A stretch of DNA of 64,000 nt from Phycisphaerae bacterium (GTDB taxonomy: Bacteria; Planctomycetota; Phycisphaerae; UBA1845; Fen-1342). Each line of letters opens with the position of its first letter. Position 1 is the first letter of the stretch. The stretch spans positions 1 to 64,000 of the forward strand of contig JAJVHV010000031.1 of the NCBI GenBank assembly GCA_022072445.1. Reading direction: 5' to 3'. Below, piece by piece: positions 1-64,000 of the stretch. The translations under genes and the position numbers were made by a program. The notes beneath the pieces were generated by a model, which was given only the letters and a program-made list of their open reading frames with translations, ran no database searches and was not told the DNA's origin.

Positions 1-76
1 CGCCCTTCGGGTTGCGCTCGGACACCGGAAGCCGCGCGACCAGCCAATCCAATTGTTCAGCCGTGATCTTTAGCAT
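1..76 (-). CDS. IS5-type transposase, N-terminal fragment (cut by window edge)
   Basis: The minus strand opens with an ATG at 74-76 and reads 25 codons to the window edge, beginning MLKITAEQLDWLVARLP and ending SERNPKG. This is the usual N-terminus of IS5/IS427-group DDE transposases (DUF4096-type helix-turn-helix region, which normally continues into a GRPP motif). Only the first few per cent of the protein is present, so the catalytic DDE residues cannot be judged and intactness is unknown. The 47 bases upstream look like an insertion-sequence end, which supports the call. The alternative is a chance short frame, but the match to the family start is distinctive. Confidence 0.7.
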   Translation of the reverse strand, partial: MLKITAEQLDWLVARLPVSERNPKG

Positions 77-123
77 GCTCCATTATAGACATCCTACAAG
101 TGTCCGGGTTATGGGATAGGTTC
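1..123 (-). mobile_element. Terminal part of an IS5-family insertion sequence
   Basis: Read on the minus strand, the segment from 123 down to 100 (beginning GAACCTATCCCATAACC) lies about 25 bases outside the transposase start. It resembles the terminal inverted repeat of IS427-group elements. The other end lies outside the window, so neither the repeat pair nor the target duplication can be verified. The exact border is approximate. Confidence 0.5.
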
Positions 124-139
124 TAATCTGCTCCGACGC

Positions 140-874
140 TTAGCGGCGGCGGCGGATCAGGGCCAGCGCGCCCAGACCAAGCAGGGCCATGCTGGCCGGC
201 TCGGGGGTGAGCTGGAGGTAGAAGTTGGCCAGCAGCGTGCCGCCGCCGAAGGTGCGAGCTTCGTCGGACGAGAACACGCCGTTGCCGTTCGCATCGCGCC
301 AGTAAACGTCCTGGCTCGAACCGACTTCGGTGCCGTCGCCGGAGAACGCGCCCGTCACATTGGCGTGATAGGTCGTCGTGCCCTGGTTGTAGAAGCTGAG
401 CTCAATGCCCCAGTTATCGTCGGGGAACGCGATGTCGCTCAGACCCAGGTCGGTGAGATCGAACAGACCGGTGACGTAGCCACCCGGGGCCAGGTTGCTG
501 AAACGCAGAATGTAGCCACCGAGAAGCACCGAGTTGACCGGCGTGGCGCCGCTGTTCATGGTGTCGTAATAACGGACTTCCATGTCGAACGACGAGGTGA
601 CCGTGTTGACCACGAAGCCGTGATTGGCGCCGTCGACGACGCCGCCCGTGCCGCCATAAGGACCGGCGGTGAACGACCCGTCGTCCAGCAGGTGGGCGCG
701 CGGGGTCGAGCCAGTGCTGAAGATGGTGGCACTGGTGTTGCTGTAGACCGGCACAGCCGCGATGTTGCCGCCATCGCCGAGCGGGATGGCCTGCATCTCA
801 ATGACCTTCTCAATCTCGGCGAAAGCTGACGCGCACAGAGCCAGCGCCGCCGTCACAGCGAGCAAACGCTTCAT
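140..874 (-). CDS. PEP-CTERM sorting-domain exported protein
   Basis: A 244-aa exported protein. It starts with a signal peptide (MKRLLAVTAALALCASAFA, cleavage near residue 19). It ends with a textbook PEP-CTERM tag: TPEP near residue 223, a hydrophobic stretch and a terminal RRRR. PEP-CTERM proteins are processed by an exosortase and delivered to the envelope or extracellular matrix; no exosortase gene lies in this window. The middle is beta-rich and unrecognised. The start at 872-874 is chosen because GGAGGACATCT precedes it and because the signal peptide begins there; an in-frame ATG 22 codons upstream would bury the signal. A sigma-70-like promoter lies about 115 bases upstream. Confidence 0.85.
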   Translation of the reverse strand: MKRLLAVTAALALCASAFAEIEKVIEMQAIPLGDGGNIAAVPVYSNTSATIFSTGSTPRAHLLDDGSFTAGPYGGTGGVVDGANHGFVVNTVTSSFDMEVRYYDTMNSGATPVNSVLLGGYILRFSNLAPGGYVTGLFDLTDLGLSDIAFPDDNWGIELSFYNQGTTTYHANVTGAFSGDGTEVGSSQDVYWRDANGNGVFSSDEARTFGGGTLLANFYLQLTPEPASMALLGLGALALIRRRR

Positions 875-994
875 AGATGTCCTCCACGTTTCAACGAGAC
901 TCTGGAGCGGTTCTGAGATGCGGAGCCCTGCATGCTCCAAGGCACGGCTTTCCGGCTGCGAGGTGGGTTCGCCTCCTTCCCGCAGACATACGCC

Positions 995-1022
995 ACTATA
1001 CCGATTCTGGACGCCGAGTCAA
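995..1022 (-). promoter_or_regulatory. Putative sigma-70 promoter for the PEP-CTERM gene at 140-874
   Basis: On the minus strand TTGACT (1017-1022) and TATAGT (995-1000) are separated by 16 bases. They would start a transcript near 988, leaving a leader of about 114 nt before the ATG at 874. This was read by eye and there is no expression evidence. Confidence 0.45.
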
Positions 1023-1073
1023 CAGAATAGTAGTAGAATCGCACCATGGCATCCTACTGGAGGTTAGGCGGGC

Positions 1074-1967
1074 ATGTCGGGCAAGGACAAGGGCGCGGCG
1101 TTGTATCTCGAACCCGAAACGACCGCATCCGAAAGCGCGCACGGCGTACTCATCCCGCCGGCTGAGTTACCGGACCGGACCCACGAGCTTCCGCCCCGCG
1201 ATGAGCTGGTTCGCGTTCTCGGACCATCACAAGCAGCCGACGCGGTGGTTGCGTGGCTGGCTCGAAACGGCCGGCGGACGGAAGTGGTGGTCGCAAAGCC
1301 AGTTGACCGTGATCGCGGACATCGGCCGGGTGAACTGCCGCCTCGGCTGTGGTGGCCGGCGGCGTTCCTGGAGCGGGAGATCGACGATATCGAGACGGCG
1401 TGCACCGGTTGGCGATCGGACGGTCCGCTTGTTGCTCTCGACCTGGCGTGCGGCGTGGGGCGCGATGCGGTGTACCTGGCACGACGCGGATGGGCGGTCA
1501 GGGCCGTCGACGTGCTGCCGGATGCACTGGCGCGGGCCCGCGACCTGGAGCGGCGCTACGGGGTCGCCGATCGTCCGATCTGCTGGGTCGAGCAGAATCT
1601 GGAGTCCGCGGACGTGGCGGAGAGTGTGCGTGCCGCGGCGGGGGACCTGCGTGGTTCGTGCGACCAGGGTGGATATGACCTCGTATACGTGTCGCGCTAT
1701 CTGCACCGGCCGTTGCTGCCGCTGCTGTGCGCGCTGCTGCGACCGGGAGGACGGCTGCTGTATGAGACGTTTACGACCGTACACCGCGAGCGGTACGGCA
1801 AGCCGTCGCGCGATGCTCACGTGCTGCGGCCCAACGAGCTGATCACGGCGCTGTCTGCGAGTGTGTGTGCCGGGCGGCGCCTGTTGGTCCGGCACTACCG
1901 CGAAGGCTGGCATGGCACAGCGCACACGGCGCGGGTGCATATCCGGTGTGACGTGGTGACGGAGTGA
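1074..1967 (+). CDS. SAM-dependent methyltransferase (class I, TehB-like), possible degenerate rhodanese N-terminus
   Basis: A 297-aa soluble protein. Residues 119-140 carry the class I methyltransferase SAM loop (ALDLACGVGRDAVYLARRGW), followed by an acidic residue after the second strand (AVDVLPDALARAR). A later YDLVYVSRYLHRPLLP segment corresponds to motif II, and a LLRPGGRLLYETFT segment to the post-III strand. The substrate is unknown. The first ~80 residues (HELPPRDELVRVLG and the AWLARNGRRTEVVV segment) resemble a rhodanese-like fold without an obvious active-site cysteine, as in some rhodanese-methyltransferase fusions; this part is inference. GGAGG at 1059-1063 is well placed for the ATG. 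The gene stands alone and diverges from the upstream PEP-CTERM gene. Confidence 0.75.
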   Translation: MSGKDKGAALYLEPETTASESAHGVLIPPAELPDRTHELPPRDELVRVLGPSQAADAVVAWLARNGRRTEVVVAKPVDRDRGHRPGELPPRLWWPAAFLEREIDDIETACTGWRSDGPLVALDLACGVGRDAVYLARRGWAVRAVDVLPDALARARDLERRYGVADRPICWVEQNLESADVAESVRAAAGDLRGSCDQGGYDLVYVSRYLHRPLLPLLCALLRPGGRLLYETFTTVHRERYGKPSRDAHVLRPNELITALSASVCAGRRLLVRHYREGWHGTAHTARVHIRCDVVTE

Positions 1968-2070
1968 CGATGCTTGGATCCGGGGCCCGATCTCCAACCG
2001 GTCCCGCGAGAGCAACACCGGACCGCAACCCCCAAGGGCACACTGAGACGTACCTGCCTTCATCACGCGT

Positions 2071-2099
2071 TTGGCAGCACCGCCAATCGGGTGTACACT
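2071..2099 (+). promoter_or_regulatory. Putative sigma-70 promoter for the EIIA-like gene
   Basis: TTGGCA (2071-2076) and TACACT (2094-2099) with a 17-base spacer sit 33 bases before the ATG at 2133. Both hexamers are close to consensus and the spacing is ideal. Confidence 0.55.
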
Positions 2100-2132
2100 A
2101 ACCGGTTTGCACCTGGCGCAGGACGATAGCGA

Positions 2133-2588
2133 ATGGAACTATCGAAGTTACTGACCCCGGAGCGGATGCGCGTGCCGCTGACGGCGGGCGACAAACGCGG
2201 CCTGATCACGGAACTCGTCAGCCTGCTCGCGGAGAGCGGAGCGATCGCCAACCAGCAGGCGGTCCTCGACGCCGTGCTGAAACGCGAAATGGAGCGGAGC
2301 ACGGGCATCGGTTACGGGCTGGCGATCCCGCACGGCAAGAGCGAGGGTTGCACGCAGCTTGTGATGGCGGCGGGTAAGCCGGAAACGCCGGTCGAGTATC
2401 AGAGCGTCGACGGCCGGCCGGTCAATTTCATCGTGCTGCTGGTCAGTCCGCCGGACCAGACCGCGAATCACATCCAGGCGCTGGCCAAGATCAGCCGGAT
2501 CATGAACGTGGAGGCGTTCCGCGCGTCGATCCCGTTGGTCAGCAGCGCTCAGGAGCTGCACGAGCTGATCCGGCGGCATGAGGGGTGA
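2133..2588 (+). CDS. PTS EIIA type-2 (PtsN-like / nitrogen-regulatory EIIA) protein
   Basis: A 151-aa single-domain EIIA of the mannitol/fructose family. The phosphorylatable histidine is His67 in GYGLAIPHGKS, and the downstream motif VNFIVLLVSPPDQTANHIQAL is typical of the fold. The length matches free-standing PtsN-type regulators (about 150-160 aa). No permease (EIIBC), HPr or EI gene is nearby, so a regulatory role via PEP-dependent phosphorylation is more likely than sugar transport; that is inference. It probably has its own promoter at 2071-2099. It converges on the MATE gene, with repeat DNA between them. Confidence 0.88.
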   Translation: MELSKLLTPERMRVPLTAGDKRGLITELVSLLAESGAIANQQAVLDAVLKREMERSTGIGYGLAIPHGKSEGCTQLVMAAGKPETPVEYQSVDGRPVNFIVLLVSPPDQTANHIQALAKISRIMNVEAFRASIPLVSSAQELHELIRRHEG

Positions 2589-2594
2589 GTGCGG

Positions 2595-2762
2595 AATGCA
2601 GAGTGAAGAATGCAGAATGCAGAACGCGGGCGCGTGAACGGGGAGTCCCATCCGAGCACGAAGCGCCAGCGAGTGGCGGCAATGCAGAATGAAGAATGCA
2701 GAATGCAGAACGCGAGCGCGTGAGCAGGAAGTTCCATCCGAGCACGAAGCGCAAACGAGTGA
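2595..2762 (+). repeat. Two tandem copies of an ~86-bp unit with AATGCAGAATGAAG core
   Basis: Copy 1 (2595-2680) and copy 2 (from 2681) share a core of the type AATGCAGARTGAAGAATGC, then AGAACGCGNGCGCGTGA, then CCATCCGAGCACGAAGCG. The same core recurs at 18023-18050, 15 kb away, again beside the palindrome described in separate entries. It lies between convergent genes and does not code for anything credible. Confidence 0.8.
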
Positions 2763-2771
2763 AGTGCGAGT

Positions 2772-2823
2772 GCAGCCGGGGGGCGGCTGCTCTACACACA
2801 TGAGTGCAGCCGGGCGCGGCTGC
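2772..2823 (+). repeat. Two copies of the dispersed GCAGCCG...CGGCTGC palindrome
   Basis: Copies at 2772-2790 and 2806-2823 have 7-bp arms (GCAGCCG / CGGCTGC) around a G-rich loop, each followed by CTCTACAC. They are variants of the CACAGCCG / CGGCTGTG palindrome at 18071-18090 and 62904-62923. The second copy ends one base before the stop codon of the MATE gene, so it may also act as its transcription or RNA 3'-end signal. Confidence 0.75.
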
Positions 2824-2824
2824 T

Positions 2825-4321
2825 CTACACGCGTGTGTGTTTCCAGCCGCCGTGGGAGAAGCGCCACAGCATTAGGGCGAATCGGACGAAATTGTCGGCC
2901 CACATTCCGCACCAGGCGCCGATGAGTCCGCCTTTCAGAACGACGCCGCCGAGGTAGGCGAGCGGGACGCGCAGGCAGAGCGACGAAAGCGCGGTGATGG
3001 CGAGCGGCCAGCGCGTGTCGCCGGCACCGCGCAGCGACCCGGCGTAGATGATTCCCATCGCCAGAAATGGCTGCGCGAAGGCCAGGAGGCGAAAGGCGGG
3101 CGCTCCGGTGGCTGCGACCGCGGGCACATCGCTCATCAGGGCGTAAATCTGCTCGGCCAGCGTGTAGAAGCAGACGCCGACAATCGCGGACATGACCGCG
3201 CCCTGCACGGCGGCGGTGTGCGCGGCGCGGGCGGCGTGGGGCGGCTGACCGGCGCCGAGGTACTGGCCGACGAGCGTGGCGGCGGCAGTCATCCAGGCGA
3301 ACGCGGGGAGATAGCTGACGGCCTCGGCCCGCATGGCGATCATGTGGGCGGCGAGACTGGTTGTGGCGGCCTCGCCGACGGCGGTGTGCCCGACGATCCA
3401 GACGAACGTGACCTGCGCGATCCACATGACTCCCGACTCGGCCGCCGTGGGCAATCCGATGCGGAGGATGCGGCCCTGCATGGACACGTCGGGTGCGAGC
3501 AGCGCCGGCCGCAGGCGCATGCCGCGCGTTCCGCGCCACATGACCGCGGCCATGAGCACGCCGCCCGAGCAGCGCGCTGTCAGGGTGCCGATGGCAATTC
3601 CGTTCACGCCCCAGGCGGGCCCGATCCAGCCGAAGACCAGCGTGGCGGAGAGGGCGGCATTGATGACGTTCACAAGGATCATGATCCGCATCGGCGTACG
3701 CGTGTCGCCGGCACCGCGAAGGATCGCGGCGCCGATGAGATTCAGGCTGGCCAGGGCGTAGCCGAACGAGTCGATGCGCAGGAACCCGGCGCACATGGCC
3801 TGGGCGGTGGGCGTCTGGAGCAGGCGTCGGGCGAAGAACGGGGCCGCGACAAACGCCACGCCGCTGAGGATCACGCCAATGACCAGCGCCGTGACGAACG
3901 CCTGATTCAGGGCGCGATCGGCTTCGCCAAGCCGGCGGGCACCGAAAGCGCGGCTGACGATCGCCGTCGCACCGACTCCGACGAGCGAGAACGTGAGCGT
4001 GAAGAACCAGCCGACGTATCCGGCAATTCCGACAGCCGCAGTCGCGTCCTGTCCGACGCGGCCGGCCAGGTACACGTCTGTGAGTCCGATCAGGAATGCG
4101 CCGACTTGCTCGCCGAGGATTGGAAGTCCGAGAACGCGGATCTGGCGCGAGATGGGACCGGCGGGAAGGCCGGCGGGACCGGTATCCAGGTGCGGTGCAT
4201 CGGGTATGGCCGCCGCGCCGGCGACGGGCATGGTGTCGGCGAGGGCGACGACGGCGGCGTCTGCGTCGTGCGGCGCCGCAGCGGCGTTGGGGAGCGTCGG
4301 CGTGGGCGGGTTCACGCGCAC
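2825..4321 (-). CDS. MATE family multidrug/metabolite efflux transporter
   Basis: A 498-aa integral membrane protein with about 12 hydrophobic spans in two homologous halves. It begins its conserved part with ISRQIRVLGLPILGEQVGAF and carries the MATE signature region LTDVYLAGRVGQDATAAVGI. The family exports drugs or metabolites by Na+ or H+ antiport. The N-terminus has about 55 extra Ala/Pro-rich residues before the first span; the start is GTG at 4319-4321, and an in-frame ATG (MPVAGAAAIPD) 30 codons later is an alternative. The C-terminus is short (GGWKHTRV), and its TAG stop lies directly at the border of a dispersed palindromic repeat. The gene diverges from the exported-protein pair at 4585. 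Confidence 0.85.
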   Translation of the reverse strand: MRVNPPTPTLPNAAAAPHDADAAVVALADTMPVAGAAAIPDAPHLDTGPAGLPAGPISRQIRVLGLPILGEQVGAFLIGLTDVYLAGRVGQDATAAVGIAGYVGWFFTLTFSLVGVGATAIVSRAFGARRLGEADRALNQAFVTALVIGVILSGVAFVAAPFFARRLLQTPTAQAMCAGFLRIDSFGYALASLNLIGAAILRGAGDTRTPMRIMILVNVINAALSATLVFGWIGPAWGVNGIAIGTLTARCSGGVLMAAVMWRGTRGMRLRPALLAPDVSMQGRILRIGLPTAAESGVMWIAQVTFVWIVGHTAVGEAATTSLAAHMIAMRAEAVSYLPAFAWMTAAATLVGQYLGAGQPPHAARAAHTAAVQGAVMSAIVGVCFYTLAEQIYALMSDVPAVAATGAPAFRLLAFAQPFLAMGIIYAGSLRGAGDTRWPLAITALSSLCLRVPLAYLGGVVLKGGLIGAWCGMWADNFVRFALMLWRFSHGGWKHTRV

Positions 4322-4424
4322 GGGACCGGGATCATGGCAGAGATCATATCGGCCTTGGCCGGACGGATGGAGTGGGCCGGGTGCGGCGCAGCGCGACGGT
4401 GGGCAGGTCCCGTAAGTTGGCGGC

Positions 4425-4454
4425 TTGCCACGGTTTGACTTGTTCTGATATGAT
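4425..4454 (+). promoter_or_regulatory. Putative sigma-70 promoter for the 4585-5974 pair
   Basis: TTGCCA (4425-4430) and TATGAT (4449-4454) with an 18-base spacer lie in the divergent gap upstream of 4585. The leader would be about 125 nt. Confidence 0.45.
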
Positions 4455-4584
4455 AGTGTGGGGTCGGCAGCGGCGGAACGTCGCAGGGTCCGCGCGTCGG
4501 CTGGACGTGCCGCTCCACGGAGAGGGCGGCGCGCACGTTGCGTGCAGTTCGCGACTTGATCACATTCTCGACGGAGTCTGCAAG

Positions 4585-5325
4585 ATGGGAAATCTCCTGA
4601 GTGTTGCGCTGGGCGTCGCTTGCCTGGTTGGTCCCAAGAATGAACTGGTGTATGACTCGGGCAACCCGGTTCCGGGAGCTGGCGATGAAGTGATGCTGGC
4701 CAGCGTGTGGCGTGTGCTTGATCCGCTCGACAATCTGTCGGTCAACGTGGTGCGGCCGTTCGAGCTGAGCGAGGCGACGGCGGTCTCGGCGTTCTCGTTC
4801 TACGCGTTCAACCCGAAGGATCCGGCGACGAAGGTGGTCGACCTTTACGTGGGGACGAACACCGAGACGCCCGGGACGCTTTTGTACAGTTTCGACTTTA
4901 CGGACCATAGCGGGACGCGCGAGGGCTGGACGACGCTGATCCTGGAGCAGCCGGTTTTTCTGGAGGCGGGCTCGTATGGCGTGTCGTTCCGCGGGCACTT
5001 CGAGTTCCAGAGTTATTGGGCGGTGGGCGCGCCGAACGGGCCGGGGTATGCGTGGGTGCGGCTGCGCGACAGTGCCGACTGGGTGCGTGCGACGCGTGAG
5101 GACTACGGCTTCGTGCCGAATTTCGCGCTGCGCGTCTATTCGAGCTATGACCTTTCAAACACGAGCGGCGAGCTCGTCCGTCCGAACGAGATGACGCGCG
5201 TGCGTGGCATGCGCGTGAAGGCGCGTGCCGACCAGGATGGCGGAAAGCAGGTCGAGGCGTACGAGTATCAGCCCGGCCAGCGGCCGGCGCTGATGCACAC
5301 GATTCGGCGTCCGTTCAAGAAGTGA
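4585..5325 (+). CDS. Exported protein of unknown function
   Basis: A 246-aa protein starting MGNLLSVALGVACLVG, a short hydrophobic leader. The body is beta-rich with repeated aromatic strands (FSFYAFNPKDPATKVVDLYV; GSYGVSFRGHFEFQSYWAVG), suggesting a secreted jelly-roll type fold. No catalytic motif was recognised. The ATG at 4585 is favoured because it opens a signal-like segment; the frame is open further upstream. It is followed after only 4 bases by the TTG start of the next gene, so the two are almost certainly co-transcribed. Confidence 0.65.
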   Translation: MGNLLSVALGVACLVGPKNELVYDSGNPVPGAGDEVMLASVWRVLDPLDNLSVNVVRPFELSEATAVSAFSFYAFNPKDPATKVVDLYVGTNTETPGTLLYSFDFTDHSGTREGWTTLILEQPVFLEAGSYGVSFRGHFEFQSYWAVGAPNGPGYAWVRLRDSADWVRATREDYGFVPNFALRVYSSYDLSNTSGELVRPNEMTRVRGMRVKARADQDGGKQVEAYEYQPGQRPALMHTIRRPFKK

Positions 5326-5329
5326 CGCG

Positions 5330-5974
5330 TTGCGGCCGGCTGCGATTCTGATCGGGTCGCTGTTGGTGCAGGCGGGTTGCTCGGCGGCTGGGGGGAGGAG
5401 CCAGGCTCCGAGCCTGTCGGCGGCGGACTGCGGGCGCGTTCCGCGCGGTTGGCGCGTGCTGGCGACGAACGGCGACGTCGCGGGCACGACGTGGCAGGTG
5501 GAGCGCGACGAGCAGGCGGTTGGCGGGCTCGTGCTGGCGCTCACGGAGAATTATGCTGCACGCGGGCAATTGAATTTATGCGTGGCGCCCGGTGCGATTC
5601 GCGACGTGGATTTCTCGGTTCGCTGCAAGGGCGACTATGGCGTTGGGATCGTGTGGCGCTGCCGGGACGGGAATAACTATTACGTGCTGCGCGTGAACCC
5701 GATGGAGGGAAACGTCAACCTGTACGTCGTTGCGAACGGGACGCGCTCGCGGCTGGCGTCGGCGCAGCTCGGGCGGTTCGAGGATGAGCAGTGGCGGCGG
5801 CTGCGCGTCAGGCACGTCGGCCAGCGGATCGAGGCCTGGCTGGATGATGAGCGGCTGTATCAGGCTGTGGACGCGACGCACGGCGAGGCCGGGAGCATCG
5901 GCGTCTGGACGCGAGCGGATGCGCTCGGACGATTCGGCGACTTTGTGCTTCGCGAGGTGCGCGGGTCGTCGTAA
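5330..5974 (+). CDS. Putative lipoprotein with LamG / DUF1080-like (concanavalin-type) domain
   Basis: A 214-aa protein starting at TTG 5330, four bases after the previous stop. The N-terminus MRPAAILIGSLLVQAGC resembles a lipoprotein signal, though Gln at the -3 position makes the lipobox imperfect. Residues ~60-205 (DVDFSVRCKGDYGVGIVWRC, NYYVLRVNPMEGNVNLYVV, RLRVRHVGQRIEAWLDDERL, GSIGVWTRADALGRFGDFVL) match the strand pattern of laminin-G/DUF1080 jelly rolls, which bind or hydrolyse sugars. No catalytic residues could be assigned, so a carbohydrate-binding role is only inference. It is translationally linked to the gene before it. Confidence 0.65.
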   Translation: MRPAAILIGSLLVQAGCSAAGGRSQAPSLSAADCGRVPRGWRVLATNGDVAGTTWQVERDEQAVGGLVLALTENYAARGQLNLCVAPGAIRDVDFSVRCKGDYGVGIVWRCRDGNNYYVLRVNPMEGNVNLYVVANGTRSRLASAQLGRFEDEQWRRLRVRHVGQRIEAWLDDERLYQAVDATHGEAGSIGVWTRADALGRFGDFVLREVRGSS

Positions 5975-6101
5975 CGGCCGCGGGCGGACTGGTCGCGGCT
6001 GGGAATGAGAGTTCAGTGGTCTGCCTCGGGGAGCCGGGGCGGAGCGAAAGGGATGGGCAGGCCGCTCGGCGGCGCGGCCCGAGACTCAAAGGAGCGATGG
6101 A

Positions 6102-8393
6102 ATGTACGCTTTTTACTCCAGGTGGTCGGCGGTGGGGCTGGTGCTGTGTCTGGCCTCCAGCGTGCTGGCCCAGAGCGGTCGCGCGACGGAGGCTTCCGAC
6201 CAGGTCGCGACGGTCACCGTCACGCCGCCTTCGATCGTCGAGGACAATTCGGTCGTGACGCAGAGGATGCTCGACAACCCGATTCAGGAGGTGTGGAGCT
6301 ACCGCACGTTGAAGCGCGACAATCGGTTGCCGCCGGAGCTGATCGGCGCGACGGTGAACGTGCTGGAGGACGACGCGGGCGGTTCGGGCGAGGGCGGAAT
6401 CTCGGCCCTGGGGCGGAGCTGGGACGCGGGCGGGTCGGCGGTGATATTCCCGCCGGATACGATCCTGGCGGTCGGTCCGACGCAGGTCCTGACGGCGACG
6501 AACGCGCAGTTCCGCATCTGGTCGAAGAACGGCACGTCGGAGTTCACGGGTTCGTGGTCGTCGTTCTTTTCGGGCCTGGGCGCGAGCTTCAGCTTCACGT
6601 CGGACCCGGTGGTGAATTATGACCATGAGAGCGGGCGCTGGTTTCTTTCGATCCTGGGCATCCGCAACTCGGACTTCTGGTCGTGGTACCTGATTGCCGT
6701 GTCGGACGACAGCAACCCGAACGGGACGTGGAAGAAGTACGCGATCGACTCGACGCTGAATGGCGGGGCGGCGTCGCCGAACTGGTCGGACTATCCGCGG
6801 CAGGGCGTGAGCAACGAGGCGCTGTTCATCAGTTCGAACATGTTCTCGCGGTCGTCGTTTGCCTTTGCGTACTGCAAGGTGCGCGTGATTCCCAAGCAGC
6901 AACTGCTCGATTTTGCCAGCAGCATCACCTACAGCGACATCTGGAGCATCACCGATCCGGCGGGCGGAACCTCGTTCACGATCGTGCCGGCGCAGCACTG
7001 GGGCACGCCGCAGGCGCCGTTCCTGGTCGACAGCGACCCGTCGACGCGCGTGGTGGTGTTTGGCGTGAACAACCCGCTGGGTTCGCCGACGCTGACGAAG
7101 AAGGACGCGACGGTGACGTCGATGAGCACGCCAAGCAACGCGGTGCAGAAGGACAGCACGGTTCGGCTGGACACAATCGACACGCGTGTGTTCAACGCGG
7201 TTTTCCGCAACAACCAGCTCTGGTTTGGGCACAACACGGGACAGAGCGGCGAAGCCGGCTGCCGGTGGTACGCGGTCAACACGTCGAACTGGCCGACGTC
7301 GATCAGCGTAGCGCAGTCGGGCACGGTGTTTCTGGACGGCACGTATCAGTGGTTCCCGTCGCTGGCGGTGAACTCGGCGGGTGCGACGGCGATGGGCTTC
7401 AGCCGTTCGAGCTCGGCGGAGTATCCTTCGATCTACTACACGTTCCGCAATACGGGCGACGCCAACGGGACGATGCAGGTGCCGACGCTGATCAAGGCGG
7501 GCACGCACATCTACACGGGCGAGGGCGGCTCGCCGATCCGCTACGGCGACTACACGGGCACGGTGGTCGACCCGGCGGACGACACGACGTTCTGGCACGC
7601 GAACGAGTTCCCGGGCAATACGAACGCCCAGTGGCGCATCTGGGTGCAGGAGTTCACGACGGGTGCTTCGCCGACGCTGCATGACGTATCGATCGACGCA
7701 CCGGGCATGTTCCTGCTGCCGATCACGGTGACTCCGAACGACCACAACGGTAATGGCAACGGCAACACGCCGTTCGTGCGGACGTACGTGGAAGGGACGT
7801 CGATCACGCTGACGGCGCCGGCCTCGCAGAGCGGGCTGTTCTTCCGCGAGTGGCAGCTTGACGGCGTGGGTCAGGGTTCGAACACGGCGCTGAATTTCTC
7901 CGTGCTGGCGGACGTGGCGGCGGATGCGATTTATGAGCGGCGTTACGATCTGACGGTGAGCAGCGCGCCGACGAGCGGTGCGCTGATCGACGTGTCGCTG
8001 GCCGACAACGGTGGCCAGTCGGACGGCACGACGCCGTTCGTGCGGACGTACGACAGCGGCGACAGCGTGACGATGATCGCACCGGCGACGCACGACGGAC
8101 GGACGTTCGACAAGTGGATCGTGGACGGAGCCGATCAGCCGCAGGGTCAGACCACGGTCGTTATCAGCATGCTGTCGGACAAAACTGCGACCGCGAATTA
8201 CGTTGATGCCACTTGCGAGCCGTGCGACACGAACTGCGACGGGTCGGTCAACGGTTTCGACGTGGACGACATGGTCGCGCTGCTCTCGGGCAGCGGCTCG
8301 CCATGCTCACCGTGCGCGGGCGACGCGAACGCCGACGGATCGGTCAACGGGTTTGACGTTGATCCGTTTGTGGCATGTCTGAGCGGGCCGTAG
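6102..8393 (+). CDS. Large exported protein with InlB-type repeats and C-terminal dockerin-like tail
   Basis: A 763-aa protein with a signal peptide (MYAFYSRWSAVGLVLCLASS, cleavage after LAQ). Residues ~100-530 form a beta-rich body shared with the protein at 10279-12250 (both contain NAV/SAVWRN-type strands and a W-Y-V/A-x-T-x-N/D-W segment). Residues ~535-700 hold two InlB B-repeat-like modules (TPFVRTYVEGTSITLTAPAS...; TPFVRTYDSGDSVTMIAPAT...). Residues ~705-763 contain two Ca-loop repeats (NCDGSVNGFDVDDMVALL and NADGSVNGFDVDPFVACL) of the dockerin-like type common in planctomycete surface proteins. No cohesin was found. GGAG at 6091-6094 supports the start. An inverted repeat follows the stop. 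The likely role is a cell-surface or matrix protein; the function is unknown. Confidence 0.8.
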   Translation: MYAFYSRWSAVGLVLCLASSVLAQSGRATEASDQVATVTVTPPSIVEDNSVVTQRMLDNPIQEVWSYRTLKRDNRLPPELIGATVNVLEDDAGGSGEGGISALGRSWDAGGSAVIFPPDTILAVGPTQVLTATNAQFRIWSKNGTSEFTGSWSSFFSGLGASFSFTSDPVVNYDHESGRWFLSILGIRNSDFWSWYLIAVSDDSNPNGTWKKYAIDSTLNGGAASPNWSDYPRQGVSNEALFISSNMFSRSSFAFAYCKVRVIPKQQLLDFASSITYSDIWSITDPAGGTSFTIVPAQHWGTPQAPFLVDSDPSTRVVVFGVNNPLGSPTLTKKDATVTSMSTPSNAVQKDSTVRLDTIDTRVFNAVFRNNQLWFGHNTGQSGEAGCRWYAVNTSNWPTSISVAQSGTVFLDGTYQWFPSLAVNSAGATAMGFSRSSSAEYPSIYYTFRNTGDANGTMQVPTLIKAGTHIYTGEGGSPIRYGDYTGTVVDPADDTTFWHANEFPGNTNAQWRIWVQEFTTGASPTLHDVSIDAPGMFLLPITVTPNDHNGNGNGNTPFVRTYVEGTSITLTAPASQSGLFFREWQLDGVGQGSNTALNFSVLADVAADAIYERRYDLTVSSAPTSGALIDVSLADNGGQSDGTTPFVRTYDSGDSVTMIAPATHDGRTFDKWIVDGADQPQGQTTVVISMLSDKTATANYVDATCEPCDTNCDGSVNGFDVDDMVALLSGSGSPCSPCAGDANADGSVNGFDVDPFVACLSGP

Positions 8394-8433
8394 GCGAAAC
8401 GCGGACTGCCTGAAATCTGATGCGAGCGATTCA

Positions 8434-8462
8434 CCGGGCGTGCTGCATGGCGGCACGCCCGG
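8434..8462. terminator. Inverted repeat between convergent genes (candidate bidirectional terminator)
   Basis: A perfect 10-bp stem (CCGGGCGTGC / GCACGCCCGG) with a 9-base loop lies between the convergent stops at 8393 and 8468. There is no T-tract on either side, so it may be a Rho-aided or RNA-stabilising hairpin rather than a strict intrinsic terminator. Confidence 0.6.
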
Positions 8463-8467
8463 CCGCG

Positions 8468-8995
8468 TTACGCCGCGTGGGTCCGGGCGCTGGCAATGGC
8501 CTGCCGCACGATCGCCGGGCGGCTGACGCCCTTCTGACCGACGCCGAGCATCAGGAGTTTCCCGATGCTCTCGGGAATCTGACCCAGGTGCTGGTTGAGC
8601 GCCAGGCCGTCCAGCTCTTCCTCCTCGCTGGGCAGCTCATTGCCTTCGAAGCCGCCGCAGAAGGTGAACGACCCGTATCGAATCGACTGGCGTGCGCCGA
8701 GTCGGCCGACGGCGAGGTCCCAGTCCGAGAGCGTGATCGCCCCGGAGCGGAGCGCGTCGTTCAGCTCCAGATACTCTTCCGCCAGCGTGGGCGCGCGCAG
8801 CGACGTACCGCCGAAGATCGTGATGAAGATGCAGCGGCGGCTGGGCTTTTCGGACCGTTCGCCACGGCGTGCCTCGATGATCTGCCGGGCCACCGTCGGA
8901 ACGCGCAGCTCGGAACCGCCGAAAATGGTCACGTAGAAGCGGTTGTCGGAGCTAACCATGCCCTCGTGGCCGCCGAATATGCAGAAGTGGATCAT
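8468..8995 (-). CDS. LiaF/DUF1707-type cell-envelope stress protein-like
   Basis: A 175-aa soluble protein beginning MIHFCIFGGHEGMVSSDNRF. It repeats a characteristic strand motif (VTIFGGSELRVPT, then ITIFGGTSLRAPT, then FTFCGGFEGNELP). The FGG-x-x-LR-P pattern is typical of the beta-solenoid LiaF-like domain found in cell-wall stress modulators and many DUF1707 proteins. No transmembrane segments are present. The start at 8993-8995 is chosen because conservation begins there; the frame is open 69 codons further upstream with unconvincing sequence that would overlap the 5' neighbour (9153-10052). The gene is probably downstream of, and perhaps co-transcribed with, the EamA transporter. Confidence 0.65.
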   Translation of the reverse strand: MIHFCIFGGHEGMVSSDNRFYVTIFGGSELRVPTVARQIIEARRGERSEKPSRRCIFITIFGGTSLRAPTLAEEYLELNDALRSGAITLSDWDLAVGRLGARQSIRYGSFTFCGGFEGNELPSEEEELDGLALNQHLGQIPESIGKLLMLGVGQKGVSRPAIVRQAIASARTHAA

Positions 8996-9152
8996 TCCTG
9001 TGCCTCGCAGCGAGGTTGTGGCGCGTCCATCGTACCGCCGTCGAATAGGATTCGGACCCGCGGCGGGAATATTCCTGCGTGGCGTGTGCCGAGCTTGTCC
9101 GGGCGCCGGGGCGGGGGCCTTGGGGGAAGCTCCGGAGCGTCGCACCGGCACG

Positions 9153-10052
9153 TCAGAGGCTGACGAAAACGATTCCGATAAACGCGATGATGGTGGCTGC
9201 AACCCGGATCAGCGTGAGCGGCTCGCGCAGAAAGATGGCTGCCAGTCCGAGGGAGAAGAAGACGGAGGTCTGGTTCAGCACGGCTGCGACGGCCGCGGGT
9301 GCGTACTTGTATCCCGCCATCCAGAGCAGGAGTGCGACGTAGGAACCGAGGATGGCGGCGGGCAGGGCGGTCCGCCAGGCGACGGAGGGGGACAGTGCCC
9401 TGAAGATGGTGGCGCGCGTCTGGGGCCAGAGCAGGATCGGCGCCGCCAGCAGCGTTCCGAAGAGTAGTCGCGCGGTGGTGATGACCAGCAGCGAGGTTTC
9501 GGCCAACAGCGGCTTGACCAGTACGACGCCGAAGGCCATGGTCGCCATGGCGGCGGCGGCGGCGAGCACACCCAGCAGCAGGCCGCGCGGCGAGCGTTCC
9601 TCGAGCGGAGAACTGCCCGAGCACATCAGCACGGCGGCGAGAATCAGCACGACGCCGACCGATTGCCAGCCGTTCAGCCCTTCGCCGAGCATCAGCCAGG
9701 CGAACAGGAACATGAAAGGCGTATAGAGGCAGTCGACGACGGCGACCGCGCCGACGCCGCAACGATTCAGCGCGAAGAAAAAGAGCGTGTCGGCGACGGT
9801 GATGCCGAGAAAGCCGCTGACGGCGATGCGGAGTATGTCGGCACGCGAGAATTGGGCGAACGTGTCGCCGCCCGCGCCGACGACGGCGAGCGACGCGCCG
9901 AGCAGGAGCAGCGCGACGACGTTCTTGAAGATGTTCATGGCGAGCGGCGGGATGCGCTCGCCGCCGCGCTTGAACAGCACGAGGGCGACAGCCCAGGTCA
10001 TCGCGGAGGCCAGGGCGCAGAGCTTTCCGATCGTCTCGGGCGACATTCGCAC
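9153..10052 (-). CDS. EamA/DMT family transporter
   Basis: A 299-aa membrane protein with ten hydrophobic segments arranged as two EamA repeats of five. The second repeat starts near residue 155 (SPRGLLLGVLAAAAAMATMA). It carries typical signatures such as VVDCLYTPFMFLFAWLMLGE and VLNQTSVFFSLGLAAIFLRE, with the conserved glutamate near the end of the fourth helix of each repeat. The family exports or imports amino acids, nucleotides or other metabolites; the substrate cannot be told. The start may be the ATG at 10052 or the one two codons later. The length is typical for the family. Confidence 0.85.
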   Translation of the reverse strand: MRMSPETIGKLCALASAMTWAVALVLFKRGGERIPPLAMNIFKNVVALLLLGASLAVVGAGGDTFAQFSRADILRIAVSGFLGITVADTLFFFALNRCGVGAVAVVDCLYTPFMFLFAWLMLGEGLNGWQSVGVVLILAAVLMCSGSSPLEERSPRGLLLGVLAAAAAMATMAFGVVLVKPLLAETSLLVITTARLLFGTLLAAPILLWPQTRATIFRALSPSVAWRTALPAAILGSYVALLLWMAGYKYAPAAVAAVLNQTSVFFSLGLAAIFLREPLTLIRVAATIIAFIGIVFVSL

Positions 10053-10200
10053 AGCATATGAGGAACGCAGGCGGGTGACGAATGGCGGATGCGAGCCGGC
10101 GCGCGGGTCGAGCGATGTGATGGCGACACGCGGATTTCGAGTGGTCCGGATTGGTGGCCGGCAGGTTCACCGGGAGGCGACGGCGGTGGGTTGATTACGA

Positions 10201-10229
10201 TTGCGGCCTCGTCCCGGGTGTGCTAGACT
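10201..10229 (+). promoter_or_regulatory. Possible promoter for the frameshifted exported-protein gene
   Basis: TTGCGG (10201-10206), a 17-base spacer and TAGACT (10224-10229) preceded by an extended -10 TGC. It would drive the gene beginning at 10279. The -35 is weak, so this is tentative. Confidence 0.3.
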
Positions 10230-10278
10230 GACGGACAGATCAAGTCGTTGCGCCTCGGGCTTAGGGACGGAGGTGCGC

Positions 10279-12250
10279 ATGTGCAGGCTTGGGCGGGTCG
10301 AGCGACGATCGATGAAGTTCTGTGCGCGGGTCGCGTGTCGTGCGATCGGCGTGCTCATGCTCATGGGGGGGGAAGGCGCAAAGCGTCTTAGGGGGTGATC
10401 CGTTCTGGGCGATTTCCAGACCCGATAACGCCTATCACCTGGAACCGACCATCGCCGTCGGCGTCAATCGGATTATTGTGGCAGGTAACCACCGCATTGC
10501 GTGCTACGACCGCAACGGCAATGAGCAGTGGCGGGCACGAATGATCGAATCCGGCCAGGATGACGACTGGTCGTCGCAGGAGTTCTGGCGGCACACCGCG
10601 AACGGCCCGTTGATTTGTAACGAGATCAACGACGGCACGGACGTTCGAGCGCTTTACGACCAGTTCAGCCAGCGATTCGTCGTGGTCCAGCAGATCATCG
10701 GCAGCGCCGGTCAGTCGGCGCTGCTGCTGGCCTTTTCCAAGGGCTATTCGCAGAGTTCGAATGACCCGACGGGAGCTTACGACGGCTGGGACAAATACTG
10801 TGTCGCGACGCAAACGTGCGACGCAAACGGACAAAACTGCGTGACCGACGATTTTCATTGGCCGGGGCTGGCTGTCACGAACGCAGCTCTCTATCTGACC
10901 GTGAAGCAGAACTCCGGGCAGCCGGATGCGCTCGGCCATTCGCTGCACGCCTTCGCCAAGCCGACGGTCGGCGACTTGAACTTCTACAGCACTGCGGGGC
11001 GCTACAACAGCTTGGACATCCCATTGGGACACTCGGGTGAGACGCCCTTCGATGTGCCTGATCTTGAGTATTTGCCGATGCCGGCGCACTTTTTCGGAAC
11101 GGCTTCGACGGAGGTGGCCTATTTGGTCCAAATCTGGAAGCGCGCGGATGCGAGCGACAACAGCAACGGGAAGATCCGGCTCGTTGCGATCCGTAGCCCG
11201 TTTTCAGCTCCGCCGACGGTGGATACGCAGACGTTGACCGTGCCGACGATCAAGATACTGGTTGCGTCGCCGCCGCGACAGTTATGCCCGTCGGACTCCC
11301 TTGAATTGATCGAACCATCGGAACACAACATCCTTTCGGCCGTGTGGCGAAATGCCAAGCTCTACTTCGTTCACGAGCACGACATCGACGCTACCGGCAC
11401 ATCGCGCGACCGGATTGGCGTTCGTTGGTATGAGGTCGCCACCAACGACTGGCCGATGACCGGCAGCGCGACGCCCAGCATCCTTCAGGTCGGCCTGGCT
11501 GATCCCGGGATCGTGTTTGACAGTAACACAGATGGGAGTTTTTGTGACGACAACCGGTCTTGCGACCGACCCGTTCACTTCCTTTATCCACTCCTGATGC
11601 CGCTTGCTTCCGGCGACATCGCGCTCTTTATGACGCGCGTCTTTGAGAGGGGATACCCCGACCTCGTTTGGACCGCGCACCGCGCGGGTGATAGCGCCGG
11701 CCAGCTTGGCGCGCCGCTGTGGACGATGCAGGCGGGCACATCCGGAATCATGGGAGGTGGCAACTGGGGGGAGTACATGGGTATTGCGCTGGACCCGAGC
11801 GATGGCAGTCGAGCCTGGGCCGTCGGGGAGGTTGGCCGCTGCCTGTCCCCGCCGTGTGACAGTTGCAGTGAAGGCGGGACCAAGCAGCACACCTTTCACT
11901 CCTCAGCCGGCGGCTACACCGTCCCGCAGGGAGCGATCCGAACGGTGACTGTGACGCGACAGTCGAGCAATCCGCCCGACCCCGTGACCGTCTGGATCAT
12001 GCCGCCCGACGTGACGAACAACCAGGCCGAGATTGTCCTTAACGCGGGGCACACGTCCGAGGGCCGTAACTACCCTAATGGCGCGAACGTCACTCTGCGC
12101 GCGCTGAACATCAGCGGATACGACTTCAAGCACTGGACGATCAACGGCTTGCAGGTAGCGTCGCCGGTGCCGGGCCAACCGCCGCCGCGGCAGATCAACG
12201 TGCTTTTGTCGGGCAACATAACCGCGGTGCCGGTCTACAAGCTTCCGTAG
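10279..12250 (+). CDS. Exported InlB-repeat protein, signal peptide frameshifted at a G8 run
   Basis: The long reading frame (in phase from 10373 to 12250) lacks a credible leader. A signal peptide (MKFCARVACRAIGVLMLMGG) lies just upstream in another phase, from ATG 10279 (GGAGG at 10269-10273) or 10312. The two are divided by a run of eight G at 10365-10372. With seven G the gene would read without break through MLMGGKAQSVLGGDPFW, giving 656 aa with a good cleavage site near AQS. The body is a paralogue of the 6102-8393 protein. The last ~100 residues form an InlB-like module ending FKHWTINGLQV, then RQINVLL and AVPVYKLP. No dockerin tail is present. The break may be a sequencing error, true decay or slipped-strand variation. 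Confidence 0.7.
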
Positions 12251-12266
12251 TCTAAGGGGTACACAT

Positions 12267-13010
12267 ATGCGACATGCCATCAACTTGGTCATCGTTACTG
12301 CGACCACTGCCGCGATTGCGCGCGACACGTCGGCCCAGGGCGCGCGTTTCTGGTTCTCGGGGGCCGGTGCTGCCGAGTTCGAACCGATCGGCGGCACGCC
12401 CGGCGAATTCGTCGACTTTGACAATGGCAGCGTTCCGTACGTCGTCAGTGATGTGGCATCCGTGGACCTTTTTGTCTGGGGTACGCTTGGTCATATCGTA
12501 AGCAAATACAACCGCGTTGCGTTCGACATCAGTATCTACCCCACCGTCGGCGACGTCTGGTTGTCGCACTCGCAGTTTTACCAGGGTGTTGACACCACCG
12601 GCCGCGCGCGCTGGGACGTAGTGGAACAGGGCACACCGGGGCAGCACACACTGGATGACGCAGTCTTGGTGTCAGTCAACATGCGTGGCTTTACACAGTA
12701 TGCTCCCTACGACCTGCAATATGACCCGACAACGCGCTCCCTGCTCCTTGGCGTCATCACGCTTTCCATGACCCCCGGCGCGGAGGCGGACGTGTTCTTC
12801 GGCGTCGGCACGCCCGGCTTCGACGCCATCCCCGACATTTACGACATCTATTTCGGCTGGGGCGACGGACTCGTCGACCGCACCGAGTGGGGTCTCGAAA
12901 GCACATTCGCCGACGCGAAGATCGTCCCCGAGCCGGCGACCGTGGCGATGATTCTGGCGGCGGCTGGGCTCCTGCGCTTGCGGCCGGCGCGCGCAGAATC
13001 TGCTGCCTGA
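12267..13010 (+). CDS. PEP-CTERM exported protein (cassette array, member 1)
   Basis: A 247-aa protein with signal sequence MRHAINLVIVTATTAAIARDTSAQ, a beta-rich body and a PEP-CTERM end (VPEPATVAMILAAAGLLRLR). It shares with the next two proteins a W/F-F start of the mature region (ARFWFSG) and the pattern FG-x-GD...ADA-x-IVPEPAT near the end, so all three are one family. The last residues (ARAESAA) are read from DNA that in another phase belongs to a decayed InlB-type module, so the C-terminus appears grafted. It starts 16 bases after the gene at 10279-12250 and is probably co-transcribed with it. It was likely exported by an exosortase system encoded elsewhere. Confidence 0.75.
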   Translation: MRHAINLVIVTATTAAIARDTSAQGARFWFSGAGAAEFEPIGGTPGEFVDFDNGSVPYVVSDVASVDLFVWGTLGHIVSKYNRVAFDISIYPTVGDVWLSHSQFYQGVDTTGRARWDVVEQGTPGQHTLDDAVLVSVNMRGFTQYAPYDLQYDPTTRSLLLGVITLSMTPGAEADVFFGVGTPGFDAIPDIYDIYFGWGDGLVDRTEWGLESTFADAKIVPEPATVAMILAAAGLLRLRPARAESAA

Positions 13011-13213
13011 CTTTGCGTTCAAGGAGTGGCTGGTCGACGGCACGCCAGTGACGCCGTCCGCCGAGCCGAGGCAACTGACGGTCAACATGCTCGTGGATCA
13101 CACAGTGGTCCCGGGGCGGGACGCCTGGCCAGCCGCCGCCGCGCCAGATCAATGTACCGATGCTGGCGGACCACACGGCGGTTCCGGTCTACTTGCCCTC
13201 AATCGGTCCCTGA
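12991..13213 (+). pseudogene. Remnant of InlB-type repeat tail
   Basis: Reading 12991-13126 in one phase gives PDFAFKEWLVDGTPVTPS and then PRQLTVNMLVDHTVVP. From 13127 a shifted phase gives GQPPPRQINVPMLADHTAVP and a TGA at 13211. Both match the C-terminus of the 10279-12250 protein (GQPPPRQINVLL, ITAVPVYKLP). There is no start and the phase is broken, so this is a decayed duplicate tail. It overlaps the final codons of the PEP-CTERM gene before it. Confidence 0.75.
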
Positions 13214-13233
13214 CCTGATATGGAGTCTGCGCC

Positions 13234-14016
13234 ATGAAATCCAAGGTCACCTGCATCGGACTGACACTCTTTCTATCGGGACTGTCGATTGCGCAGGATC
13301 CGCCGCGCGTGCGCTTCTTTTTCGACACCAACGGCGCGGGCGAACAGCAGGACCGTGGCGTCGGCGACCTGCTGTTCCAGAATCCGGCGGTCGATCAGTC
13401 GGGTCGCCTTTATTTGTATGGACACTTTCTCAGCAGCGGGATCAGCACCTGGACGACCATCAGTCTGGACATCGAGGTGACGGGCGGGGGCAGGATATCA
13501 GCATGGAACATCTATAACCACACAGTAACATCGGGGGCTCGCTGGGCGGGTGTCCTGAACAAGTCCGGCTCCACGCCTACCATGAGGATCGAGGACGTTG
13601 AGATGCGAGCGGTGGGGCACTACGGGATGGCTCTTGCGAACGCCGAAACACTCGACTTTAAGCACTTTCGAGACCACCAAGACGTCCCGCCGATGAGCTT
13701 CGGCAACACTTTGCTCGGTTACGTTGACGTCGACTGGAACGGCAGCCCGTACTCGGAAATCCGCCTGGGCGTCGGCGATCTCGGTATCGTGCAGCAGGAA
13801 GTGGGTGGAATCCCGCAGGGCGTTGCCTTCGGCTTCGGCGACGAAGGCGCGGGGATCAAAGGCGACAGTTTCGGCATGCAAAGCCCCGTCGCCGACGCGA
13901 CCATCACACCCGAGCCCGCGACGCTGTTGCTGCTCGTGATGGGCGCCGGCGCCACGGTCCGGGCGCGCCAACGCCGCCCGACGCCGCGCCCGACGCCGTC
14001 GACGGGACGCCGGTGA
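13234..14016 (+). CDS. PEP-CTERM exported protein (cassette array, member 2)
   Basis: A 260-aa protein with a signal peptide (MKSKVTCIGLTLFLSGLSIA), then VRFFFDTNGAGEQQDRGVGD, a beta-rich body, and the sorting motif TPEPATLLLLVMGAGATV followed by an Arg-rich end. It is clearly paralogous to the gene at 14279 (shared FFFDT-x-G-x-GEQ-x-DRG, KHFRDHQ, FGNTL-GY-DV and FGFGDE-AG). The terminal RPTPRPTPSTGRR is unusually long for a PEP-CTERM tail; it is encoded by DNA that in another phase spells VDGTPVTPSPEPRQLTVNML, the InlB-type remnant. TGGAG 8 bases before the ATG supports the start. Confidence 0.78.
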   Translation: MKSKVTCIGLTLFLSGLSIAQDPPRVRFFFDTNGAGEQQDRGVGDLLFQNPAVDQSGRLYLYGHFLSSGISTWTTISLDIEVTGGGRISAWNIYNHTVTSGARWAGVLNKSGSTPTMRIEDVEMRAVGHYGMALANAETLDFKHFRDHQDVPPMSFGNTLLGYVDVDWNGSPYSEIRLGVGDLGIVQQEVGGIPQGVAFGFGDEGAGIKGDSFGMQSPVADATITPEPATLLLLVMGAGATVRARQRRPTPRPTPSTGRR

Positions 14017-14263
14017 CGCCGTCTCCCGAGCCGCGGCAACTGACGGTCAACATGCTAGCGGATCACACAGTGGTCCGGGGGCGGTCCGCCGCTTCGGTAA
14101 CGGCGCCTCCGTCACGCTGCGCGCGGCCGATCTTTCACCTGATTTCGAATTCGTCAGCTGGTTGCTCGACGGCAGTCCGCTTTCACCGCCGGTCGACGTT
14201 CGGCAGATCACGGTGAACATGCTCGACGATCACACTGCCGTGCCCGTTTATCAGCAGCCCTGA
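13998..14263 (+). pseudogene. Second remnant of the InlB-type repeat tail
   Basis: From 13998 one phase gives VDGTPVTPSPEPRQLTVNML. A later phase gives NGASVTLRAADLSPDFEFVS, then WLLDGSPLSPPVDVRQITVN and MLDDHTAVPVYQQP before a TGA at 14261-14263. This repeats the module order seen at the end of the 10279-12250 gene (NGANVTLRALNI, FKHWTINGLQ, RQINVLL, AVPVYKLP). Phase breaks and the absence of a start mark it as decayed. It overlaps the end of the previous PEP-CTERM gene. Confidence 0.75.
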
Positions 14264-14278
14264 CGAGGAGGATTGACG

Positions 14279-15112
14279 ATGTTGTCAAGACACGACCTGC
14301 TGAATTGGACTACCGGGTTCCTCGTTTGCGCGCTCGATACAGTGGGCCTCGCCAGCGCAGACGGTCCGTATATCAGATTCTTCTTCGATACCGCAGGTTC
14401 GGGCGAACAGGAGGACCGCGGCGCCGGCGACCTTGCTCTCACAAACCCAACGGTCTTCGACGAGGGACGGCTTTACCTGTATGCGCAGTACCTTGTTCCG
14501 CAGGAAACCTGGTTCATTGTCAGCCTCGACTTCGAAGTGACAGGCGGAGCCGTTATCACGGGCTGGAATGTCTTTAACCACTACCTCGACCCTGTCGACC
14601 GTTGGACCGACGTCGGCAACAAAGCGGGCGCGGGTATGACAACCAAGATCGACGACGTCTACATGGCCACTGTCGGCGTCGAACCGGGACTGTTCGTCCC
14701 ACCCAATGACTTTGGAATCGACGATCCAAAGCACTTCCGCGACCATCAGGAAGACCATATCAACGCGTTTGGGAACACACTGGTTGGTTACATCGACGTG
14801 AGTGCTAACGGAAGCGCTTACTCCGAGCTGCGCTTCGGCGTGGGCGCCTTCGGCATCGACTCCAGAGAAGGCGCTTTTGCCAAGCCGATAACCTTCGGTT
14901 TCGGCGACGAGAACGCTGGTCTCTTCGGGAATAGCTACGGCATGCAGAGCCCGATCGCCGACGCGACCATCGTCCCCGAGCCAGCGACGCTCGGGCTGAT
15001 GCTCGTGGCAGCGAGCCGGGTCCGGCGGAGGTCGGGCAGCGGCGCGCGGGCGGTCGGTTGGCGGGCTCCGCTACAGCGAAGGGCTACATTGACAGACTGC
15101 ACCACTGCGTAA
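14279..15112 (+). CDS. PEP-CTERM exported protein (cassette array, member 3)
   Basis: A 277-aa paralogue of the preceding PEP-CTERM protein. The start at 14279 is fixed by GAGGAGGA six bases upstream; a TTG two codons earlier is too close to that site. The leader is MLSRHDLLNWTTGFLVCALD, followed by IRFFFDTAGSGEQEDRGAGD, KHFRDHQED, FGNTLVGYIDV and FGFGDENAGLFGNSYG, then VPEPATLGLMLVAASRVRRR. After the Arg cluster, where such proteins usually stop, it runs on for about 25 extra residues (GSGARAVGWRAPLQ...). That suggests loss of the original stop, or fusion to downstream sequence, which could interfere with exosortase recognition. Confidence 0.75.
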   Translation: MLSRHDLLNWTTGFLVCALDTVGLASADGPYIRFFFDTAGSGEQEDRGAGDLALTNPTVFDEGRLYLYAQYLVPQETWFIVSLDFEVTGGAVITGWNVFNHYLDPVDRWTDVGNKAGAGMTTKIDDVYMATVGVEPGLFVPPNDFGIDDPKHFRDHQEDHINAFGNTLVGYIDVSANGSAYSELRFGVGAFGIDSREGAFAKPITFGFGDENAGLFGNSYGMQSPIADATIVPEPATLGLMLVAASRVRRRSGSGARAVGWRAPLQRRATLTDCTTA

Positions 15113-15658
15113 GGCGGAACGCACCCTCCCCTTCATGACGGTCGTTTGAGGTTGTCGGCCTGACCCCTCCCTGACGGTCGGGGCTCGGCTTGGAGCGCGG
15201 TTGTGGCCGCCGGCGAGTGATGAAGCGAGCACGACGAGTAGCTTGAGCTGCCCTTCACCCAGTATGACTTCGAGCGACGCCCCGCCGCATGCGCCAGCGG
15301 CGGCCCGGTAGCGGAGAATATCGCGCGTGACGGCCCGGTAGCGGAGAATTTCGCGCGTGACGGCCCGGTAGCGGAGACGCGCGTGACGGCCTACGAAACG
15401 GGGTGCCATGCTGAGATCATAAGCAGGGCGCGTGCGGGCCGAGGCGCATGGACGCCTGACGAGCGTCAGCGGCCGAGGTGCGTGTTCGGCCGGGTCGCGT
15501 GGCGGCTGGCGGCCAGGCTCGAGACCGGAGCCGGGTTTGCGGGTACCCTCCCCCCGGCCCCCCCCCTAGAAAGGGAGGGGGAAGTCGAGGGCCCCTCCCT
15601 AAGCAGGAGGGTGAAAATCAGCGGCGGCGGTGAAAGATTGCGACGGCGATCGGCACAT
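15113..15658. other. 546-bp non-coding gap with several repeat families
   Basis: No credible gene was found here. It contains a copy of the dispersed CCCTGACGGTCGSGGCTCGG element (15167-15188), a three-copy 30-bp tandem repeat (15301-15386), and a C-rich/G-rich self-complementary stretch near 15545-15615 (CCCTCC... and ...GGGAGGGGGA, CCCCTCCCT, AGGAGGG) capable of strong hairpins. It precedes the ECF sigma operon, whose promoter must lie in or near it. Confidence 0.6.
15301..15386 (+). repeat. Three-copy 30-bp tandem repeat
   Basis: Units at 15301-15330, 15331-15360 and a 26-bp shortened unit at 15361-15386. Each begins CGGCCCGGTAGCGGAGA and ends CGCGCGTGA; the first two differ at one base. 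There are no spacers, so it is not a CRISPR array. Confidence 0.85.
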
Positions 15659-16279
15659 ATGGGCGTGCTGTCAACCAGCGGGTCGGCGGCGCCTGCGTGG
15701 CGGAGGCCCGTGCAAACGAACTCGACGGCGGCGACGAGCGACGTGAGTCCAACGCCGATCAAGACGCCGGCCGTGGAGCTGGCAGCGGATCGCGTGATCG
15801 CGGCTCACCAGGAGCGGATCGCGCGGCTGTGTTATCGGCTGCTGGGATGGCGCGGCGAGGTTGACGACGTGGTGCAGGACGTGTTTGTGACAGCCCTGAT
15901 GCGCTGGAATTCGTTTCGCGGCGAGGCGGCGCTCTCCACCTGGTTGGCGGGCATCGCGATCAACCGCTGCCGGGCGGAGCGCCGGCGAAGCTGGTGGCGG
16001 CGGCCGCGCGGGGAGCCGGACGTTGATCGGCCCGGCGCGTCGAGCGAGCCGGGCAAGCTCGCGGCGGAGCGCGAGTCCGCGCTGGCCGTGCAGACGGCGA
16101 TTCGGCGGCTGCCGCAGCCGCTGCGCGAGGTTGTGGTGCTGCGGATTTTCGAGCAGATGCCGGCGCGGGCGGTCGCAGAGCTTCTCGGACTCACGACCAA
16201 CGCCGTCGATCTGCGGCTGAACCGCGCGAAAGCGAAGCTGCGCGCGTTGCTGGGCGAACTGGAGCAGGAACACACGTGA
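15659..16279 (+). CDS. ECF-type RNA polymerase sigma factor
   Basis: A 206-aa protein with sigma-70 region 2 (residues ~43-110: IARLCYRLLGWRGEVDDVVQ, DVFVTALMRWNSFRGEAALS, TWLAGIAINRCRAERRR) and region 4 (residues ~145-200: RRLPQPLREVVVLRIFEQMP, ARAVAELLGLTTNAVDLRLN, RAKAKLRALL). Regions 1 and 3 are absent, as expected for ECF factors. The ATG at 15659 gives the best fit; the frame stays open upstream through repeat DNA. Its stop overlaps the GTG of the next gene by 4 bases (GTGA), so it is translationally coupled to a membrane protein that is a candidate anti-sigma factor. Confidence 0.88.
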   Translation: MGVLSTSGSAAPAWRRPVQTNSTAATSDVSPTPIKTPAVELAADRVIAAHQERIARLCYRLLGWRGEVDDVVQDVFVTALMRWNSFRGEAALSTWLAGIAINRCRAERRRSWWRRPRGEPDVDRPGASSEPGKLAAERESALAVQTAIRRLPQPLREVVVLRIFEQMPARAVAELLGLTTNAVDLRLNRAKAKLRALLGELEQEHT

Positions 16280-16851
16280 CTGACCGCCGACTGGAAGAGT
16301 TGCTGCAGCGCGCGGACGAAGCGTCTGACGTGCCGCGGCTGAGGGAACAGCTTGCAGGGCGCGTCGTCGCGCGCGTCGCGCAGCTGAGGCGACGGCGAGA
16401 CCAACTGACCGCGTCCGTCGCGTGCCTGGCGCTCCTGATCGCCGTGATGCTGCTGATGTATCCGCGTGTGCCGCGTGCCGTGCCGCCGGCGAGCGTGGGG
16501 ACACTTGCCGCGCTGGCCGGGCTCGATCCTGAGCTGGCGCGGCTGCGGTCGGACGTCGACGCGCGACTGGCATTTGTCGCGGCGCTGCGACAGCGCGCGT
16601 CGGAACGGGCCGAGGCGGCGCGTCGCCGCACGGTGCTCGAGCCGCGGCGGCTGGCGTTGCTGGCGGCGGAGCGCGGCGAGACGGAGGCGGCGTTCCGATT
16701 CGTGTATCAGGCCGCGGCGATCGAGAACGACCCGCAGCGGCGCTCGGCGGCGATCGAGCTCTACCGCCTGGCCGTGCGACTATTTCCGGAGACGGCGGCG
16801 GCGTCGCAGGCCGCCGCTCGACTGAGCGAACTTGCACCAACGGGAGCCTGA
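16276..16851 (+). CDS. Single-span membrane protein, candidate anti-sigma factor
   Basis: A 191-aa protein starting at GTG 16276 and overlapping the sigma gene by 4 bases. Residues 1-45 are charged and cytoplasm-like (DRRLEELLQRADEASDVPRL). Residues ~48-65 form one membrane span (VACLALLIAVMLLMY). The rest is helical and Arg/Ala-rich, ending in a TPR-like helical pair (AFRFVYQAAAIENDPQRRSA, IELYRLAVRLFPETAAASQA). The position and single span fit an anti-sigma factor, but there is no clear zinc-binding HxxxCxxC motif, so the role is inference. Two bases separate it from the next gene. Confidence 0.65.
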   Translation: MTDRRLEELLQRADEASDVPRLREQLAGRVVARVAQLRRRRDQLTASVACLALLIAVMLLMYPRVPRAVPPASVGTLAALAGLDPELARLRSDVDARLAFVAALRQRASERAEAARRRTVLEPRRLALLAAERGETEAAFRFVYQAAAIENDPQRRSAAIELYRLAVRLFPETAAASQAAARLSELAPTGA

Positions 16852-16853
16852 CC

Positions 16854-18017
16854 ATGTCACCCAACCACGGATTCGCCGCGTATCTCATCGCCTTGCTGAC
16901 GTCAATTGTGCGTCCAACGGTGCAGGACTCTCCGCCTCCGCCAGCGTTTGAGCCGGAGGGGCGCTGGTCCAAGACGTGTGTGCTGCGTGTGCGGACTGAT
17001 CCGGCGTGCTTGGAGGTGAACCCGGGCACGGTGCAGGCGCTGCTGAACAGCGACGCGGTGTTTGACGCGGCGCTGCGCGAGGCGTTTGGCGTCGATGCGC
17101 GGCAGCGCGACCTGTTTGGATCGGACCTCGGAGACCTGGGTCTGGGTTCGCAAGATGAAGGCGAGCTGGTGATCCGGTTGGATATCAATGGGCCGTACCC
17201 TGTCGCCGCCGACGCGCGGCAGCGGATCGAACGATTTCCGGTCCTGATGGCGGAGAAGCTCCAGACGGCGCTGGTGCAGATGAGTCGCTGGGGGGAGGAG
17301 CGCTACCTGGGGCGGCTGAAGCGCGCCAAGCGCGATTTCGACGTCGCGAACGCGGCGTTGAACGGGCGTATGCACGAGCGGCGCGAACTGAGCGAAAAGA
17401 CGCAGTCGCCGCTGCCCTCGCGCGAGGCGCTGCTCGGACAGCTTCAGTCGCTGGATGAGCAGCATCGAACCCTTCAATTGGAGCTGGCCGCCTCGCAGGC
17501 GGCGGCCCGCGCACTGGAGGATCAGATCGGCGAGGCGCGGAAGCGGGCGACGAGTCAGCGGACGGGCATGCTCGATGAGCTGGAGCAGATTGTCTCGATT
17601 CGGCAAATGGAGATGGCGCGGATCGAGACCCTCGCCAAGGCGCAGCAGGCGTCGGAGGGGGACATCTTAAAGGTGCGCGAGGCGCTGGCACAGGCACGCG
17701 TGCAGCTCGAGTCGGCGCGGGCGGATGCGAACGCGCTTAGTGGCGACGTGGTCGGCGCGCTGGCACGGCAATTGGCGGAGAACGCGGTCGGTCAGGCTGA
17801 GCTCCTGGCGCGGCGCCAGTTTATTGAAGGGCAGATCAAGTCGTTGCGCAGTCCGGAATTGCTCGACATTGCGTCGGCGACTGAGGCGGCGGAGCGGGCG
17901 CTTCAGGAGGCGGCCGCAGCCGTGAGCGACGCGCGGCAGCGGCTTGACGCGATCGTTCGCGCGGAGAGCTTCGCGGCGCCGCGCGTGGAGCTGCTGGGGG
18001 CGGCGAAGACGGAATGA
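16854..18017 (+). CDS. Coiled-coil protein of unknown function (ECF operon, third gene)
   Basis: A 387-aa protein. The start (MSPNHGFAAYLIALLTSIVR) is mildly hydrophobic and may be an export signal. Residues ~40-120 form a compact alpha/beta region. Residues ~140-370 form long heptad-rich coiled coils rich in Ala, Glu, Arg and Gln (SREALLGQLQSLDEQHRTLQ, LELAASQAAARALEDQIGEA, ALQEAAAAVSDARQRLD). Wzz/GumC-type chain-length proteins and periplasmic adaptors have similar coils, but no Wzz hydrophobic pair is present. It follows the membrane protein by 2 bases and so belongs to the ECF sigma operon, possibly sensing the envelope. No function is assigned. Confidence 0.65.
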   Translation: MSPNHGFAAYLIALLTSIVRPTVQDSPPPPAFEPEGRWSKTCVLRVRTDPACLEVNPGTVQALLNSDAVFDAALREAFGVDARQRDLFGSDLGDLGLGSQDEGELVIRLDINGPYPVAADARQRIERFPVLMAEKLQTALVQMSRWGEERYLGRLKRAKRDFDVANAALNGRMHERRELSEKTQSPLPSREALLGQLQSLDEQHRTLQLELAASQAAARALEDQIGEARKRATSQRTGMLDELEQIVSIRQMEMARIETLAKAQQASEGDILKVREALAQARVQLESARADANALSGDVVGALARQLAENAVGQAELLARRQFIEGQIKSLRSPELLDIASATEAAERALQEAAAAVSDARQRLDAIVRAESFAAPRVELLGAAKTE

Positions 18018-18090
18018 CGAATGCAGAATGAAGAATGCAGAATGCAGAGCGGCGCGCGATATTGGCGAGCCACAGCCGAGGGCGGCTGTG
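18018..18090 (+). repeat. Composite repeat: AATGCAGAATGAAG core plus CACAGCCG palindrome
   Basis: Positions 18023-18050 repeat the core seen at 2595-2720 (AATGCAGAATGAAGAATGC). Positions 18071-18090 are the perfect palindrome CACAGCCGAGGGCGGCTGTG (8-bp arms, 4-base loop). It lies between the convergent stops at 18017 and 18091; the rhamnosidase stop codon begins at the very next base. It may act as a shared 3' hairpin. Confidence 0.8.
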
Positions 18091-21000
18091 CTACGTTGGC
18101 GCCTGCGCGACCGTGGCGTGCGGAATCGTGAAGCGGTAGCTGCCGCCGCCGATTTCGCAGCGGACGCGGCGCAGCGCGTCGGCCGCGGCGCGGTCGAGCA
18201 CTCGGACTCCGGCGCGGCCGGCCAGCGGCTGATCCCCTTCGCGCACGCCGGCGGCGTCGGTCGTCGGCAGGACGATTTCGCCGACGACGCCGGGCGGAAT
18301 CGAGACGTCGAGCGTCATGTCGTCTCCGCCGGCCGCATCGTTGAGCCGCCAGCTCACCGAGATCGGTCCGCGGATGGAGCGATGTGTGCCGCGCGCCCAG
18401 CGCAGGCCGCCGCCCGGCTCGGGCCGGATGATGACGCGGGCAAATCCTGGTGCGGCGGGGTCGGGGTTGATGCCGAGAATAGTGCGATACATCCACTCGC
18501 CGACCGAGCCGAGCGCGTAGTGCGCGAACGAGTTCATGCCCGGGTCCTGGAATCCGCGGCCCTCGACGAAGCCGTCCCAGCGCTCCCAGATGGTCGTCGC
18601 GCCGTGGTCGATGGCGTAGCCCCACGACGGCATGGTGCGCTTCATAATCAGGCGATAAGCCTCGTCGCTGCGGCCGGCGCGGGTCAGCTCGTTCATCAGG
18701 CAGATGGTGCTGTGAAAGCCGGTCGAGATGTGCCCGTCGTAGCGCTCGAAGCAGCGGATCATGCGCTCGACAGCCGCAGCGCGCAGCGACTCGGGCAGCA
18801 GGTCGAAGTTCAGCGCGATGGCGTAGCCGGCCTGCGTGTCGCCGAGGATTTCGCCATCGGGCTTGACATACGCGGCGTTGAAAGCTGTGCGAATGTCGGC
18901 AGCGAGCTTGGCGTATTTCTGTTCGTCATGAGCGCGGCCGAGCGCGCCGGCCATCTTCGCGACGAGCTCCGTGGAGCGGGCGAAGAAGGCCGTGGCGAAC
19001 GCGTCTTTGGGCATTTCGGCGCCCTGGGAGGGCAGGCCGGCGACCTTGAGCGTGTCGGCGTTCAGCCAGTCGCCGTAGTCGTTGTGCCGCTCGTTCTTCC
19101 AGAGCAGGTCGGGATTCTTCGCGTGAATCCAGTCGACCCAGCGGCGGGCCGAGTCGAAGTGCTGTTCGAGGAGCCGGCGGTCTCCGTAGTTCACGTATTG
19201 AACCCAGGGCACGAAAACGCCGGCATCGCCCCAGGCTGGAACGCCGCAGAATCTACCGCCCTCGCGGTAGGGCTGTGGGGCGAAATCGGGGTAGCGGCCG
19301 TCGGCGAGTTGCGCGTCGCGAACATCCTGGAGCCACTTGGTGAAGAAGGCGGCCATGTCCATGTTGAAGCAGCCGGTCTGGGCGAAGGCCAGGATGTCGC
19401 CCATCCAGCCCATGCGCTCGTCACGTTGCGGGCAGTCGGTGGGCGTGCTGTGCAGGTTGGCGCGCTGCGTCCAGAGGATGTTGCGCCAGAGGTGATTGAG
19501 CAGCGGGTCGGAACACTCGAAATCGCCGACCAGCGGCGCGGCGGAGTTCACGCAGATTCCGACGACGTCGCTGGGGCGCGGGGCGCTGCGTGCCCCGCTG
19601 ATCTCGACGTAGCGGAAGCCGTGGTAAGTGAAGCGCGGCTCGAAGGTGTAGACTCCGCCGACGACGGCCCGGTCGCGTCCGCGCTCGCCCTGCTGCGGCA
19701 TGCCGGGGTAGTAGGTGTCGGTCTGTGCGGCGCCGCGCAGATTGTCGGTGTAGATCGTGCCGTCGGGATTGAGCACTTCGGCGTAGCGCAGGCGGACTTT
19801 GTCGCCCGCGGTGGCCACGACGCTGATGTGGCACCAGCCGACCATGTTCTGTCCCAGGTCGAAAACGAAGACCTTCGGTTTGGGCTCCAGGCGCGCGACA
19901 GGCGAGACCCTGGCGGCGGCGGTGATCGGCTCGTTCGATTGCGAGACCAGGCGTGCCGCGGGCCGCTCGAACACGCGGACGGGCGTCCAGGCCGCCGCGT
20001 CGTATCCGGCCTGGCTCCACGCTCCCAGTTCGCGCTCGGCGTCGTAGGTCTCGCCGTCGAGCAGGTCGTTCGCGCGGATCGGGCCGTTGAGCGTGCTCTT
20101 CCAGCCGGCGTTTGAAGCGAGCATCAGCACGCGGCCGTCGGTCAGCTCGACTTCGAGCTGCGCGAGCAGTTGCGGCTGACGGCCGTAGATGCCGCGCAGG
20201 CGTTTCTGCGGGTCGAGGCCGATCAGGCCGATTTCGCCGGCGTACCAGCCGTCGCCGAGAATGGCGCCGACGGCGTTGGAGCCGCGTTTGACCAGCGCGG
20301 TGACGTCGTAGGTCTGGTACTGCACGCGCTGGGTGTAGTCGGTCCACTCCGGCGCGAGGACGCGCTGCCCGACGCGGCTGCCGTTGATGTACATCTCGTA
20401 GAGGCCCAGCGCGCTGGCGTAGAGCGTGGCGCGGCGCACCTCGCCGTCGAGCGCGAAGTCACTACGGAGATAGGGGGCTGGGCGCGGCTCGAAGCCGGCG
20501 GCACGGTGGCTGTTCAAGTCACCGTCAACGAGGTGGCGGGCTGACCAGGCGTTGCGTTCGAGCGTGTCGGGCGCGGACTTGCCGTCGTCGCCGCGAAGCT
20601 GCCCGGGGAGTACGGTTTTGCCTGCGGCGGCGTTGCTGCCGCCGGCGAGGACTTCGAGTTCCGCCAGGGCGAAGCCGAATTTCCCCGTCGACTGCTCCCG
20701 CAGGCGCGTCACGGTCAAACGGACGAAGCGGGCCGGCACCGGCGTCGCGGTCGTCAAGACAAGTGGCGCCTCGCCGGGACTATTGACATCTGCTGCGGTG
20801 CGGTCGGCGAAGCTGCGCGGCGCGGCGAAGGCCGGGTCGTCGGCGACGTCGATCCGGAAGCGCAGCGGAAAAAGAAAGCCGGGCGCGTCTTCCTTCCAGT
20901 CGAAGGGCCGCGCGGGGTGCAGTCGGATCGCGTCGATCGCAGCGGGCTGTCCCAGGTCGATCGTGACGGTTTTCTCCACATCCGGCGCGTCCGCCAATTG

Positions 21001-21525
21001 CGAGTGATATCCGTTGTGCGCGGGCCTGATGTCCGGCAGCGAGGTGGCATCGCCGATCCAGTCGGCCTTCCAATCCGCGGGATCGAGCAGGCCCATGGTC
21101 CATGACGCGGGCTCGCTCCAAGCCGTCGGTGCGGCGTCGGGCGCGGGTCGTCCGTCGGTGTCGAGCGCGTCGAGCCAGGCGCGCACTTTCCAGAACGCGC
21201 GGGCGCGCGCGGCGAGCGGTTTGCCGGCGTAGACGATCTGGATCGACTCGCCGGATTCGACCCGCCCGCTGTCCCACAGGTCGCCGGTGTCGGCGGCGAG
21301 CGTCTCGGGCGAGCTGGCGACCAGCAACTGATACGCGCGCGCGCGTACGCCGCGGCGGCCGTCTTCGACCTGCCAGAAGAGGCGAGGTTGCTGCACGTCA
21401 ATGCCGAGTGGATTGACGAGATACTCGCAGCGCAGCGCGACGACCCGCCCGGTCAGGGCGTTGGGTTGGGCATCCTGGAACATGGGGTGTGCCGCGATCA
21501 TGAGCGCCAGAAACGTGATGAGCAT
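18091..21525 (-). CDS. Alpha-L-rhamnosidase, glycoside hydrolase family 78
   Basis: A 1144-aa exported enzyme. A short hydrophobic leader (MLITFLALMIAAHPMFQ) is followed by the GH78 order. First come N-terminal beta domains (LRCEYLVNPLGIDVQQPRLF; DWKADWIGD), then a carbohydrate-binding D domain (YINGSRVGQRVLAPEWTDY; GDGWYAGEIG). The (alpha/alpha)6 catalytic domain contains TDCPQRDERMGWMGD (residues 696-710) with the conserved acids, and later WGDAGVFVPW. A C-terminal beta domain (PGFARVIIRPEPGGGLRWAR) closes it. It releases terminal L-rhamnose from polysaccharides or glycosides. The length is within the range of planctomycete GH78. About 275 residues in there is an extra discoidin-like insert (KTVTIDLGQPAAIDAIRLHP). 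It ends TVAQAPT with TAG abutting a palindromic repeat. Confidence 0.92.
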   Translation of the reverse strand: MLITFLALMIAAHPMFQDAQPNALTGRVVALRCEYLVNPLGIDVQQPRLFWQVEDGRRGVRARAYQLLVASSPETLAADTGDLWDSGRVESGESIQIVYAGKPLAARARAFWKVRAWLDALDTDGRPAPDAAPTAWSEPASWTMGLLDPADWKADWIGDATSLPDIRPAHNGYHSQLADAPDVEKTVTIDLGQPAAIDAIRLHPARPFDWKEDAPGFLFPLRFRIDVADDPAFAAPRSFADRTAADVNSPGEAPLVLTTATPVPARFVRLTVTRLREQSTGKFGFALAELEVLAGGSNAAAGKTVLPGQLRGDDGKSAPDTLERNAWSARHLVDGDLNSHRAAGFEPRPAPYLRSDFALDGEVRRATLYASALGLYEMYINGSRVGQRVLAPEWTDYTQRVQYQTYDVTALVKRGSNAVGAILGDGWYAGEIGLIGLDPQKRLRGIYGRQPQLLAQLEVELTDGRVLMLASNAGWKSTLNGPIRANDLLDGETYDAERELGAWSQAGYDAAAWTPVRVFERPAARLVSQSNEPITAAARVSPVARLEPKPKVFVFDLGQNMVGWCHISVVATAGDKVRLRYAEVLNPDGTIYTDNLRGAAQTDTYYPGMPQQGERGRDRAVVGGVYTFEPRFTYHGFRYVEISGARSAPRPSDVVGICVNSAAPLVGDFECSDPLLNHLWRNILWTQRANLHSTPTDCPQRDERMGWMGDILAFAQTGCFNMDMAAFFTKWLQDVRDAQLADGRYPDFAPQPYREGGRFCGVPAWGDAGVFVPWVQYVNYGDRRLLEQHFDSARRWVDWIHAKNPDLLWKNERHNDYGDWLNADTLKVAGLPSQGAEMPKDAFATAFFARSTELVAKMAGALGRAHDEQKYAKLAADIRTAFNAAYVKPDGEILGDTQAGYAIALNFDLLPESLRAAAVERMIRCFERYDGHISTGFHSTICLMNELTRAGRSDEAYRLIMKRTMPSWGYAIDHGATTIWERWDGFVEGRGFQDPGMNSFAHYALGSVGEWMYRTILGINPDPAAPGFARVIIRPEPGGGLRWARGTHRSIRGPISVSWRLNDAAGGDDMTLDVSIPPGVVGEIVLPTTDAAGVREGDQPLAGRAGVRVLDRAAADALRRVRCEIGGGSYRFTIPHATVAQAPT

Positions 21526-21663
21526 TGGAGATCCATCGCGTTGAATGTCGATTGGCGAAGAGCGAATAACGAATTGGCATGCGCTGGGCGTCGGGCGACA
21601 CGCACCGGGCCGATCGCGCCGCGCTACCAGCGGGCAGTGTACCGTGCGTTGCGGCGAGGGGCA

Positions 21664-22092
21664 CTAGCGGCCGGCGTCGCCGGCGCCTCGGTCGATGGAA
21701 TAGAGGAACCAGCGCACGTTGGCGGCGGTTCCGCGCGGTGTCTGACGGACGAAGTAGACCGTCCAGCGTGAACCGTCGGACATCTCCAGTTCGTGATAAT
21801 GCCGGCGAAGGTAGAGCTGGCCTTTTGCGCTTCCTCCTTCGCGCGACGACTGCTTCCAGGCCGCGCGCCTGCGGATCACGTCGTAGCGCACGCCGCGCCA
21901 GAAGAACGCGCCGGGCAGACCCGGCTCGCCGCGTCCCATGGCGTGCGTGTCGGTCTCCCCGCCGACGGCACTTAACGGCTCGCTCACGAATTCGGTCAAT
22001 TGCGCCACGCCTCGCAGCGTAGTCTCTCCGTGGCCACGCCTTGTAGCGTGAGCCCTCTGTGGCCACGCCCCGGACAGGGTGCGGTCCAGCAT
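21664..22092 (-). CDS. DUF6504-like small protein
   Basis: Up to 142 aa. The conserved part (LTEFVSEPLSA, then GAFFWRGVRYDVIRRRAAWK, YLRRHYHELEMSDGSRWTVY, FVRQTPRG) matches the DUF6504 pattern, a small soluble domain often found near the DinB/ImuB DNA-repair genes in other phyla; no such gene is adjacent here. The first ~28 residues from the ATG at 22092 are encoded by short direct repeats (22003-22079), so the true start may be the GTG at 22006-22008 (114 aa). Neither start has a good ribosome-binding site. The function is unknown. Confidence 0.6.
   Translation of the reverse strand: MLDRTLSGAWPQRAHATRRGHGETTLRGVAQLTEFVSEPLSAVGGETDTHAMGRGEPGLPGAFFWRGVRYDVIRRRAAWKQSSREGGSAKGQLYLRRHYHELEMSDGSRWTVYFVRQTPRGTAANVRWFLYSIDRGAGDAGR
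22003..22079 (+). repeat. Short direct repeats GTGGCCACGCC
   Basis: About two and a half units of roughly 30 bases: CCACGCCTCGCAGCGTAG, then GTGGCCACGCCTTGTAGCGT, then GTGGCCACGCCCCGG. The GTGGCCAC core is itself palindromic. It occupies the divergent gap between the DUF6504-like gene and aceE, where both promoters should lie. Confidence 0.65.
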
Positions 22093-22146
22093 AGCGGAAG
22101 CGGGGCGCAGTTGACGAACTTCCGCCAGCGACTACGCTCTTGCACC

Positions 22147-24816
22147 ATGACATGGGACCCCAAGCACGATATTGACCCGTTTGAGACCGCAGATTGGATT
22201 GAATCGATCGAGTCGGTGCACGCGCTGGCCGGCCCGGAGCGGGCGCGCTTTCTGATCGGCCGGATGCACGAGTGGGCCCGCAAGCGCGAAGTGGCGCTGC
22301 CATTCTCGGCCAACACGCCCTTCGTCAATACCATCCCGCTCGCGGCCGAGCCGCGTTTCCCTGGCGACCGGCGCATCGAACGCCGCATCAAGAGCTACGT
22401 CCGCTGGAACGCCATGGCGATGGTCGTTCGCGCCAATCGCAAGAACCCGGGCATCGGCGGGCACATCTCGACGTATGCGTCGGCGGCGACGCTGATCGAG
22501 ATCGGCTTCAATCACTTCTTTCGGGCGCACGGCGAGACGCAGCGCGGCGACCAGATTTTCTTCCAGGGCCACGCCTCGCCAGGAATCTACGCGCGGGCGT
22601 TTCTGGAAGGGCGGCTGTCGGTTCAGCAGCTCAAGAATTTCCGCCGCGAACTGGCCGAGGGTGGCGGGCTGTCGTCGTATCCGCACCCCTGGCTGATGCC
22701 GCAGTTCTGGGAATTCCCGACCGTCTCGATGGGTCTGGCGTCGCTGAGCGCGATCTACCAGGCGCGCTTCAATCGCTACCTGCACGACCGCGGGATGGTC
22801 GACACCAGCGGGCAGCGCGTCTGGGCGTTCCTGGGCGACGGCGAAACGGACGAGCCGGAGACGCTCGGTGCCATCACGCTGGCCTCGCGCGAGCAGCTCG
22901 ACAATCTGACGTTCGTCATCAATTGCAATCTCCAGCGGCTCGACGGCCCGGTGCGCGGCAACGGCAGCATCATTCAGGAGCTGGAGGCCGCTTTCCGCGG
23001 TGCCGGCTGGAACGTCATCAAGGTCATCTGGGGCAGCGACTGGGACCCGCTTTTCGCCGCCGACAAGGACGGCGTGCTCGTCCAGCGCATGAGCGAGACG
23101 GTCGACGGGCAGTGGCAGCGCTACACGGCGGAACCGGGCGGCTACGCCCGCGAGCACTTTTTCGGCAAGCATCCGGCGTTGGCGCGGCTGGTGGAGAACA
23201 TGTCGGACGAGCAGATTCAGAAGCTGCGCCTGGGCGGGCACGACCCGGAGAAGGTCTTCGCGGCCTACAAGTCCGCGACCGAGCACCAGGGCCAGCCGAC
23301 CGTCATTCTCGCGCGAACGATCAAGGGCTACGGCCTGGGCGAGGCCGGCGAAGGCAAGAACATTACGCATCAGCAGAAGAAGCTCAACGACGACGAGCTG
23401 AAGGCCTTCCGTGACCGCTTCGGCATCCCGGTCGCCGACAAGGACCTCAAGGAGACGCCCTTCTGCCGCTTCGAGCCGGGCAGCGAGGAGTACGAGTATC
23501 TGCTGGAGCGCCGCCGGGCATTGGGCGGATTTGTGCCACAGCGCAGCGTTCGCGCCCCGGCGCTGAAGGCCCCGCCGCGCGAAACATTCAAGGAGTTTTT
23601 TGCCGGCAGCGGGGACAAGGCCGCGTCGACGACGATGGTCTTCATGCGGATGCTGGCGCGGCTGCTGAGCGACAAGGAGATCGGGCGGCAGATCGTGCCG
23701 ATCGTACCGGACGAGGCCCGCACCTTCGGCATGGAGGCGCTGTTCCGGACGTACGGCATCTACGCGCACTCGGGCCAGCTCTACGAGCCGGTCGATTCGC
23801 ACTTGCTGCTTTCCTACCGCGAGGCCAAGAACGGGCAGATTCTCGAAGAGGGCATCACGGAAGCGGGCTCGATGGCCTCCTTCACCGCCGCCGGCACGGC
23901 CTACGCCACGCATGGCGTGAACATGATTCCGTTTTTCATCTACTACTCGATGTTCGGTTTCCAGCGGATCGGCGACAGCATCTGGGCCTGCGCCGACATG
24001 CGCGGCAGGGGCTTCCTGGTCGGCGGAACCGCCGGCCGTACGACGCTGAACGGCGAGGGGCTCCAGCATCAGGACGGCAACAGCCAACTGCTTGCCAGCG
24101 TCGTGCCGAGTCTGGTGACGTACGATCCGGCGTTCGCCTACGAGCTGGCGATCATCATCCAGGACGGCATCCGCCGGATGTACCAGGAGGGTGAGAGCGT
24201 CTTCTACTACATCACGGTGCACAACGAGACGTATGCCCAGCCGGCGATGCCGGCCGGCGTCGAGGAAGGCGTGCTGCGCGGGTTGTACAAGTATCGCGCC
24301 GCGGCCAAGACGCGCGGCCGTCCGCGCGTGCACCTGTTTGGCGCCGGATCACTGCTGCCGGAGGCGCTTCGTGCTCAGGAGATCCTCGACGCCAGCTTCA
24401 ACGTCGCGGCCGACGTCTGGAGCGCCACCAGCTACAACGAGCTTTATCGCGACGCGACCGCGGCCGATCGCTGGAACCTGCTGCACCCGGCGGAGAAGCC
24501 GCGCGTGCCGTATCTCTCCCAGGCGCTCGCGGCCGAGGCCTGGCCGGTCGTGGCGGTCTCAGACTACGTCAAGGCTGTACCGGCGCGGCTGGCGCCGTAT
24601 GCGCCCGCGGGGCTGCGCGCCCTGGGCACCGACGGTTTCGGCCGCAGCGACACGCGCGAGGGCCTGCGGCGCTTCTTCGAGGTCGACGCCGAGCACATCG
24701 CGCACGCGGCGCTGTTCGAGTTGGCGCGGCGTGGCGAATTCGACCGCGGCGACCTGACCGCCGCGCAGAAGACACTTGGCATCGATCCATCGAAGCCCGA
24801 ACCGCTGCGCAGCTGA
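22147..24816 (+). CDS. aceE: Pyruvate dehydrogenase E1 component (homodimeric type)
   Basis: An 889-aa protein, almost the length of E. coli AceE (887). It catalyses thiamine-diphosphate-dependent decarboxylation of pyruvate and acetylation of the E2 lipoyl group. The thiamine/Mg motif is GDGETDEPE near residue 229, closing with NCNLQRLDGPVRGNG near 259. Other signatures are ISTYASAATLIEIGFNHFFR, EGITEAGSMASFTAAGTAYA, and GGTAGRTTLNGEGLQHQDGN. ATG 22147 is chosen because similarity begins there (MTWDPKHDIDPFETADWIES). The E2 (aceF) and E3 (lpd) genes that usually follow are absent; the next gene is convergent, so the complex is encoded at scattered loci. Confidence 0.96.
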   Translation: MTWDPKHDIDPFETADWIESIESVHALAGPERARFLIGRMHEWARKREVALPFSANTPFVNTIPLAAEPRFPGDRRIERRIKSYVRWNAMAMVVRANRKNPGIGGHISTYASAATLIEIGFNHFFRAHGETQRGDQIFFQGHASPGIYARAFLEGRLSVQQLKNFRRELAEGGGLSSYPHPWLMPQFWEFPTVSMGLASLSAIYQARFNRYLHDRGMVDTSGQRVWAFLGDGETDEPETLGAITLASREQLDNLTFVINCNLQRLDGPVRGNGSIIQELEAAFRGAGWNVIKVIWGSDWDPLFAADKDGVLVQRMSETVDGQWQRYTAEPGGYAREHFFGKHPALARLVENMSDEQIQKLRLGGHDPEKVFAAYKSATEHQGQPTVILARTIKGYGLGEAGEGKNITHQQKKLNDDELKAFRDRFGIPVADKDLKETPFCRFEPGSEEYEYLLERRRALGGFVPQRSVRAPALKAPPRETFKEFFAGSGDKAASTTMVFMRMLARLLSDKEIGRQIVPIVPDEARTFGMEALFRTYGIYAHSGQLYEPVDSHLLLSYREAKNGQILEEGITEAGSMASFTAAGTAYATHGVNMIPFFIYYSMFGFQRIGDSIWACADMRGRGFLVGGTAGRTTLNGEGLQHQDGNSQLLASVVPSLVTYDPAFAYELAIIIQDGIRRMYQEGESVFYYITVHNETYAQPAMPAGVEEGVLRGLYKYRAAAKTRGRPRVHLFGAGSLLPEALRAQEILDASFNVAADVWSATSYNELYRDATAADRWNLLHPAEKPRVPYLSQALAAEAWPVVAVSDYVKAVPARLAPYAPAGLRALGTDGFGRSDTREGLRRFFEVDAEHIAHAALFELARRGEFDRGDLTAAQKTLGIDPSKPEPLRS

Positions 24817-24903
24817 AGCGGATGCGCGGTTGATGCGAACGGCGATTTCCGGCTGGGAGTGTGTTCGCGCGCCGCACAGTGCTGGTCGGGCGCCGATGCG
24901 GCG

Positions 24904-25860
24904 TTACGCAAACTGGTCGGCCGGAAAGAGCTGATCGACGCGGGCTTCGTCTTCAGCGGTGATGCTGAATCCGGCGGCGGCGACGTTTTCCTCGACCTGC
25001 GCGACGCGCGAGGCGCCGATGATCACGCTGGTGAGCGCCGGTCGCCGGAGCAGCCAGGCAATGGCGAACTGAGCCAGTGTCATGCCGTGACGCTGTGCGA
25101 GCGGACGAAGCTGCTCGGTGCGCTCGACGATTCGCGCGTCGAGCTCCTTCAGAAACGCGTTCATCTTGTCGTGGCTGGCGCGGCTGTCGCGCGGCTTGCC
25201 CGCCGCGTACTTGCCGGTCAGCAGGCCCTGCTTCAGCGGGCTCCACACGACCAGGCCGAGGCCGGCTTCCTGACAGGCCTGCCGAACGCCGTTGGTCTCG
25301 ACGCGCCGGGCGGCGATGCTGTATTCGGGCTGATTGGAGCAGGGGGGGCACGCGCCCAACCGGGCGGCGACGGCGCATGCCTGGCGGATGGCCTCGGCTG
25401 GCCACTCGCTGACGCCCCAGTAGAGAATCTTGCCCTGGCGGATCAGGTCGTCCATGGCGCGGACGAGCTCGAACATCTCGACGTCCGGGTCGAAGCGGTG
25501 GCACTGATACAGGTCGATGTATTCCGTCTGGAGCCGCGTGAGCGACGCATGGACGCTTTCGACCACGTGCTTGCGCGACAGCCCGCGATCGTTCGGCGCG
25601 TCGCTCATCGGAAAGTAGCACTTGGTCGCGATGACCAGTTCGCTGCGGCGAAACTCCTTCAACTCGCGCCCGCAGGTCGTCTCCGATGCGCCGCGCGCAT
25701 ACACGTCCGCCGTATCGAAGAAATTCACGCCCAGCTCGAACGCGCGGCGGATGCAGGCCCGCGCCACCGTGTCGTCAACGCCCGAGCCAAACGTGAGCCA
25801 GCTTCCCAGGCCGATTTCCGAGAGCCGGATACCGGCCGATCCGAGACGACGATAGTTCAT
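24904..25860 (-). CDS. Aldo/keto reductase (Kv-beta / YghZ-like)
   Basis: A 318-aa TIM-barrel NADPH-dependent oxidoreductase. The catalytic tetrad is visible as Asp49 and Tyr54 (FFDTADVY), Lys80 (VIATK) and His121 (YQCHRFDP). The C-terminal cofactor region includes SVIIGASRVAQVEENV. The NQPEYS segment and the VWSPLKQGLLTGKY strand are typical of the AKR6/7-like group related to potassium-channel beta subunits and YghZ. The physiological substrate is unknown; aldehydes or ketones are likely. GAGGAAC upstream of the ATG at 25860 supports the start. It converges with aceE without a clear terminator. Confidence 0.92.
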   Translation of the reverse strand: MNYRRLGSAGIRLSEIGLGSWLTFGSGVDDTVARACIRRAFELGVNFFDTADVYARGASETTCGRELKEFRRSELVIATKCYFPMSDAPNDRGLSRKHVVESVHASLTRLQTEYIDLYQCHRFDPDVEMFELVRAMDDLIRQGKILYWGVSEWPAEAIRQACAVAARLGACPPCSNQPEYSIAARRVETNGVRQACQEAGLGLVVWSPLKQGLLTGKYAAGKPRDSRASHDKMNAFLKELDARIVERTEQLRPLAQRHGMTLAQFAIAWLLRRPALTSVIIGASRVAQVEENVAAAGFSITAEDEARVDQLFPADQFA

Positions 25861-26064
25861 GCACGTTCCTCAGCGACGCGGTCGGTGCGCCGGTGAGGAT
25901 TGTAGCGGATAGAAAGGCCATGCCGCCGCCGCGGGCGATTTTGCCGAAACCGGGAAAAATTCGTGAGCGGCGGCGTGCTCCTGCGTTTGGAGGCTTGTGG
26001 TTCCAGAGCGGCGCTGAAACGCCGGGGGCGCCACGCAAACGCATGACAGGCGAGGAATCGGATC

Positions 26065-27471
26065 ATGGGTCGAAGCGGGTTTTGCAGGATCGGACTGTTC
26101 GCCGTGCTGACTGGGGCGGCGGGTGCGTCGGGTCAGGTTACGCTGGACCAGGCGTACGACACCGGGGGCGCCGGCCGGGGCCGAACCATCACGGCGGACG
26201 CGGGGATGGTGAGCATTCTTGGGAATGGCGGTTTGGGCAACGGCGGCTTGTGCGTTGAGAGCAACGTGGGGATCGGCAGTTTCGGGATCATGCTCCCGAG
26301 CTATTCGCTGCACATCCAGCATGCGCAGGGGATCATCAACGTCACGAGCACGGCCCGCGTGAATGGCTCGTCGCTCGACCTGCGCAATAACACCGCGTCG
26401 CCAGCGCTGCTCGGGTCGGTGAATTTTCTCAATGCGGCCGCCAGCCCGGTTGGGAGCATCAAGTACAGCGGGCAGAACGCGCTGACGTTTACGACGAACT
26501 CGTCGGAACGTGTGCGGATCGACGCCGCCGGCAACGTGGGCGTCGGCACGGCGACGCCCGAGGCGAGACTCGATCTGCGCGGTCACCTGATCGTCGACGC
26601 CGGCGATCATCCGCGGTTCTTCACCGGTCGCGGAACGGGCGAACTGAATCGCTACTTGCAGCTTCTGAACAGCCCCAGCGCGGCATCGGCCTCGGGTCTG
26701 AAGGCCGGCGGCGTGCTGGTGGCGGACAGCTATGCGTTCGCGAACCCGGGGAAGAACGAACTGGTGGTCAAAGGGCGCGTGGGCGTGGGCATCGGCACGC
26801 CGAGCACCGCGGCCGCGCTGCACCTGACGGGCAGTTCTGGTCCACCAAGCTGGCTGAACGCGACCGACAACGGGCTGCTGCTGGGTTCAGCGGGGACGGC
26901 GAACTACAAGTGGATTCAGAGCTATGGCGGCGCGCTCTGCCTGAACGCGGTCGGCAACAACGTCGGTATCGGCACGACGAATCCGACCGCGACACTTGAC
27001 GTCGCCGGCCGCGTCAAGTGCGACGTGCTGGAAATCCGCGGCGGGAGCGACCTGTCGGAGCAGTTTGACGTTTCCAGCGCGGGCGACGCCGGCGTCGAGC
27101 CCGGCATGGTTGTGTCGATTGACCCGGCCCGGGCCGGCAAGCTGGTCGTCAGCCGCCAGGCGTATGACCGCAAGGTTGCGGGCATCATCAGCGGGGCCGA
27201 CGGCATCAAGCCCGGCATGGTGATGGGGCAGCAGGGCAGCATCGCCGACGGGCAGCACCCGGTCGCGCTCAGCGGCCGCGTCTGGGTCCGATGCGACAGC
27301 ACCCATGGGGCGATCGAGGCCGGCGACATGCTGACGACCTCCGCCATCCCCGGTCACGCGATGCGTGTGGATGACATGATGGCGGCGCAGGGTGCGATCA
27401 TCGGCAAGGCGATGAGCGCCCTTTCCAGCGGGCAGCGCGGCATGGTCCTGGTCCTGGTCAATCTGCAATAA
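26065..27471 (+). CDS. Exported tail-fibre-like protein with VGIGT repeats and shared C-terminal domain
   Basis: A 468-aa protein with signal peptide (GLFAVLTGAAGASGQ). The middle has repeated beta motifs of the kind NVGVGTATPEARLDLRG, VGVGIGTPSTAALHLTG-like, and NVGIGTTNPTATLDVAG, seen in phage tail fibres and bacterial surface adhesins that form triple beta-helices. The last ~155 residues (from VLEIRGGSDLSEQF through GMVVSIDP, DRKVAGIISG, GMVMGQQG, HPVALSGRVWVRCD, GDMLTTSAIPGHAM to VLVLVNLQ) form a domain shared nearly motif-for-motif with the protein at 34005-36497. No phage genes are nearby, so this is a cell-surface protein. It lies 50 bases upstream of the C10 peptidase in the same direction. 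Confidence 0.7.
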   Translation: MGRSGFCRIGLFAVLTGAAGASGQVTLDQAYDTGGAGRGRTITADAGMVSILGNGGLGNGGLCVESNVGIGSFGIMLPSYSLHIQHAQGIINVTSTARVNGSSLDLRNNTASPALLGSVNFLNAAASPVGSIKYSGQNALTFTTNSSERVRIDAAGNVGVGTATPEARLDLRGHLIVDAGDHPRFFTGRGTGELNRYLQLLNSPSAASASGLKAGGVLVADSYAFANPGKNELVVKGRVGVGIGTPSTAAALHLTGSSGPPSWLNATDNGLLLGSAGTANYKWIQSYGGALCLNAVGNNVGIGTTNPTATLDVAGRVKCDVLEIRGGSDLSEQFDVSSAGDAGVEPGMVVSIDPARAGKLVVSRQAYDRKVAGIISGADGIKPGMVMGQQGSIADGQHPVALSGRVWVRCDSTHGAIEAGDMLTTSAIPGHAMRVDDMMAAQGAIIGKAMSALSSGQRGMVLVLVNLQ

Positions 27472-27521
27472 CCCACGCTTTCGAGCGACGTGGAGCCCGC
27501 CTCCACGCAAGGAGACCGCAC

Positions 27522-29168
27522 ATGCTCGGCACGATTATTCAACGATCGACTTCTGTACGGCTGGCAGTGGGAACTGTGTTGGTGCTGGCAGCCACTTCGT
27601 ACGCGGGCGATCGGAGCGAAGCGGAAGTCCGGTCGGCGGTGGAGACCTGGGTCCGTCGTGAGGCGGCCGTACCGCGTCCCGACGCCCGGATCGAGATGAT
27701 GGAGCCGTACGTCGTGGGCGACCGGGTCGTGGCGTACATCGCGCACCTGGGCGGTGGCGGATTCTGCCTGTGCGGCGCCGACGATCGCCTCTTGCCTGTC
27801 TATTTCTACGCTCCGGAAGGAACGTACGACGCCGACAACGAAATGTGCCGTTTCCTGCTCGACGAAGTCGCCGGACGGGCGATCGCCTTGAGATCCGGCG
27901 ACCTGTCGCGCCGCATCGTGGCGGGGCAGACCGACGCGCTCGCCCGACGGGCAGTGCGCTGGGCCGACCTGATCGCCGGCGGCGACGGCGACGACGGTCA
28001 GTCGAGGGTCAGCGCTCCGGAAAGGGTCGTGCTGCCGCTGACCAGCAACTGGCACCAGAACTCGCCCTACCACGACCAGTGTCCGTTGCTGGGTGCTGAC
28101 CGCGTCAAGGTCGGGTGCGGCGCGACCGCGGCGGCGCAGGTCATGTACTACTGGCAGTGGCCGCCACAGGGCGAGGATGAGCAGGAACACTGCTACGAGT
28201 TTCGCTGGTCGTGGAACTGGGTCAGCGTGCCGCTGGCGAGCGACCCGGGCGGGCTGTCCGGCGATCCGTGGACCGACCGGCTGCGCTACAACGCGGGCAC
28301 GCGCTGCCTCGAGATGAAGGGCTTCTGGGACGACAGCCTGCTCAAGGAGGCGCACAAGATTCACGACAGTGGTATCTGCAATGAGCCGTACACGGTCGGA
28401 TGCGAGTTGTATGACCCGAACCACGCGTTTCATCTCGCGCTGTTCGAGCTGTGGGATGAGCTGGACGAATACTCCGAATGCGACGAGATCGACTTTTCGC
28501 GGCAGACGTACAACTGGGCGCTCATGCGCGACGAGTTTGTCGATCCGAACGACCCGAGCGAGACCGCCGGCCGCCGGGAAGTCGCCAAACTCTGCCATCA
28601 CCTGGGCGTGGCGATCGAAATGGACTGGGGCGTGGATGAATCGTCCACGCTGATCGGCGACGTCAGCGGAGCGATGCAGGACTTCTTCCGCTACGACAAC
28701 GACGAGAGCTGGGGCCTGTGGTTCGACAGCGATGTCACTGAGGAGCTGCGCTTCGGGCGGCCCGTGATTGCGTCAGGGCTCTCGCCGGCCCACATCTGCG
28801 TGGTGCACGGCTTCTGCACCGGCGGTGAGGAGATTCAGTATCTGATGAACCTCGGCTGGGGGGATAAGCCCGGCGACTCGATCCGCAACGGCTGGCACCT
28901 GCTCGACGACGTGTTCAAGGGCTGGCCCGAGGGGCAGATCACCGGCATCGCGCCGCGCGACGTGGTCCGCTTCGTGGGCAACGGCCAGTTCGCGGGCGAT
29001 GGGACGCCGGATGCGCCGTATAACTCGCTCGTCGCTGCGGAGCATGACGCGCCCGCGGGTACGGAGCTGATTCTGCGTGCCAACACGACGTTCTCAGTCG
29101 GTTCCGGTGGAGTCGTGCTGACTCATCCGATGCAGTTGAGTGCTCCCGGCATCGTCATCCAGCGCTGA
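27522..29168 (+). CDS. Secreted C10-family (streptopain-like) cysteine peptidase with beta-helix-like tail
   Basis: A 548-aa exported protein (leader through VLVLAATSYAG). A propeptide precedes the catalytic part. The active-site Cys199 is in KVGCGATAAAQVMYYWQWP, the C10 signature. His424 is in PAHICVVHGF, followed by YLMNLGWGDKPGDSIRNGWH, the usual C10 end of the catalytic domain. A ~60-residue insertion of acidic sequence lies between them. The last ~65 residues (GDGTPDAPYNSLVAA, GTELILRA, LSAPGIVIQR) resemble the tails of the BNR and M23 proteins just downstream. AAGGAG supports the start. It probably degrades extracellular protein, or processes its neighbours (inference). Confidence 0.82.
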   Translation: MLGTIIQRSTSVRLAVGTVLVLAATSYAGDRSEAEVRSAVETWVRREAAVPRPDARIEMMEPYVVGDRVVAYIAHLGGGGFCLCGADDRLLPVYFYAPEGTYDADNEMCRFLLDEVAGRAIALRSGDLSRRIVAGQTDALARRAVRWADLIAGGDGDDGQSRVSAPERVVLPLTSNWHQNSPYHDQCPLLGADRVKVGCGATAAAQVMYYWQWPPQGEDEQEHCYEFRWSWNWVSVPLASDPGGLSGDPWTDRLRYNAGTRCLEMKGFWDDSLLKEAHKIHDSGICNEPYTVGCELYDPNHAFHLALFELWDELDEYSECDEIDFSRQTYNWALMRDEFVDPNDPSETAGRREVAKLCHHLGVAIEMDWGVDESSTLIGDVSGAMQDFFRYDNDESWGLWFDSDVTEELRFGRPVIASGLSPAHICVVHGFCTGGEEIQYLMNLGWGDKPGDSIRNGWHLLDDVFKGWPEGQITGIAPRDVVRFVGNGQFAGDGTPDAPYNSLVAAEHDAPAGTELILRANTTFSVGSGGVVLTHPMQLSAPGIVIQR

Positions 29169-29221
29169 AGCCGGGAAGGTCGAAGCAATCGACTCCGCAG
29201 GGGCTGCATGCACGGCCAAGC

Positions 29222-32011
29222 TCAGTGAATCCGCACGGCGCCGCCGGTGGCCACGACGCGGCCGCGCTTGAAGAAGCGCGTGGTGCCGCTCTCGTCGTAG
29301 TCGGCGGACTCGATCGACAGCAGCGTGCCGTGGCCCGCGGCGCTGATTCCCTCGCTGACGGTGTTGAAGGGGTTGGGTTGCGTGCCGTCCTCGGCGCCAT
29401 TGTTGGCCTTGTCGATGTAGACCGCACCGCGCGTGCGCGTGCGGTACATGCCGCGGCCGAAGGTCGCCGCGACGAGCGTTTCGTCGCCCTGCCAGAACAG
29501 CTCAGACACCTCGACGTTCACCGGTCCGTCGTTGTCGACGTTTCCGAAACGCGGGGTACGGTTCCAGTTCAGCCCTTTGTCCTCGGAGACCAGCACACCC
29601 AGGTCGGTCCCGATGTAGATGAGATTGTCGTTCAGCGGGTGAAAGCGGATCGAACCCACGTGAATCGCGGGCAACGTGTTCTCGCCGCTGCCGGTGCGCT
29701 GCTGCCACGTTGCGCCGGCGTCGTCGGTGAACCAGACGGTGTCGTACTGGTATCCGCCCAGCGTGACAAACACCTGGTCCGGATCCTGGGGGTTGATGGC
29801 GATGTCGGTTACGACGCGGTTGGGCAGCGGGCCGTTGGCGTCGACGTCGACCCACGAGAAGACGCTTCCGCCGTCGGTGCGCGAGATACGGCCGTCCTTG
29901 TAACCCACCCAGATGGTATTGGAGTGGCCTTTTGCAATGTCGATCGCCGAGCAGAACGGATCGCCGCTGACCGGTGGGCGGATCGAGAACCAGGAGGACG
30001 CGGCGTCGACCGTGAGCCAGATGCTCGATCCGCCGGCGATAAGCCGGTTCGGGTTGTTGGGGTCCATTGAGAAGGGAGGGATGAAGTCGGCTCGGGTCTT
30101 GTCGCCCGCGTCGCCGAGGCCGAAGCCCTCGCTGCAATCCGTGAAGGTCTGGCCGAAGTTGGTGCTTTTCTTGATCGCAAGGTACTGAATCTCGGCGTAC
30201 TGGATGGCGGGATTCTCATGGTTGATCGCGGCCCAGCCTCCGTCGCCGCGGAACGCGATGTGCCAGGCATCGGCGCCCTCCTCGGCCCAGTAGCGCGGCG
30301 AGCTGTTGTCCTGCGTGCCGCCGAGCATGAACGTGCCGGTTGGTTCCGTGGCGCCGGCATAGAACTGGGTGATGCCGAGGCCGCGATTGAGATTGCCCCA
30401 ACCGCTGGTCAGGCTGACGGTATAGATGTCGGGGGTCATGTACACGCCGCCGTCGCAGCCGAAGTAGACGCGGCGATTGCCCGGACCGTAGCTGGGGATT
30501 TCGACGATCATGTGATGATCGGGGTGGATCGACACGCCGGAGAGATACTCGGTCCGATCGCTGATCTGTGTGATCGTGACGCCGGCGTCGGCGCTGCGCC
30601 ACAGTTCGATGCCGCCGACGACGACCAGGTTCGCGTCATCCGGCGCGGCCCAGATGATGTTGTCGTAGCCGCCCTGGGTCCCGAGATAGTCAGGCGTGGA
30701 CTTGGTGTTATTGCGAATGGTGAACGACGCGCCGTAGTCAGTGGAGCGCCAGATCGCGCCGCCGCCCGCGTCCATCGAGGCCCACGCGGTGGTGCCGATG
30801 CCCCAGGTGACTTCGACGCGGCCGCCCCGCAGCAGCGCGGCTGCTTCGTTCTTGGCATGGCTGTTCGCGAGGTCCGAGACCTTGAGCGTGTCGGCGTCGA
30901 CGACTTCAGCCACGCTCACCGTCTCAGCGTTGCCGCCGCTCCCGACGCGGATGCTGTCGCCGGCAACGCATCCGCCGGTGTCGAAGACGTGCAGGGTGTC
31001 GTCGTCGGCGTTGCCGTCGGCCGACGTCGCGACGCGGACGGTGGTAGAGAACAGCGTGCCGGAAAAGGCCGACGTTGACCACGTCAGGCCGCCGTCGCTG
31101 GAGTAGAGGATGTCGCCGTTCCAGCGGCCCGCGATCGCCCGCGAGCCGCTTGTGGGATGAAATTTCACGTCGGAGCAATTGTCAGTAGTCATCTGGTCGA
31201 ACGTCTCGCCTCGATCGGCGCTGCGCCAGATGCCGGTCTTGGTGGCCATCAGGATGACGTTTCCGTTGGTCGGACTGACGGCGACGCGCTGGATGAAGGC
31301 GAAACCGTCGCCGGGGCCGGGGACGATCAGCTCGGTGCCGGGAACCAGCGCCCAGGTGACGCCGCGATCCTCCGAGCGGAACAGGCCGGCGCCCGGCAGA
31401 CCGTTCCACCAGTGTCCTTCGCCCGTTCCGGCGTAGATCACGTCGGGGTCGGTCGGGTCCTGAATCATGCAGCCGATGGCCAGGCTGGGCAGGAAGTCGT
31501 TGACGGGTGTCCAGGAGAATCCGGCGTCGTCGGAGCGCCACACGCCGCCGGAGACGCTTCCGATGAGCAGCGAGTCGTCGTCGAGAAAGACGATGCTGCG
31601 GACGCGTCCGCCGACGTTTCCGGGGCCGAGGTATTCCCAGCTCCAGATTCCGCCGTCGGCAATGCCGCCCTCGCCGCCGTCGAGCGCGTCGGCGTGCAGC
31701 TCCGGAACGGCCTGCATCTCGCGCCAGGCGCGTTGCAGCGCGTCGCTGCGGATCGTCCCATCGTCGTCGAGCCTGCGGCTGCGGCGGTAGTCGAGCGCGA
31801 GCCGACCGCCGGTGGCTTCACGGCCGGGCGTGGGCTCGCCGGCGCCGCCGATGCGGGCCGGCGCGATCGTCACTGAATCTGCCGGCGCATGTGCGTGGCG
31901 CTCAACGGTCGCGCGCTGCGTCTGTGCGCGGCAGCCGCCGAGCGCGGCGACGATGAGCATGGCGTACAGGCAGGTTGCCGCGGGCCGGCGCGTCGACTTC
32001 GATGCGTGCAT
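29222..32011 (-). CDS. Lipoprotein with BNR/VPS10-sortilin-like beta-propeller
   Basis: A 929-aa lipoprotein (lipobox VAALGGC, Cys27). From ~residue 125 it carries many sialidase-type Asp-box/BNR repeats (SVSGGVWRSDDAGFSWTPVN, GAGLFRSEDRGVTWALV, GIWRSADRGETF, ILYSSDGGLTWS, VLVSEDKGLNWNRTP), giving a sortilin-type multi-bladed propeller. No sialidase catalytic residues were recognised, so binding is likelier than hydrolysis. The last ~65 residues (VYIDKANNGAEDGTQPNPFN to VVATGGAVRIH) are nearly the same as the end of the neighbouring M23 peptidase, a shared C-terminal module. It lies 84 bases downstream of that gene in the same direction. Confidence 0.8.
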   Translation of the reverse strand: MHASKSTRRPAATCLYAMLIVAALGGCRAQTQRATVERHAHAPADSVTIAPARIGGAGEPTPGREATGGRLALDYRRSRRLDDDGTIRSDALQRAWREMQAVPELHADALDGGEGGIADGGIWSWEYLGPGNVGGRVRSIVFLDDDSLLIGSVSGGVWRSDDAGFSWTPVNDFLPSLAIGCMIQDPTDPDVIYAGTGEGHWWNGLPGAGLFRSEDRGVTWALVPGTELIVPGPGDGFAFIQRVAVSPTNGNVILMATKTGIWRSADRGETFDQMTTDNCSDVKFHPTSGSRAIAGRWNGDILYSSDGGLTWSTSAFSGTLFSTTVRVATSADGNADDDTLHVFDTGGCVAGDSIRVGSGGNAETVSVAEVVDADTLKVSDLANSHAKNEAAALLRGGRVEVTWGIGTTAWASMDAGGGAIWRSTDYGASFTIRNNTKSTPDYLGTQGGYDNIIWAAPDDANLVVVGGIELWRSADAGVTITQISDRTEYLSGVSIHPDHHMIVEIPSYGPGNRRVYFGCDGGVYMTPDIYTVSLTSGWGNLNRGLGITQFYAGATEPTGTFMLGGTQDNSSPRYWAEEGADAWHIAFRGDGGWAAINHENPAIQYAEIQYLAIKKSTNFGQTFTDCSEGFGLGDAGDKTRADFIPPFSMDPNNPNRLIAGGSSIWLTVDAASSWFSIRPPVSGDPFCSAIDIAKGHSNTIWVGYKDGRISRTDGGSVFSWVDVDANGPLPNRVVTDIAINPQDPDQVFVTLGGYQYDTVWFTDDAGATWQQRTGSGENTLPAIHVGSIRFHPLNDNLIYIGTDLGVLVSEDKGLNWNRTPRFGNVDNDGPVNVEVSELFWQGDETLVAATFGRGMYRTRTRGAVYIDKANNGAEDGTQPNPFNTVSEGISAAGHGTLLSIESADYDESGTTRFFKRGRVVATGGAVRIH

Positions 32012-32095
32012 GTGTATGACCTCATGGGTAAACGTTGGCAGTCATCCTTCGCGCTGCTCGCCGCCTGACGCGTGGCGAGCGCGGCGCATCGGCGA

Positions 32096-33961
32096 TCAGT
32101 GAATCCGAACGGTGCCGTTGGTCGCGACGACCCAGCCGCGCTTGTCGAAGCGCGTCGTGCCGCTCTCGTCGTAATCGGCGGCTTCGATCGAGAGAATCGA
32201 GTCGTCGCGAAGCACGGCGAGCCCTTCTTGCACCGTGTTGAACGGGTGCTCAAACGTGCCGTCCTCGCAGCCGCTGTTGGCCTGGTCGACGTAGACGAAG
32301 TCGGCGGCCCGCGCGACGGTCAGGCGGTAGTCGGTCGCGGCACTGCGCGTCGAATCGACGTTGGTCACGGCGATGAAGTAGGCGCCGCCGTCGAGGTTGA
32401 GCCATAGCCGCTCACGGGCGCCCGCGATCGGCGTGGTTCCGCCGCCAGTCGGATTCAGGACGCGCAGGTCTTCGGTCAGGACGTAAACGTCGAGGTTCTG
32501 CCCGCCGGAGAAACAGGACAGCTCGATGCGCACCTCGTCGGGCCCCGGCAACTCGAAGCGGAACACGTCTTCAATTCCATCGCCGCGGATCGCGAGATCG
32601 CCCACGATGGCGTGCTCCAGCGTGGCGCCGACGCTGGCCGGAAGGCTGAGCGAGTTGTGCAGCGCGAGCGTGTGGTTGGGTTCGACTTCGTCGCCATCAA
32701 CAGCCTCGTTCGGCGGCGGCGGATCGAAAGCGGGCAGGACGGTAAAGGTCGAACCGGACGTGATGCCAACCTCGAGCTGGCGGCGCGGGAAGAGCTGTCC
32801 CGGGCTGGTGAAACTGACGTTCGTGAAGTAGATCGGGAGCGCCTGTGCCCCCGAGTCGTCAGGACTGGGGTGGTCCACAGTCTGAAAGTGCAGGTGCGGG
32901 CCACCTGAGCTGCCGGAGTTGCCGGCCTCGCCGATGGCGTCGCCCTGAACGACGTTCTCGTTGCACGTTCGAAAGTCGTTCGAGCCGGTGATGAAGTGGG
33001 CGTAGAACGACCATTCGCCGTTGTCGTGCTCGATGCACACCATGTTTCCCCCGCCGGGGATGCCGTCCGACGGTACGACGCACGGATCGCTGGTGGTCCC
33101 GTCGCAGCGCTCCGGCAGGCAGTCGCCGATTCCGGGCTGCTTGGTGCCGGGTGGGCTGTTTTCCGGGTGACCGGTCTCGTTGACGACGATCGAGCCGGCG
33201 GCGAGCGCGATCACCGGCTGACCATAGATGAAGTGCCCGTCATTCTCATCGCATGGGTCGCAACCGTCGCCGTCGACTCGGATGCCAACGTCGTACGCGT
33301 AGCGCTGGTTGAAAGCCGTACGATGCGCACTGCCAAGATCGTGCGCATTCCCGACTCTGTACACGCCGCCGGCAACCAACGGCTCACCCAGGCCAAACAG
33401 GTACGTGTCGCCCGCCGGCGGCCGATACTCGACGATCTCGATACCCAGAAAGCTGAGCGGCGTTGCAAACCCGTCGAGGAACAGATCGATCCGGGCACTC
33501 GCCGCAAGGACGTTGTGGCCCAGGACTTCGTCGGGGCACGGCAGCAGAATGCGCGAGTGGATGGGAATGACGGCGTTTCCGTCGCCGTCGATCCAGATTT
33601 CCTCGGGCGGATCAGGCTGCTGCGGGTCGTCGCCGTCGCGCAGCTCGCGCGCAAACTGCTCGAGGACGGCGGGTGTGAAAAACGTTGGCGGCTCGACCGG
33701 GTTGCCCTGTGCGTCGAAGAACTCCACCTGGCCGCCGGTGCACGTCAGCTCCATGGCCGGCGTGCTGAAGATCACGTCGAACGACACGTGGTTCTCGAGC
33801 GGATAATGTTCGATCCAAGACGGCCCGTTCGGCAGCAGGCCGGTGCGTACGATGCCGGATCCGGGCGGAATGATGACCTGGAACTCCGCGGCGGACCGGC
33901 CGGCGCTGAGCAGCGAGAGCAGCAACGCCGTGCACGCACGAAGGATGTTGGCGCGAGGCAT
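32096..33961 (-). CDS. Secreted M23-type peptidase with pre-peptidase (PPC) domain
   Basis: A 621-aa protein with signal peptide (MPRANILRACTALLLSLLSA). The M23/LytM zinc peptidase region includes RYAYDVGIRV, VPSDGIPGGGNMVCIEHDNG, WSFYAHF and PHLHFQ (His356 and His358). It probably cuts peptidoglycan or peptides. It is followed by a PPC-type beta-sandwich (DVFRFELPGPDEVRIELSCF, LDVYVLTEDL, GAYFIAVTNVDS) and ends with the shared tail VYVDQANSGCEDGTFEHPFN to VVATNGTVRIH. A cysteine-rich insert (DGDGCDPCDEND) splits the first metal motif. ATG 33961 with GAGGA upstream is preferred to the in-frame GTG at 33976. It probably shares a transcript with the BNR gene. Confidence 0.82.
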   Translation of the reverse strand: MPRANILRACTALLLSLLSAGRSAAEFQVIIPPGSGIVRTGLLPNGPSWIEHYPLENHVSFDVIFSTPAMELTCTGGQVEFFDAQGNPVEPPTFFTPAVLEQFARELRDGDDPQQPDPPEEIWIDGDGNAVIPIHSRILLPCPDEVLGHNVLAASARIDLFLDGFATPLSFLGIEIVEYRPPAGDTYLFGLGEPLVAGGVYRVGNAHDLGSAHRTAFNQRYAYDVGIRVDGDGCDPCDENDGHFIYGQPVIALAAGSIVVNETGHPENSPPGTKQPGIGDCLPERCDGTTSDPCVVPSDGIPGGGNMVCIEHDNGEWSFYAHFITGSNDFRTCNENVVQGDAIGEAGNSGSSGGPHLHFQTVDHPSPDDSGAQALPIYFTNVSFTSPGQLFPRRQLEVGITSGSTFTVLPAFDPPPPNEAVDGDEVEPNHTLALHNSLSLPASVGATLEHAIVGDLAIRGDGIEDVFRFELPGPDEVRIELSCFSGGQNLDVYVLTEDLRVLNPTGGGTTPIAGARERLWLNLDGGAYFIAVTNVDSTRSAATDYRLTVARAADFVYVDQANSGCEDGTFEHPFNTVQEGLAVLRDDSILSIEAADYDESGTTRFDKRGWVVATNGTVRIH

Positions 33962-34004
33962 GACGGTGGTCCTCACAGGGTTGTTCCCTTGCGCATGACT
34001 GGCG

Positions 34005-36497
34005 TTACTGCAGGTTGACCAGCACGAGCACCAGGCCCCGTCCGCTTTCCAACGCCGTCATGGCCTTGCCGATCACGGCCCCGTCGCGCTGTTCGCGATC
34101 GGTCGCTTTCATCGCGTGGCCGGGCGTGCCGGACGTGGTCAGCAGATCGCCGGGCTGGATCGCCCCATCCGACGCGTCACACCAGCAGTACACGCGGCCG
34201 GTGAGCGCGACGGGGTGCTTGCCGTCGGCGGCGGTGCCGCGCTGCCCCATGACCATGCCCGGACTGACGCCGCCGGCCCCGCTGATCACGCCGGCGACCT
34301 TCGCGTCGTACGCGTGCTCGGAGAGCTTGAGCTGCCCTGGTCGTTGCGGGTCGATCACGACGACCATGCCCGGCGCAATCGGGGTGTCAGCCGACGCCCG
34401 ATCGCCAGCCGCCGCGCCGTCGCCGGCGCTGATCGCAAACCCTTCGGACAGGTCCGCGCCGCCGGTGATTTCAAGCACGGTGCACTTGATGTCGCCGGCG
34501 ACTTCGAGCCGTGCGTCGGGCGAAGACGTGCCGATACCCACGTCGCCGCCCGGTTCGATGAGCAACATGGTGGTGTTGTTCGAGTAGTTCGGGTCGGTGC
34601 CGTACTTGAAGATCAACTGGCCGCCCGAGCCGGAGGTGTTGCGCACCATCGTCCACTTATCGACCAGATCGCCACCAGTGATTTCGCCCAGGCTGATCGC
34701 CGAGCCGCGCGAGCCAGTTTCGCTGCTGTAGATGCCGATCACGGCGTCGTCATCCTCGACGACGACGTCCTCGTTCGACAGGGCGCTGGCCGGGAGCCCG
34801 ATGTCGTTCACTCTGGTTTTCAGCGCCACGCCGCCGCCCGTGTTCTCAAAATAGCCTGCCAGGCCGTTGACGCTGGTGGTGGTGCCCCAGACGCCGTAGC
34901 TCGTGCCCGTCTCGGAAAAGTCGAACACCTCGCCCTTGACCGCGGCAAGACCGCTAAACGTCAGCCCGTGCACGCCGATCTGCGACCCGGAGCCGCCGGA
35001 GACACCGTACCAGTCCTCGGAGTAACCGTAGATCGCGCCATCGCTGGTCGGATCCTCCACTTTCAGGCGGAATGACGTCGGGTCGTCAATGTCGGCGCCG
35101 ATGAAGACCTGGCCCGCGTTCTTGATGATCATCTGATCGTGGCCGCCGGTGCCGAGGATCATGTCCGCGGGATAGTCATTCATGATCTCGAGGACGTTTT
35201 CGCCGCTGCGGTAACCGAGCTTGGCGGTGACCTGCCCGCCGTCCTGGCGCAGGACGAGGCGCGCGTTCTGGTCTTCGCCGCCGGCGTTGTTGGTGTCGGC
35301 GTCGACGATCAGGTCGATGCCGTCCTCACTGGAGATGTGCAGCAGGCTCTCAGGGGCGCTGCGACCGATTCCGACGCGCGACACGCCGCTGTCGTCGTTG
35401 GGGAAGAGCAAAACGCTGCCGCCGCCGCGGTTCAGATTCAGCGTGCTGGCTGTGCCGTCGCCGCGCCGCGCCATGACGTCGGTGGTGTCGAACGCCAGGT
35501 GCGGCGACGTGGTCGGCCCGATAACGAGGTAGCCCCCGCCGGCTAGATTCGCATTGGTGCCATTGTCGAGGTGTAGCTTGAAGTCGGGAAAGCGCGTTCC
35601 GATGCCCGTGTTGCCGAGATTCGAGTTGTAGATGTCGTCGGCGTCGGCAGTCCAGAGCGAATTACCCGCGGCGGTAGTTTGAAGCGTGCCGTCCGGAAAT
35701 CGGATGCCGTCGACGCCGGCGGTCCCGCCGACGTGCAGCTTCGCATTCGGCGTGGTCGTCCCGATGCCGACCTTTCCGTCGGCGGCGATGGTTAGCTTCG
35801 GGCCGCCGAACGTATAGAACGTGTGCGTCGACGCAGCGCCGTCGAAGCGATAGGCCGGGTCTTCGTTGGAGGCGGAAAGAAGCAACATGTGGGTCGTGAA
35901 ATAAACGCCTGCCGCCGCGTCGTCGTACACGTTCAGTCCGCCGCCCTGTACTTGCAGCTTCGAGGTCGGCGCGCTCGTGCCGATGCCCACGTTGCCGTCG
36001 TTGTCGACGAAGAGCGCGTCGGCCGGGCTGCCGTCAGCCGCGTCGAGCGAATGACCGTCCAGCCCCGCCGGAACGCCGGTCAGGCCGCTCCAAGGGGCCT
36101 TCAGCGCGTAGCCGGCGTGCGGCGAGATGGTCAGTTCCTGGCGCCCGGCGAGCTGCGTGAAGCCGCCGATGCCCTGGCAATTCTGGCTCTGGCCAGGATC
36201 GGGTCTGATCGAGATTTCGAGATACACCCGGTTCCCATTCAGCACGTTGCTTTCCGGGTCGAGCGTGACGGTGAAGAGCCCATCGACGACGTTAACGTCG
36301 TTGACGCATTCAAAGTCGATGCTGGCCCCGCCGCTCGCAGCACGGTAGAAGTTGACGCGGATGTCGTAGATGCCGTTGGCGGGGCTGCCATTGTCGTCGA
36401 GCCGGCCTTGATAGGTGAAAATGTCCGTCAACGGCGTCTGTGCAACCACGCCGGGAACGACGAGCAGCGAAATGAGCACCGTGGTGAAACGTTTCAC
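34005..36497 (-). CDS. Exported tail-fibre-like VGIGT-repeat protein with shared C-terminal domain
   Basis: An 830-aa protein. The start is GTG at 36495-36497, preceded by AAGGAG and opening a signal peptide (VKRFTTVLISLLVVPGVVAQ); the frame is open 116 codons further up but without meaning. Residues ~20-125 form an N-terminal domain (FTYQGRLDDNGSPANGIYDI, VNVVDGLFTVTLDPES, LEISIRPD) also found in the next gene. Then come many VGIGTSAPTSKLQVQG, VGIGTTTPNAKLHVGG and VGIGRSAPESLLHISS motifs. The last ~170 residues (VLEITGGADLSEGFAIS to VLVLVNLQ) match the C-terminus of the 26065-27471 protein. It is a probable fibrous surface protein. It starts 53 bases after its paralogue upstream. Confidence 0.72.
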   Translation of the reverse strand: MKRFTTVLISLLVVPGVVAQTPLTDIFTYQGRLDDNGSPANGIYDIRVNFYRAASGGASIDFECVNDVNVVDGLFTVTLDPESNVLNGNRVYLEISIRPDPGQSQNCQGIGGFTQLAGRQELTISPHAGYALKAPWSGLTGVPAGLDGHSLDAADGSPADALFVDNDGNVGIGTSAPTSKLQVQGGGLNVYDDAAAGVYFTTHMLLLSASNEDPAYRFDGAASTHTFYTFGGPKLTIAADGKVGIGTTTPNAKLHVGGTAGVDGIRFPDGTLQTTAAGNSLWTADADDIYNSNLGNTGIGTRFPDFKLHLDNGTNANLAGGGYLVIGPTTSPHLAFDTTDVMARRGDGTASTLNLNRGGGSVLLFPNDDSGVSRVGIGRSAPESLLHISSEDGIDLIVDADTNNAGGEDQNARLVLRQDGGQVTAKLGYRSGENVLEIMNDYPADMILGTGGHDQMIIKNAGQVFIGADIDDPTSFRLKVEDPTSDGAIYGYSEDWYGVSGGSGSQIGVHGLTFSGLAAVKGEVFDFSETGTSYGVWGTTTSVNGLAGYFENTGGGVALKTRVNDIGLPASALSNEDVVVEDDDAVIGIYSSETGSRGSAISLGEITGGDLVDKWTMVRNTSGSGGQLIFKYGTDPNYSNNTTMLLIEPGGDVGIGTSSPDARLEVAGDIKCTVLEITGGADLSEGFAISAGDGAAAGDRASADTPIAPGMVVVIDPQRPGQLKLSEHAYDAKVAGVISGAGGVSPGMVMGQRGTAADGKHPVALTGRVYCWCDASDGAIQPGDLLTTSGTPGHAMKATDREQRDGAVIGKAMTALESGRGLVLVLVNLQ

Positions 36498-36550
36498 GAG
36501 AATCTCCTTGGTGTACAGAGATGGTTGGTGGCGCAGCAGCACGCCGATGG

Positions 36551-38113
36551 CTACTGCCGGATCATTCTGTCGAGCGCGCACGACGCGTCTGTCCGCGCGC
36601 CGGTGCGTACGGCATTGATGCCGCGGCTCTCCGGCTGCCCGAACGCGTCGGGATGCAGGTAGCTGCCGCGCAGCGCGGCGGGTTTGTCCTGCTCGATGGG
36701 AATGCGATGTGCGTTGGCGAAGGCGTCCTGCCGCACGCCCGTGATCTGCCACGAGACCTCGAGTTTCGGCGTGCCGCCGGCGATGCGAAACTGGTTCGCC
36801 GTGACCTTCTCGGCGACGTAAACCGGCGCGAAGCCGCCGATGCACGTGAGTTGATAGCGGAAGTCGCGGTTGAGCGCCTCGAACCAGTCGGGCAGCGTGA
36901 CGGTCGCCTCGCCGCGCTCGTCGAGCACCACGTTGCCGTTGTAGATGTTCATCATGTCGGGCGATTCGACAAACGAGTGGTAGAGGTACTTGTTCTGCGG
37001 GTCGAGTGGGTGGTCGATCTTGAACGAGCCGCCGCCTTTCGACAGCGTGCCGTTCACCTCCACGTCGTCCTCGAAGTAGCAGTTTCCGCCCGCGGAGTAG
37101 ATCGCGTAGTTGACCTCGCTCGCGAAATCCTGGTCGGCCAGATAGATGCCGTAGTTCGTCGCCATCGCGCCGACGTGGTCGGGCGAATCGACGTAGATAC
37201 TGGTGTTCAGCGTGGTTGAGCCGGCGGCGTCCTCCTGACCGGAGCGGACGTAGAATCCGCGGTTTTCGAGAATGGTGCCCGACCCGCTGCCCAGCGAGAT
37301 TGCGGCTCCGGCCTGCTGAAAGTCGACGCTGCCCTCGCGCAGCGTCTGTGCGATGAAGCCGCCGCCGACCATCGTGTCGACCGTTCCGCTGCCATAGTGA
37401 AACGTTCCGAAATACTGACCGTTGAGAAAGCCAAAGTCGGTCGCGTTTCCTTCCGGGACGATCAGCTCGAAGTCTGCTCCATACATGGAGAAGTTGAACG
37501 CCGCCAGGGCGGGATTGAACGTCACGAAGGCGCGGAGCGGCGTCCAGGCCAATGCGTCGGGCAGATCGGTCACCAGCAGTGACAGGTCGACGAGCTTATC
37601 GTAGTACCCTTCCGGACCGATTACCGACGCATTGCCCAACGCCGCACGCTGCGATACGCGCAGATCACCCGCGACGTCCAGCTTCGCGCCCGGAGATGAT
37701 GTCCCGACGCCGACGTTGAGCGACCCGTCTACGCTGATGCCGCGCGTCGCGCTGCTCCAGATCGCCAGCGGCGAGGCGGTCAACTCCTGGCGCGGGACGA
37801 GAGGCGTTCCCTCCACGCTGATCTCCAGCCAGCGCGGCGCGCCGTTGAAGACCGTTGGCGTCGCGACGCCGAAATCGAGCGGCACCGTGAACAGCCCGTC
37901 GGTCACCTGCACCGTCTGCGAGTCGGTCGCCAGCGGCGATCCGCCGCTCAGCACGTCGTATGCGGCAAACTCCATCGCGTAGAGGCCGTCCGGCGCCGGT
38001 TCGCCGTTTTGCCGCAGCGCGCCCTGATACGTCCAGCGATCGGCGGCGTATGCGGCGAGGAGCAGGGGGGCGGTGTAAAGCATGGCGACAGCGAGGGGGG
38101 TGACGCGTTTCAT
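36551..38113 (-). CDS. Exported VGVGT-repeat surface protein with conserved C-terminal domain
   Basis: A 520-aa protein with signal peptide (MKRVTPLAVAMLYTAPLLLA). Residues ~25-120 repeat the N-terminal domain of the 34005 protein (WTYQGALRQNGEPAPDGLYA, VTDGLFTVPLDFG, LEISVEGTPLVPRQELTASP). One VGVGTSSPGAKLDVAG motif follows. The C-terminal ~120 residues (GGSFKIDHPLDPQNKYLYHS, FVESPDMMNIYNGNVVLDER, LPDWFEALNRDFRYQLTCIG, WQITGVRQDAFANAHRIPIE) form a strongly conserved domain that I recognise from many environmental bacterial surface proteins but cannot name. GGAG precedes the ATG. It is the first gene of a minus-strand run down to 29222 and diverges from the ECF/kinase operon. Confidence 0.72.
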   Translation of the reverse strand: MKRVTPLAVAMLYTAPLLLAAYAADRWTYQGALRQNGEPAPDGLYAMEFAAYDVLSGGSPLATDSQTVQVTDGLFTVPLDFGVATPTVFNGAPRWLEISVEGTPLVPRQELTASPLAIWSSATRGISVDGSLNVGVGTSSPGAKLDVAGDLRVSQRAALGNASVIGPEGYYDKLVDLSLLVTDLPDALAWTPLRAFVTFNPALAAFNFSMYGADFELIVPEGNATDFGFLNGQYFGTFHYGSGTVDTMVGGGFIAQTLREGSVDFQQAGAAISLGSGSGTILENRGFYVRSGQEDAAGSTTLNTSIYVDSPDHVGAMATNYGIYLADQDFASEVNYAIYSAGGNCYFEDDVEVNGTLSKGGGSFKIDHPLDPQNKYLYHSFVESPDMMNIYNGNVVLDERGEATVTLPDWFEALNRDFRYQLTCIGGFAPVYVAEKVTANQFRIAGGTPKLEVSWQITGVRQDAFANAHRIPIEQDKPAALRGSYLHPDAFGQPESRGINAVRTGARTDASCALDRMIRQ

Positions 38114-38200
38114 AGAGGTCTCCAGGTCAGCACGCGGCTCTCAATGCCAGGCCACGGCGGCGGCGGACTTGCCACGTCCAGTACGTCCAGCGCAACAGGT

Positions 38201-38228
38201 TTCATTCGGCCGGCCCGTGCGGTACACT
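38201..38228 (+). promoter_or_regulatory. Possible promoter for the ECF-kinase operon
   Basis: TTCATT (38201-38206) and TACACT (38223-38228) with a 16-base spacer lie 44 bases before the GTG at 38272. The -35 is weak. Confidence 0.3.
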
Positions 38229-38271
38229 AATGGACACGTAAGGTCGGGTCCGAATCGGCCACCAAAAACTC

Positions 38272-38850
38272 GTGGAATCGCGCCACCCAGAGAACGTGAC
38301 GCATCTGCTGGCCGCCATGCGCGCCGGCGACGGAGATGCTGCCAACCGGTTGTTACCGCTTCTGTACGACGAATTGCGGTCGGTTGCCCGCCGGCTACTC
38401 AGCCGCGGGCGACGCGACCACACCCTCGAGACAACCGCCCTGGTGCATGAGGTCTACCTTCGTCTGATCGGGGCCAGCGCGACCGAGTGGCGGGACGAGG
38501 CACACTTTCTTGCAGTCGCCTCGAAGGCCATGCGGCAGATTCTCATCGACCACTTTCGCGCCCGCAAAGCGGTCAAGCGGGGAGGGGACTACACCCGCCT
38601 TCAGCTTTCCGATGATTTCATCGAGTCGCTTGACCGGAATGACGGCGTTCTTGCGTTGAATGATGCGTTGGATCGCCTTGCGGTCGAGTTGCCGGAGCAC
38701 GCTCAGGCCGTAGAGATGCGGTTCTTTGGCGGCATGGCGCCCGCCGAGATTGCCGTGGCACGCGGTGCGAGCGAACGCACCATCCGGCGTCAGCTCGCCT
38801 TTGCCAAGGCGTGGCTGCGGCGAGAATTGGCGCCCACTGACCAGGGCTGA
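38272..38850 (+). CDS. ECF-type sigma factor (Sig-70_X6 / planctomycete ECF group)
   Basis: A 192-aa protein of the ECF subfamily common in planctomycetes and acidobacteria (TIGR02999-like). Characteristic stretches are MRAGDGDAANRLLPLLYDEL, ETTALVHEVYLRLIG, FLAVASKAMRQILIDHFRAR and, in region 4, AVEMRFFGGMAPAEIAVARG followed by SERTIRRQLAFAKAWLRREL. The GTG at 38272 is needed to keep the usual N-terminus (VTHLLAAM). This group is typically encoded next to Ser/Thr kinases and is thought to be regulated by phosphorylation rather than by a classical anti-sigma factor. Here the kinase gene follows after 4 bases, a direct example of that arrangement. Confidence 0.9.
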   Translation: MESRHPENVTHLLAAMRAGDGDAANRLLPLLYDELRSVARRLLSRGRRDHTLETTALVHEVYLRLIGASATEWRDEAHFLAVASKAMRQILIDHFRARKAVKRGGDYTRLQLSDDFIESLDRNDGVLALNDALDRLAVELPEHAQAVEMRFFGGMAPAEIAVARGASERTIRRQLAFAKAWLRRELAPTDQG

Positions 38851-38854
38851 ACGC

Positions 38855-41800
38855 ATGTCCGGTGCCGTCGACCTGAAACGCGTGGCGGCGATCTTCGAGG
38901 AAGTGCACGAGCTGGATCGCTCGGAGCGCGGGCGGTTTCTCGATCAGGCCTGTGCCGGCGATCCGCGGCTTCGGGCCGAGGTCGACGCGCTGCTGTCGCT
39001 GCACAAGACCCATCATTCGGATGGCGCCGGAGCGCATGTTGACCGTCACGAGCCGGGCGTGCTGCCGCCGGACTTGATCGCCGGCTACGAGCTTGTGAGC
39101 GAGATTCACCGCGGTGGGCAGGGCGTCGTCTATGAGGCGCTTCAGCAGTCAACCGGCCGGATCGTAGCGCTGAAGGTCATGCGCGAAGGCCCGTTCGCCG
39201 GCCCGCGCGATCTGGCGCGCTTCGAGCGCGAAGTTCACGTTCTCGGCCAGTTGCGGCATCCCAACATCGTCGCCATCCACGACAGCGGCTCGACCGCGGG
39301 TCACTTCTACTTCGTCATGGACTACATCGCGGGCCAGCCGCTGGACGTGTACATGGCGGCCCGGCGCCGCGCGCTGCGCGAGACGCTCGCCTTGTTCGCG
39401 ACCATCTGCGAAGCGGTGAACGCGGCGCATGTACGCGGCATCGCCCACCGCGACCTCAAGCCCGGAAACATCCGCGTCGACCAGGCCGGCCAGCCGCACA
39501 TCCTCGACTTTGGATTGGCGAAGATCGCGGAGATGAGCGCCAGGGAGGCTGGCGCGCCCGCTCGCGACGACTCCCCCGCTCCGCTGGGGCAGCGCCTCGC
39601 GCCGCGCCCGCGCGCCGCCGCGCCGGCCGATGCCCCGCTGGCTGCTGCGCCCATGACCGCCACCGGCCAGTTCGTCGGCAGCGTTCCCTGGGCGTCGCCG
39701 GAGCAGGCGGCTGGCTTGCCAGGCAGAATCGATTTGCGAACCGACGTGTACTCGCTGGGTGTGCTCGCGTTCCACATGCTGACGGGCCGATTTCCCTACG
39801 ACGTCGGCGGCTCGTTGGGCGACGTGCTCGACCGCATCGCCAACGCCGAGCCGCCGCCGCCGAGCCGCGTCTCGCGCGGTCTGGCGCCGCCCAGCTTCGT
39901 CGCCGGCACGATCGACGACGACGTCGACACCATCGTCCTCAAGTGCCTCGCCAAAGAGCGCGACCGCCGCTACCAGAGCGCCGGCGAAGTGGCCCGCGAG
40001 GTGCGCCGCTATCTCGCGGGCGAGCCGATCGAGGCCAAGCGCGACAGCGGCTGGTACGTGCTGCGAAAAGCGATCGTTCGGCATCGGCTCGCGTTCTCCG
40101 CCGCGGCGGCGTTCGTCCTGCTCCTGGCGGTGGCCACCGCGATTCTCAGCTTTTCCTACGCGCGCGAGTCGCGCCTGCTGGGCGAAGTCCGAACCCAGCG
40201 CGATCGAGCCGTCGCAGCCGAGCGCGACGGCCAGACGCGGCTGTCCGAGCTGACCGCGGCGCGGGCCGACGAGCAAGTCGCCCTGCTTCAGGCTCAGCGC
40301 GTGAACAAATTTCTGACCGATATGCTGGCGGCCGCGAATCGCGCCGAGCAAGGCGGCCGACCCGACGTGACGGTTCGCGAACTGGTCGAGCTGGCGGCCC
40401 GCGATCTTGACGACGGCGCGCTGCGCGACGAGCCGCAGGTCGAAATCGGCGTGCGCGACACGCTCGGCGCCGTCTACCGCGCGCTGGGGATGAACGACGA
40501 AGCCACCTGGCACATGCGCGCCGCGCTCGACCTCCGCCGCCGGACCCTCCCGGAATTAAGCCGCGACACCATGATGAACATCGGCGACCTGGGACTGCTC
40601 GCGGCGGATCGCGGCGACCCGGCGACGTCCGAGCCATTGCTTCGCGAATCGCTGGCTTTGGCCCGCCGCTTGTTCACCGGCGACCAGCGCGACCTGACCG
40701 TCCCGATGAACAATTTGGGTTCATTCCTCTTGCGGCACGGCAAGCTGGCCGAGGCCGAGGCGCTCCTCCGGGAGTCGCTCGAGATTCGCCGGCGAATTCT
40801 CCCCGCTGACGACCTCGACGTCGCCCTGGCCGCCGGCCAGTACGCGCAGGTGCTGGTTCAGCGTGGCCGCTACGCCGCCGCCGAGCCCCTGCTGCGCGAG
40901 ACAGTCGCGACCTACCGCGCGCGGCTCGGCCCGGAGCACCAGCGCCTCGCGACCGTGCTGAGCGCGCTGGCCAACCTCCTCCAGACGCGACATCAGCTCG
41001 CCGAGGCCGAGCAACTGTTTCGAGAAGCTCTGGCGATCGGCCGCAAGCTCCTGGGCGACGACCATGCCCACGTCGCCCAGACGCGCAACAACCTCGGCAC
41101 GCTGCTCTACGCCGCCGGCCGCTTCGACGAGGCCGAAGCCGAACTCCGCGAGTCGCTGCGCGTTCGCAGGATCGTCCATCCGCCCGGGCATCCGGAGATC
41201 GCCGAAAGCGTCGGCAACCTGGCCGCGGTCTTGTGGCAGCGCGGCCGGCTCGACGAGGCCGAGCCGCTCTGGCGCGAGGCGCTCGACACGGCCCGCACCG
41301 TCTTCGGCGAGCGGCACTCGCGCACCGCCACCTGCCTCAACAACCTGGGCGTGTTGCTGATCGACCGCAAGCAGTTCGACGAGGCCGAAACGCTGCTCAA
41401 CGAGGCGTGCGAGATCGAGCGCGGACTTTTTGGCGATCGTCACCCGAAGGTGGCCGCCACGCTGCACAACCTGGCCCGCAATCACGAGCACCAGGGACGT
41501 CTGGAGCAGGCCGAGGCCGAGTTCGTCGAGGCGCTCGCCATCCGCCGTGAGCACCTGACTGCCGCGCACCCCGAGGCACTCAGCTCGCTCCGCAGCCTCG
41601 CCAACGTCGTCGCGCGGCGCGAGCGGTTCGCCGAGAGCCGCCAACTCTGTCACCAGTGGCTCGAACTCGCCAAGCAGCCTCGGCCGGCCGACCACCTCGA
41701 AGTCCGGCGGCTGCTCGGCCGCAACGAGCTGGCAGCGTGCGACTTCGTCGCCGCGGAGCAATCCTTGCGGGCTTGCATCGAGCTGCATTCCGCCGAGAGC

Positions 41801-42058
41801 CTGCCGCGCTGGCGCCGCGGATACGACCGGATGTTGCTCGGCGTGGCGCTGGCCGGGCAGCAGCGTTGGAATGAGGCGGCCGAGTCGTTTGAGGAGGGCT
41901 GCGCCTTGCTCTCCGCCGCCGACACGCCGGCCGATCGCTGGCGCGAGATCGCCGATCACCTCGCGGGACTCACCGGCGACGCGGTGGGCGAGTTCTCCGC
42001 GGAGCGCTGGTGCGCGCTGCTGCTCAGCGCGCAGCGCCCTGCCCAGCCGGGAGACTGA
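38855..42058 (+). CDS. Membrane Ser/Thr protein kinase with C-terminal TPR array (kinase 1)
   Basis: A 1067-aa Hanks-type kinase. An N-terminal helical segment (AAIFEEVHELDRSERGRFLD) precedes the kinase domain (~78-375). The domain has Gly loop RGGQGVVYEA, Lys107 in VALKVM, catalytic HRDLKPGN with Asp200, and DFG at 218-220, so it looks active. A Pro/Ala-rich insert (PRPRAAAPADAPLAAAP) follows DFG. One membrane span lies near 412-434 (LAFSAAAAFVLLLAVATAIL). The remaining ~600 residues are tetratricopeptide/NPHP-type repeats (EAEALLRESLEIRRRILPAD, EAEQLFREALAIGRKLLGDD, EAEPLWREALDTARTVFGER). It starts 4 bases after the sigma gene. Likely an envelope receptor kinase acting on the sigma factor (inference). 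Confidence 0.93.
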   Translation: MSGAVDLKRVAAIFEEVHELDRSERGRFLDQACAGDPRLRAEVDALLSLHKTHHSDGAGAHVDRHEPGVLPPDLIAGYELVSEIHRGGQGVVYEALQQSTGRIVALKVMREGPFAGPRDLARFEREVHVLGQLRHPNIVAIHDSGSTAGHFYFVMDYIAGQPLDVYMAARRRALRETLALFATICEAVNAAHVRGIAHRDLKPGNIRVDQAGQPHILDFGLAKIAEMSAREAGAPARDDSPAPLGQRLAPRPRAAAPADAPLAAAPMTATGQFVGSVPWASPEQAAGLPGRIDLRTDVYSLGVLAFHMLTGRFPYDVGGSLGDVLDRIANAEPPPPSRVSRGLAPPSFVAGTIDDDVDTIVLKCLAKERDRRYQSAGEVAREVRRYLAGEPIEAKRDSGWYVLRKAIVRHRLAFSAAAAFVLLLAVATAILSFSYARESRLLGEVRTQRDRAVAAERDGQTRLSELTAARADEQVALLQAQRVNKFLTDMLAAANRAEQGGRPDVTVRELVELAARDLDDGALRDEPQVEIGVRDTLGAVYRALGMNDEATWHMRAALDLRRRTLPELSRDTMMNIGDLGLLAADRGDPATSEPLLRESLALARRLFTGDQRDLTVPMNNLGSFLLRHGKLAEAEALLRESLEIRRRILPADDLDVALAAGQYAQVLVQRGRYAAAEPLLRETVATYRARLGPEHQRLATVLSALANLLQTRHQLAEAEQLFREALAIGRKLLGDDHAHVAQTRNNLGTLLYAAGRFDEAEAELRESLRVRRIVHPPGHPEIAESVGNLAAVLWQRGRLDEAEPLWREALDTARTVFGERHSRTATCLNNLGVLLIDRKQFDEAETLLNEACEIERGLFGDRHPKVAATLHNLARNHEHQGRLEQAEAEFVEALAIRREHLTAAHPEALSSLRSLANVVARRERFAESRQLCHQWLELAKQPRPADHLEVRRLLGRNELAACDFVAAEQSLRACIELHSAESLPRWRRGYDRMLLGVALAGQQRWNEAAESFEEGCALLSAADTPADRWREIADHLAGLTGDAVGEFSAERWCALLLSAQRPAQPGD

Positions 42059-42063
42059 GAGCC

Positions 42064-44952
42064 ATGCCCGAATCGAAGGGTCTGCCGCGTGTCGCCGCGG
42101 TGTTTGAGGCTGCCCTGGAGTTGCCTGCGGATCGGCGCGAGCGTTTTGTGCTCGAGGCCTGTGGCGGCGACGAGAAGCTTCGAGCCGAAGTGGCCACGCT
42201 GCTCGCGGCGCACGACCGCGACGGCGGTGGTTCGAGCGCTTCACCAACGCAGGCGGCGTGCGATACCGACTTGACTCGCGAGACCCGCGCGACCGGCGCC
42301 GAGCAACCAGGCTCCCGGCTCGGACCGTACAGGCTGCTCGAGCAGATTGGCGAAGGGGGCTTCGGCACCGTGTACATGGCCGAGCAGGAGCAGCCGGTTC
42401 AACGCCGCGTGGCCCTGAAGATCATCAAACTCGGCATGGACACGCGGCAGGTGATCGCGCGTTTCGAGGCCGAGCGCCAGGCCCTGGCGATGATGGACCA
42501 TCCGCACATCGCCCGCGTCTTCGACGCCGGCGCGACCGACAGCGGCCGGCCCTACTTCGTCATGGAGCTGGTGCGCGGCCGGCCGATCACCGGGTACTGC
42601 GATGAGCAACGGCTGACGTTGTGGCAACGGCTCGATTTGTTTGCCGACGTCTGTCACGCCGTGCAGCACGCGCACACCAAGGGAATCATCCACCGCGACG
42701 TGAAGCCGTCCAATGTGCTGGTCAGCCGGCACGACGACAAGCCCGTGGTGAAGGTGATCGACTTCGGCGTCGCCAAGGCGATTTCCGGAAAGCTGACCGA
42801 TCGGACGCTGTTTACCGAATTTCGGCAGCTCATCGGCACGCCGGCCTACATGAGCCCCGAGCAGGCCGGCATGTCCGACCTGGACGTCGACACGCGCAGC
42901 GACGTGTATTCGTTGGGGGTGCTGCTGTACGAGCTTCTGACCGGATCCACGCCTTTCGACAGCGCTCGGCTCCGCAGTGCCGATTACGACGAGCTGCGCC
43001 GCATCATCCGTGAAGAAGAGCCGCCGCGGCCCAGCACGCGCGTCGGCGCGAGCGGGAACTCACCGCAGTCGCAAAGTCCGGACCCGCGCGATTGCTCGGC
43101 TGCCCCGGGTTCCGAACCATCGGTCGGTGCGCCGTTCGTCGGACGAGCCGCCGCCCATCCCCGCGCCTCCGCCGTTGCGCGCTCTCGCTCTGCCGCGCGC
43201 GGCCCGTACTCAGTTCAGACGATCGCCCAGCAGCGGGCGACCGATCCGCTGAAGCTGTCGCGGGCCCTGTCTGGTGATCTCGACTGGATCGTCATGAAAT
43301 GCCTCGAAAAAGACCGCCAGCGGCGGTACGAAACCGCCAGCGGATTGGCACAGGATGTCGGCCGTTACCTGGCGGGCGAACCGGTGTCGGCCGCGCCGCC
43401 GAGCGCCGCCTACCGCGTCAGAAAATTCGTCCGCCGCAACCGCGCCATGGTCCTCGGCGCCGGCCTGGTGGCCGCGGTGCTGCTGCTGGGCGTGGTCGGT
43501 ACGACCGCCGGCATGGTCTGGGCGCTCGGCGAGCGCGACCGCGCAGTCCGCGCCGAGCGTGAGCAGACCCGCGAGCGAACGCGGGCCGACGCCAACGCCC
43601 ATCACGCCGCGCTCGAAGCGCGCAAGCGCGGCGAAGCGCAGCAGTTTCTGCAGGCCATGTTCGCCGCCCCGAATCCGTTCGACGCCGACGGCGACCCCGA
43701 CGTCAAGGTGCGCGACGTGCTCGACCGCGCCGCCGTCCAGCTTCAATCCGGCGCCCTGCATGCTGAACCCGAGACGCGGGCCCTCGTTCACGCCATGCTC
43801 GCCGAATCGTATTGGGGAATCGGGCTGATTCCGGCGGCGGAAGCACAATTCCGCGCCGCCATCGACGTGCACCGCGCCAACCCCGCGCCCACCGCCGATC
43901 TGGCCGCCTGCCTGCACAGCTTGGGCGCGATCAAGCGCGAGCTCGGCCAGCTTTCCGACGCTGAGGCTCTTCTGCGCGAAGCGCTCGAGGCGTATTCGGC
44001 GGTCGCGGCGGGCGACGACGCCTCCGTGGCGGACGCGCTCGAACAACTCGCCGGCACGTTGTACGACTTGCAGCGCTACGCGGAGGCGGCCGAAGCGTTC
44101 GCGAAGGTCGTCGTCGTTCGCCGGCAGATTCTGGGCGAAAGAGACGGCCGCACGCTGCGCGCCCAGACCGATTGGGGGACGGCCCTGGCCCAGTCAGGCC
44201 AGATGAGCGCGGCCCGCGAACAGTATTTCTCGGTTGCGGCCCAGGTCGACACGCTGCTGGCCGAGAACGACAGCCACGCCATCGCCGAGATCGTGCGCGG
44301 CATCCCTCCGCGCCTGGATGTGATTCCGCCCGAGCTTGTCCGCGAGTACTTCGAACGCGCCAGCCACGTGATGCGCCTGAGCCAGCAGGCCCTGCAGCTC
44401 GACCGGTTCTCGTTCCTGATCGGTCAAGCCACCGTCTTCTCCGAGCACGGCCGCGACCGCGAAGCCGAGGAAGTCCTGAACCAGGCGCTCGACGTGTGCG
44501 AGCGCACGCTGGGAGAACAGCACCCCCACCTGGCACGCACGCTCGATCTCAAGGCCACCCTCGCTCTGCGCGGCGGACGCCTGCAGGACGCCGAAGCCCT
44601 GCTCCGCGACAGCCTCGCGATCTGGCGCCACGCTGCGCCCGCGGGCGCAGAGGCCACGGCGGCCATGGGCCTGCTGGGATGGACGCTGGTCGAGCAGCGG
44701 CGTGTCGAAATGACGCGCTCGACCCGCCCGACCAGCGCGCCCGCCGTAGAGAGCTTCCGCGAAGCGGAGCCGCTTCTGATCGAAGCCTATCAGAATTTGC
44801 GTCAGGCCTCGGCCGCGCGCCCGGCGCGCGAAGCGCTGGAACGCATCGTCACGCTCTACGAAACCTGGGACGCCGTCGAACCGGATGCCGGCCACGCCGA
44901 ACGCGCTGCCGCCTGGCGGGCCGAGTTCAGCCGCGCCTCCTCGACGCCCTGA
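42064..44952 (+). CDS. Membrane Ser/Thr protein kinase with C-terminal TPR array (kinase 2)
   Basis: A 962-aa Hanks-type kinase starting 5 bases after kinase 1. The N-terminal segment (AAVFEAALELPADRRERFVL) is homologous to that of kinase 1. The kinase domain (~88-440) has GEGGFGTVYMAE, Lys119 in VALKII, HRDVKPSN with Asp212 and DFG at 233-235. The ITGYCDEQRL and DWIVMKCLEKDRQRRYETA motifs are typical of planctomycete kinases. Between residues ~335 and 385 there is a low-complexity Arg/Ala/Ser insert (AVARSRSAARGPYS). A membrane span lies near 460-485. TPR-like repeats follow but are fewer and more diverged than in kinase 1. The shared N-terminus suggests tandem duplication followed by divergence of the sensor part. 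Confidence 0.92.
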   Translation: MPESKGLPRVAAVFEAALELPADRRERFVLEACGGDEKLRAEVATLLAAHDRDGGGSSASPTQAACDTDLTRETRATGAEQPGSRLGPYRLLEQIGEGGFGTVYMAEQEQPVQRRVALKIIKLGMDTRQVIARFEAERQALAMMDHPHIARVFDAGATDSGRPYFVMELVRGRPITGYCDEQRLTLWQRLDLFADVCHAVQHAHTKGIIHRDVKPSNVLVSRHDDKPVVKVIDFGVAKAISGKLTDRTLFTEFRQLIGTPAYMSPEQAGMSDLDVDTRSDVYSLGVLLYELLTGSTPFDSARLRSADYDELRRIIREEEPPRPSTRVGASGNSPQSQSPDPRDCSAAPGSEPSVGAPFVGRAAAHPRASAVARSRSAARGPYSVQTIAQQRATDPLKLSRALSGDLDWIVMKCLEKDRQRRYETASGLAQDVGRYLAGEPVSAAPPSAAYRVRKFVRRNRAMVLGAGLVAAVLLLGVVGTTAGMVWALGERDRAVRAEREQTRERTRADANAHHAALEARKRGEAQQFLQAMFAAPNPFDADGDPDVKVRDVLDRAAVQLQSGALHAEPETRALVHAMLAESYWGIGLIPAAEAQFRAAIDVHRANPAPTADLAACLHSLGAIKRELGQLSDAEALLREALEAYSAVAAGDDASVADALEQLAGTLYDLQRYAEAAEAFAKVVVVRRQILGERDGRTLRAQTDWGTALAQSGQMSAAREQYFSVAAQVDTLLAENDSHAIAEIVRGIPPRLDVIPPELVREYFERASHVMRLSQQALQLDRFSFLIGQATVFSEHGRDREAEEVLNQALDVCERTLGEQHPHLARTLDLKATLALRGGRLQDAEALLRDSLAIWRHAAPAGAEATAAMGLLGWTLVEQRRVEMTRSTRPTSAPAVESFREAEPLLIEAYQNLRQASAARPAREALERIVTLYETWDAVEPDAGHAERAAAWRAEFSRASSTP

Positions 44953-44954
44953 CG

Positions 44955-45241
44955 GTCCGCCCGTCGCGCAGCCTGGAGCAATGCGTGAGCGGCCGCGCGG
45001 CGGGCGATCTTGATGGCCTTCGCTCGAGAGTCGAAGGCGCGCGCATGGACGTTGCTGCGACTGGTGATCGTCGAAGCTCGGCAGCGTCGCGGTTTACGTG
45101 CGTTCCTCGAACCAGCCACCGGCTCCGGTGAAAGTCACCTCGCCGCCGTCCTCCTCGAAACGCGCCGCGCCCACCAACCATCCAAGCACGTCCGCCCGTC
45201 GCGCAGCCTGGAGCAATGCGTGAGCGGCCGCGCGGCGGGCG
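44955..45241 (+). repeat. Perfect 52-bp direct repeat flanking a 183-bp segment
   Basis: Positions 44955-45006 and 45190-45241 are identical (both begin GTCCGCCCGTCGCGCAGCCT and end GGCCGCGCGGCGGGCG). The first copy begins three bases after the kinase 2 stop. The 183 bases between contain no convincing gene; a minus-strand frame reading VLGWLVGAARFEEDGGEVTF and then GAGGWFEERT looks protein-like and may be a remnant. The whole gap 44953-45311 is otherwise featureless. Confidence 0.85.
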
Positions 45242-45311
45242 GTTACAAACTTTGGCGCGGCGCCGGCCGCACGCACGTATTGTGTGCGCCCGACGCGCGC
45301 CCTCTCCCCGA

Positions 45312-46919
45312 CTATCCGCCGATCAGGATTTGCACGAACTTGTCGATGTCAAAGCCGTTGACCGATCCGTCCACGTTGCAGTCCGCCAGCCAGAAGTCGC
45401 AGTCCGGATATTCCTGCTGATAATCCTCCTCGCCGCGCAAAAGGGCGAAGACAAACGGCTCGATGTCGAATCCGTTGATGCTGCAATCGCAGTTCAAGTC
45501 GCCCAGCGCCATCGGCTCGATCTCGATGTTGACCGAGTTCGACACCGGCGATTCGCGCGTCGGCTCGATGATCTTGCAGGCGATGTAGATGCTGCCGCCC
45601 GGCAGGCCCTGGCCCGTGCCGTGCTGGTCGGCCTCGCTCATCTTGAGTGCGTCGAGCGGATCGCCGCGCGTGAACCACAGCTCGTCGCCGTCCGAAACCG
45701 TGTCGCCGTCCGTGTCGTCCACGCTCGGATGCGTGCCGAGCTCGGCTTCCTCAATCAGCCCCAGCCCGTCGTGGTCCGGATCCGACTCGGCCGCGATCGC
45801 AAACAGCCCGAACCGGTCCGTCTGGAACGTGATCACGTGAGCCTCACGGCTCAGCTTCCGCGGACCGATATCCAGCAGCTCCCAGCGCATCAACGCCGGG
45901 TTGTACCAGTAGCCACGCAGCGACGACTCGCCCACGCCGTACGGCGACGACATCAGCCCCGGCGGATAGAGCATTGAGATCGCGATCGGGCGTTGCAGCG
46001 GATAGACGAGTGGCTCGAGCTGAAACGCGAACGACGCCCCCGGCACGCCCGGGTTCATGCCCGTGTTTCCCGGCACCGACGCCGCCGGCTGGAGCATCAC
46101 CGTCGTGTCAGTGGCCAGCGCTTCGGTCGGCACGGTGAACTGAAATTGCACGGCGCCCTGCGTCGACGGCAGTGTGCCCGCGTACATGCCGCCCCAGTGA
46201 TTCCACATGTTGGTCAGCACAGGCTGCGTGCCCTCGCACAGGTACATGTCGCGGCTGTCCTCGCGGTCGCCGGTCGAGACCATGATCGAACCCTGCGACA
46301 GGCCGATGCTGTGCCCCGCCCAATAGGCCTTGAACGTGAACATCTCGCACTCGACCAGGTCGGTCAGGTCGCCCGACGTGTACTCAGCCATGCCGTACGA
46401 ATTCGTGTAACTCGTGCCGCCCTCCATGTACTGGTTGTCGCTCTTGCGGTAGATCGAGAACTGAATCGGCTCGTTGCGCAAGCCGTAGCCGACAGGCAGC
46501 AGACGCTGCGTCTCGAGCTGCACCGTCAGCCACCCGCGCAGATACGCCCGATCCCAGTAGATCGTCGTCCCGTCGCTGTAGGCCATCACCCACAGGTCGA
46601 GTGTGATCGTCGCGCCAAACGCCACACCCACCGGCGGAACGTCGCCGCTGAATACTGTCGCGCCGGCCCAGTTGCCCTCGGTAATCGGGATCGACGCATA
46701 GCGGAATGCGTAGGTCGCCGACGGTTGGCTGCCCTGGCCGACCTCAAAGAACGGCGTTTGCCAGCTCATCTCGGCGCCGCCGCAGGGAAGGCCCGACGCG
46801 CTCAACGTGTCGATCGGCGGGATGTCGTCGCCCAGCGCGGCCGGCCCGACGAGCAGGCCGAGCAGGGCGGCCGCGCAGCAAAACGGCTGCCCGCGCGGAA
46901 GAATTCGGAATCGGTTCAT
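45312..46919 (-). CDS. Exported protein with thrombospondin-type Ca repeats and dockerin-like C-terminus
   Basis: A 535-aa protein with signal peptide (FCCAAALLGLLVGPAALGDD). The body (~30-380) is beta-rich and unrecognised. Residues ~395-440 hold thrombospondin type-3 / EF-like Ca repeats (DPDHDGLGLIEEAELGTHPS, VDDTDGDTVSDGDEL). The last ~65 residues carry a dockerin-like pair (LNCDCSINGFDIEPFVFALL and CNVDGSVNGFDIDKFVQILI), the same tail type as in the 6102-8393 protein. The Asn/Asp of the first loop is changed to Cys in DCS, which may weaken Ca binding. AAAGGAG fixes the start at 46919; the frame is open upstream without meaning. A promoter candidate lies at 47067-47095. Confidence 0.8.
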   Translation of the reverse strand: MNRFRILPRGQPFCCAAALLGLLVGPAALGDDIPPIDTLSASGLPCGGAEMSWQTPFFEVGQGSQPSATYAFRYASIPITEGNWAGATVFSGDVPPVGVAFGATITLDLWVMAYSDGTTIYWDRAYLRGWLTVQLETQRLLPVGYGLRNEPIQFSIYRKSDNQYMEGGTSYTNSYGMAEYTSGDLTDLVECEMFTFKAYWAGHSIGLSQGSIMVSTGDREDSRDMYLCEGTQPVLTNMWNHWGGMYAGTLPSTQGAVQFQFTVPTEALATDTTVMLQPAASVPGNTGMNPGVPGASFAFQLEPLVYPLQRPIAISMLYPPGLMSSPYGVGESSLRGYWYNPALMRWELLDIGPRKLSREAHVITFQTDRFGLFAIAAESDPDHDGLGLIEEAELGTHPSVDDTDGDTVSDGDELWFTRGDPLDALKMSEADQHGTGQGLPGGSIYIACKIIEPTRESPVSNSVNIEIEPMALGDLNCDCSINGFDIEPFVFALLRGEEDYQQEYPDCDFWLADCNVDGSVNGFDIDKFVQILIGG

Positions 46920-47066
46920 GAGGGCTCCTTTCTGCCATGTGGCAGCCCCCCGATTTGCCGTCCCCTCGGCCCGATTCAACGAAGTGTTGGGGCAGCGCTC
47001 GTGCGCTGCCGTCTTGATGCAGTTTCCGTGGAGTCCGGAAATGCGCCGGACCATCACCTAATCTAA

Positions 47067-47095
47067 ATTATCGCTCGTGTTTTCGCGCGCGGCAA
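47067..47095 (-). promoter_or_regulatory. Putative sigma-70 promoter for the dockerin-tailed protein gene
   Basis: On the minus strand TTGCCG (47090-47095) and GATAAT (47067-47072) are 17 bases apart. The segment is locally AT-rich in a GC-rich window. The leader would be about 140 nt before the ATG at 46919. Confidence 0.5.
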
Positions 47096-47148
47096 GTTTG
47101 GGACGGGCCAATACCGCTCACGGCAAGAATATTCACGGCCCGCGGGCG

Positions 47149-49170
47149 TCATTTCTGAATCGTCGCCGACTCCGAAATGCGCCACGACGCATTCGCGTCC
47201 CGCGGCCGCAGCCGGTACTTCACTCCCGCTCGAAGCTTGCTCATCTCCTCGGCCGGCACGCGCACGTAAAACTCGCGGCAGTCCGAACCCACGTCGATCC
47301 AGAAACCACGTTCCGCCCGGGCCTTCACCGCCACCTGCCCCTCGGCTACCAGCTCGAATTCCTTGTCCACCCACTCATAGAACGCGTTGTAGGAGCTCGC
47401 GTCCTCCTCCCACGCCGGCTTATCGGCATGCAGGAAAAGATGACCCGACCCGTCGTCCGGAAAATCACTGTCGCGGACGCGCTGCGGCAGATCTTCTGAC
47501 GCCAGCCAGCGGACCGCGCTGATCTTCAAGACGCGCTTCCCTGCGACCAGCTTCGCGGCGGCGGCCTGAAACTCGATCCGCACATCCGCCGCGATGTCCC
47601 AGCGCGGCGCGCCCTCCTTCAGCCCGACGCACTCCAGCCGATATGCGACACCTGCCTTCAACTTCTTGAGCTGTGCCGGCGGTATGCGGACGTAAAACTC
47701 GCGACAGTCCTCGTCCGGTGCCAGCCAGTAGCCGCGCTCCGCCTCCAGCAGCACGGGCGGCTGTTTCTCGGCGGTGAGCCGGAACTTTTTCGAGACCGAC
47801 TCATAGAACGTCCGGTAGTCGTCGCCGGCCGTGTCGCCGCCCGGATCGTCGGCGTGCAGGAAAAGATGACCCGAGCCATCCTGCTGAAACGTGCCGTCGC
47901 GGACGCGCCGCGGAAGCGACGTGTCGCTCAGCCAGCGTATCTTGCTGATTCGCAGCGCCTTGAGCTCTTCGACCGGCGGATTGGAAATATTCGCGTGCGC
48001 GCCGAACAGGTCCGATACGTGCGTCGCCGTGTAGGTGTTCTGATATCGGAACACGTCGTCCGCTTTTCGCCCGCCCCACGCGTCGAGTCCAGCCGCGCTC
48101 AGGTCGTCAAACGTGTGCACGTGCGAGATCAGCCCGAACAGGCCGGCGTCGAGCGTGTTCTGGCCGAGCCGGTCGGCGTTCAGCCGCCGCCAGCGCCCGT
48201 CGACGAACACCTCGTTAAACGTGTGCGACGCGTTCGAGCCGTGCAGCGCCGCCAGTGCGCGCAGCACCGTGCTCCGCACGCCGTGATGCGTCAGCCCGCG
48301 CTCCACCAGCGACAGGTTGTCGCCGCCCGACGCGTCGACCAGCGGCGTGCAGAGAATCATGCGCGTCGGAATGCCGACGGCCCGCAGCACGGTCGTCAGC
48401 AGGACGGCGGTCGACGTGCACGTCCCGCGCGTCCGGTGGTAGTACATCTGGCGGCCGAGAAGCTCATGCTCGATCTGCTCCTGAAGGCTCCAGCTCGGGT
48501 CGCCGCGGTCGCTGAGCACGCTCTGTTCGCGGCCGGGCACGACCGACGGCACGCCGTCTGGATAGTGGACGTGAAACGCGTTGAACATCTTGCGCGACGG
48601 CACCCGCCGCAACGCCCAGCGCGAAACCTGTTCGACGGTGGCGCGATCGCTCAACAGGTCGACGTCGATGCCGTCGTCGCGCAGTTGCGCCAGCAGGTCG
48701 CGCCGCATCGCGTCGTCCCAGTTCGTCGTGACGCCGGCCCGAAGCTGCTCCGCCGGCAATCCCGCCCCGCTCCGCCACGCGCGATTCTCGCCGATGGCCG
48801 ACCCGGCCGTGTTCAGCGGGTAGTGAATCAGCTCCAGCTCGACGTACCGCGCCGTTTGAGCAACCACACGCCCGTCCTGATAGTCGTCGCAGAGCGTCGC
48901 CGCGTTGATCGGCGGCAGGACACGGAGAATCGTGCGAACACTGTAGGTGTACTCGCGCCTCTCCGACCAATCGCCGTCCGGCGTTCCGTCGCCGTCGCTG
49001 TCGGCGCTGCCGGGGTCGGTGCAATACTTGTGAATCTCCTGGAAGTCGGGCAGGCCATCCTTGTCGCGATCGGGTTCGTCGGCGGATGCCGGCCGAACCG
49101 CCGCAACCAGCAGCAGGATCGCCAGCGCGGCGCGTGCCGGCCGTCGGAGCGTTCGCCGCGGCGTTGGCAT
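47149..49170 (-). CDS. Exported transglutaminase-like protein with duplicated C-terminal domain
   Basis: A 673-aa protein. From ATG 49170 it opens with a signal peptide (RRPARAALAILLLVAAVRPA); ATG 49239, 23 codons earlier, is possible but buries the signal. Residues ~22-45 hold a Ca-binding type repeat (DRDKDGLPDFQEIHKYCTDP). The transglutaminase-like core has the Cys in RGTCTSTAVLLTTVLRAVGI, the His in NASHTFNEVFVDGRWRRLNA and the following Asp. It may be a cysteine protease or cross-linking enzyme. Two homologous domains of ~115 residues follow (ISKIRWLSDTSLPRRVRDGT, HLFLHADDP, REFYVRIPPAQLKKLKAGVA; then ISAVRWLASEDLPQRVRDSD, HLFLHADKP, REFYVRVPAEEMSKLRAGVK). The duplicated domain is unnamed to my knowledge. 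Confidence 0.8.
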   Translation of the reverse strand: MPTPRRTLRRPARAALAILLLVAAVRPASADEPDRDKDGLPDFQEIHKYCTDPGSADSDGDGTPDGDWSERREYTYSVRTILRVLPPINAATLCDDYQDGRVVAQTARYVELELIHYPLNTAGSAIGENRAWRSGAGLPAEQLRAGVTTNWDDAMRRDLLAQLRDDGIDVDLLSDRATVEQVSRWALRRVPSRKMFNAFHVHYPDGVPSVVPGREQSVLSDRGDPSWSLQEQIEHELLGRQMYYHRTRGTCTSTAVLLTTVLRAVGIPTRMILCTPLVDASGGDNLSLVERGLTHHGVRSTVLRALAALHGSNASHTFNEVFVDGRWRRLNADRLGQNTLDAGLFGLISHVHTFDDLSAAGLDAWGGRKADDVFRYQNTYTATHVSDLFGAHANISNPPVEELKALRISKIRWLSDTSLPRRVRDGTFQQDGSGHLFLHADDPGGDTAGDDYRTFYESVSKKFRLTAEKQPPVLLEAERGYWLAPDEDCREFYVRIPPAQLKKLKAGVAYRLECVGLKEGAPRWDIAADVRIEFQAAAAKLVAGKRVLKISAVRWLASEDLPQRVRDSDFPDDGSGHLFLHADKPAWEEDASSYNAFYEWVDKEFELVAEGQVAVKARAERGFWIDVGSDCREFYVRVPAEEMSKLRAGVKYRLRPRDANASWRISESATIQK

Positions 49171-49367
49171 ATTGCGGCACGTGTGCTCGTTCGTGGGGGC
49201 CCTCAGCGGTAGGGAGTGCGTCGGTCGCTCGTCGTGCATGTTTCTCACCCGTTGGCGGCGCGCAGACAGCGCCGCTGCGAAGAAGACGCACCAGGCCCGC
49301 CGACTCTGCAAAATCCAGGCTGTGGCGTAGCTTTTTACCGGCGTCGCACGGGTGGGTACGGGACGAG

Positions 49368-49997
49368 TTAGCGCAGCTCGACGTTCCAGTAGGCGTAGTC
49401 GAGGAACTGCTTCCAGCTCGCGTACTTGCTGTTGGAGAGCTTGATCGTCAGAACGGGCGAGCGGACGGGGCGCTGCGGCCGGGTGATCAGGCGCATGTGG
49501 GCCTGCTCGGGCGTACGGCCGCCCTTGCGGACGTTGCAGGCCAGACAGGCGCAGACGACGTTCTCCCAATTGGTCAGGCCGCCCTGCGAGCGCGGCACAA
49601 CGTGATCGAGGCTGAGCTCGTTGGTGGCGTGACGCCGCCCGCAATACTGACAGCGGTTCTGATCGCGGGCGTAGAGATTCCGGCGGTTGAACTTGACGTG
49701 GACGCGCGGCAGCTTCTCGTAGCCGAGGAGGCGGACGATGCGCGGCACGGCGATCTGGAAGCGAACGGTGCGAATCCAATCGTGGAGCTCGGGCTCGAAG
49801 CGGCTGCGGGCGTCGCTGACCTCAACCCAGGAATCGAAGTCGTACGAGAGGTATTCGCCCTGCTCGACCGAGACGACCTCGGCCAGCTCGCGGTAGAGCA
49901 TGGAGATGGCGCGGCGCACGCTGATCACACGAATCGCCATGTAAAGGCGATTCAGCACGAGCACGCTGGCGGATAGTGCGGGCGAGTCGGTGATCAT
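49368..49997 (-). CDS. HNH endonuclease family protein
   Basis: A 209-aa protein. The HNH nuclease core is CQYCGRRHATNELSLDHVVP, then RSQGGLTNWENVVCACLACN and RKGGRTPEQAHM: two CxxC zinc pairs, the DH catalytic pair and the Asn. The N-terminal ~100 residues (VLVLNRLYMAIRVISVRRAI, YRELAEVVSVEQGEYLSYDF) are the usual companion region of the stand-alone HNH proteins widespread in planctomycetes and other environmental bacteria. The C-terminus is short (KQFLDYAYWNVELR). There is no toxin, CRISPR, phage or restriction partner nearby, so the role is unknown. ATG 49997 is preferred; the frame extends 19 codons upstream. Confidence 0.88.
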   Translation of the reverse strand: MITDSPALSASVLVLNRLYMAIRVISVRRAISMLYRELAEVVSVEQGEYLSYDFDSWVEVSDARSRFEPELHDWIRTVRFQIAVPRIVRLLGYEKLPRVHVKFNRRNLYARDQNRCQYCGRRHATNELSLDHVVPRSQGGLTNWENVVCACLACNVRKGGRTPEQAHMRLITRPQRPVRSPVLTIKLSNSKYASWKQFLDYAYWNVELR

Positions 49998-50136
49998 GCT
50001 CAGTCCGTCTCCGGAGCGTCTGGCGGGCGACCGACGCGCGCCAGACTCCGACAAGGATTCTAGCGGTGGAGCGGAATCGGTTCAACGCAAGGCGTGAACG
50101 GTTCAGGCGCGTGGTGAGTTTTCGGGCGTTCGACGC

Positions 50137-51228
50137 TCAGGCGCGCTGCCGTTTGTAGAACGGCAGCGGGACGACGGTCGCGGGCGCGGCCGTGCCAGAC
50201 ACGTCCATCTCGACGGCCTGCCCCGGCCCGGCCAGCGCGGCTTCGATCAGGCCCATGGCGATGACCTTGCCGAGCGTGGGGCTCTGCGTGCCGCTGGTGA
50301 CCACGCCAACCTCGCGCCCGGCCTGGAGAATCCGGCAGCCCTGGCGCGCGATGCGGCGGCCGGCGAGTTCGAAGCCCGCGAGTTTGCGGGCCGGGCCGCG
50401 CTCCTGAATCTGTTTCAACACCGGCTGCCCGATAAATGGTTGCGTGAGATCGACGCACCAGGCCTGGCCAGCCGTGATCGAATCCCACGCTTCGGTCAGC
50501 TCGTGCCCGTAGAGCGGCATCGCGGCTTCGAGCCGCAGCGTGTCGCGGGCGCCGAGCCCGGCGGGTTTGATCGGCGAACCCGCGGCTTCGGCGCGCGCCA
50601 GCAGCAGGCGAACGGCGGAGGGAGCCAGCGCCGCGGGCATCACGACTTCGACGCCGTCCTCGCCGCTATAGCCGCTGCGAAACACCGCATAGGGCGCGTC
50701 CATGAGCTCGCCGCTGAGGAAGTGATAGCGCTTCAGCTCGTCGATCGGCAGCGGAAGCATCGACTTGAGCGTGGGAATGGCCTGCGGTCCCTGGATGGCG
50801 ACCATCGCGGTTTCGAGCGTCCGGTCGTCGATGCTGACGCCGAAGTCGCCGGCGTGCCGTCGCAGCCACGCAATCACCTTGTCGCGGTTGGAGGCGTTGC
50901 AGACGATGAGGAAGTGGGATGCGAAGCGCGAGACGATGATGTCGTCGAGGATTCCGCCGGATTCGTTGCAGAGGTGGCTGTAGCGCGACAGGCCGACTTT
51001 CATGCCGGTGACGTTGCGCGTGCAAAGCCGCTGGAGAAAGCGTTCGGCGGCGTCACCACGGATTTCGAGGCGTCCCATGTGGGAGACGTCGAAGAGCGAG
51101 GCGGCCTGGCGGGTACACAGATGCTCGTCGATGATGCCGCGGTACATGACGGGCATTTCCCAGCCGGCGAAGTCGACGAGTTTGGCGCCGCACTCGCGGT
51201 GGAATTCGTTAAGCGACGTCTTGAGCAT
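50137..51228 (-). CDS. gcvT: Aminomethyltransferase, glycine cleavage system T protein
   Basis: A 363-aa protein, the length of E. coli GcvT (364). It transfers the methylene group of glycine (from lipoylated H protein) to tetrahydrofolate, releasing ammonia. Signatures: NEFHRECGAKLVDFAGWEMP at the start, SLFDVSHMGRLEIRG, the folate-site region YSHLCNESGGILDDIIV with its conserved Asp, RSGYSGEDGVEVVMP, and GLGARDTLRLEAAMPLYGHE. The C-terminal domain includes VGVVTSGTQSPTLGKVIAMG. The gcvH and gcvP genes are not in the window. It lies 50 bases downstream of the PQQ-propeller gene on the same strand, possibly co-transcribed. Confidence 0.95.
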   Translation of the reverse strand: MLKTSLNEFHRECGAKLVDFAGWEMPVMYRGIIDEHLCTRQAASLFDVSHMGRLEIRGDAAERFLQRLCTRNVTGMKVGLSRYSHLCNESGGILDDIIVSRFASHFLIVCNASNRDKVIAWLRRHAGDFGVSIDDRTLETAMVAIQGPQAIPTLKSMLPLPIDELKRYHFLSGELMDAPYAVFRSGYSGEDGVEVVMPAALAPSAVRLLLARAEAAGSPIKPAGLGARDTLRLEAAMPLYGHELTEAWDSITAGQAWCVDLTQPFIGQPVLKQIQERGPARKLAGFELAGRRIARQGCRILQAGREVGVVTSGTQSPTLGKVIAMGLIEAALAGPGQAVEMDVSGTAAPATVVPLPFYKRQRA

Positions 51229-51278
51229 GTCTGGCAGACTCCGATCGTCTCTGGCAACCCGCGCGACCGCGGCGGCGC

Positions 51279-52484
51279 TCAGCCCTGCCCGGCGCCCTTC
51301 AGATTCAGGCAGACCATGTGCTCGAGGTTTCTGGCATAGAGCCGGCCGTTGTGGATGACGGGGATGGTCCAGCAGCGGTCGTTCAGGATGTCGACGCTGG
51401 CGATGGGGGACCAGCCCTTCGGATCGGGGCGGGCGATCTGAAGCTGCCCGCTTTCGGTGAGCAGGAAGAGGCAGCCGTCGGCCAGCAGCAGCGTGCTGTC
51501 CTTGACACGCGGTACGCGCCAGAGCTCCTTGCCGGTCTGGAATTCGACGCAGACGAGCGCCTTCTGGTCGCTGGTGTACAGATTCCCCTCGTGCAGGACG
51601 CAGGACTGAAACTTATTGAGAAGCACCTTGCTGCGCCAGACTTCTTTCCCATTCAGCTTGTCGCCGGCCTTCTCCAACTTGTAGAGCGCGCAGCCGGTCT
51701 TATAGCCGGACGTCAGGAACAGGACGCCGTTGGAGAAGATCGGGGCGGCGGCGTTCACGTCGTAGTCGGTCTGCCAAGGCTGGCGCCAGACGAGTTTTCC
51801 GGTCTTGAGCTCGGCGATGATGGCCGACTTGCCGCTGAAGCCGACCACGTAGCGCGTGCCCTCGAAATCGAAGGGGTAGGGCGTGGCGTAGCCGGGCGGA
51901 TCGTCGCCGGCCTTCCAGACCTCTGCGCCGGTGGCCTTGTTGTACGCGACCAGCGCACCCTGGTCCTTTCCACCCGACGAGATGGCCAGGTCGCCCTCGA
52001 CGAGTACCGAACCGCTGTAGCCCCAGGTGGGCACGTGCTTGTACTGCTTGGACCAGACTTCGTTGCCGGAGTTGGCGTCGAGGCACAGCAGTTTGCCGCG
52101 GGCGCCCAGCATGTAGACGCGGCCGTCGCTGACCGTGGGCGTGGCCCGCGGGCCGTCGCCGCCCATGCTCTCCTGATAGGCGTCTTCAAACGGGTGCTGC
52201 CAGACGACCTTTCCGTCGTCGGCGGCGAGGCAGTAGACGGTCTGGCGGCCTTCGTGCGTGCCGGCCGTGTAGACCCGGTCGCCGACGCAGGCGAAGGAGC
52301 TGAAGCCGGAGCCGAGCGTGTGTTCCCAGAGCTTGGGGATCTGTTCTTTCCAATCGGTTTTCAGGCCGGTTTCGCGGCTGGTGGCGTCGTGTCGCGGGCC
52401 GAGGAAGTTCGGCCAGTCTTCGGAGCGCGCCGTGGCAGCGGTGAGCAGCAGCAGTGCGGGAAGTGCATGTGTGCGACGCGGCAT
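51279..52484 (-). CDS. Exported PQQ-like beta-propeller repeat protein
   Basis: A 401-aa protein with signal peptide (MPRRTHALPALLLLTAATAR) followed by EDWPNFLGPRHDATSRETGL, the usual opening of planctomycete outer-membrane PQQ-like propellers. Propeller blades show the pattern VGDRVYTAGTHEGRQTVYCL, AADDGKVVWQHPF, DGRVYMLGARGKLLCLDANS and VAYNKATGAEVWKAGDD. Dehydrogenase residues were not recognised, so a binding or scaffolding role (BamB-like fold) is likelier than PQQ enzyme activity. GGAGG 9 bases upstream of the ATG supports the start. The promoter probably lies in the repeat-rich gap 52485-53060. Confidence 0.85.
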   Translation of the reverse strand: MPRRTHALPALLLLTAATARSEDWPNFLGPRHDATSRETGLKTDWKEQIPKLWEHTLGSGFSSFACVGDRVYTAGTHEGRQTVYCLAADDGKVVWQHPFEDAYQESMGGDGPRATPTVSDGRVYMLGARGKLLCLDANSGNEVWSKQYKHVPTWGYSGSVLVEGDLAISSGGKDQGALVAYNKATGAEVWKAGDDPPGYATPYPFDFEGTRYVVGFSGKSAIIAELKTGKLVWRQPWQTDYDVNAAAPIFSNGVLFLTSGYKTGCALYKLEKAGDKLNGKEVWRSKVLLNKFQSCVLHEGNLYTSDQKALVCVEFQTGKELWRVPRVKDSTLLLADGCLFLLTESGQLQIARPDPKGWSPIASVDILNDRCWTIPVIHNGRLYARNLEHMVCLNLKGAGQG

Positions 52485-53060
52485 GTTCGTTCGCCTCCAT
52501 TCTGTCGAGCCAGCCGCTGGTCAGCGTATGTCACGGTGCGCGAAGGTGCAACCGCGGGGGGTGGCGGAGTTCAGGGTGCGGGGTTAAGGGTTCGGGGTTA
52601 AGGGTTCAGGGTTCGGGGTTCAGGTGGGCGCAACGGTCCGGGGTTCAGAGCAAAGGGTGGGGGGGCGATGGTTCGGGGTTTAGGTGTTGCAGCCGAGCCC
52701 CACGACGCGCGCCCAGCCGAGCCCCGCGACGCGCGCCCAGCCGAGCCCCGTGACGCGCGCCCAGCCGAGCCCCGTGACGCGCGCCCAGCCGAGCCCCGAC
52801 CGTAAGGGAGGGGTTCGACCTCGCCGGACGTGCGTCGAGCGCAGACACCATTCCAGCCGACCCCGACCAGGAAGGCCAGCGCGGAGCGATCCCGTATCGA
52901 GGGGTCCGACCGGCAGTTGTCGTCGTCGATCGCACACTCGCTCCGTCCGACCCCACAACTCCCCTGGCCGAACCGAGTACGCGGAGCGCCGCGGGAAGTG
53001 CCGCCGGGGGCGGCTGCTTTCCGCACCACACAACCGAGGGCGGCTGCGCTGCCGGACGGC
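52485..53060. other. 576-bp non-coding gap rich in repeats
   Basis: No credible gene was found. Positions ~52580-52690 are low-complexity GGGTTCGGGGTT / AGGGTTCAGGGTTC repeats. Positions 52693-52812 hold the 24-bp tandem repeat and a copy of the dispersed CCCTGACGGTCGSGGCTCGG-type element. Positions 52998-53050 hold two diverged copies of the CAGCCG...CGGCTG palindrome (GCCGCCGGGGGCGGCTGC and AACCGAGGGCGGCTGCG). Open frames here are products of the repeats. Confidence 0.65.
52693..52812 (+). repeat. Four-copy 24-bp tandem repeat joined to a dispersed element
   Basis: Units at 52693-52716, 52717-52740, 52741-52764 and 52765-52788 each begin CCGAGCCCC and end GACGCGCGCCCAG, differing only at one or two central bases. 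From 52789 the same start (CCGAGCCCC) continues instead into GACCGTAAGGGAG, the reverse complement of the element at 15167-15188 and 61229-61250. The tandem array therefore seems to have grown from one end of a dispersed element. Confidence 0.85.
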
Positions 53061-53744
53061 TCAGGGCGTTCGGCGCGGGCTCACCAGAATGCGCGCCGAT
53101 TCGCGCCGACGGCCAAACTCCTGCACCCAGTAGATGCCGTACTCGCCGCCGGTGCGAATGCCGATCCCCAGCTCGGCGAAGTCCGGGTGCAAAACGTTGG
53201 CGGCGTGTCCGGGGCTGTTCATCCAGTCCTGCATGGCGCGGTCGGGCGTGGGCTGACCGGCCGCGAGGTTCTCGCCGATGATCTGGTAGTCGTATCCGAA
53301 CTCCAGGGCGCGGTCGGGCAGCGTGGTGCCGGTGACGGGGTTCTCGTGCGCGAAGAAGTCGTACGAGATCATCTCGCAGGCGTACTGCTCGGCCTGAGCT
53401 TCGAGCGCTTCGCTGTAGGCGACGGTGCTGAGGCCGCGCCGCGAGCGCTCCTGATTGACCAGCAGCAGAATCGTCGCCCGCCAGGATTCGGCTTCGGCGG
53501 GAACGTCGCAGCCGGCGAATTGCTGGCCCAAAACGTCAGTCGTGTTGTCGCCGGCGGGCAAGTTCTGCTGGGAGTCGCCCACGAGCCCGGTCGGGTCGCC
53601 GGTGGTGCCGGCGGGGCAGCCAGCCGCCAGCGCCAGGCTCAACGCCGCCAGGAGCATGCCAACCGCCCGTGCCGCCGAGCGAACGGCGGCGGCCGTCGTC
53701 CGATCCAGTGAGCCAACCGATGCTTCAGACCCGCGACTGCCCAT
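53061..53744 (-). CDS. CAP (SCP/PR1) domain lipoprotein
   Basis: A 227-aa protein with a lipoprotein signal (MLLAALSLALAAGC, Cys43 from the first ATG). The start may lie further in, because 29 residues precede the hydrophobic part. The CAP domain occupies ~88-215: LLLVNQERSRRGLSTVAYSE, QAEQYACEMISYDFFAHENP, IGENLAAGQPTPDRAMQDWM, SPGHAANVLHPDFAELGIGI and GIYWVQEFG. The cavity residues (His in FAHENP, Glu in GENLA, His in SPGHAANV) are present. Bacterial CAP proteins are secreted and of mostly unknown activity. It diverges from the PKD-WD40-metzincin gene. Confidence 0.9.
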   Translation of the reverse strand: MGSRGSEASVGSLDRTTAAAVRSAARAVGMLLAALSLALAAGCPAGTTGDPTGLVGDSQQNLPAGDNTTDVLGQQFAGCDVPAEAESWRATILLLVNQERSRRGLSTVAYSEALEAQAEQYACEMISYDFFAHENPVTGTTLPDRALEFGYDYQIIGENLAAGQPTPDRAMQDWMNSPGHAANVLHPDFAELGIGIRTGGEYGIYWVQEFGRRRESARILVSPRRTP

Positions 53745-53902
53745 GTTTCTGCCCGCCTCCCGGAGACGCTACGGCCCGAAACCACTCGATGGCCCATTCT
53801 ACCCGAAGCGGGCAACCCCTTGATGCGACTCCTTGCCCCGACGATACTTCCATGTCGTGCGGCGCAGGATGCGCCGACGCCGAATTGACCCAGGAGTGCA
53901 AC

Positions 53903-56854
53903 ATGCGGCGACCGCATCAGTTGTCGGCGGCCGGCACGGCCATTCTGCTCTTCGCGACGGGAATTTTTATGGGCGGCTGCCCGGGTGGGGGGGTACCGAC
54001 GGGTGGCGGGGGGTTCGTGTTCAATCTCCCACCCGTGGTCGTGCTGTCGGCCGACCTGGTGCGCGGAATTGCACCTTTGACCGTCCAGTTCAATTCGGGC
54101 GCGTCAACGGATGACGGCCTGATTGTGCGGCGCGAGTGGGATTTCGGCGACGATCAGTCGAGCCGCGAGATCGCCCCGCGGCACACGTTCGTCAACACGG
54201 GAGAGTACACGGTCCGGCTGACGGTGACTGACGACGAAGGCGCGTCGACGACGCGCTCGGTGGTCATTTCGGTCACGATCGCGCCGATCGCGAGCCTGGT
54301 GGTTGACCGCACGAGTGCGCCGACCGCTCCGGCGCTGTTCAATTTCGACGCCTCCGCCTCCAGCGACCCGGACGGCACGATCGCCAGCTATCAGTGGAGC
54401 TTCGGCGACGGCTCGGGCGAGGTGCTGCCGGTGGTGCCTCACACGTACGCGCGGCCGGGTGCGTACCGCGTGCGGCTGACGGTGACGGATAACACCGGCG
54501 TGACCGGAATCGCCGAAACGGTTATCGAAGTCGGCATTCCGCAGCCTTCGATCAGTTTTCTGACGCCGCCGCCGGACATCACGAACATCGTCGTGTCGCC
54601 GGATTCGCCGCTGTGGGTTTATGCGAAAGTGAACGTCGAGCCGGGCGTGCCGCACGTGCGGCGGGCCGGGCTCGATCTGGACCGCGATCCGTGCGACGCC
54701 AACGCGACGATCTTCGCCAGCACCGGCGGCGAGCAGCTCTCGCAACTCACGGGTCCGGAGCAACCGGTCACGTCGCTGGCGTTCTCGCCCGACAGCGGGC
54801 TGTTGCTGATCGGCAGCCAGGATCGGACCGCGTATCTCTTCGACACGCTCACGGGCGTGCTCGTGCGGCAGTTCGGCGGGCACACCGACGCGGTCAACGC
54901 CGTCGCCTACTCGCCGGACGGCACGCAGGTGGTGACCGGCAGCGCGGACGGCACGGCCATCATCCACGACGTCAACAGCGGTGCCGCGGTGCGCACGCTG
55001 ACAGCCAGCGGCGCCGTCAGCGCCGTCGCGTTTTCGCCCGACGGCGCTTCGGTCCTGACCGGTGCCGAGCCGGCCAACAACGGCGTCGACGCGGCGCAGC
55101 AGGCGCTCGCGGTCCTCTGGAACGCCTCGACTGGGGCGCAGCGCGCCCAGTTCGTCGGCCACACGGCCCGCGTCACAAGCGTGGCGTTCACGTCCGACGG
55201 CGGCACCGTCGTCACCGGCAGCGTCGATCGTTCGGCCCGCCTGTGGGACGCCGCCAGCGGAACGCTTCTGCTGACGCTCTCCGGCCACACCAACACGGTC
55301 AACGCCGTCGCGACGTTCTCGGCGGACAACCTGACGGTTATCGCGACCGCCAGCAGCGACCTGACGATTCGCGTGTGGGACGCGGCCGGGGGGACGCTGC
55401 TCCAGACGCTGTCGGGCCACTCCGACCGCGTCACCAGCGTCGCGTTTTCGCCGGATGGTGCCGAAGTGCTGAGCGGCGGCGCGGACGGTACGGCGCGGCA
55501 GTGGAGCCGCGCGACCGGCGCGCAGACGCGTTCGTTGAAACCCTGCGTCTCGACCGTCGCGTCGGTCGTCTACGCTCCCGACGGCGGGCGAGTCGCGCTG
55601 GGCATCGCGGCGCGGAACAGTATTCAGCTCGACGCCGTGGACCAGCCCAACGGCGGCGACCTGAACATCACCGTGCCAGTTCCGCTGGACCTGAGCGACG
55701 TCCCGGCCAACCAGGCCTACTTCCTGTGGGCCGAGGTCGACACCGACCGCACCGACCCGGCCCGGACGTACTCCAACGTCGACGTAAACGTGATTCCGGC
55801 CTTCACCGCGACGATCGAAGACGCCACGCCCGAAATCATCTTCGACGAGAACAACTCGGCCGCCGTCGTGGTCGCGCCGACCACCGACCGGCAGATATTC
55901 AGTCTGGGTGAGCTTCAAGAGGGCGATCGGCTGATCGTCAGCCTGCTGGGCGTTCCGGGTTATAACGGTTTCCACGACCTGAGCGATCCCTACAGCGTGC
56001 TGATTCTCGACAACAGCACCGATCCGAACGATCCGTCGACGCTCGTGCCCGAGATGTTCGCCTGGTATCAGCTTGGCTTCGTCCTCTTCAATGCCAACAC
56101 GCGGACCGTGATTGGCCACGACGGCACGTACTACGTCGTCATCGACGGCATCCAGGGCACCTTCTCGCGGTTCGACGGCGTCAGTCTGCTGATTCGCAAG
56201 GTGCCGGATTTCGGCGTCACCAAGCGCGCCCAGCGGGTTTATCTGAATTTCGCCGGCAGCAGTAACGTAAAAATCGGTGGCTTCGCCCCCGTGTCTTTCG
56301 GCGAGTTTGACGCCGCGGATGTGCGAACGGGTCTGACCGCCGCCGATACCGACACGCTCAAGAACCGCATCGTCGAAACCATCGAAGCACTGTATGTCGA
56401 CGAAGACGACGAGCCGTTCGACATCGAGTTTGTGCGCGTCGACGATCCCTCGACTGAAATCGTCCAGCCCGCGCTGGTGATGCACTTTGGGGCGTTCGGG
56501 TTTGGCGTGTACGGCGTCGCGGACTACATCGACCCGCGGAACGACACGCTGACGGGGACCGGAATCATCTTTACGGACCAGTTGGGTGAGTTCCCACCGC
56601 TGGACGTCATCACCGTGGACGAGCTGGGGCAAGCGATTGGGCGCATCGCCGCGCATGAGACCGGACACCTGCTCGGCTTGCGCCATACCGAGGGTACCGA
56701 CGAATTGATGAACAGCGGCGAATTGAACGACCCCACCAGTCCGGCTCTGCGTCTACGCAACTCGCCGCTGCGCTCCACCGAGGAGTACAACGGGCAGATC
56801 GGCAACCAGAACGCGCCGCGCCTGCTCGAGGAGATCATCGGCCTGGCGCCCTGA
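53903..56854 (+). CDS. Mosaic lipoprotein: two PKD domains, WD40 propeller and metzincin-type peptidase domain
   Basis: A 983-aa lipoprotein (lipobox FMGGC, Cys26). Two PKD domains lie at ~45-215 (REWDFGDDQSSREIAPRHTF and YQWSFGDGSGEVLPVVPHTY, each followed by VRLTVTD). A WD40 propeller of about seven blades spans ~270-600 (VTSLAFSPDSGLLLIGSQD, AVNAVAYSPDGTQVVTGSAD, VTSVAFTSDGGTVVTGSVDR, VTSVAFSPDGAEVLSGGADG). The C-terminal part carries HETGHLLGLRH at 918-928, a full metzincin HExxHxxGxxH zinc site with Glu919, followed by a Met-containing turn (DELMNSGE). AGGAG six bases before ATG 53903 fixes the start. A strong terminator follows. The combination suggests a surface-anchored protease with an intracellular-type propeller as substrate binder; the function is inference. 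Confidence 0.85.
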   Translation: MRRPHQLSAAGTAILLFATGIFMGGCPGGGVPTGGGGFVFNLPPVVVLSADLVRGIAPLTVQFNSGASTDDGLIVRREWDFGDDQSSREIAPRHTFVNTGEYTVRLTVTDDEGASTTRSVVISVTIAPIASLVVDRTSAPTAPALFNFDASASSDPDGTIASYQWSFGDGSGEVLPVVPHTYARPGAYRVRLTVTDNTGVTGIAETVIEVGIPQPSISFLTPPPDITNIVVSPDSPLWVYAKVNVEPGVPHVRRAGLDLDRDPCDANATIFASTGGEQLSQLTGPEQPVTSLAFSPDSGLLLIGSQDRTAYLFDTLTGVLVRQFGGHTDAVNAVAYSPDGTQVVTGSADGTAIIHDVNSGAAVRTLTASGAVSAVAFSPDGASVLTGAEPANNGVDAAQQALAVLWNASTGAQRAQFVGHTARVTSVAFTSDGGTVVTGSVDRSARLWDAASGTLLLTLSGHTNTVNAVATFSADNLTVIATASSDLTIRVWDAAGGTLLQTLSGHSDRVTSVAFSPDGAEVLSGGADGTARQWSRATGAQTRSLKPCVSTVASVVYAPDGGRVALGIAARNSIQLDAVDQPNGGDLNITVPVPLDLSDVPANQAYFLWAEVDTDRTDPARTYSNVDVNVIPAFTATIEDATPEIIFDENNSAAVVVAPTTDRQIFSLGELQEGDRLIVSLLGVPGYNGFHDLSDPYSVLILDNSTDPNDPSTLVPEMFAWYQLGFVLFNANTRTVIGHDGTYYVVIDGIQGTFSRFDGVSLLIRKVPDFGVTKRAQRVYLNFAGSSNVKIGGFAPVSFGEFDAADVRTGLTAADTDTLKNRIVETIEALYVDEDDEPFDIEFVRVDDPSTEIVQPALVMHFGAFGFGVYGVADYIDPRNDTLTGTGIIFTDQLGEFPPLDVITVDELGQAIGRIAAHETGHLLGLRHTEGTDELMNSGELNDPTSPALRLRNSPLRSTEEYNGQIGNQNAPRLLEEIIGLAP

Positions 56855-56881
56855 CGGCCTCGACGCCTGACCTGCGTATCC

Positions 56882-56919
56882 GCGGCGGCGCGCACCCTTG
56901 CGCGCCGCCGCTGGTTTTT
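56882..56919 (+). terminator. Intrinsic terminator after the PKD-WD40-metzincin gene
   Basis: A perfect 13-bp stem (GCGGCGGCGCGCA / TGCGCGCCGCCGC) with a CCCT loop is followed by TGG and five T (56915-56919). It is the clearest Rho-independent terminator in the window, 28 bases past the stop codon, and ends just before the next gene. Confidence 0.85.
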
Positions 56920-56932
56920 CTATCATGCCGCG

Positions 56933-59167
56933 ATGGACCGCGGTCGCCTCCGCTGGCGCATGCTCATCGCCGCCTCGCTGCTGCTGGCGCCCGGCGTGAT
57001 GATGACGCCGGTCTGGCCGCTGGCCGGGCTCGGCCCCGACGAAGACGACATCCTCTATTACCTGCCGTCGCGCAGCTTCTTTCACGAGGCCGTTTCGGCC
57101 GGCCGTCTGCCGCAGATCAACCCGCACACGGGCCTGGGCCGCCCGTTTCTGGCCGACCCGCAAGCCGCGGTCTGGTACCCGTTCACCTGGCTTTTCGCGC
57201 TGGTTGAACCGCTGCCGGCGTATGGCGCGTCGCTCTGGCTGCACTATTCGCTGGCGGCGTGGGGCATGTATCGCCTGCTGCGGGCCGCCGCCGTGGCACG
57301 CGGCCCGGCGCTGGCCGGCGGCCTGAGCTTCGCTTTCAGCGGCTTCATGCTCGCGCACCGTGCGCACTTCACCATGCAGCACGCCGCCGCCTGGACGCCC
57401 TGGGTACTCTGGCGGCTCGAGCGCCTCTGCGCGGCGCCACGCGCGCCGGGCAGGCGGCTCGGCTCGGCCGCGCTGGCCGTCGCGCTTCAGATTCTCGCCG
57501 GACACGCCCAGATCGCCGCCATGACTGCTCTGGCCGCGCCGGCGTATCTCATCGGCGCCGGCCACCTCCGCATCCGCAACATCCTGCGCTGCGCCGCCGC
57601 CGCACTCGTCGCCGCGCTGCTCTGCGGCGTTCAGGCCGTGCCGACGCTGCTGTACGTGCGCGACTGCACGCGGCTCCAGCACACGTACTGGGATTTCACG
57701 CAGAACAGTTGGGATCCGGCCGCGGCGCTCACGCTCGTCGCGCCTTTCCTCTACGGCCAGCGCACGCCGAACGCGCTGGGCGACCGCTGGTGGGGTCCGT
57801 CGCATCAGTGCGAACAGTTCGCATACGCCGGCCTCACAACGCTGTTGCTCACGCTGGCCGCGATGCGCGCCGGTGGGTGGAGCCGCCGCACGGGCCGCGG
57901 GCTCATGCTGTTCGGGCTGGTCGGTGCGGCATTGGCGCTCGGGAAGTTCGGCCCGGTTTGCCCGCTGCTCTACTACCTTCCGGGCAGCGCCCTGTTTCGC
58001 GTTCCGGCCCGCGCCATGCTGCTGGCGAATCTCGCGGTTGCGGGCCTGGCGGCAATCGCGCTGAACGATCTTGCCGGTTCGCTCTCGCCGCGCGTCGTCC
58101 GCACCCGGGCGATGCTGGCGGGCATGCTCCGGGCACCCTGGCGGATGGGCGCCGCGGCGCTGCTGCTGGCGGTGTTGTGCATCGGCGTGGCTCTGCTGGC
58201 CGGCGATTCCGCAGCCCGCAGGCGAGCGGCCGCGGCACTGGTGCCGTCGAATCCGGCCCTGTGGCTGCCGGTGTTGATCGCCGTACTGAGCGGCGCAGCC
58301 CTGCGGCTCGCCGCCACCCGCTGGCAGTATCGCGCCCTCTGGCTCGTGCCCGCCGCCGCCATGCTGCTCGACCTGGCGCACGCGGGCTGGTCGCTCGACG
58401 TTCCGCGGCGGGCGACGCTGGCCGATCTGGTGTACCCGGCGCGCGACGCCGCCTGGCTGCGGCACGTCCGATCTTCTCCTCATCGGCTGTGGGTTGTCGC
58501 CGACACGCGGGGCGTCTACTCGCAACCAGCGCGGAAGCTCGCCGCGAATACGAACATTCTCTACGGCGTGACCAGCCTGACCGATTATGGGCCGCTTCAG
58601 CCGCGCGTGCTCCGGGAGCTGTTTCTCTTCGCCCCGTGGGGCGCCAGCGAGATGGATCGCACGCTTCTCGCGGACTCGGGGTGGATGAGCACGTTCGACG
58701 TCGGCTGGGTGCTGGTGTGCGATCCGGCGCTGCCGCCGCCGACGGATGGCGAACTTCTGGCACACACGGCCGAGGGATGGCGCGTGTTCCGATATCGCAA
58801 CGCGCGCGGGCTGGCGTTCGACGCTGATGGCGAGTCGGACCTTGTGTTGATCGAGGATCGCGGTGACGAAATCGCGCTCCGCGCCCGCGCGGGAACACGC
58901 GTGATTATCAGCCGTCTGGCGCTGAACGGATGGAGCGCGCGGAGTGGCGAGCGATCGGTGCCGCTGCTCGGCAATCCGGGGCACCTGTTATCGCTCGAAG
59001 CGCCGGGCGACGCGCCGATCCTGCTGCGATATCAGACGCCCGGGCTGGCGAGCGGTGCCGCGATTTCGGTCGGTGCGGCGCTGGTCGTGCTGTGGTTGGT
59101 GGTGATGCGTTCGCCTGTTGCGCACGGTCTCGCTCACGGAATCTTTGCTGAATCGGAAAAGTCTTGA
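56933..59167 (+). CDS. YfhO-like polytopic membrane protein
   Basis: A 744-aa membrane protein with about ten to twelve hydrophobic segments, from MLIAASLLLAPGVMMTPVWP to AISVGAALVVLWLVVM. The early loop DEDDILYYLPSRSFFHEAVS and NPHTGLGRPFLADPQAAVWY, with FAFSGFMLAHRAHFTMQHAA, is the pattern of YfhO/DUF6044-type putative membrane glycosyltransferases (GT-C fold) common in planctomycetes. The acidic DEDD in the first large loop may be the GT-C catalytic site. The C-terminal ~200 residues form a beta-rich extracytoplasmic domain (GTRVIISRLALNGWSARSGE). It may add sugars to surface components (inference). It starts 14 bases after the upstream terminator. Confidence 0.78.
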   Translation: MDRGRLRWRMLIAASLLLAPGVMMTPVWPLAGLGPDEDDILYYLPSRSFFHEAVSAGRLPQINPHTGLGRPFLADPQAAVWYPFTWLFALVEPLPAYGASLWLHYSLAAWGMYRLLRAAAVARGPALAGGLSFAFSGFMLAHRAHFTMQHAAAWTPWVLWRLERLCAAPRAPGRRLGSAALAVALQILAGHAQIAAMTALAAPAYLIGAGHLRIRNILRCAAAALVAALLCGVQAVPTLLYVRDCTRLQHTYWDFTQNSWDPAAALTLVAPFLYGQRTPNALGDRWWGPSHQCEQFAYAGLTTLLLTLAAMRAGGWSRRTGRGLMLFGLVGAALALGKFGPVCPLLYYLPGSALFRVPARAMLLANLAVAGLAAIALNDLAGSLSPRVVRTRAMLAGMLRAPWRMGAAALLLAVLCIGVALLAGDSAARRRAAAALVPSNPALWLPVLIAVLSGAALRLAATRWQYRALWLVPAAAMLLDLAHAGWSLDVPRRATLADLVYPARDAAWLRHVRSSPHRLWVVADTRGVYSQPARKLAANTNILYGVTSLTDYGPLQPRVLRELFLFAPWGASEMDRTLLADSGWMSTFDVGWVLVCDPALPPPTDGELLAHTAEGWRVFRYRNARGLAFDADGESDLVLIEDRGDEIALRARAGTRVIISRLALNGWSARSGERSVPLLGNPGHLLSLEAPGDAPILLRYQTPGLASGAAISVGAALVVLWLVVMRSPVAHGLAHGIFAESEKS

Positions 59168-59192
59168 CGCAATCAGTAAAGACGCGTAGCGT
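59164..59192 (+). promoter_or_regulatory. Possible promoter for the small hypothetical gene
   Basis: TTGACG (59164-59169), a 17-base spacer and TAGCGT (59187-59192), 42 bases before the ATG at 59234. The -35 is good and the -10 poor. Confidence 0.3.
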
Positions 59193-59233
59193 GCGCAGAT
59201 GAGTTCCAGAGGGGATTTTCTGGAGACGTGCGC

Positions 59234-59545
59234 ATGTCGATGAAGCTCAGCGACACGACGTTGAAACCGTCCGTCGATCGATGGGTTGCCTCGGATGGGT
59301 TGGGAGTCGTGATCTGGGCCGATCGTCAGCAACTCGTGCTGCTGACGCACGACGCGGGCGTCTGGCGCGTGAAGACCCACCGCGCGATCGAGAAGTCGGC
59401 CGGAGCGGCGATTCACTGGCGCGGCGTGCGCTATGCGCAGGAAGGCTGCGATTTCACGTCGTTTGACGAGCACGCGTCGGAAGCGGAGTGGGAACTGATC
59501 TACGACCGCAGCTGGGGCCAGGCGCCGAAGATTTCGGTCGCCTGA
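59234..59545 (+). CDS. Small hypothetical protein
   Basis: A 103-aa soluble protein, MSMKLSDTTLKPSVDRWVAS at the start, with a short conserved-looking HWRGVRYAQEGCDF and ending YDRSWGQAPKISVA. The GGVRY-type motif faintly recalls the DUF6504-like protein at 21664-22092 (FFWRGVRYDV), but the rest does not align by eye. GGAG at 59222-59225 suits the ATG at 59234 better than the in-frame GTG at 59228. No function can be proposed. Confidence 0.55.
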   Translation: MSMKLSDTTLKPSVDRWVASDGLGVVIWADRQQLVLLTHDAGVWRVKTHRAIEKSAGAAIHWRGVRYAQEGCDFTSFDEHASEAEWELIYDRSWGQAPKISVA

Positions 59546-59659
59546 AGGCCGCTCGTCGCACCCCCTTTTTTCGGACATACATCTCGATTAGGCTCGACAT
59601 TCGACCGGCGCAGGCCGAGCCGCCGGCACAAACGCGCTTCCATCAAAAAGGGATTCACA

Positions 59660-60292
59660 ATGTCGCAGCGAATTTCGAGTGCATGTGTCTGCGCCGTGGC
59701 TACGTGGCTGCTGCACGCTGTGCCGCACGCCAGTGGGCAGGCGACTGAGTTCGACTTCAAGGACCCCAAGGGCGTGAACTCGGCCCAGTTCCTGCTCGAT
59801 TCGGAAGTCGAACCGATCATGGGTGTCGCGGCGGGCATCAGCGGCAAGCTGAGCTACGACCCGGCCGACCCGAAGAAGACCAGCGGCAAGATCGTGGTCG
59901 ACGCGCGCACGCTGCACACGCCCAACGAGCGCATGAACGAAGTGCTGCACAGCGCCGAGTGGATGGACGTCGAGCAGTTTTCGACGATCGAGTTTGAATT
60001 CAAGCAGATTCGCGAGGTGCGCGACGCGAAGAACGGCGCGCGAGAGCTGCTCGTCGCCGGCGATTTCACCTGCCGCGGCGTCACAAAACAGCTCGCGGTG
60101 CCGGTGCGCGTCAGTTACCTGCCGGGCAAGCTGAAGAGCCGCATGCGCGGCGACGGGGACCTGCTGCTGCTGCGGGCCGAATTCTCGATCAAGCGCAAGG
60201 ACTTCGGCATCAAGAACGACATGGACGGCGTCGTGGTCGCGGAGGACGTGCAGGTTCGCGTGCTGATCACCGGGACGGCGGCGAAGAAATAA
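59660..60292 (+). CDS. YceI-family periplasmic protein
   Basis: A 210-aa exported protein with signal peptide (AVATWLLHAVPHASGQ). The YceI lipocalin-like fold is indicated by VNSAQFLLDSEVEPIMGVAA, ISGKLSYDP, KIVVDARTLHTPNERMNEVL, SAEWMDVEQFSTIEFEFKQI, LLVAGDFTCRGVTKQLAVPV and FSIKRKDFGI. YceI proteins bind polyprenoid lipids such as isoprenoid quinones. The length is typical. The nitroreductase gene follows with only 2 bases between, so the two form an operon; a redox or quinone link is plausible but is inference. Confidence 0.92.
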   Translation: MSQRISSACVCAVATWLLHAVPHASGQATEFDFKDPKGVNSAQFLLDSEVEPIMGVAAGISGKLSYDPADPKKTSGKIVVDARTLHTPNERMNEVLHSAEWMDVEQFSTIEFEFKQIREVRDAKNGARELLVAGDFTCRGVTKQLAVPVRVSYLPGKLKSRMRGDGDLLLLRAEFSIKRKDFGIKNDMDGVVVAEDVQVRVLITGTAAKK

Positions 60293-60294
60293 GC

Positions 60295-60993
60295 GTGGAC
60301 GAGTCACCGCACGCACCCAACCGTCCGCCGCACGTCGATCAGCCGTTTTCGTTGCCGCGCTACGCGGCGGAGGAGGCGGCGCGGCGGGTGGCCGCGTTCC
60401 GCGACGTGATGGCGACGCGGCGCAGTTGCCGCTTCTTCAGCGACGAGCCCGTGCCGCGCGAGCTGATCGTCGCGTGCGTCGACGCCGCCAATCTCGCACC
60501 GAGCGGGGCGAACCGCCAGCCGTGGCGTTTTGTGATCGTGGACGACGCGGTGTTAAAGCACGAAATCCGGAGGGCGGCCGAGGAAGAGGAGCGCGTCAGC
60601 TACGAGCAGCGCATGCCGGACGAGTGGCTCGAGGCGCTGCACCCGATCGGGACGGACTGGCGCAAGCCGTTCCTGGAGACGGCGCCGTATCTGGTGGTGG
60701 TCTTTCGCGTCGACTGGGAGCCGCGTGCCGGCGGGACAAAGCTGAAGTCCTATTACGCGCCGGAGTCGTGCGGTATCGCTGCCGGGCTGTTTCTGGCGGC
60801 CTGCACGTACGCCGGCCTGGCGACGCTGACGCACACGCCCAGCCCGATGGGCTTTCTGAGCACGATCCTCAAGCGGCCGACGGGCGAGAAGCCGTTTCTG
60901 CTGATACCGGTGGGGTATCCGGCGGCGGACGCGGTGGTGCCGCGGCTGGTGAAGAGAGCGGCCGGCGACGTGATGACGTTTAACGTGACCTGA
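60295..60993 (+). CDS. Nitroreductase family FMN protein
   Basis: A 232-aa protein starting at GTG 60295, two bases after the YceI stop. The nitroreductase fold starts with MATRRSCRFFSDEPVPRELI (Arg42, Arg43 and Ser44 bind FMN phosphate), then LAPSGANRQPWRFVIV. It continues with APYLVVVFRVDW, ESCGIAAGLFLAACTYAGLA and a C-terminal PFLLIPVGYPA. The length and the ~40-residue insert around EEEERVSYEQRMPDEWLEAL resemble the iodotyrosine-dehalogenase-like branch (IYD/BluB-like) rather than NfsB. The substrate is unknown. It is co-transcribed with the YceI gene. Confidence 0.9.
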   Translation: MDESPHAPNRPPHVDQPFSLPRYAAEEAARRVAAFRDVMATRRSCRFFSDEPVPRELIVACVDAANLAPSGANRQPWRFVIVDDAVLKHEIRRAAEEEERVSYEQRMPDEWLEALHPIGTDWRKPFLETAPYLVVVFRVDWEPRAGGTKLKSYYAPESCGIAAGLFLAACTYAGLATLTHTPSPMGFLSTILKRPTGEKPFLLIPVGYPAADAVVPRLVKRAAGDVMTFNVT

Positions 60994-61030
60994 GTCGGCT
61001 TCGCTGAGGGCGCAATCGGCGAGACCCGCG

Positions 61031-61250
61031 CCCGCCGGATCGGAGCCGCGCCCGCCGGATCGGAGCCGCGCCCGTAAGGAAGCGGGTTCGTAGCCCACCC
61101 AAAGAATCGACCGTCACTAGGAAGCGGGTTTGTAGTCCACGCAAAAAACCGACCGTCACTAGGAAGCGGGTTCGTAGCCCACCCAAAAAACCGACCGTAC
61201 TCACGCCCCCCGCAGGGCTAAGAAAGCGCTCCCTGACGGTCGCGGCTCGG
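61031..61250 (+). repeat. Nested tandem and dispersed repeats between nitroreductase and glnS
   Basis: Positions 61031-61070 hold two copies of CCCGCCGGATCGGAGCCGCG. From 61077 there are three 42-bp units (61077-61118, 61119-61160 and a partial third from 61161), each AGGAAGCGGGTTYGTAG, then CCCACCCAAAAAA-like, then CGACCGTCACT. Positions 61229-61250 hold the dispersed CCCTGACGGTCGCGGCTCGG element. All seem to be variants of a single GAGCCGCGACCGTAAGGAAG-type sequence. The gap between the convergent genes holds nothing else. Confidence 0.8.
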
Positions 61251-61259
61251 TTCCCGCGA

Positions 61260-63290
<2,031 letters not shown>

Positions 63291-63517
63291 CGTGACCCTC
63301 AACCTTCGCCAGATTCGGCCAAGTGAGGCATCATACGGCGATTCGTTCCGACCGGAAATCGGTCCCGCCGTCGGCGCAGCGCACAGCCCGACGCGCAGCA
63401 GTTGCGCGGCGGGTGATCGCCGGGCGGAGCTGACAACGGGGCTTCCGATAATCGACGTAGCAATCAGCGCGTGCGACTCGGGACCGGCGCGGTCCGGGCG
63501 CCGCCCGGGAGTCACCC

Positions 63518-64000
63518 ATGAGCAAGATCAAGTTCCACACCATCCGCCTCAGTCTCACAAGCGTCGCCGGATGCGTGCTGCTGGCTGGCTGTCCCGCGAC
63601 CGAACAAGGGGCGATCACGACACAGACGATCGTCGCCGCCGCCGGCGGGACAATCGTGACGTCCGACGGCGTCTCGCTGGACATTCCGGCGGGAGCCCTT
63701 CTGGCGGACACGGAGATCAAGGTAACGACGTTGTCGAGTGCGGCGCTGACGGCGGTCGACGGCGCATTCGTGGCTGGCGTTATCCTCGAGCCGGACGGCC
63801 TGACGCTCAGCGCTCCCGCGACGCTGCGGGTGCCGCTGCCGGCTCCGTGGTCGAGCGACAGCCCGCCTGTGGAGCTGTTTTTCAAAGGCGATTCACCGGG
63901 CCTGGCCGTTCCGACTGGCGCGCTGGTGAGCCTGTCGGACGACCGGACGACGGCGCTGTTCGAGATCACGCACTTCAGCGGCCGAATCTGCGCGAACAAC
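63518..64000 (+). CDS. Lipoprotein with ZU5-like domain (runs off window)
   Basis: An open frame of 161 codons from ATG 63518 to the window edge without a stop. GGGAG at 63507-63511 is well placed. The lipoprotein signal ends [10 protein letters not shown], with Cys25 as the probable lipidated residue. The mature part contains [20 protein letters not shown] and [13 protein letters not shown], the start of a ZU5-like beta-sandwich, then [19 protein letters not shown] and ITHFSG. ZU5 domains occur in autocatalytic (ZU5-UPA) and surface proteins. The C-terminal part is missing, so the architecture is unknown. It diverges from glnS. Confidence 0.75.

Follow-up and report, generated by a model that had tools for sequence, protein, structure and literature searches.

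A beta-helix-like tag on secreted enzymes and its genetic pairing with tail-fibre-like genes in Planctomycetota and Acidobacteriota

Members of the Planctomycetota and Acidobacteriota are important degraders, yet the ways in which they hold and use their extracellular enzymes are poorly known. A contig of a Phycisphaerae bacterium, of which a stretch of 64,000 nucleotides was analysed (the window), raises this question in a concrete form: why do three neighbouring secreted proteins of different kinds end in versions of one module of about 65 residues? The three are a secreted C10 (streptopain-type) peptidase (27522..29168, plus strand; Pfam Peptidase_C10, 2.9e-31), a BNR/sortilin-type beta-propeller lipoprotein (29222..32011, minus strand; Pfam Sortilin-Vps10, 1.4e-21, and BNR_6), and an M23 peptidase (32096..33961, minus strand; Pfam Peptidase_M23, 7.5e-12). 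The open reading frame of the M23 peptidase opens at 33976 (GTG), and the protein includes a weak PPC-like domain (Pfam match of 0.0024, under the cut-off). The BNR and M23 genes, on the one hand, and the C10 gene, on the other, are convergent rather than co-directional.

The module lies at 28962..29165 (plus strand) in the C10 peptidase, at 29225..29425 (minus strand) in the BNR protein, and at 32099..32299 (minus strand) in the M23 peptidase. The tails of the BNR and M23 proteins share 66% identity, in line with the common tail described in an earlier note on this DNA. To avoid circularity, the test profile was built from 56 tails from other loci and zero window sequences. Exactly three of the 542 window open reading frames match this profile, each at the C-terminus: M23 (E 2.5e-18, 68 bits), BNR (E 2e-16, 63 bits), and C10 (E 6e-6, 27.6 bits, or 28 when rounded), as compared to at most 8-9 bits for 1000 shuffles of each. 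Because its profile score is far above those of the shuffles, the C10 tail, noted earlier as a weaker copy, is a true, divergent member.

The nearest Pfam models over 28 tails are DUF1565 (6 of 28, best 4e-4) and Pel9A-like_beta_helix. A PDB sequence profile search with the tag finds the tailspike 8fqc (9.6e-7), a xylosidase (1.7e-4), and a rhamnogalacturonan lyase (0.0018). An AlphaFold model of the M23 tail (pLDDT 87) has a predicted cap helix and coil strands and can be aligned, over its whole length, to the initial coils of both Pel9A and pectin methylesterase. Its Z values (7.1 to the phage 7-7-1 fibre and 4.7 to Pel9A) are modest, being under 8; because they combine with the sequence match, the clear reading is that the module of about 65 residues corresponds to the N-cap and first coil of a right-handed beta-helix. 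Predicted fold and sequence profiles thus agree with the earlier proposal of a beta-helix start that serves as a tag, usually C-terminal, on secreted proteins. The same N-cap and first coil begin the right-handed beta-helix enzymes (Pel9A, pectin methylesterase, and rhamnogalacturonan lyase; DUF1565 and Pel9A-like_beta_helix). In contrast to these enzymes, the tag is normally C-terminal, lacks catalytic coils, and belongs to a largely separate group on the tree. Rather than forming several stacked coils, tag proteins end after about one, so the tag is related to the beta-helix enzymes without being a full member.

This resemblance in sequence and predicted fold to the start of beta-helix enzymes is also what would be expected if the tags were relics of full-length enzymes of this kind, or C-terminal caps that merely stabilise the enzyme bearing them. 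In long beta-helix proteins, the match covers mostly module positions 1-48, often near the N-terminus, with further coils after it. The tag, however, is conserved end to end across many genera and on unrelated enzymes. When 75 tags are placed on one tree with 27 internal copies, 7 label changes are needed, as compared to 19-27 in shuffles, and tags and long beta-helix starts form largely separate groups. In the window, 53-84 bases separate the tags from the genes that come next, which leaves neither a decayed remainder nor room for one. Relic or cap thus has only a minimal probability, and degraded beta-helix relics as such were rejected on the C-terminal position of the tag on unrelated domains, the separation on the tree, and the lack of downstream room. 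The earlier note named occurrence mainly inside full-length beta-helix enzymes as grounds for refutation; this was examined and did not hold, and the tags are instead both conserved and paired with fibres (see below), which speaks against relics.

The unit to which the tags belong is larger than the stretch covered by the earlier note, because two fibre-like genes that flank it are also part of it. Fibre 1, a phage-tail-fibre-like protein with a signal-like N-terminus, is encoded at 26065..27471 on the plus strand, 50 bases upstream of the C10 gene. Fibre 2, which has an N-terminal TYQG domain, is encoded at 34005..36497 on the minus strand, immediately ahead of the M23 and BNR genes, which share that strand; the fibre 2 start at 36497 was chosen from the signal-like N-terminus, and the longest open reading frame opens at 36845. 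Both proteins match PHROG tail-fibre families (PHROG 9942: 1e-12 for fibre 1 and 3.9e-19 for fibre 2), and the fibre shaft is thus related in sequence to tail fibres. From the N- to the C-terminus, a fibre usually consists of a TYQG domain, a shaft of repeats, and a strongly conserved domain of about 150 residues that ends GLVLVLVNLQ (VLVLVNLQ is common to both window fibres). This domain, recognised by the family profile, lies at 27019..27468 (plus strand) in fibre 1, where it ends GMVLVLVNLQ, and at 34008..34487 (minus strand) in fibre 2, where it ends GLVLVLVNLQ; the two are 64% identical. In the window proteins, neither the tails nor the C-terminal domains of the fibres are matched by a Pfam or NCBIfam model, and a PDB sequence search with the fibre C-terminal domain gives nothing significant.

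How general is this arrangement? In 18 of the 21 first loci, the tag genes come after a fibre gene and share its strand, an order that recurs in other planctomycete families; at such loci, one to four tagged secreted enzymes are encoded directly downstream of the fibre gene. Fibre genes were also searched independently of tags in 27 genomes of the family. The fibre domain is present in 16 of them, and a tag gene lies directly downstream of 31 of the 37 canonical family fibre genes that have contig room. Two further pairings, beyond these 31, are apparent by eye (a divergent tag at locus L129 and an N-terminal one at L134). The 11 family genomes that lack the fibre yielded either no tag match or, in those whose best match was opened, an internal beta-helix start. 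The window genome has exactly three canonical fibre genes, and all three precede tag genes.

Beyond the family, a sample of 392 genomes from the phylum has strong fibre matches in 13. Among the 30 genomes of this sample whose best tag match was opened, the fibre occurs in 9 of 10 with a C-terminal tag, as compared to a strong fibre in 0 of 20 with internal copies only (p 7e-7). A wide scan of genome contigs with a strict pattern found three loci, one of them acidobacterial; the Acidobacteriota genome has two adjacent tag genes and one strong fibre gene, the latter upstream of a subtilase-like gene. In 396 Acidobacteriota genomes, a tag gene is next to 6 of 8 canonical fibres and to none of 12 non-canonical fibres, which are more distant relatives. 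Over all sets, a tag gene neighbours 53 of 68 canonical as compared to 2 of 22 non-canonical fibres (p 9e-9), counts that are biased by non-family planctomycete loci partly chosen through tag matches, so that cleaner counts come from the family and from Acidobacteriota. Of the 86 tag genes, about 21 lie outside a fibre run, some of them at contig edges, and beside a few canonical fibres no tag gene can be seen. Overall, the genetic pairing of fibre and tag genes is close to certain, and tag pairing is restricted to one type of fibre C-terminal domain. A link between the tag and a secretion gene had been raised earlier; the linked gene instead encodes a fibre-like protein that has a signal-like N-terminus and is not recognisable as a secretion component.

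An order of one fibre gene first, followed by several enzymes, could also arise if the fibre were a chaperone or export partner that acts only during secretion or folding, as in two-partner systems, with no stable scaffold. Yet a signal-like N-terminus is present on the fibre itself, its long repetitive shaft is typical of fibres, and a Pfam search of fibre 1 and fibre 2 has no match, including none to a translocator domain. We consider a role of this transient kind very improbable.

The carriers of the tag and its position within them bear on what the module does. In the loci examined, drawn from the 27 family genomes and the phylum sample and covering several planctomycete families and Acidobacteriota, 86 genes have a full-length module 0-12 residues from the stop, mostly 0-4. 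The tagged enzymes are mostly peptidases: Trypsin_2 (S1), reprolysin M12B, astacin M12A, M43, C1, C10, S8, and M23. Other carriers are beta-lactamase-fold, BNR/sortilin, FG-GAP, and BACON proteins. A crude test assigns a signal-like N-terminus to about 77% of long tag proteins, as compared to 30% of other long open reading frames. The idea that the module is always C-terminal holds for most proteins, with exceptions: it is N-terminal, before an endonuclease/exonuclease/phosphatase domain, at loci L134 and L119, and internal at L199, between astacin and Soli_cterm (TIGR03437) domains. All three of these proteins look intact. The occasional N-terminal and internal copies argue against a sorting signal recognised at the protein end, and such flexibility is what a binding domain could show.

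Several C-terminal sorting systems have been described, including PEP-CTERM (PMC1569441), GlyGly-CTERM (PMC3237569), and myxosortase (PMC11980579). Like PEP-CTERM, the tag is a C-terminal homology region on secreted planctomycete proteins, but it has no PEP motif, transmembrane segment, or basic end. Exosortase is found in 26 of the 27 family genomes, tag present or absent, which upholds the earlier distinction of the tag from PEP-CTERM; that system was rejected on the sequence of the tag together with this distribution, which includes genomes that have no tags. The C-terminal domain of type IX secretion (Por_Secre_tail) is another parallel, being a C-terminal domain of about 70 residues on diverse secreted peptidases, including C10, although its fold differs from that predicted for the tag and the tag is not strictly C-terminal. 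SprA of the type IX system was found in 0 of 27 genomes, but the search control gave no match either.

A sorting or secretion signal similar to the type IX domain would imply dedicated machinery that recognises the module and moves the enzyme through the outer membrane, perhaps with cleavage or anchoring, and the fibre would be just a further client or an accessory. In favour of this account, the module usually lies 0-4 residues from the stop and is found on a wide range of unrelated secreted peptidases, C10 among them, a pattern similar to that of known sorting domains. Against such a signal stand the N-terminal and internal copies in intact-looking proteins, the lack of a recognised secretion gene beside the tags, the independence of exosortase distribution from the tag, and the fibres themselves, which carry no tag. 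We judge this account unlikely. Of the earlier suggestion of sorting or matrix attachment, the sorting half is unsupported as stated, and attachment to a matrix or fibre is the better half.

Attachment might also be to a substrate. A carbohydrate- or matrix-binding domain would keep the enzymes near their substrate or within a biofilm, and the fibre gene would be co-regulated rather than encoding the receptor. Beta-helix coils are known from polysaccharide-active proteins, and the module is flexible in position. Binding of this kind nevertheless leaves unexplained why the tag genes pair with a single type of fibre gene and why peptidases are preferred, and we regard it as quite improbable.

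The pairing instead suggests that enzymes are mounted on extracellular fibres by a mechanism so far undescribed, in which the tag would be a docking module for the co-encoded fibre. The fibre and the tagged enzymes would be exported, and the fibre would assemble after export. The tag would then bind the fibre; the probable modes are contact with the conserved C-terminal domain and capping of a beta-helical end that is left exposed. The outcome would be a surface or extracellular fibre loaded with enzymes, mainly proteolytic ones. Docking is favoured over a sorting signal because the partner is fibre-like and carries one type of C-terminal domain, the position of the module is flexible, and exosortase occurs regardless of the tag. 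The chance that docking is the right explanation is nonetheless put at about even, because the structural model obtained for the C-terminal domain of the fibre (pLDDT 40) is too poor for use and pair-specific co-variation was not seen: apart from the effect of genome membership, similarity among fibre domains does not follow that of their own tags (Mantel r 0.09, within-genome p 0.14).

Together, a tag and a fibre resemble tag-and-scaffold systems, but the parts are different. In cellulosomes, as here, many enzymes share one small domain and their genes lie beside that of a large non-catalytic secreted protein, the dockerin-cohesin pair making the connection. The tag, however, has the predicted fold of a beta-helix coil, the enzymes are mostly peptidases, and the connection here is the pairing of genes, from which we infer binding. 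Neither dockerin nor cohesin has a Pfam match in the tag proteins or the window fibres. Likeness to phage tail fibres and tailspikes extends to both components, since the fibre partner matches PHROG tail-fibre families and the tag profile matches the tailspike 8fqc, but the fibre partner is chromosomal, bears a signal-like N-terminus, and occurs in runs with enzymes. No phage genes were recognised in the stretch around the window genes. No earlier description of the tag or the fibre was found among open-licence papers.

More tentatively, and as a reading that we hold at somewhat below even chances, the two components may form an as yet undescribed enzyme-display system of Planctomycetota and Acidobacteriota, in which a beta-helix plug of one coil would allow interchangeable peptidases and hydrolases to be loaded onto surface filaments similar to phage fibres, as a proteolytic counterpart of the cellulosome built from unrelated parts. 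If the tag does mark enzymes for a co-encoded fibre, a part of the secretome that is now hidden could be traced by sequence, the two components could be tested as a system, and protein engineering would gain a new small docking pair.

Scans of the window locus for sigma-70 promoters and terminators found sites no commoner than in shuffles. The minus-strand run begins with a third TYQG-domain gene (36551..38113), which lacks the conserved C-terminal domain and was assigned by its position and by the FIB_N profile, in whose building it was included. Elsewhere in the window genome, a second cluster, on contig C14, encodes four further tag proteins.

The module is also found away from the C-terminus. 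In the products of L119:89-775 and L134:2676-3992 (L-numbers denote individual loci in the genomes examined), it lies on the N-terminal side of an endonuclease/exonuclease/phosphatase (sphingomyelinase-like) domain, and the L134 gene is directly 3' of a fibre gene. A single protein encoded behind a fibre gene at L199:2973-4781 has the order astacin, module, and Soli_cterm (TIGR03437; 3.8e-41), the last an acidobacterial domain.

The genome of the window carries a second fibre and tag locus (L056; contig C14:128500-136100), where a single fibre gene is accompanied by four proteins with the tag, M43 and M12B peptidases among them. Uncharacterised secreted proteins of one related family (L056:8468-9796, L058, and L064) also bear the tag, and those at L058 and L064 have no canonical fibre gene alongside. 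Behind the non-canonical fibres of L141 and L143, which terminate in GQILVLVTLQ, the gene products (L141:3124-4677 and L143:5125-6666) share a different C-terminal sequence, RIxIQGGGMKINGGGEMVIR. This ending may represent a second type of tag that belongs with a second clade of fibres.

The first gene of the minus-strand fibre run in the window (36551-38113) encodes a TYQG-domain protein without the conserved fibre C-terminal domain, and similar genes with only this N-terminal domain flank L133, L151, L156, L203, and L205. Adjoining the start of the run, in a by-eye reading of the ORF list, are a plus-strand sigma-factor-like gene (38272-38850) and then a plus-strand serine/threonine kinase with TPR-like repeats (38726-42058). 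Such regulatory pairs are typical of planctomycetes, and this one is a possible regulator.
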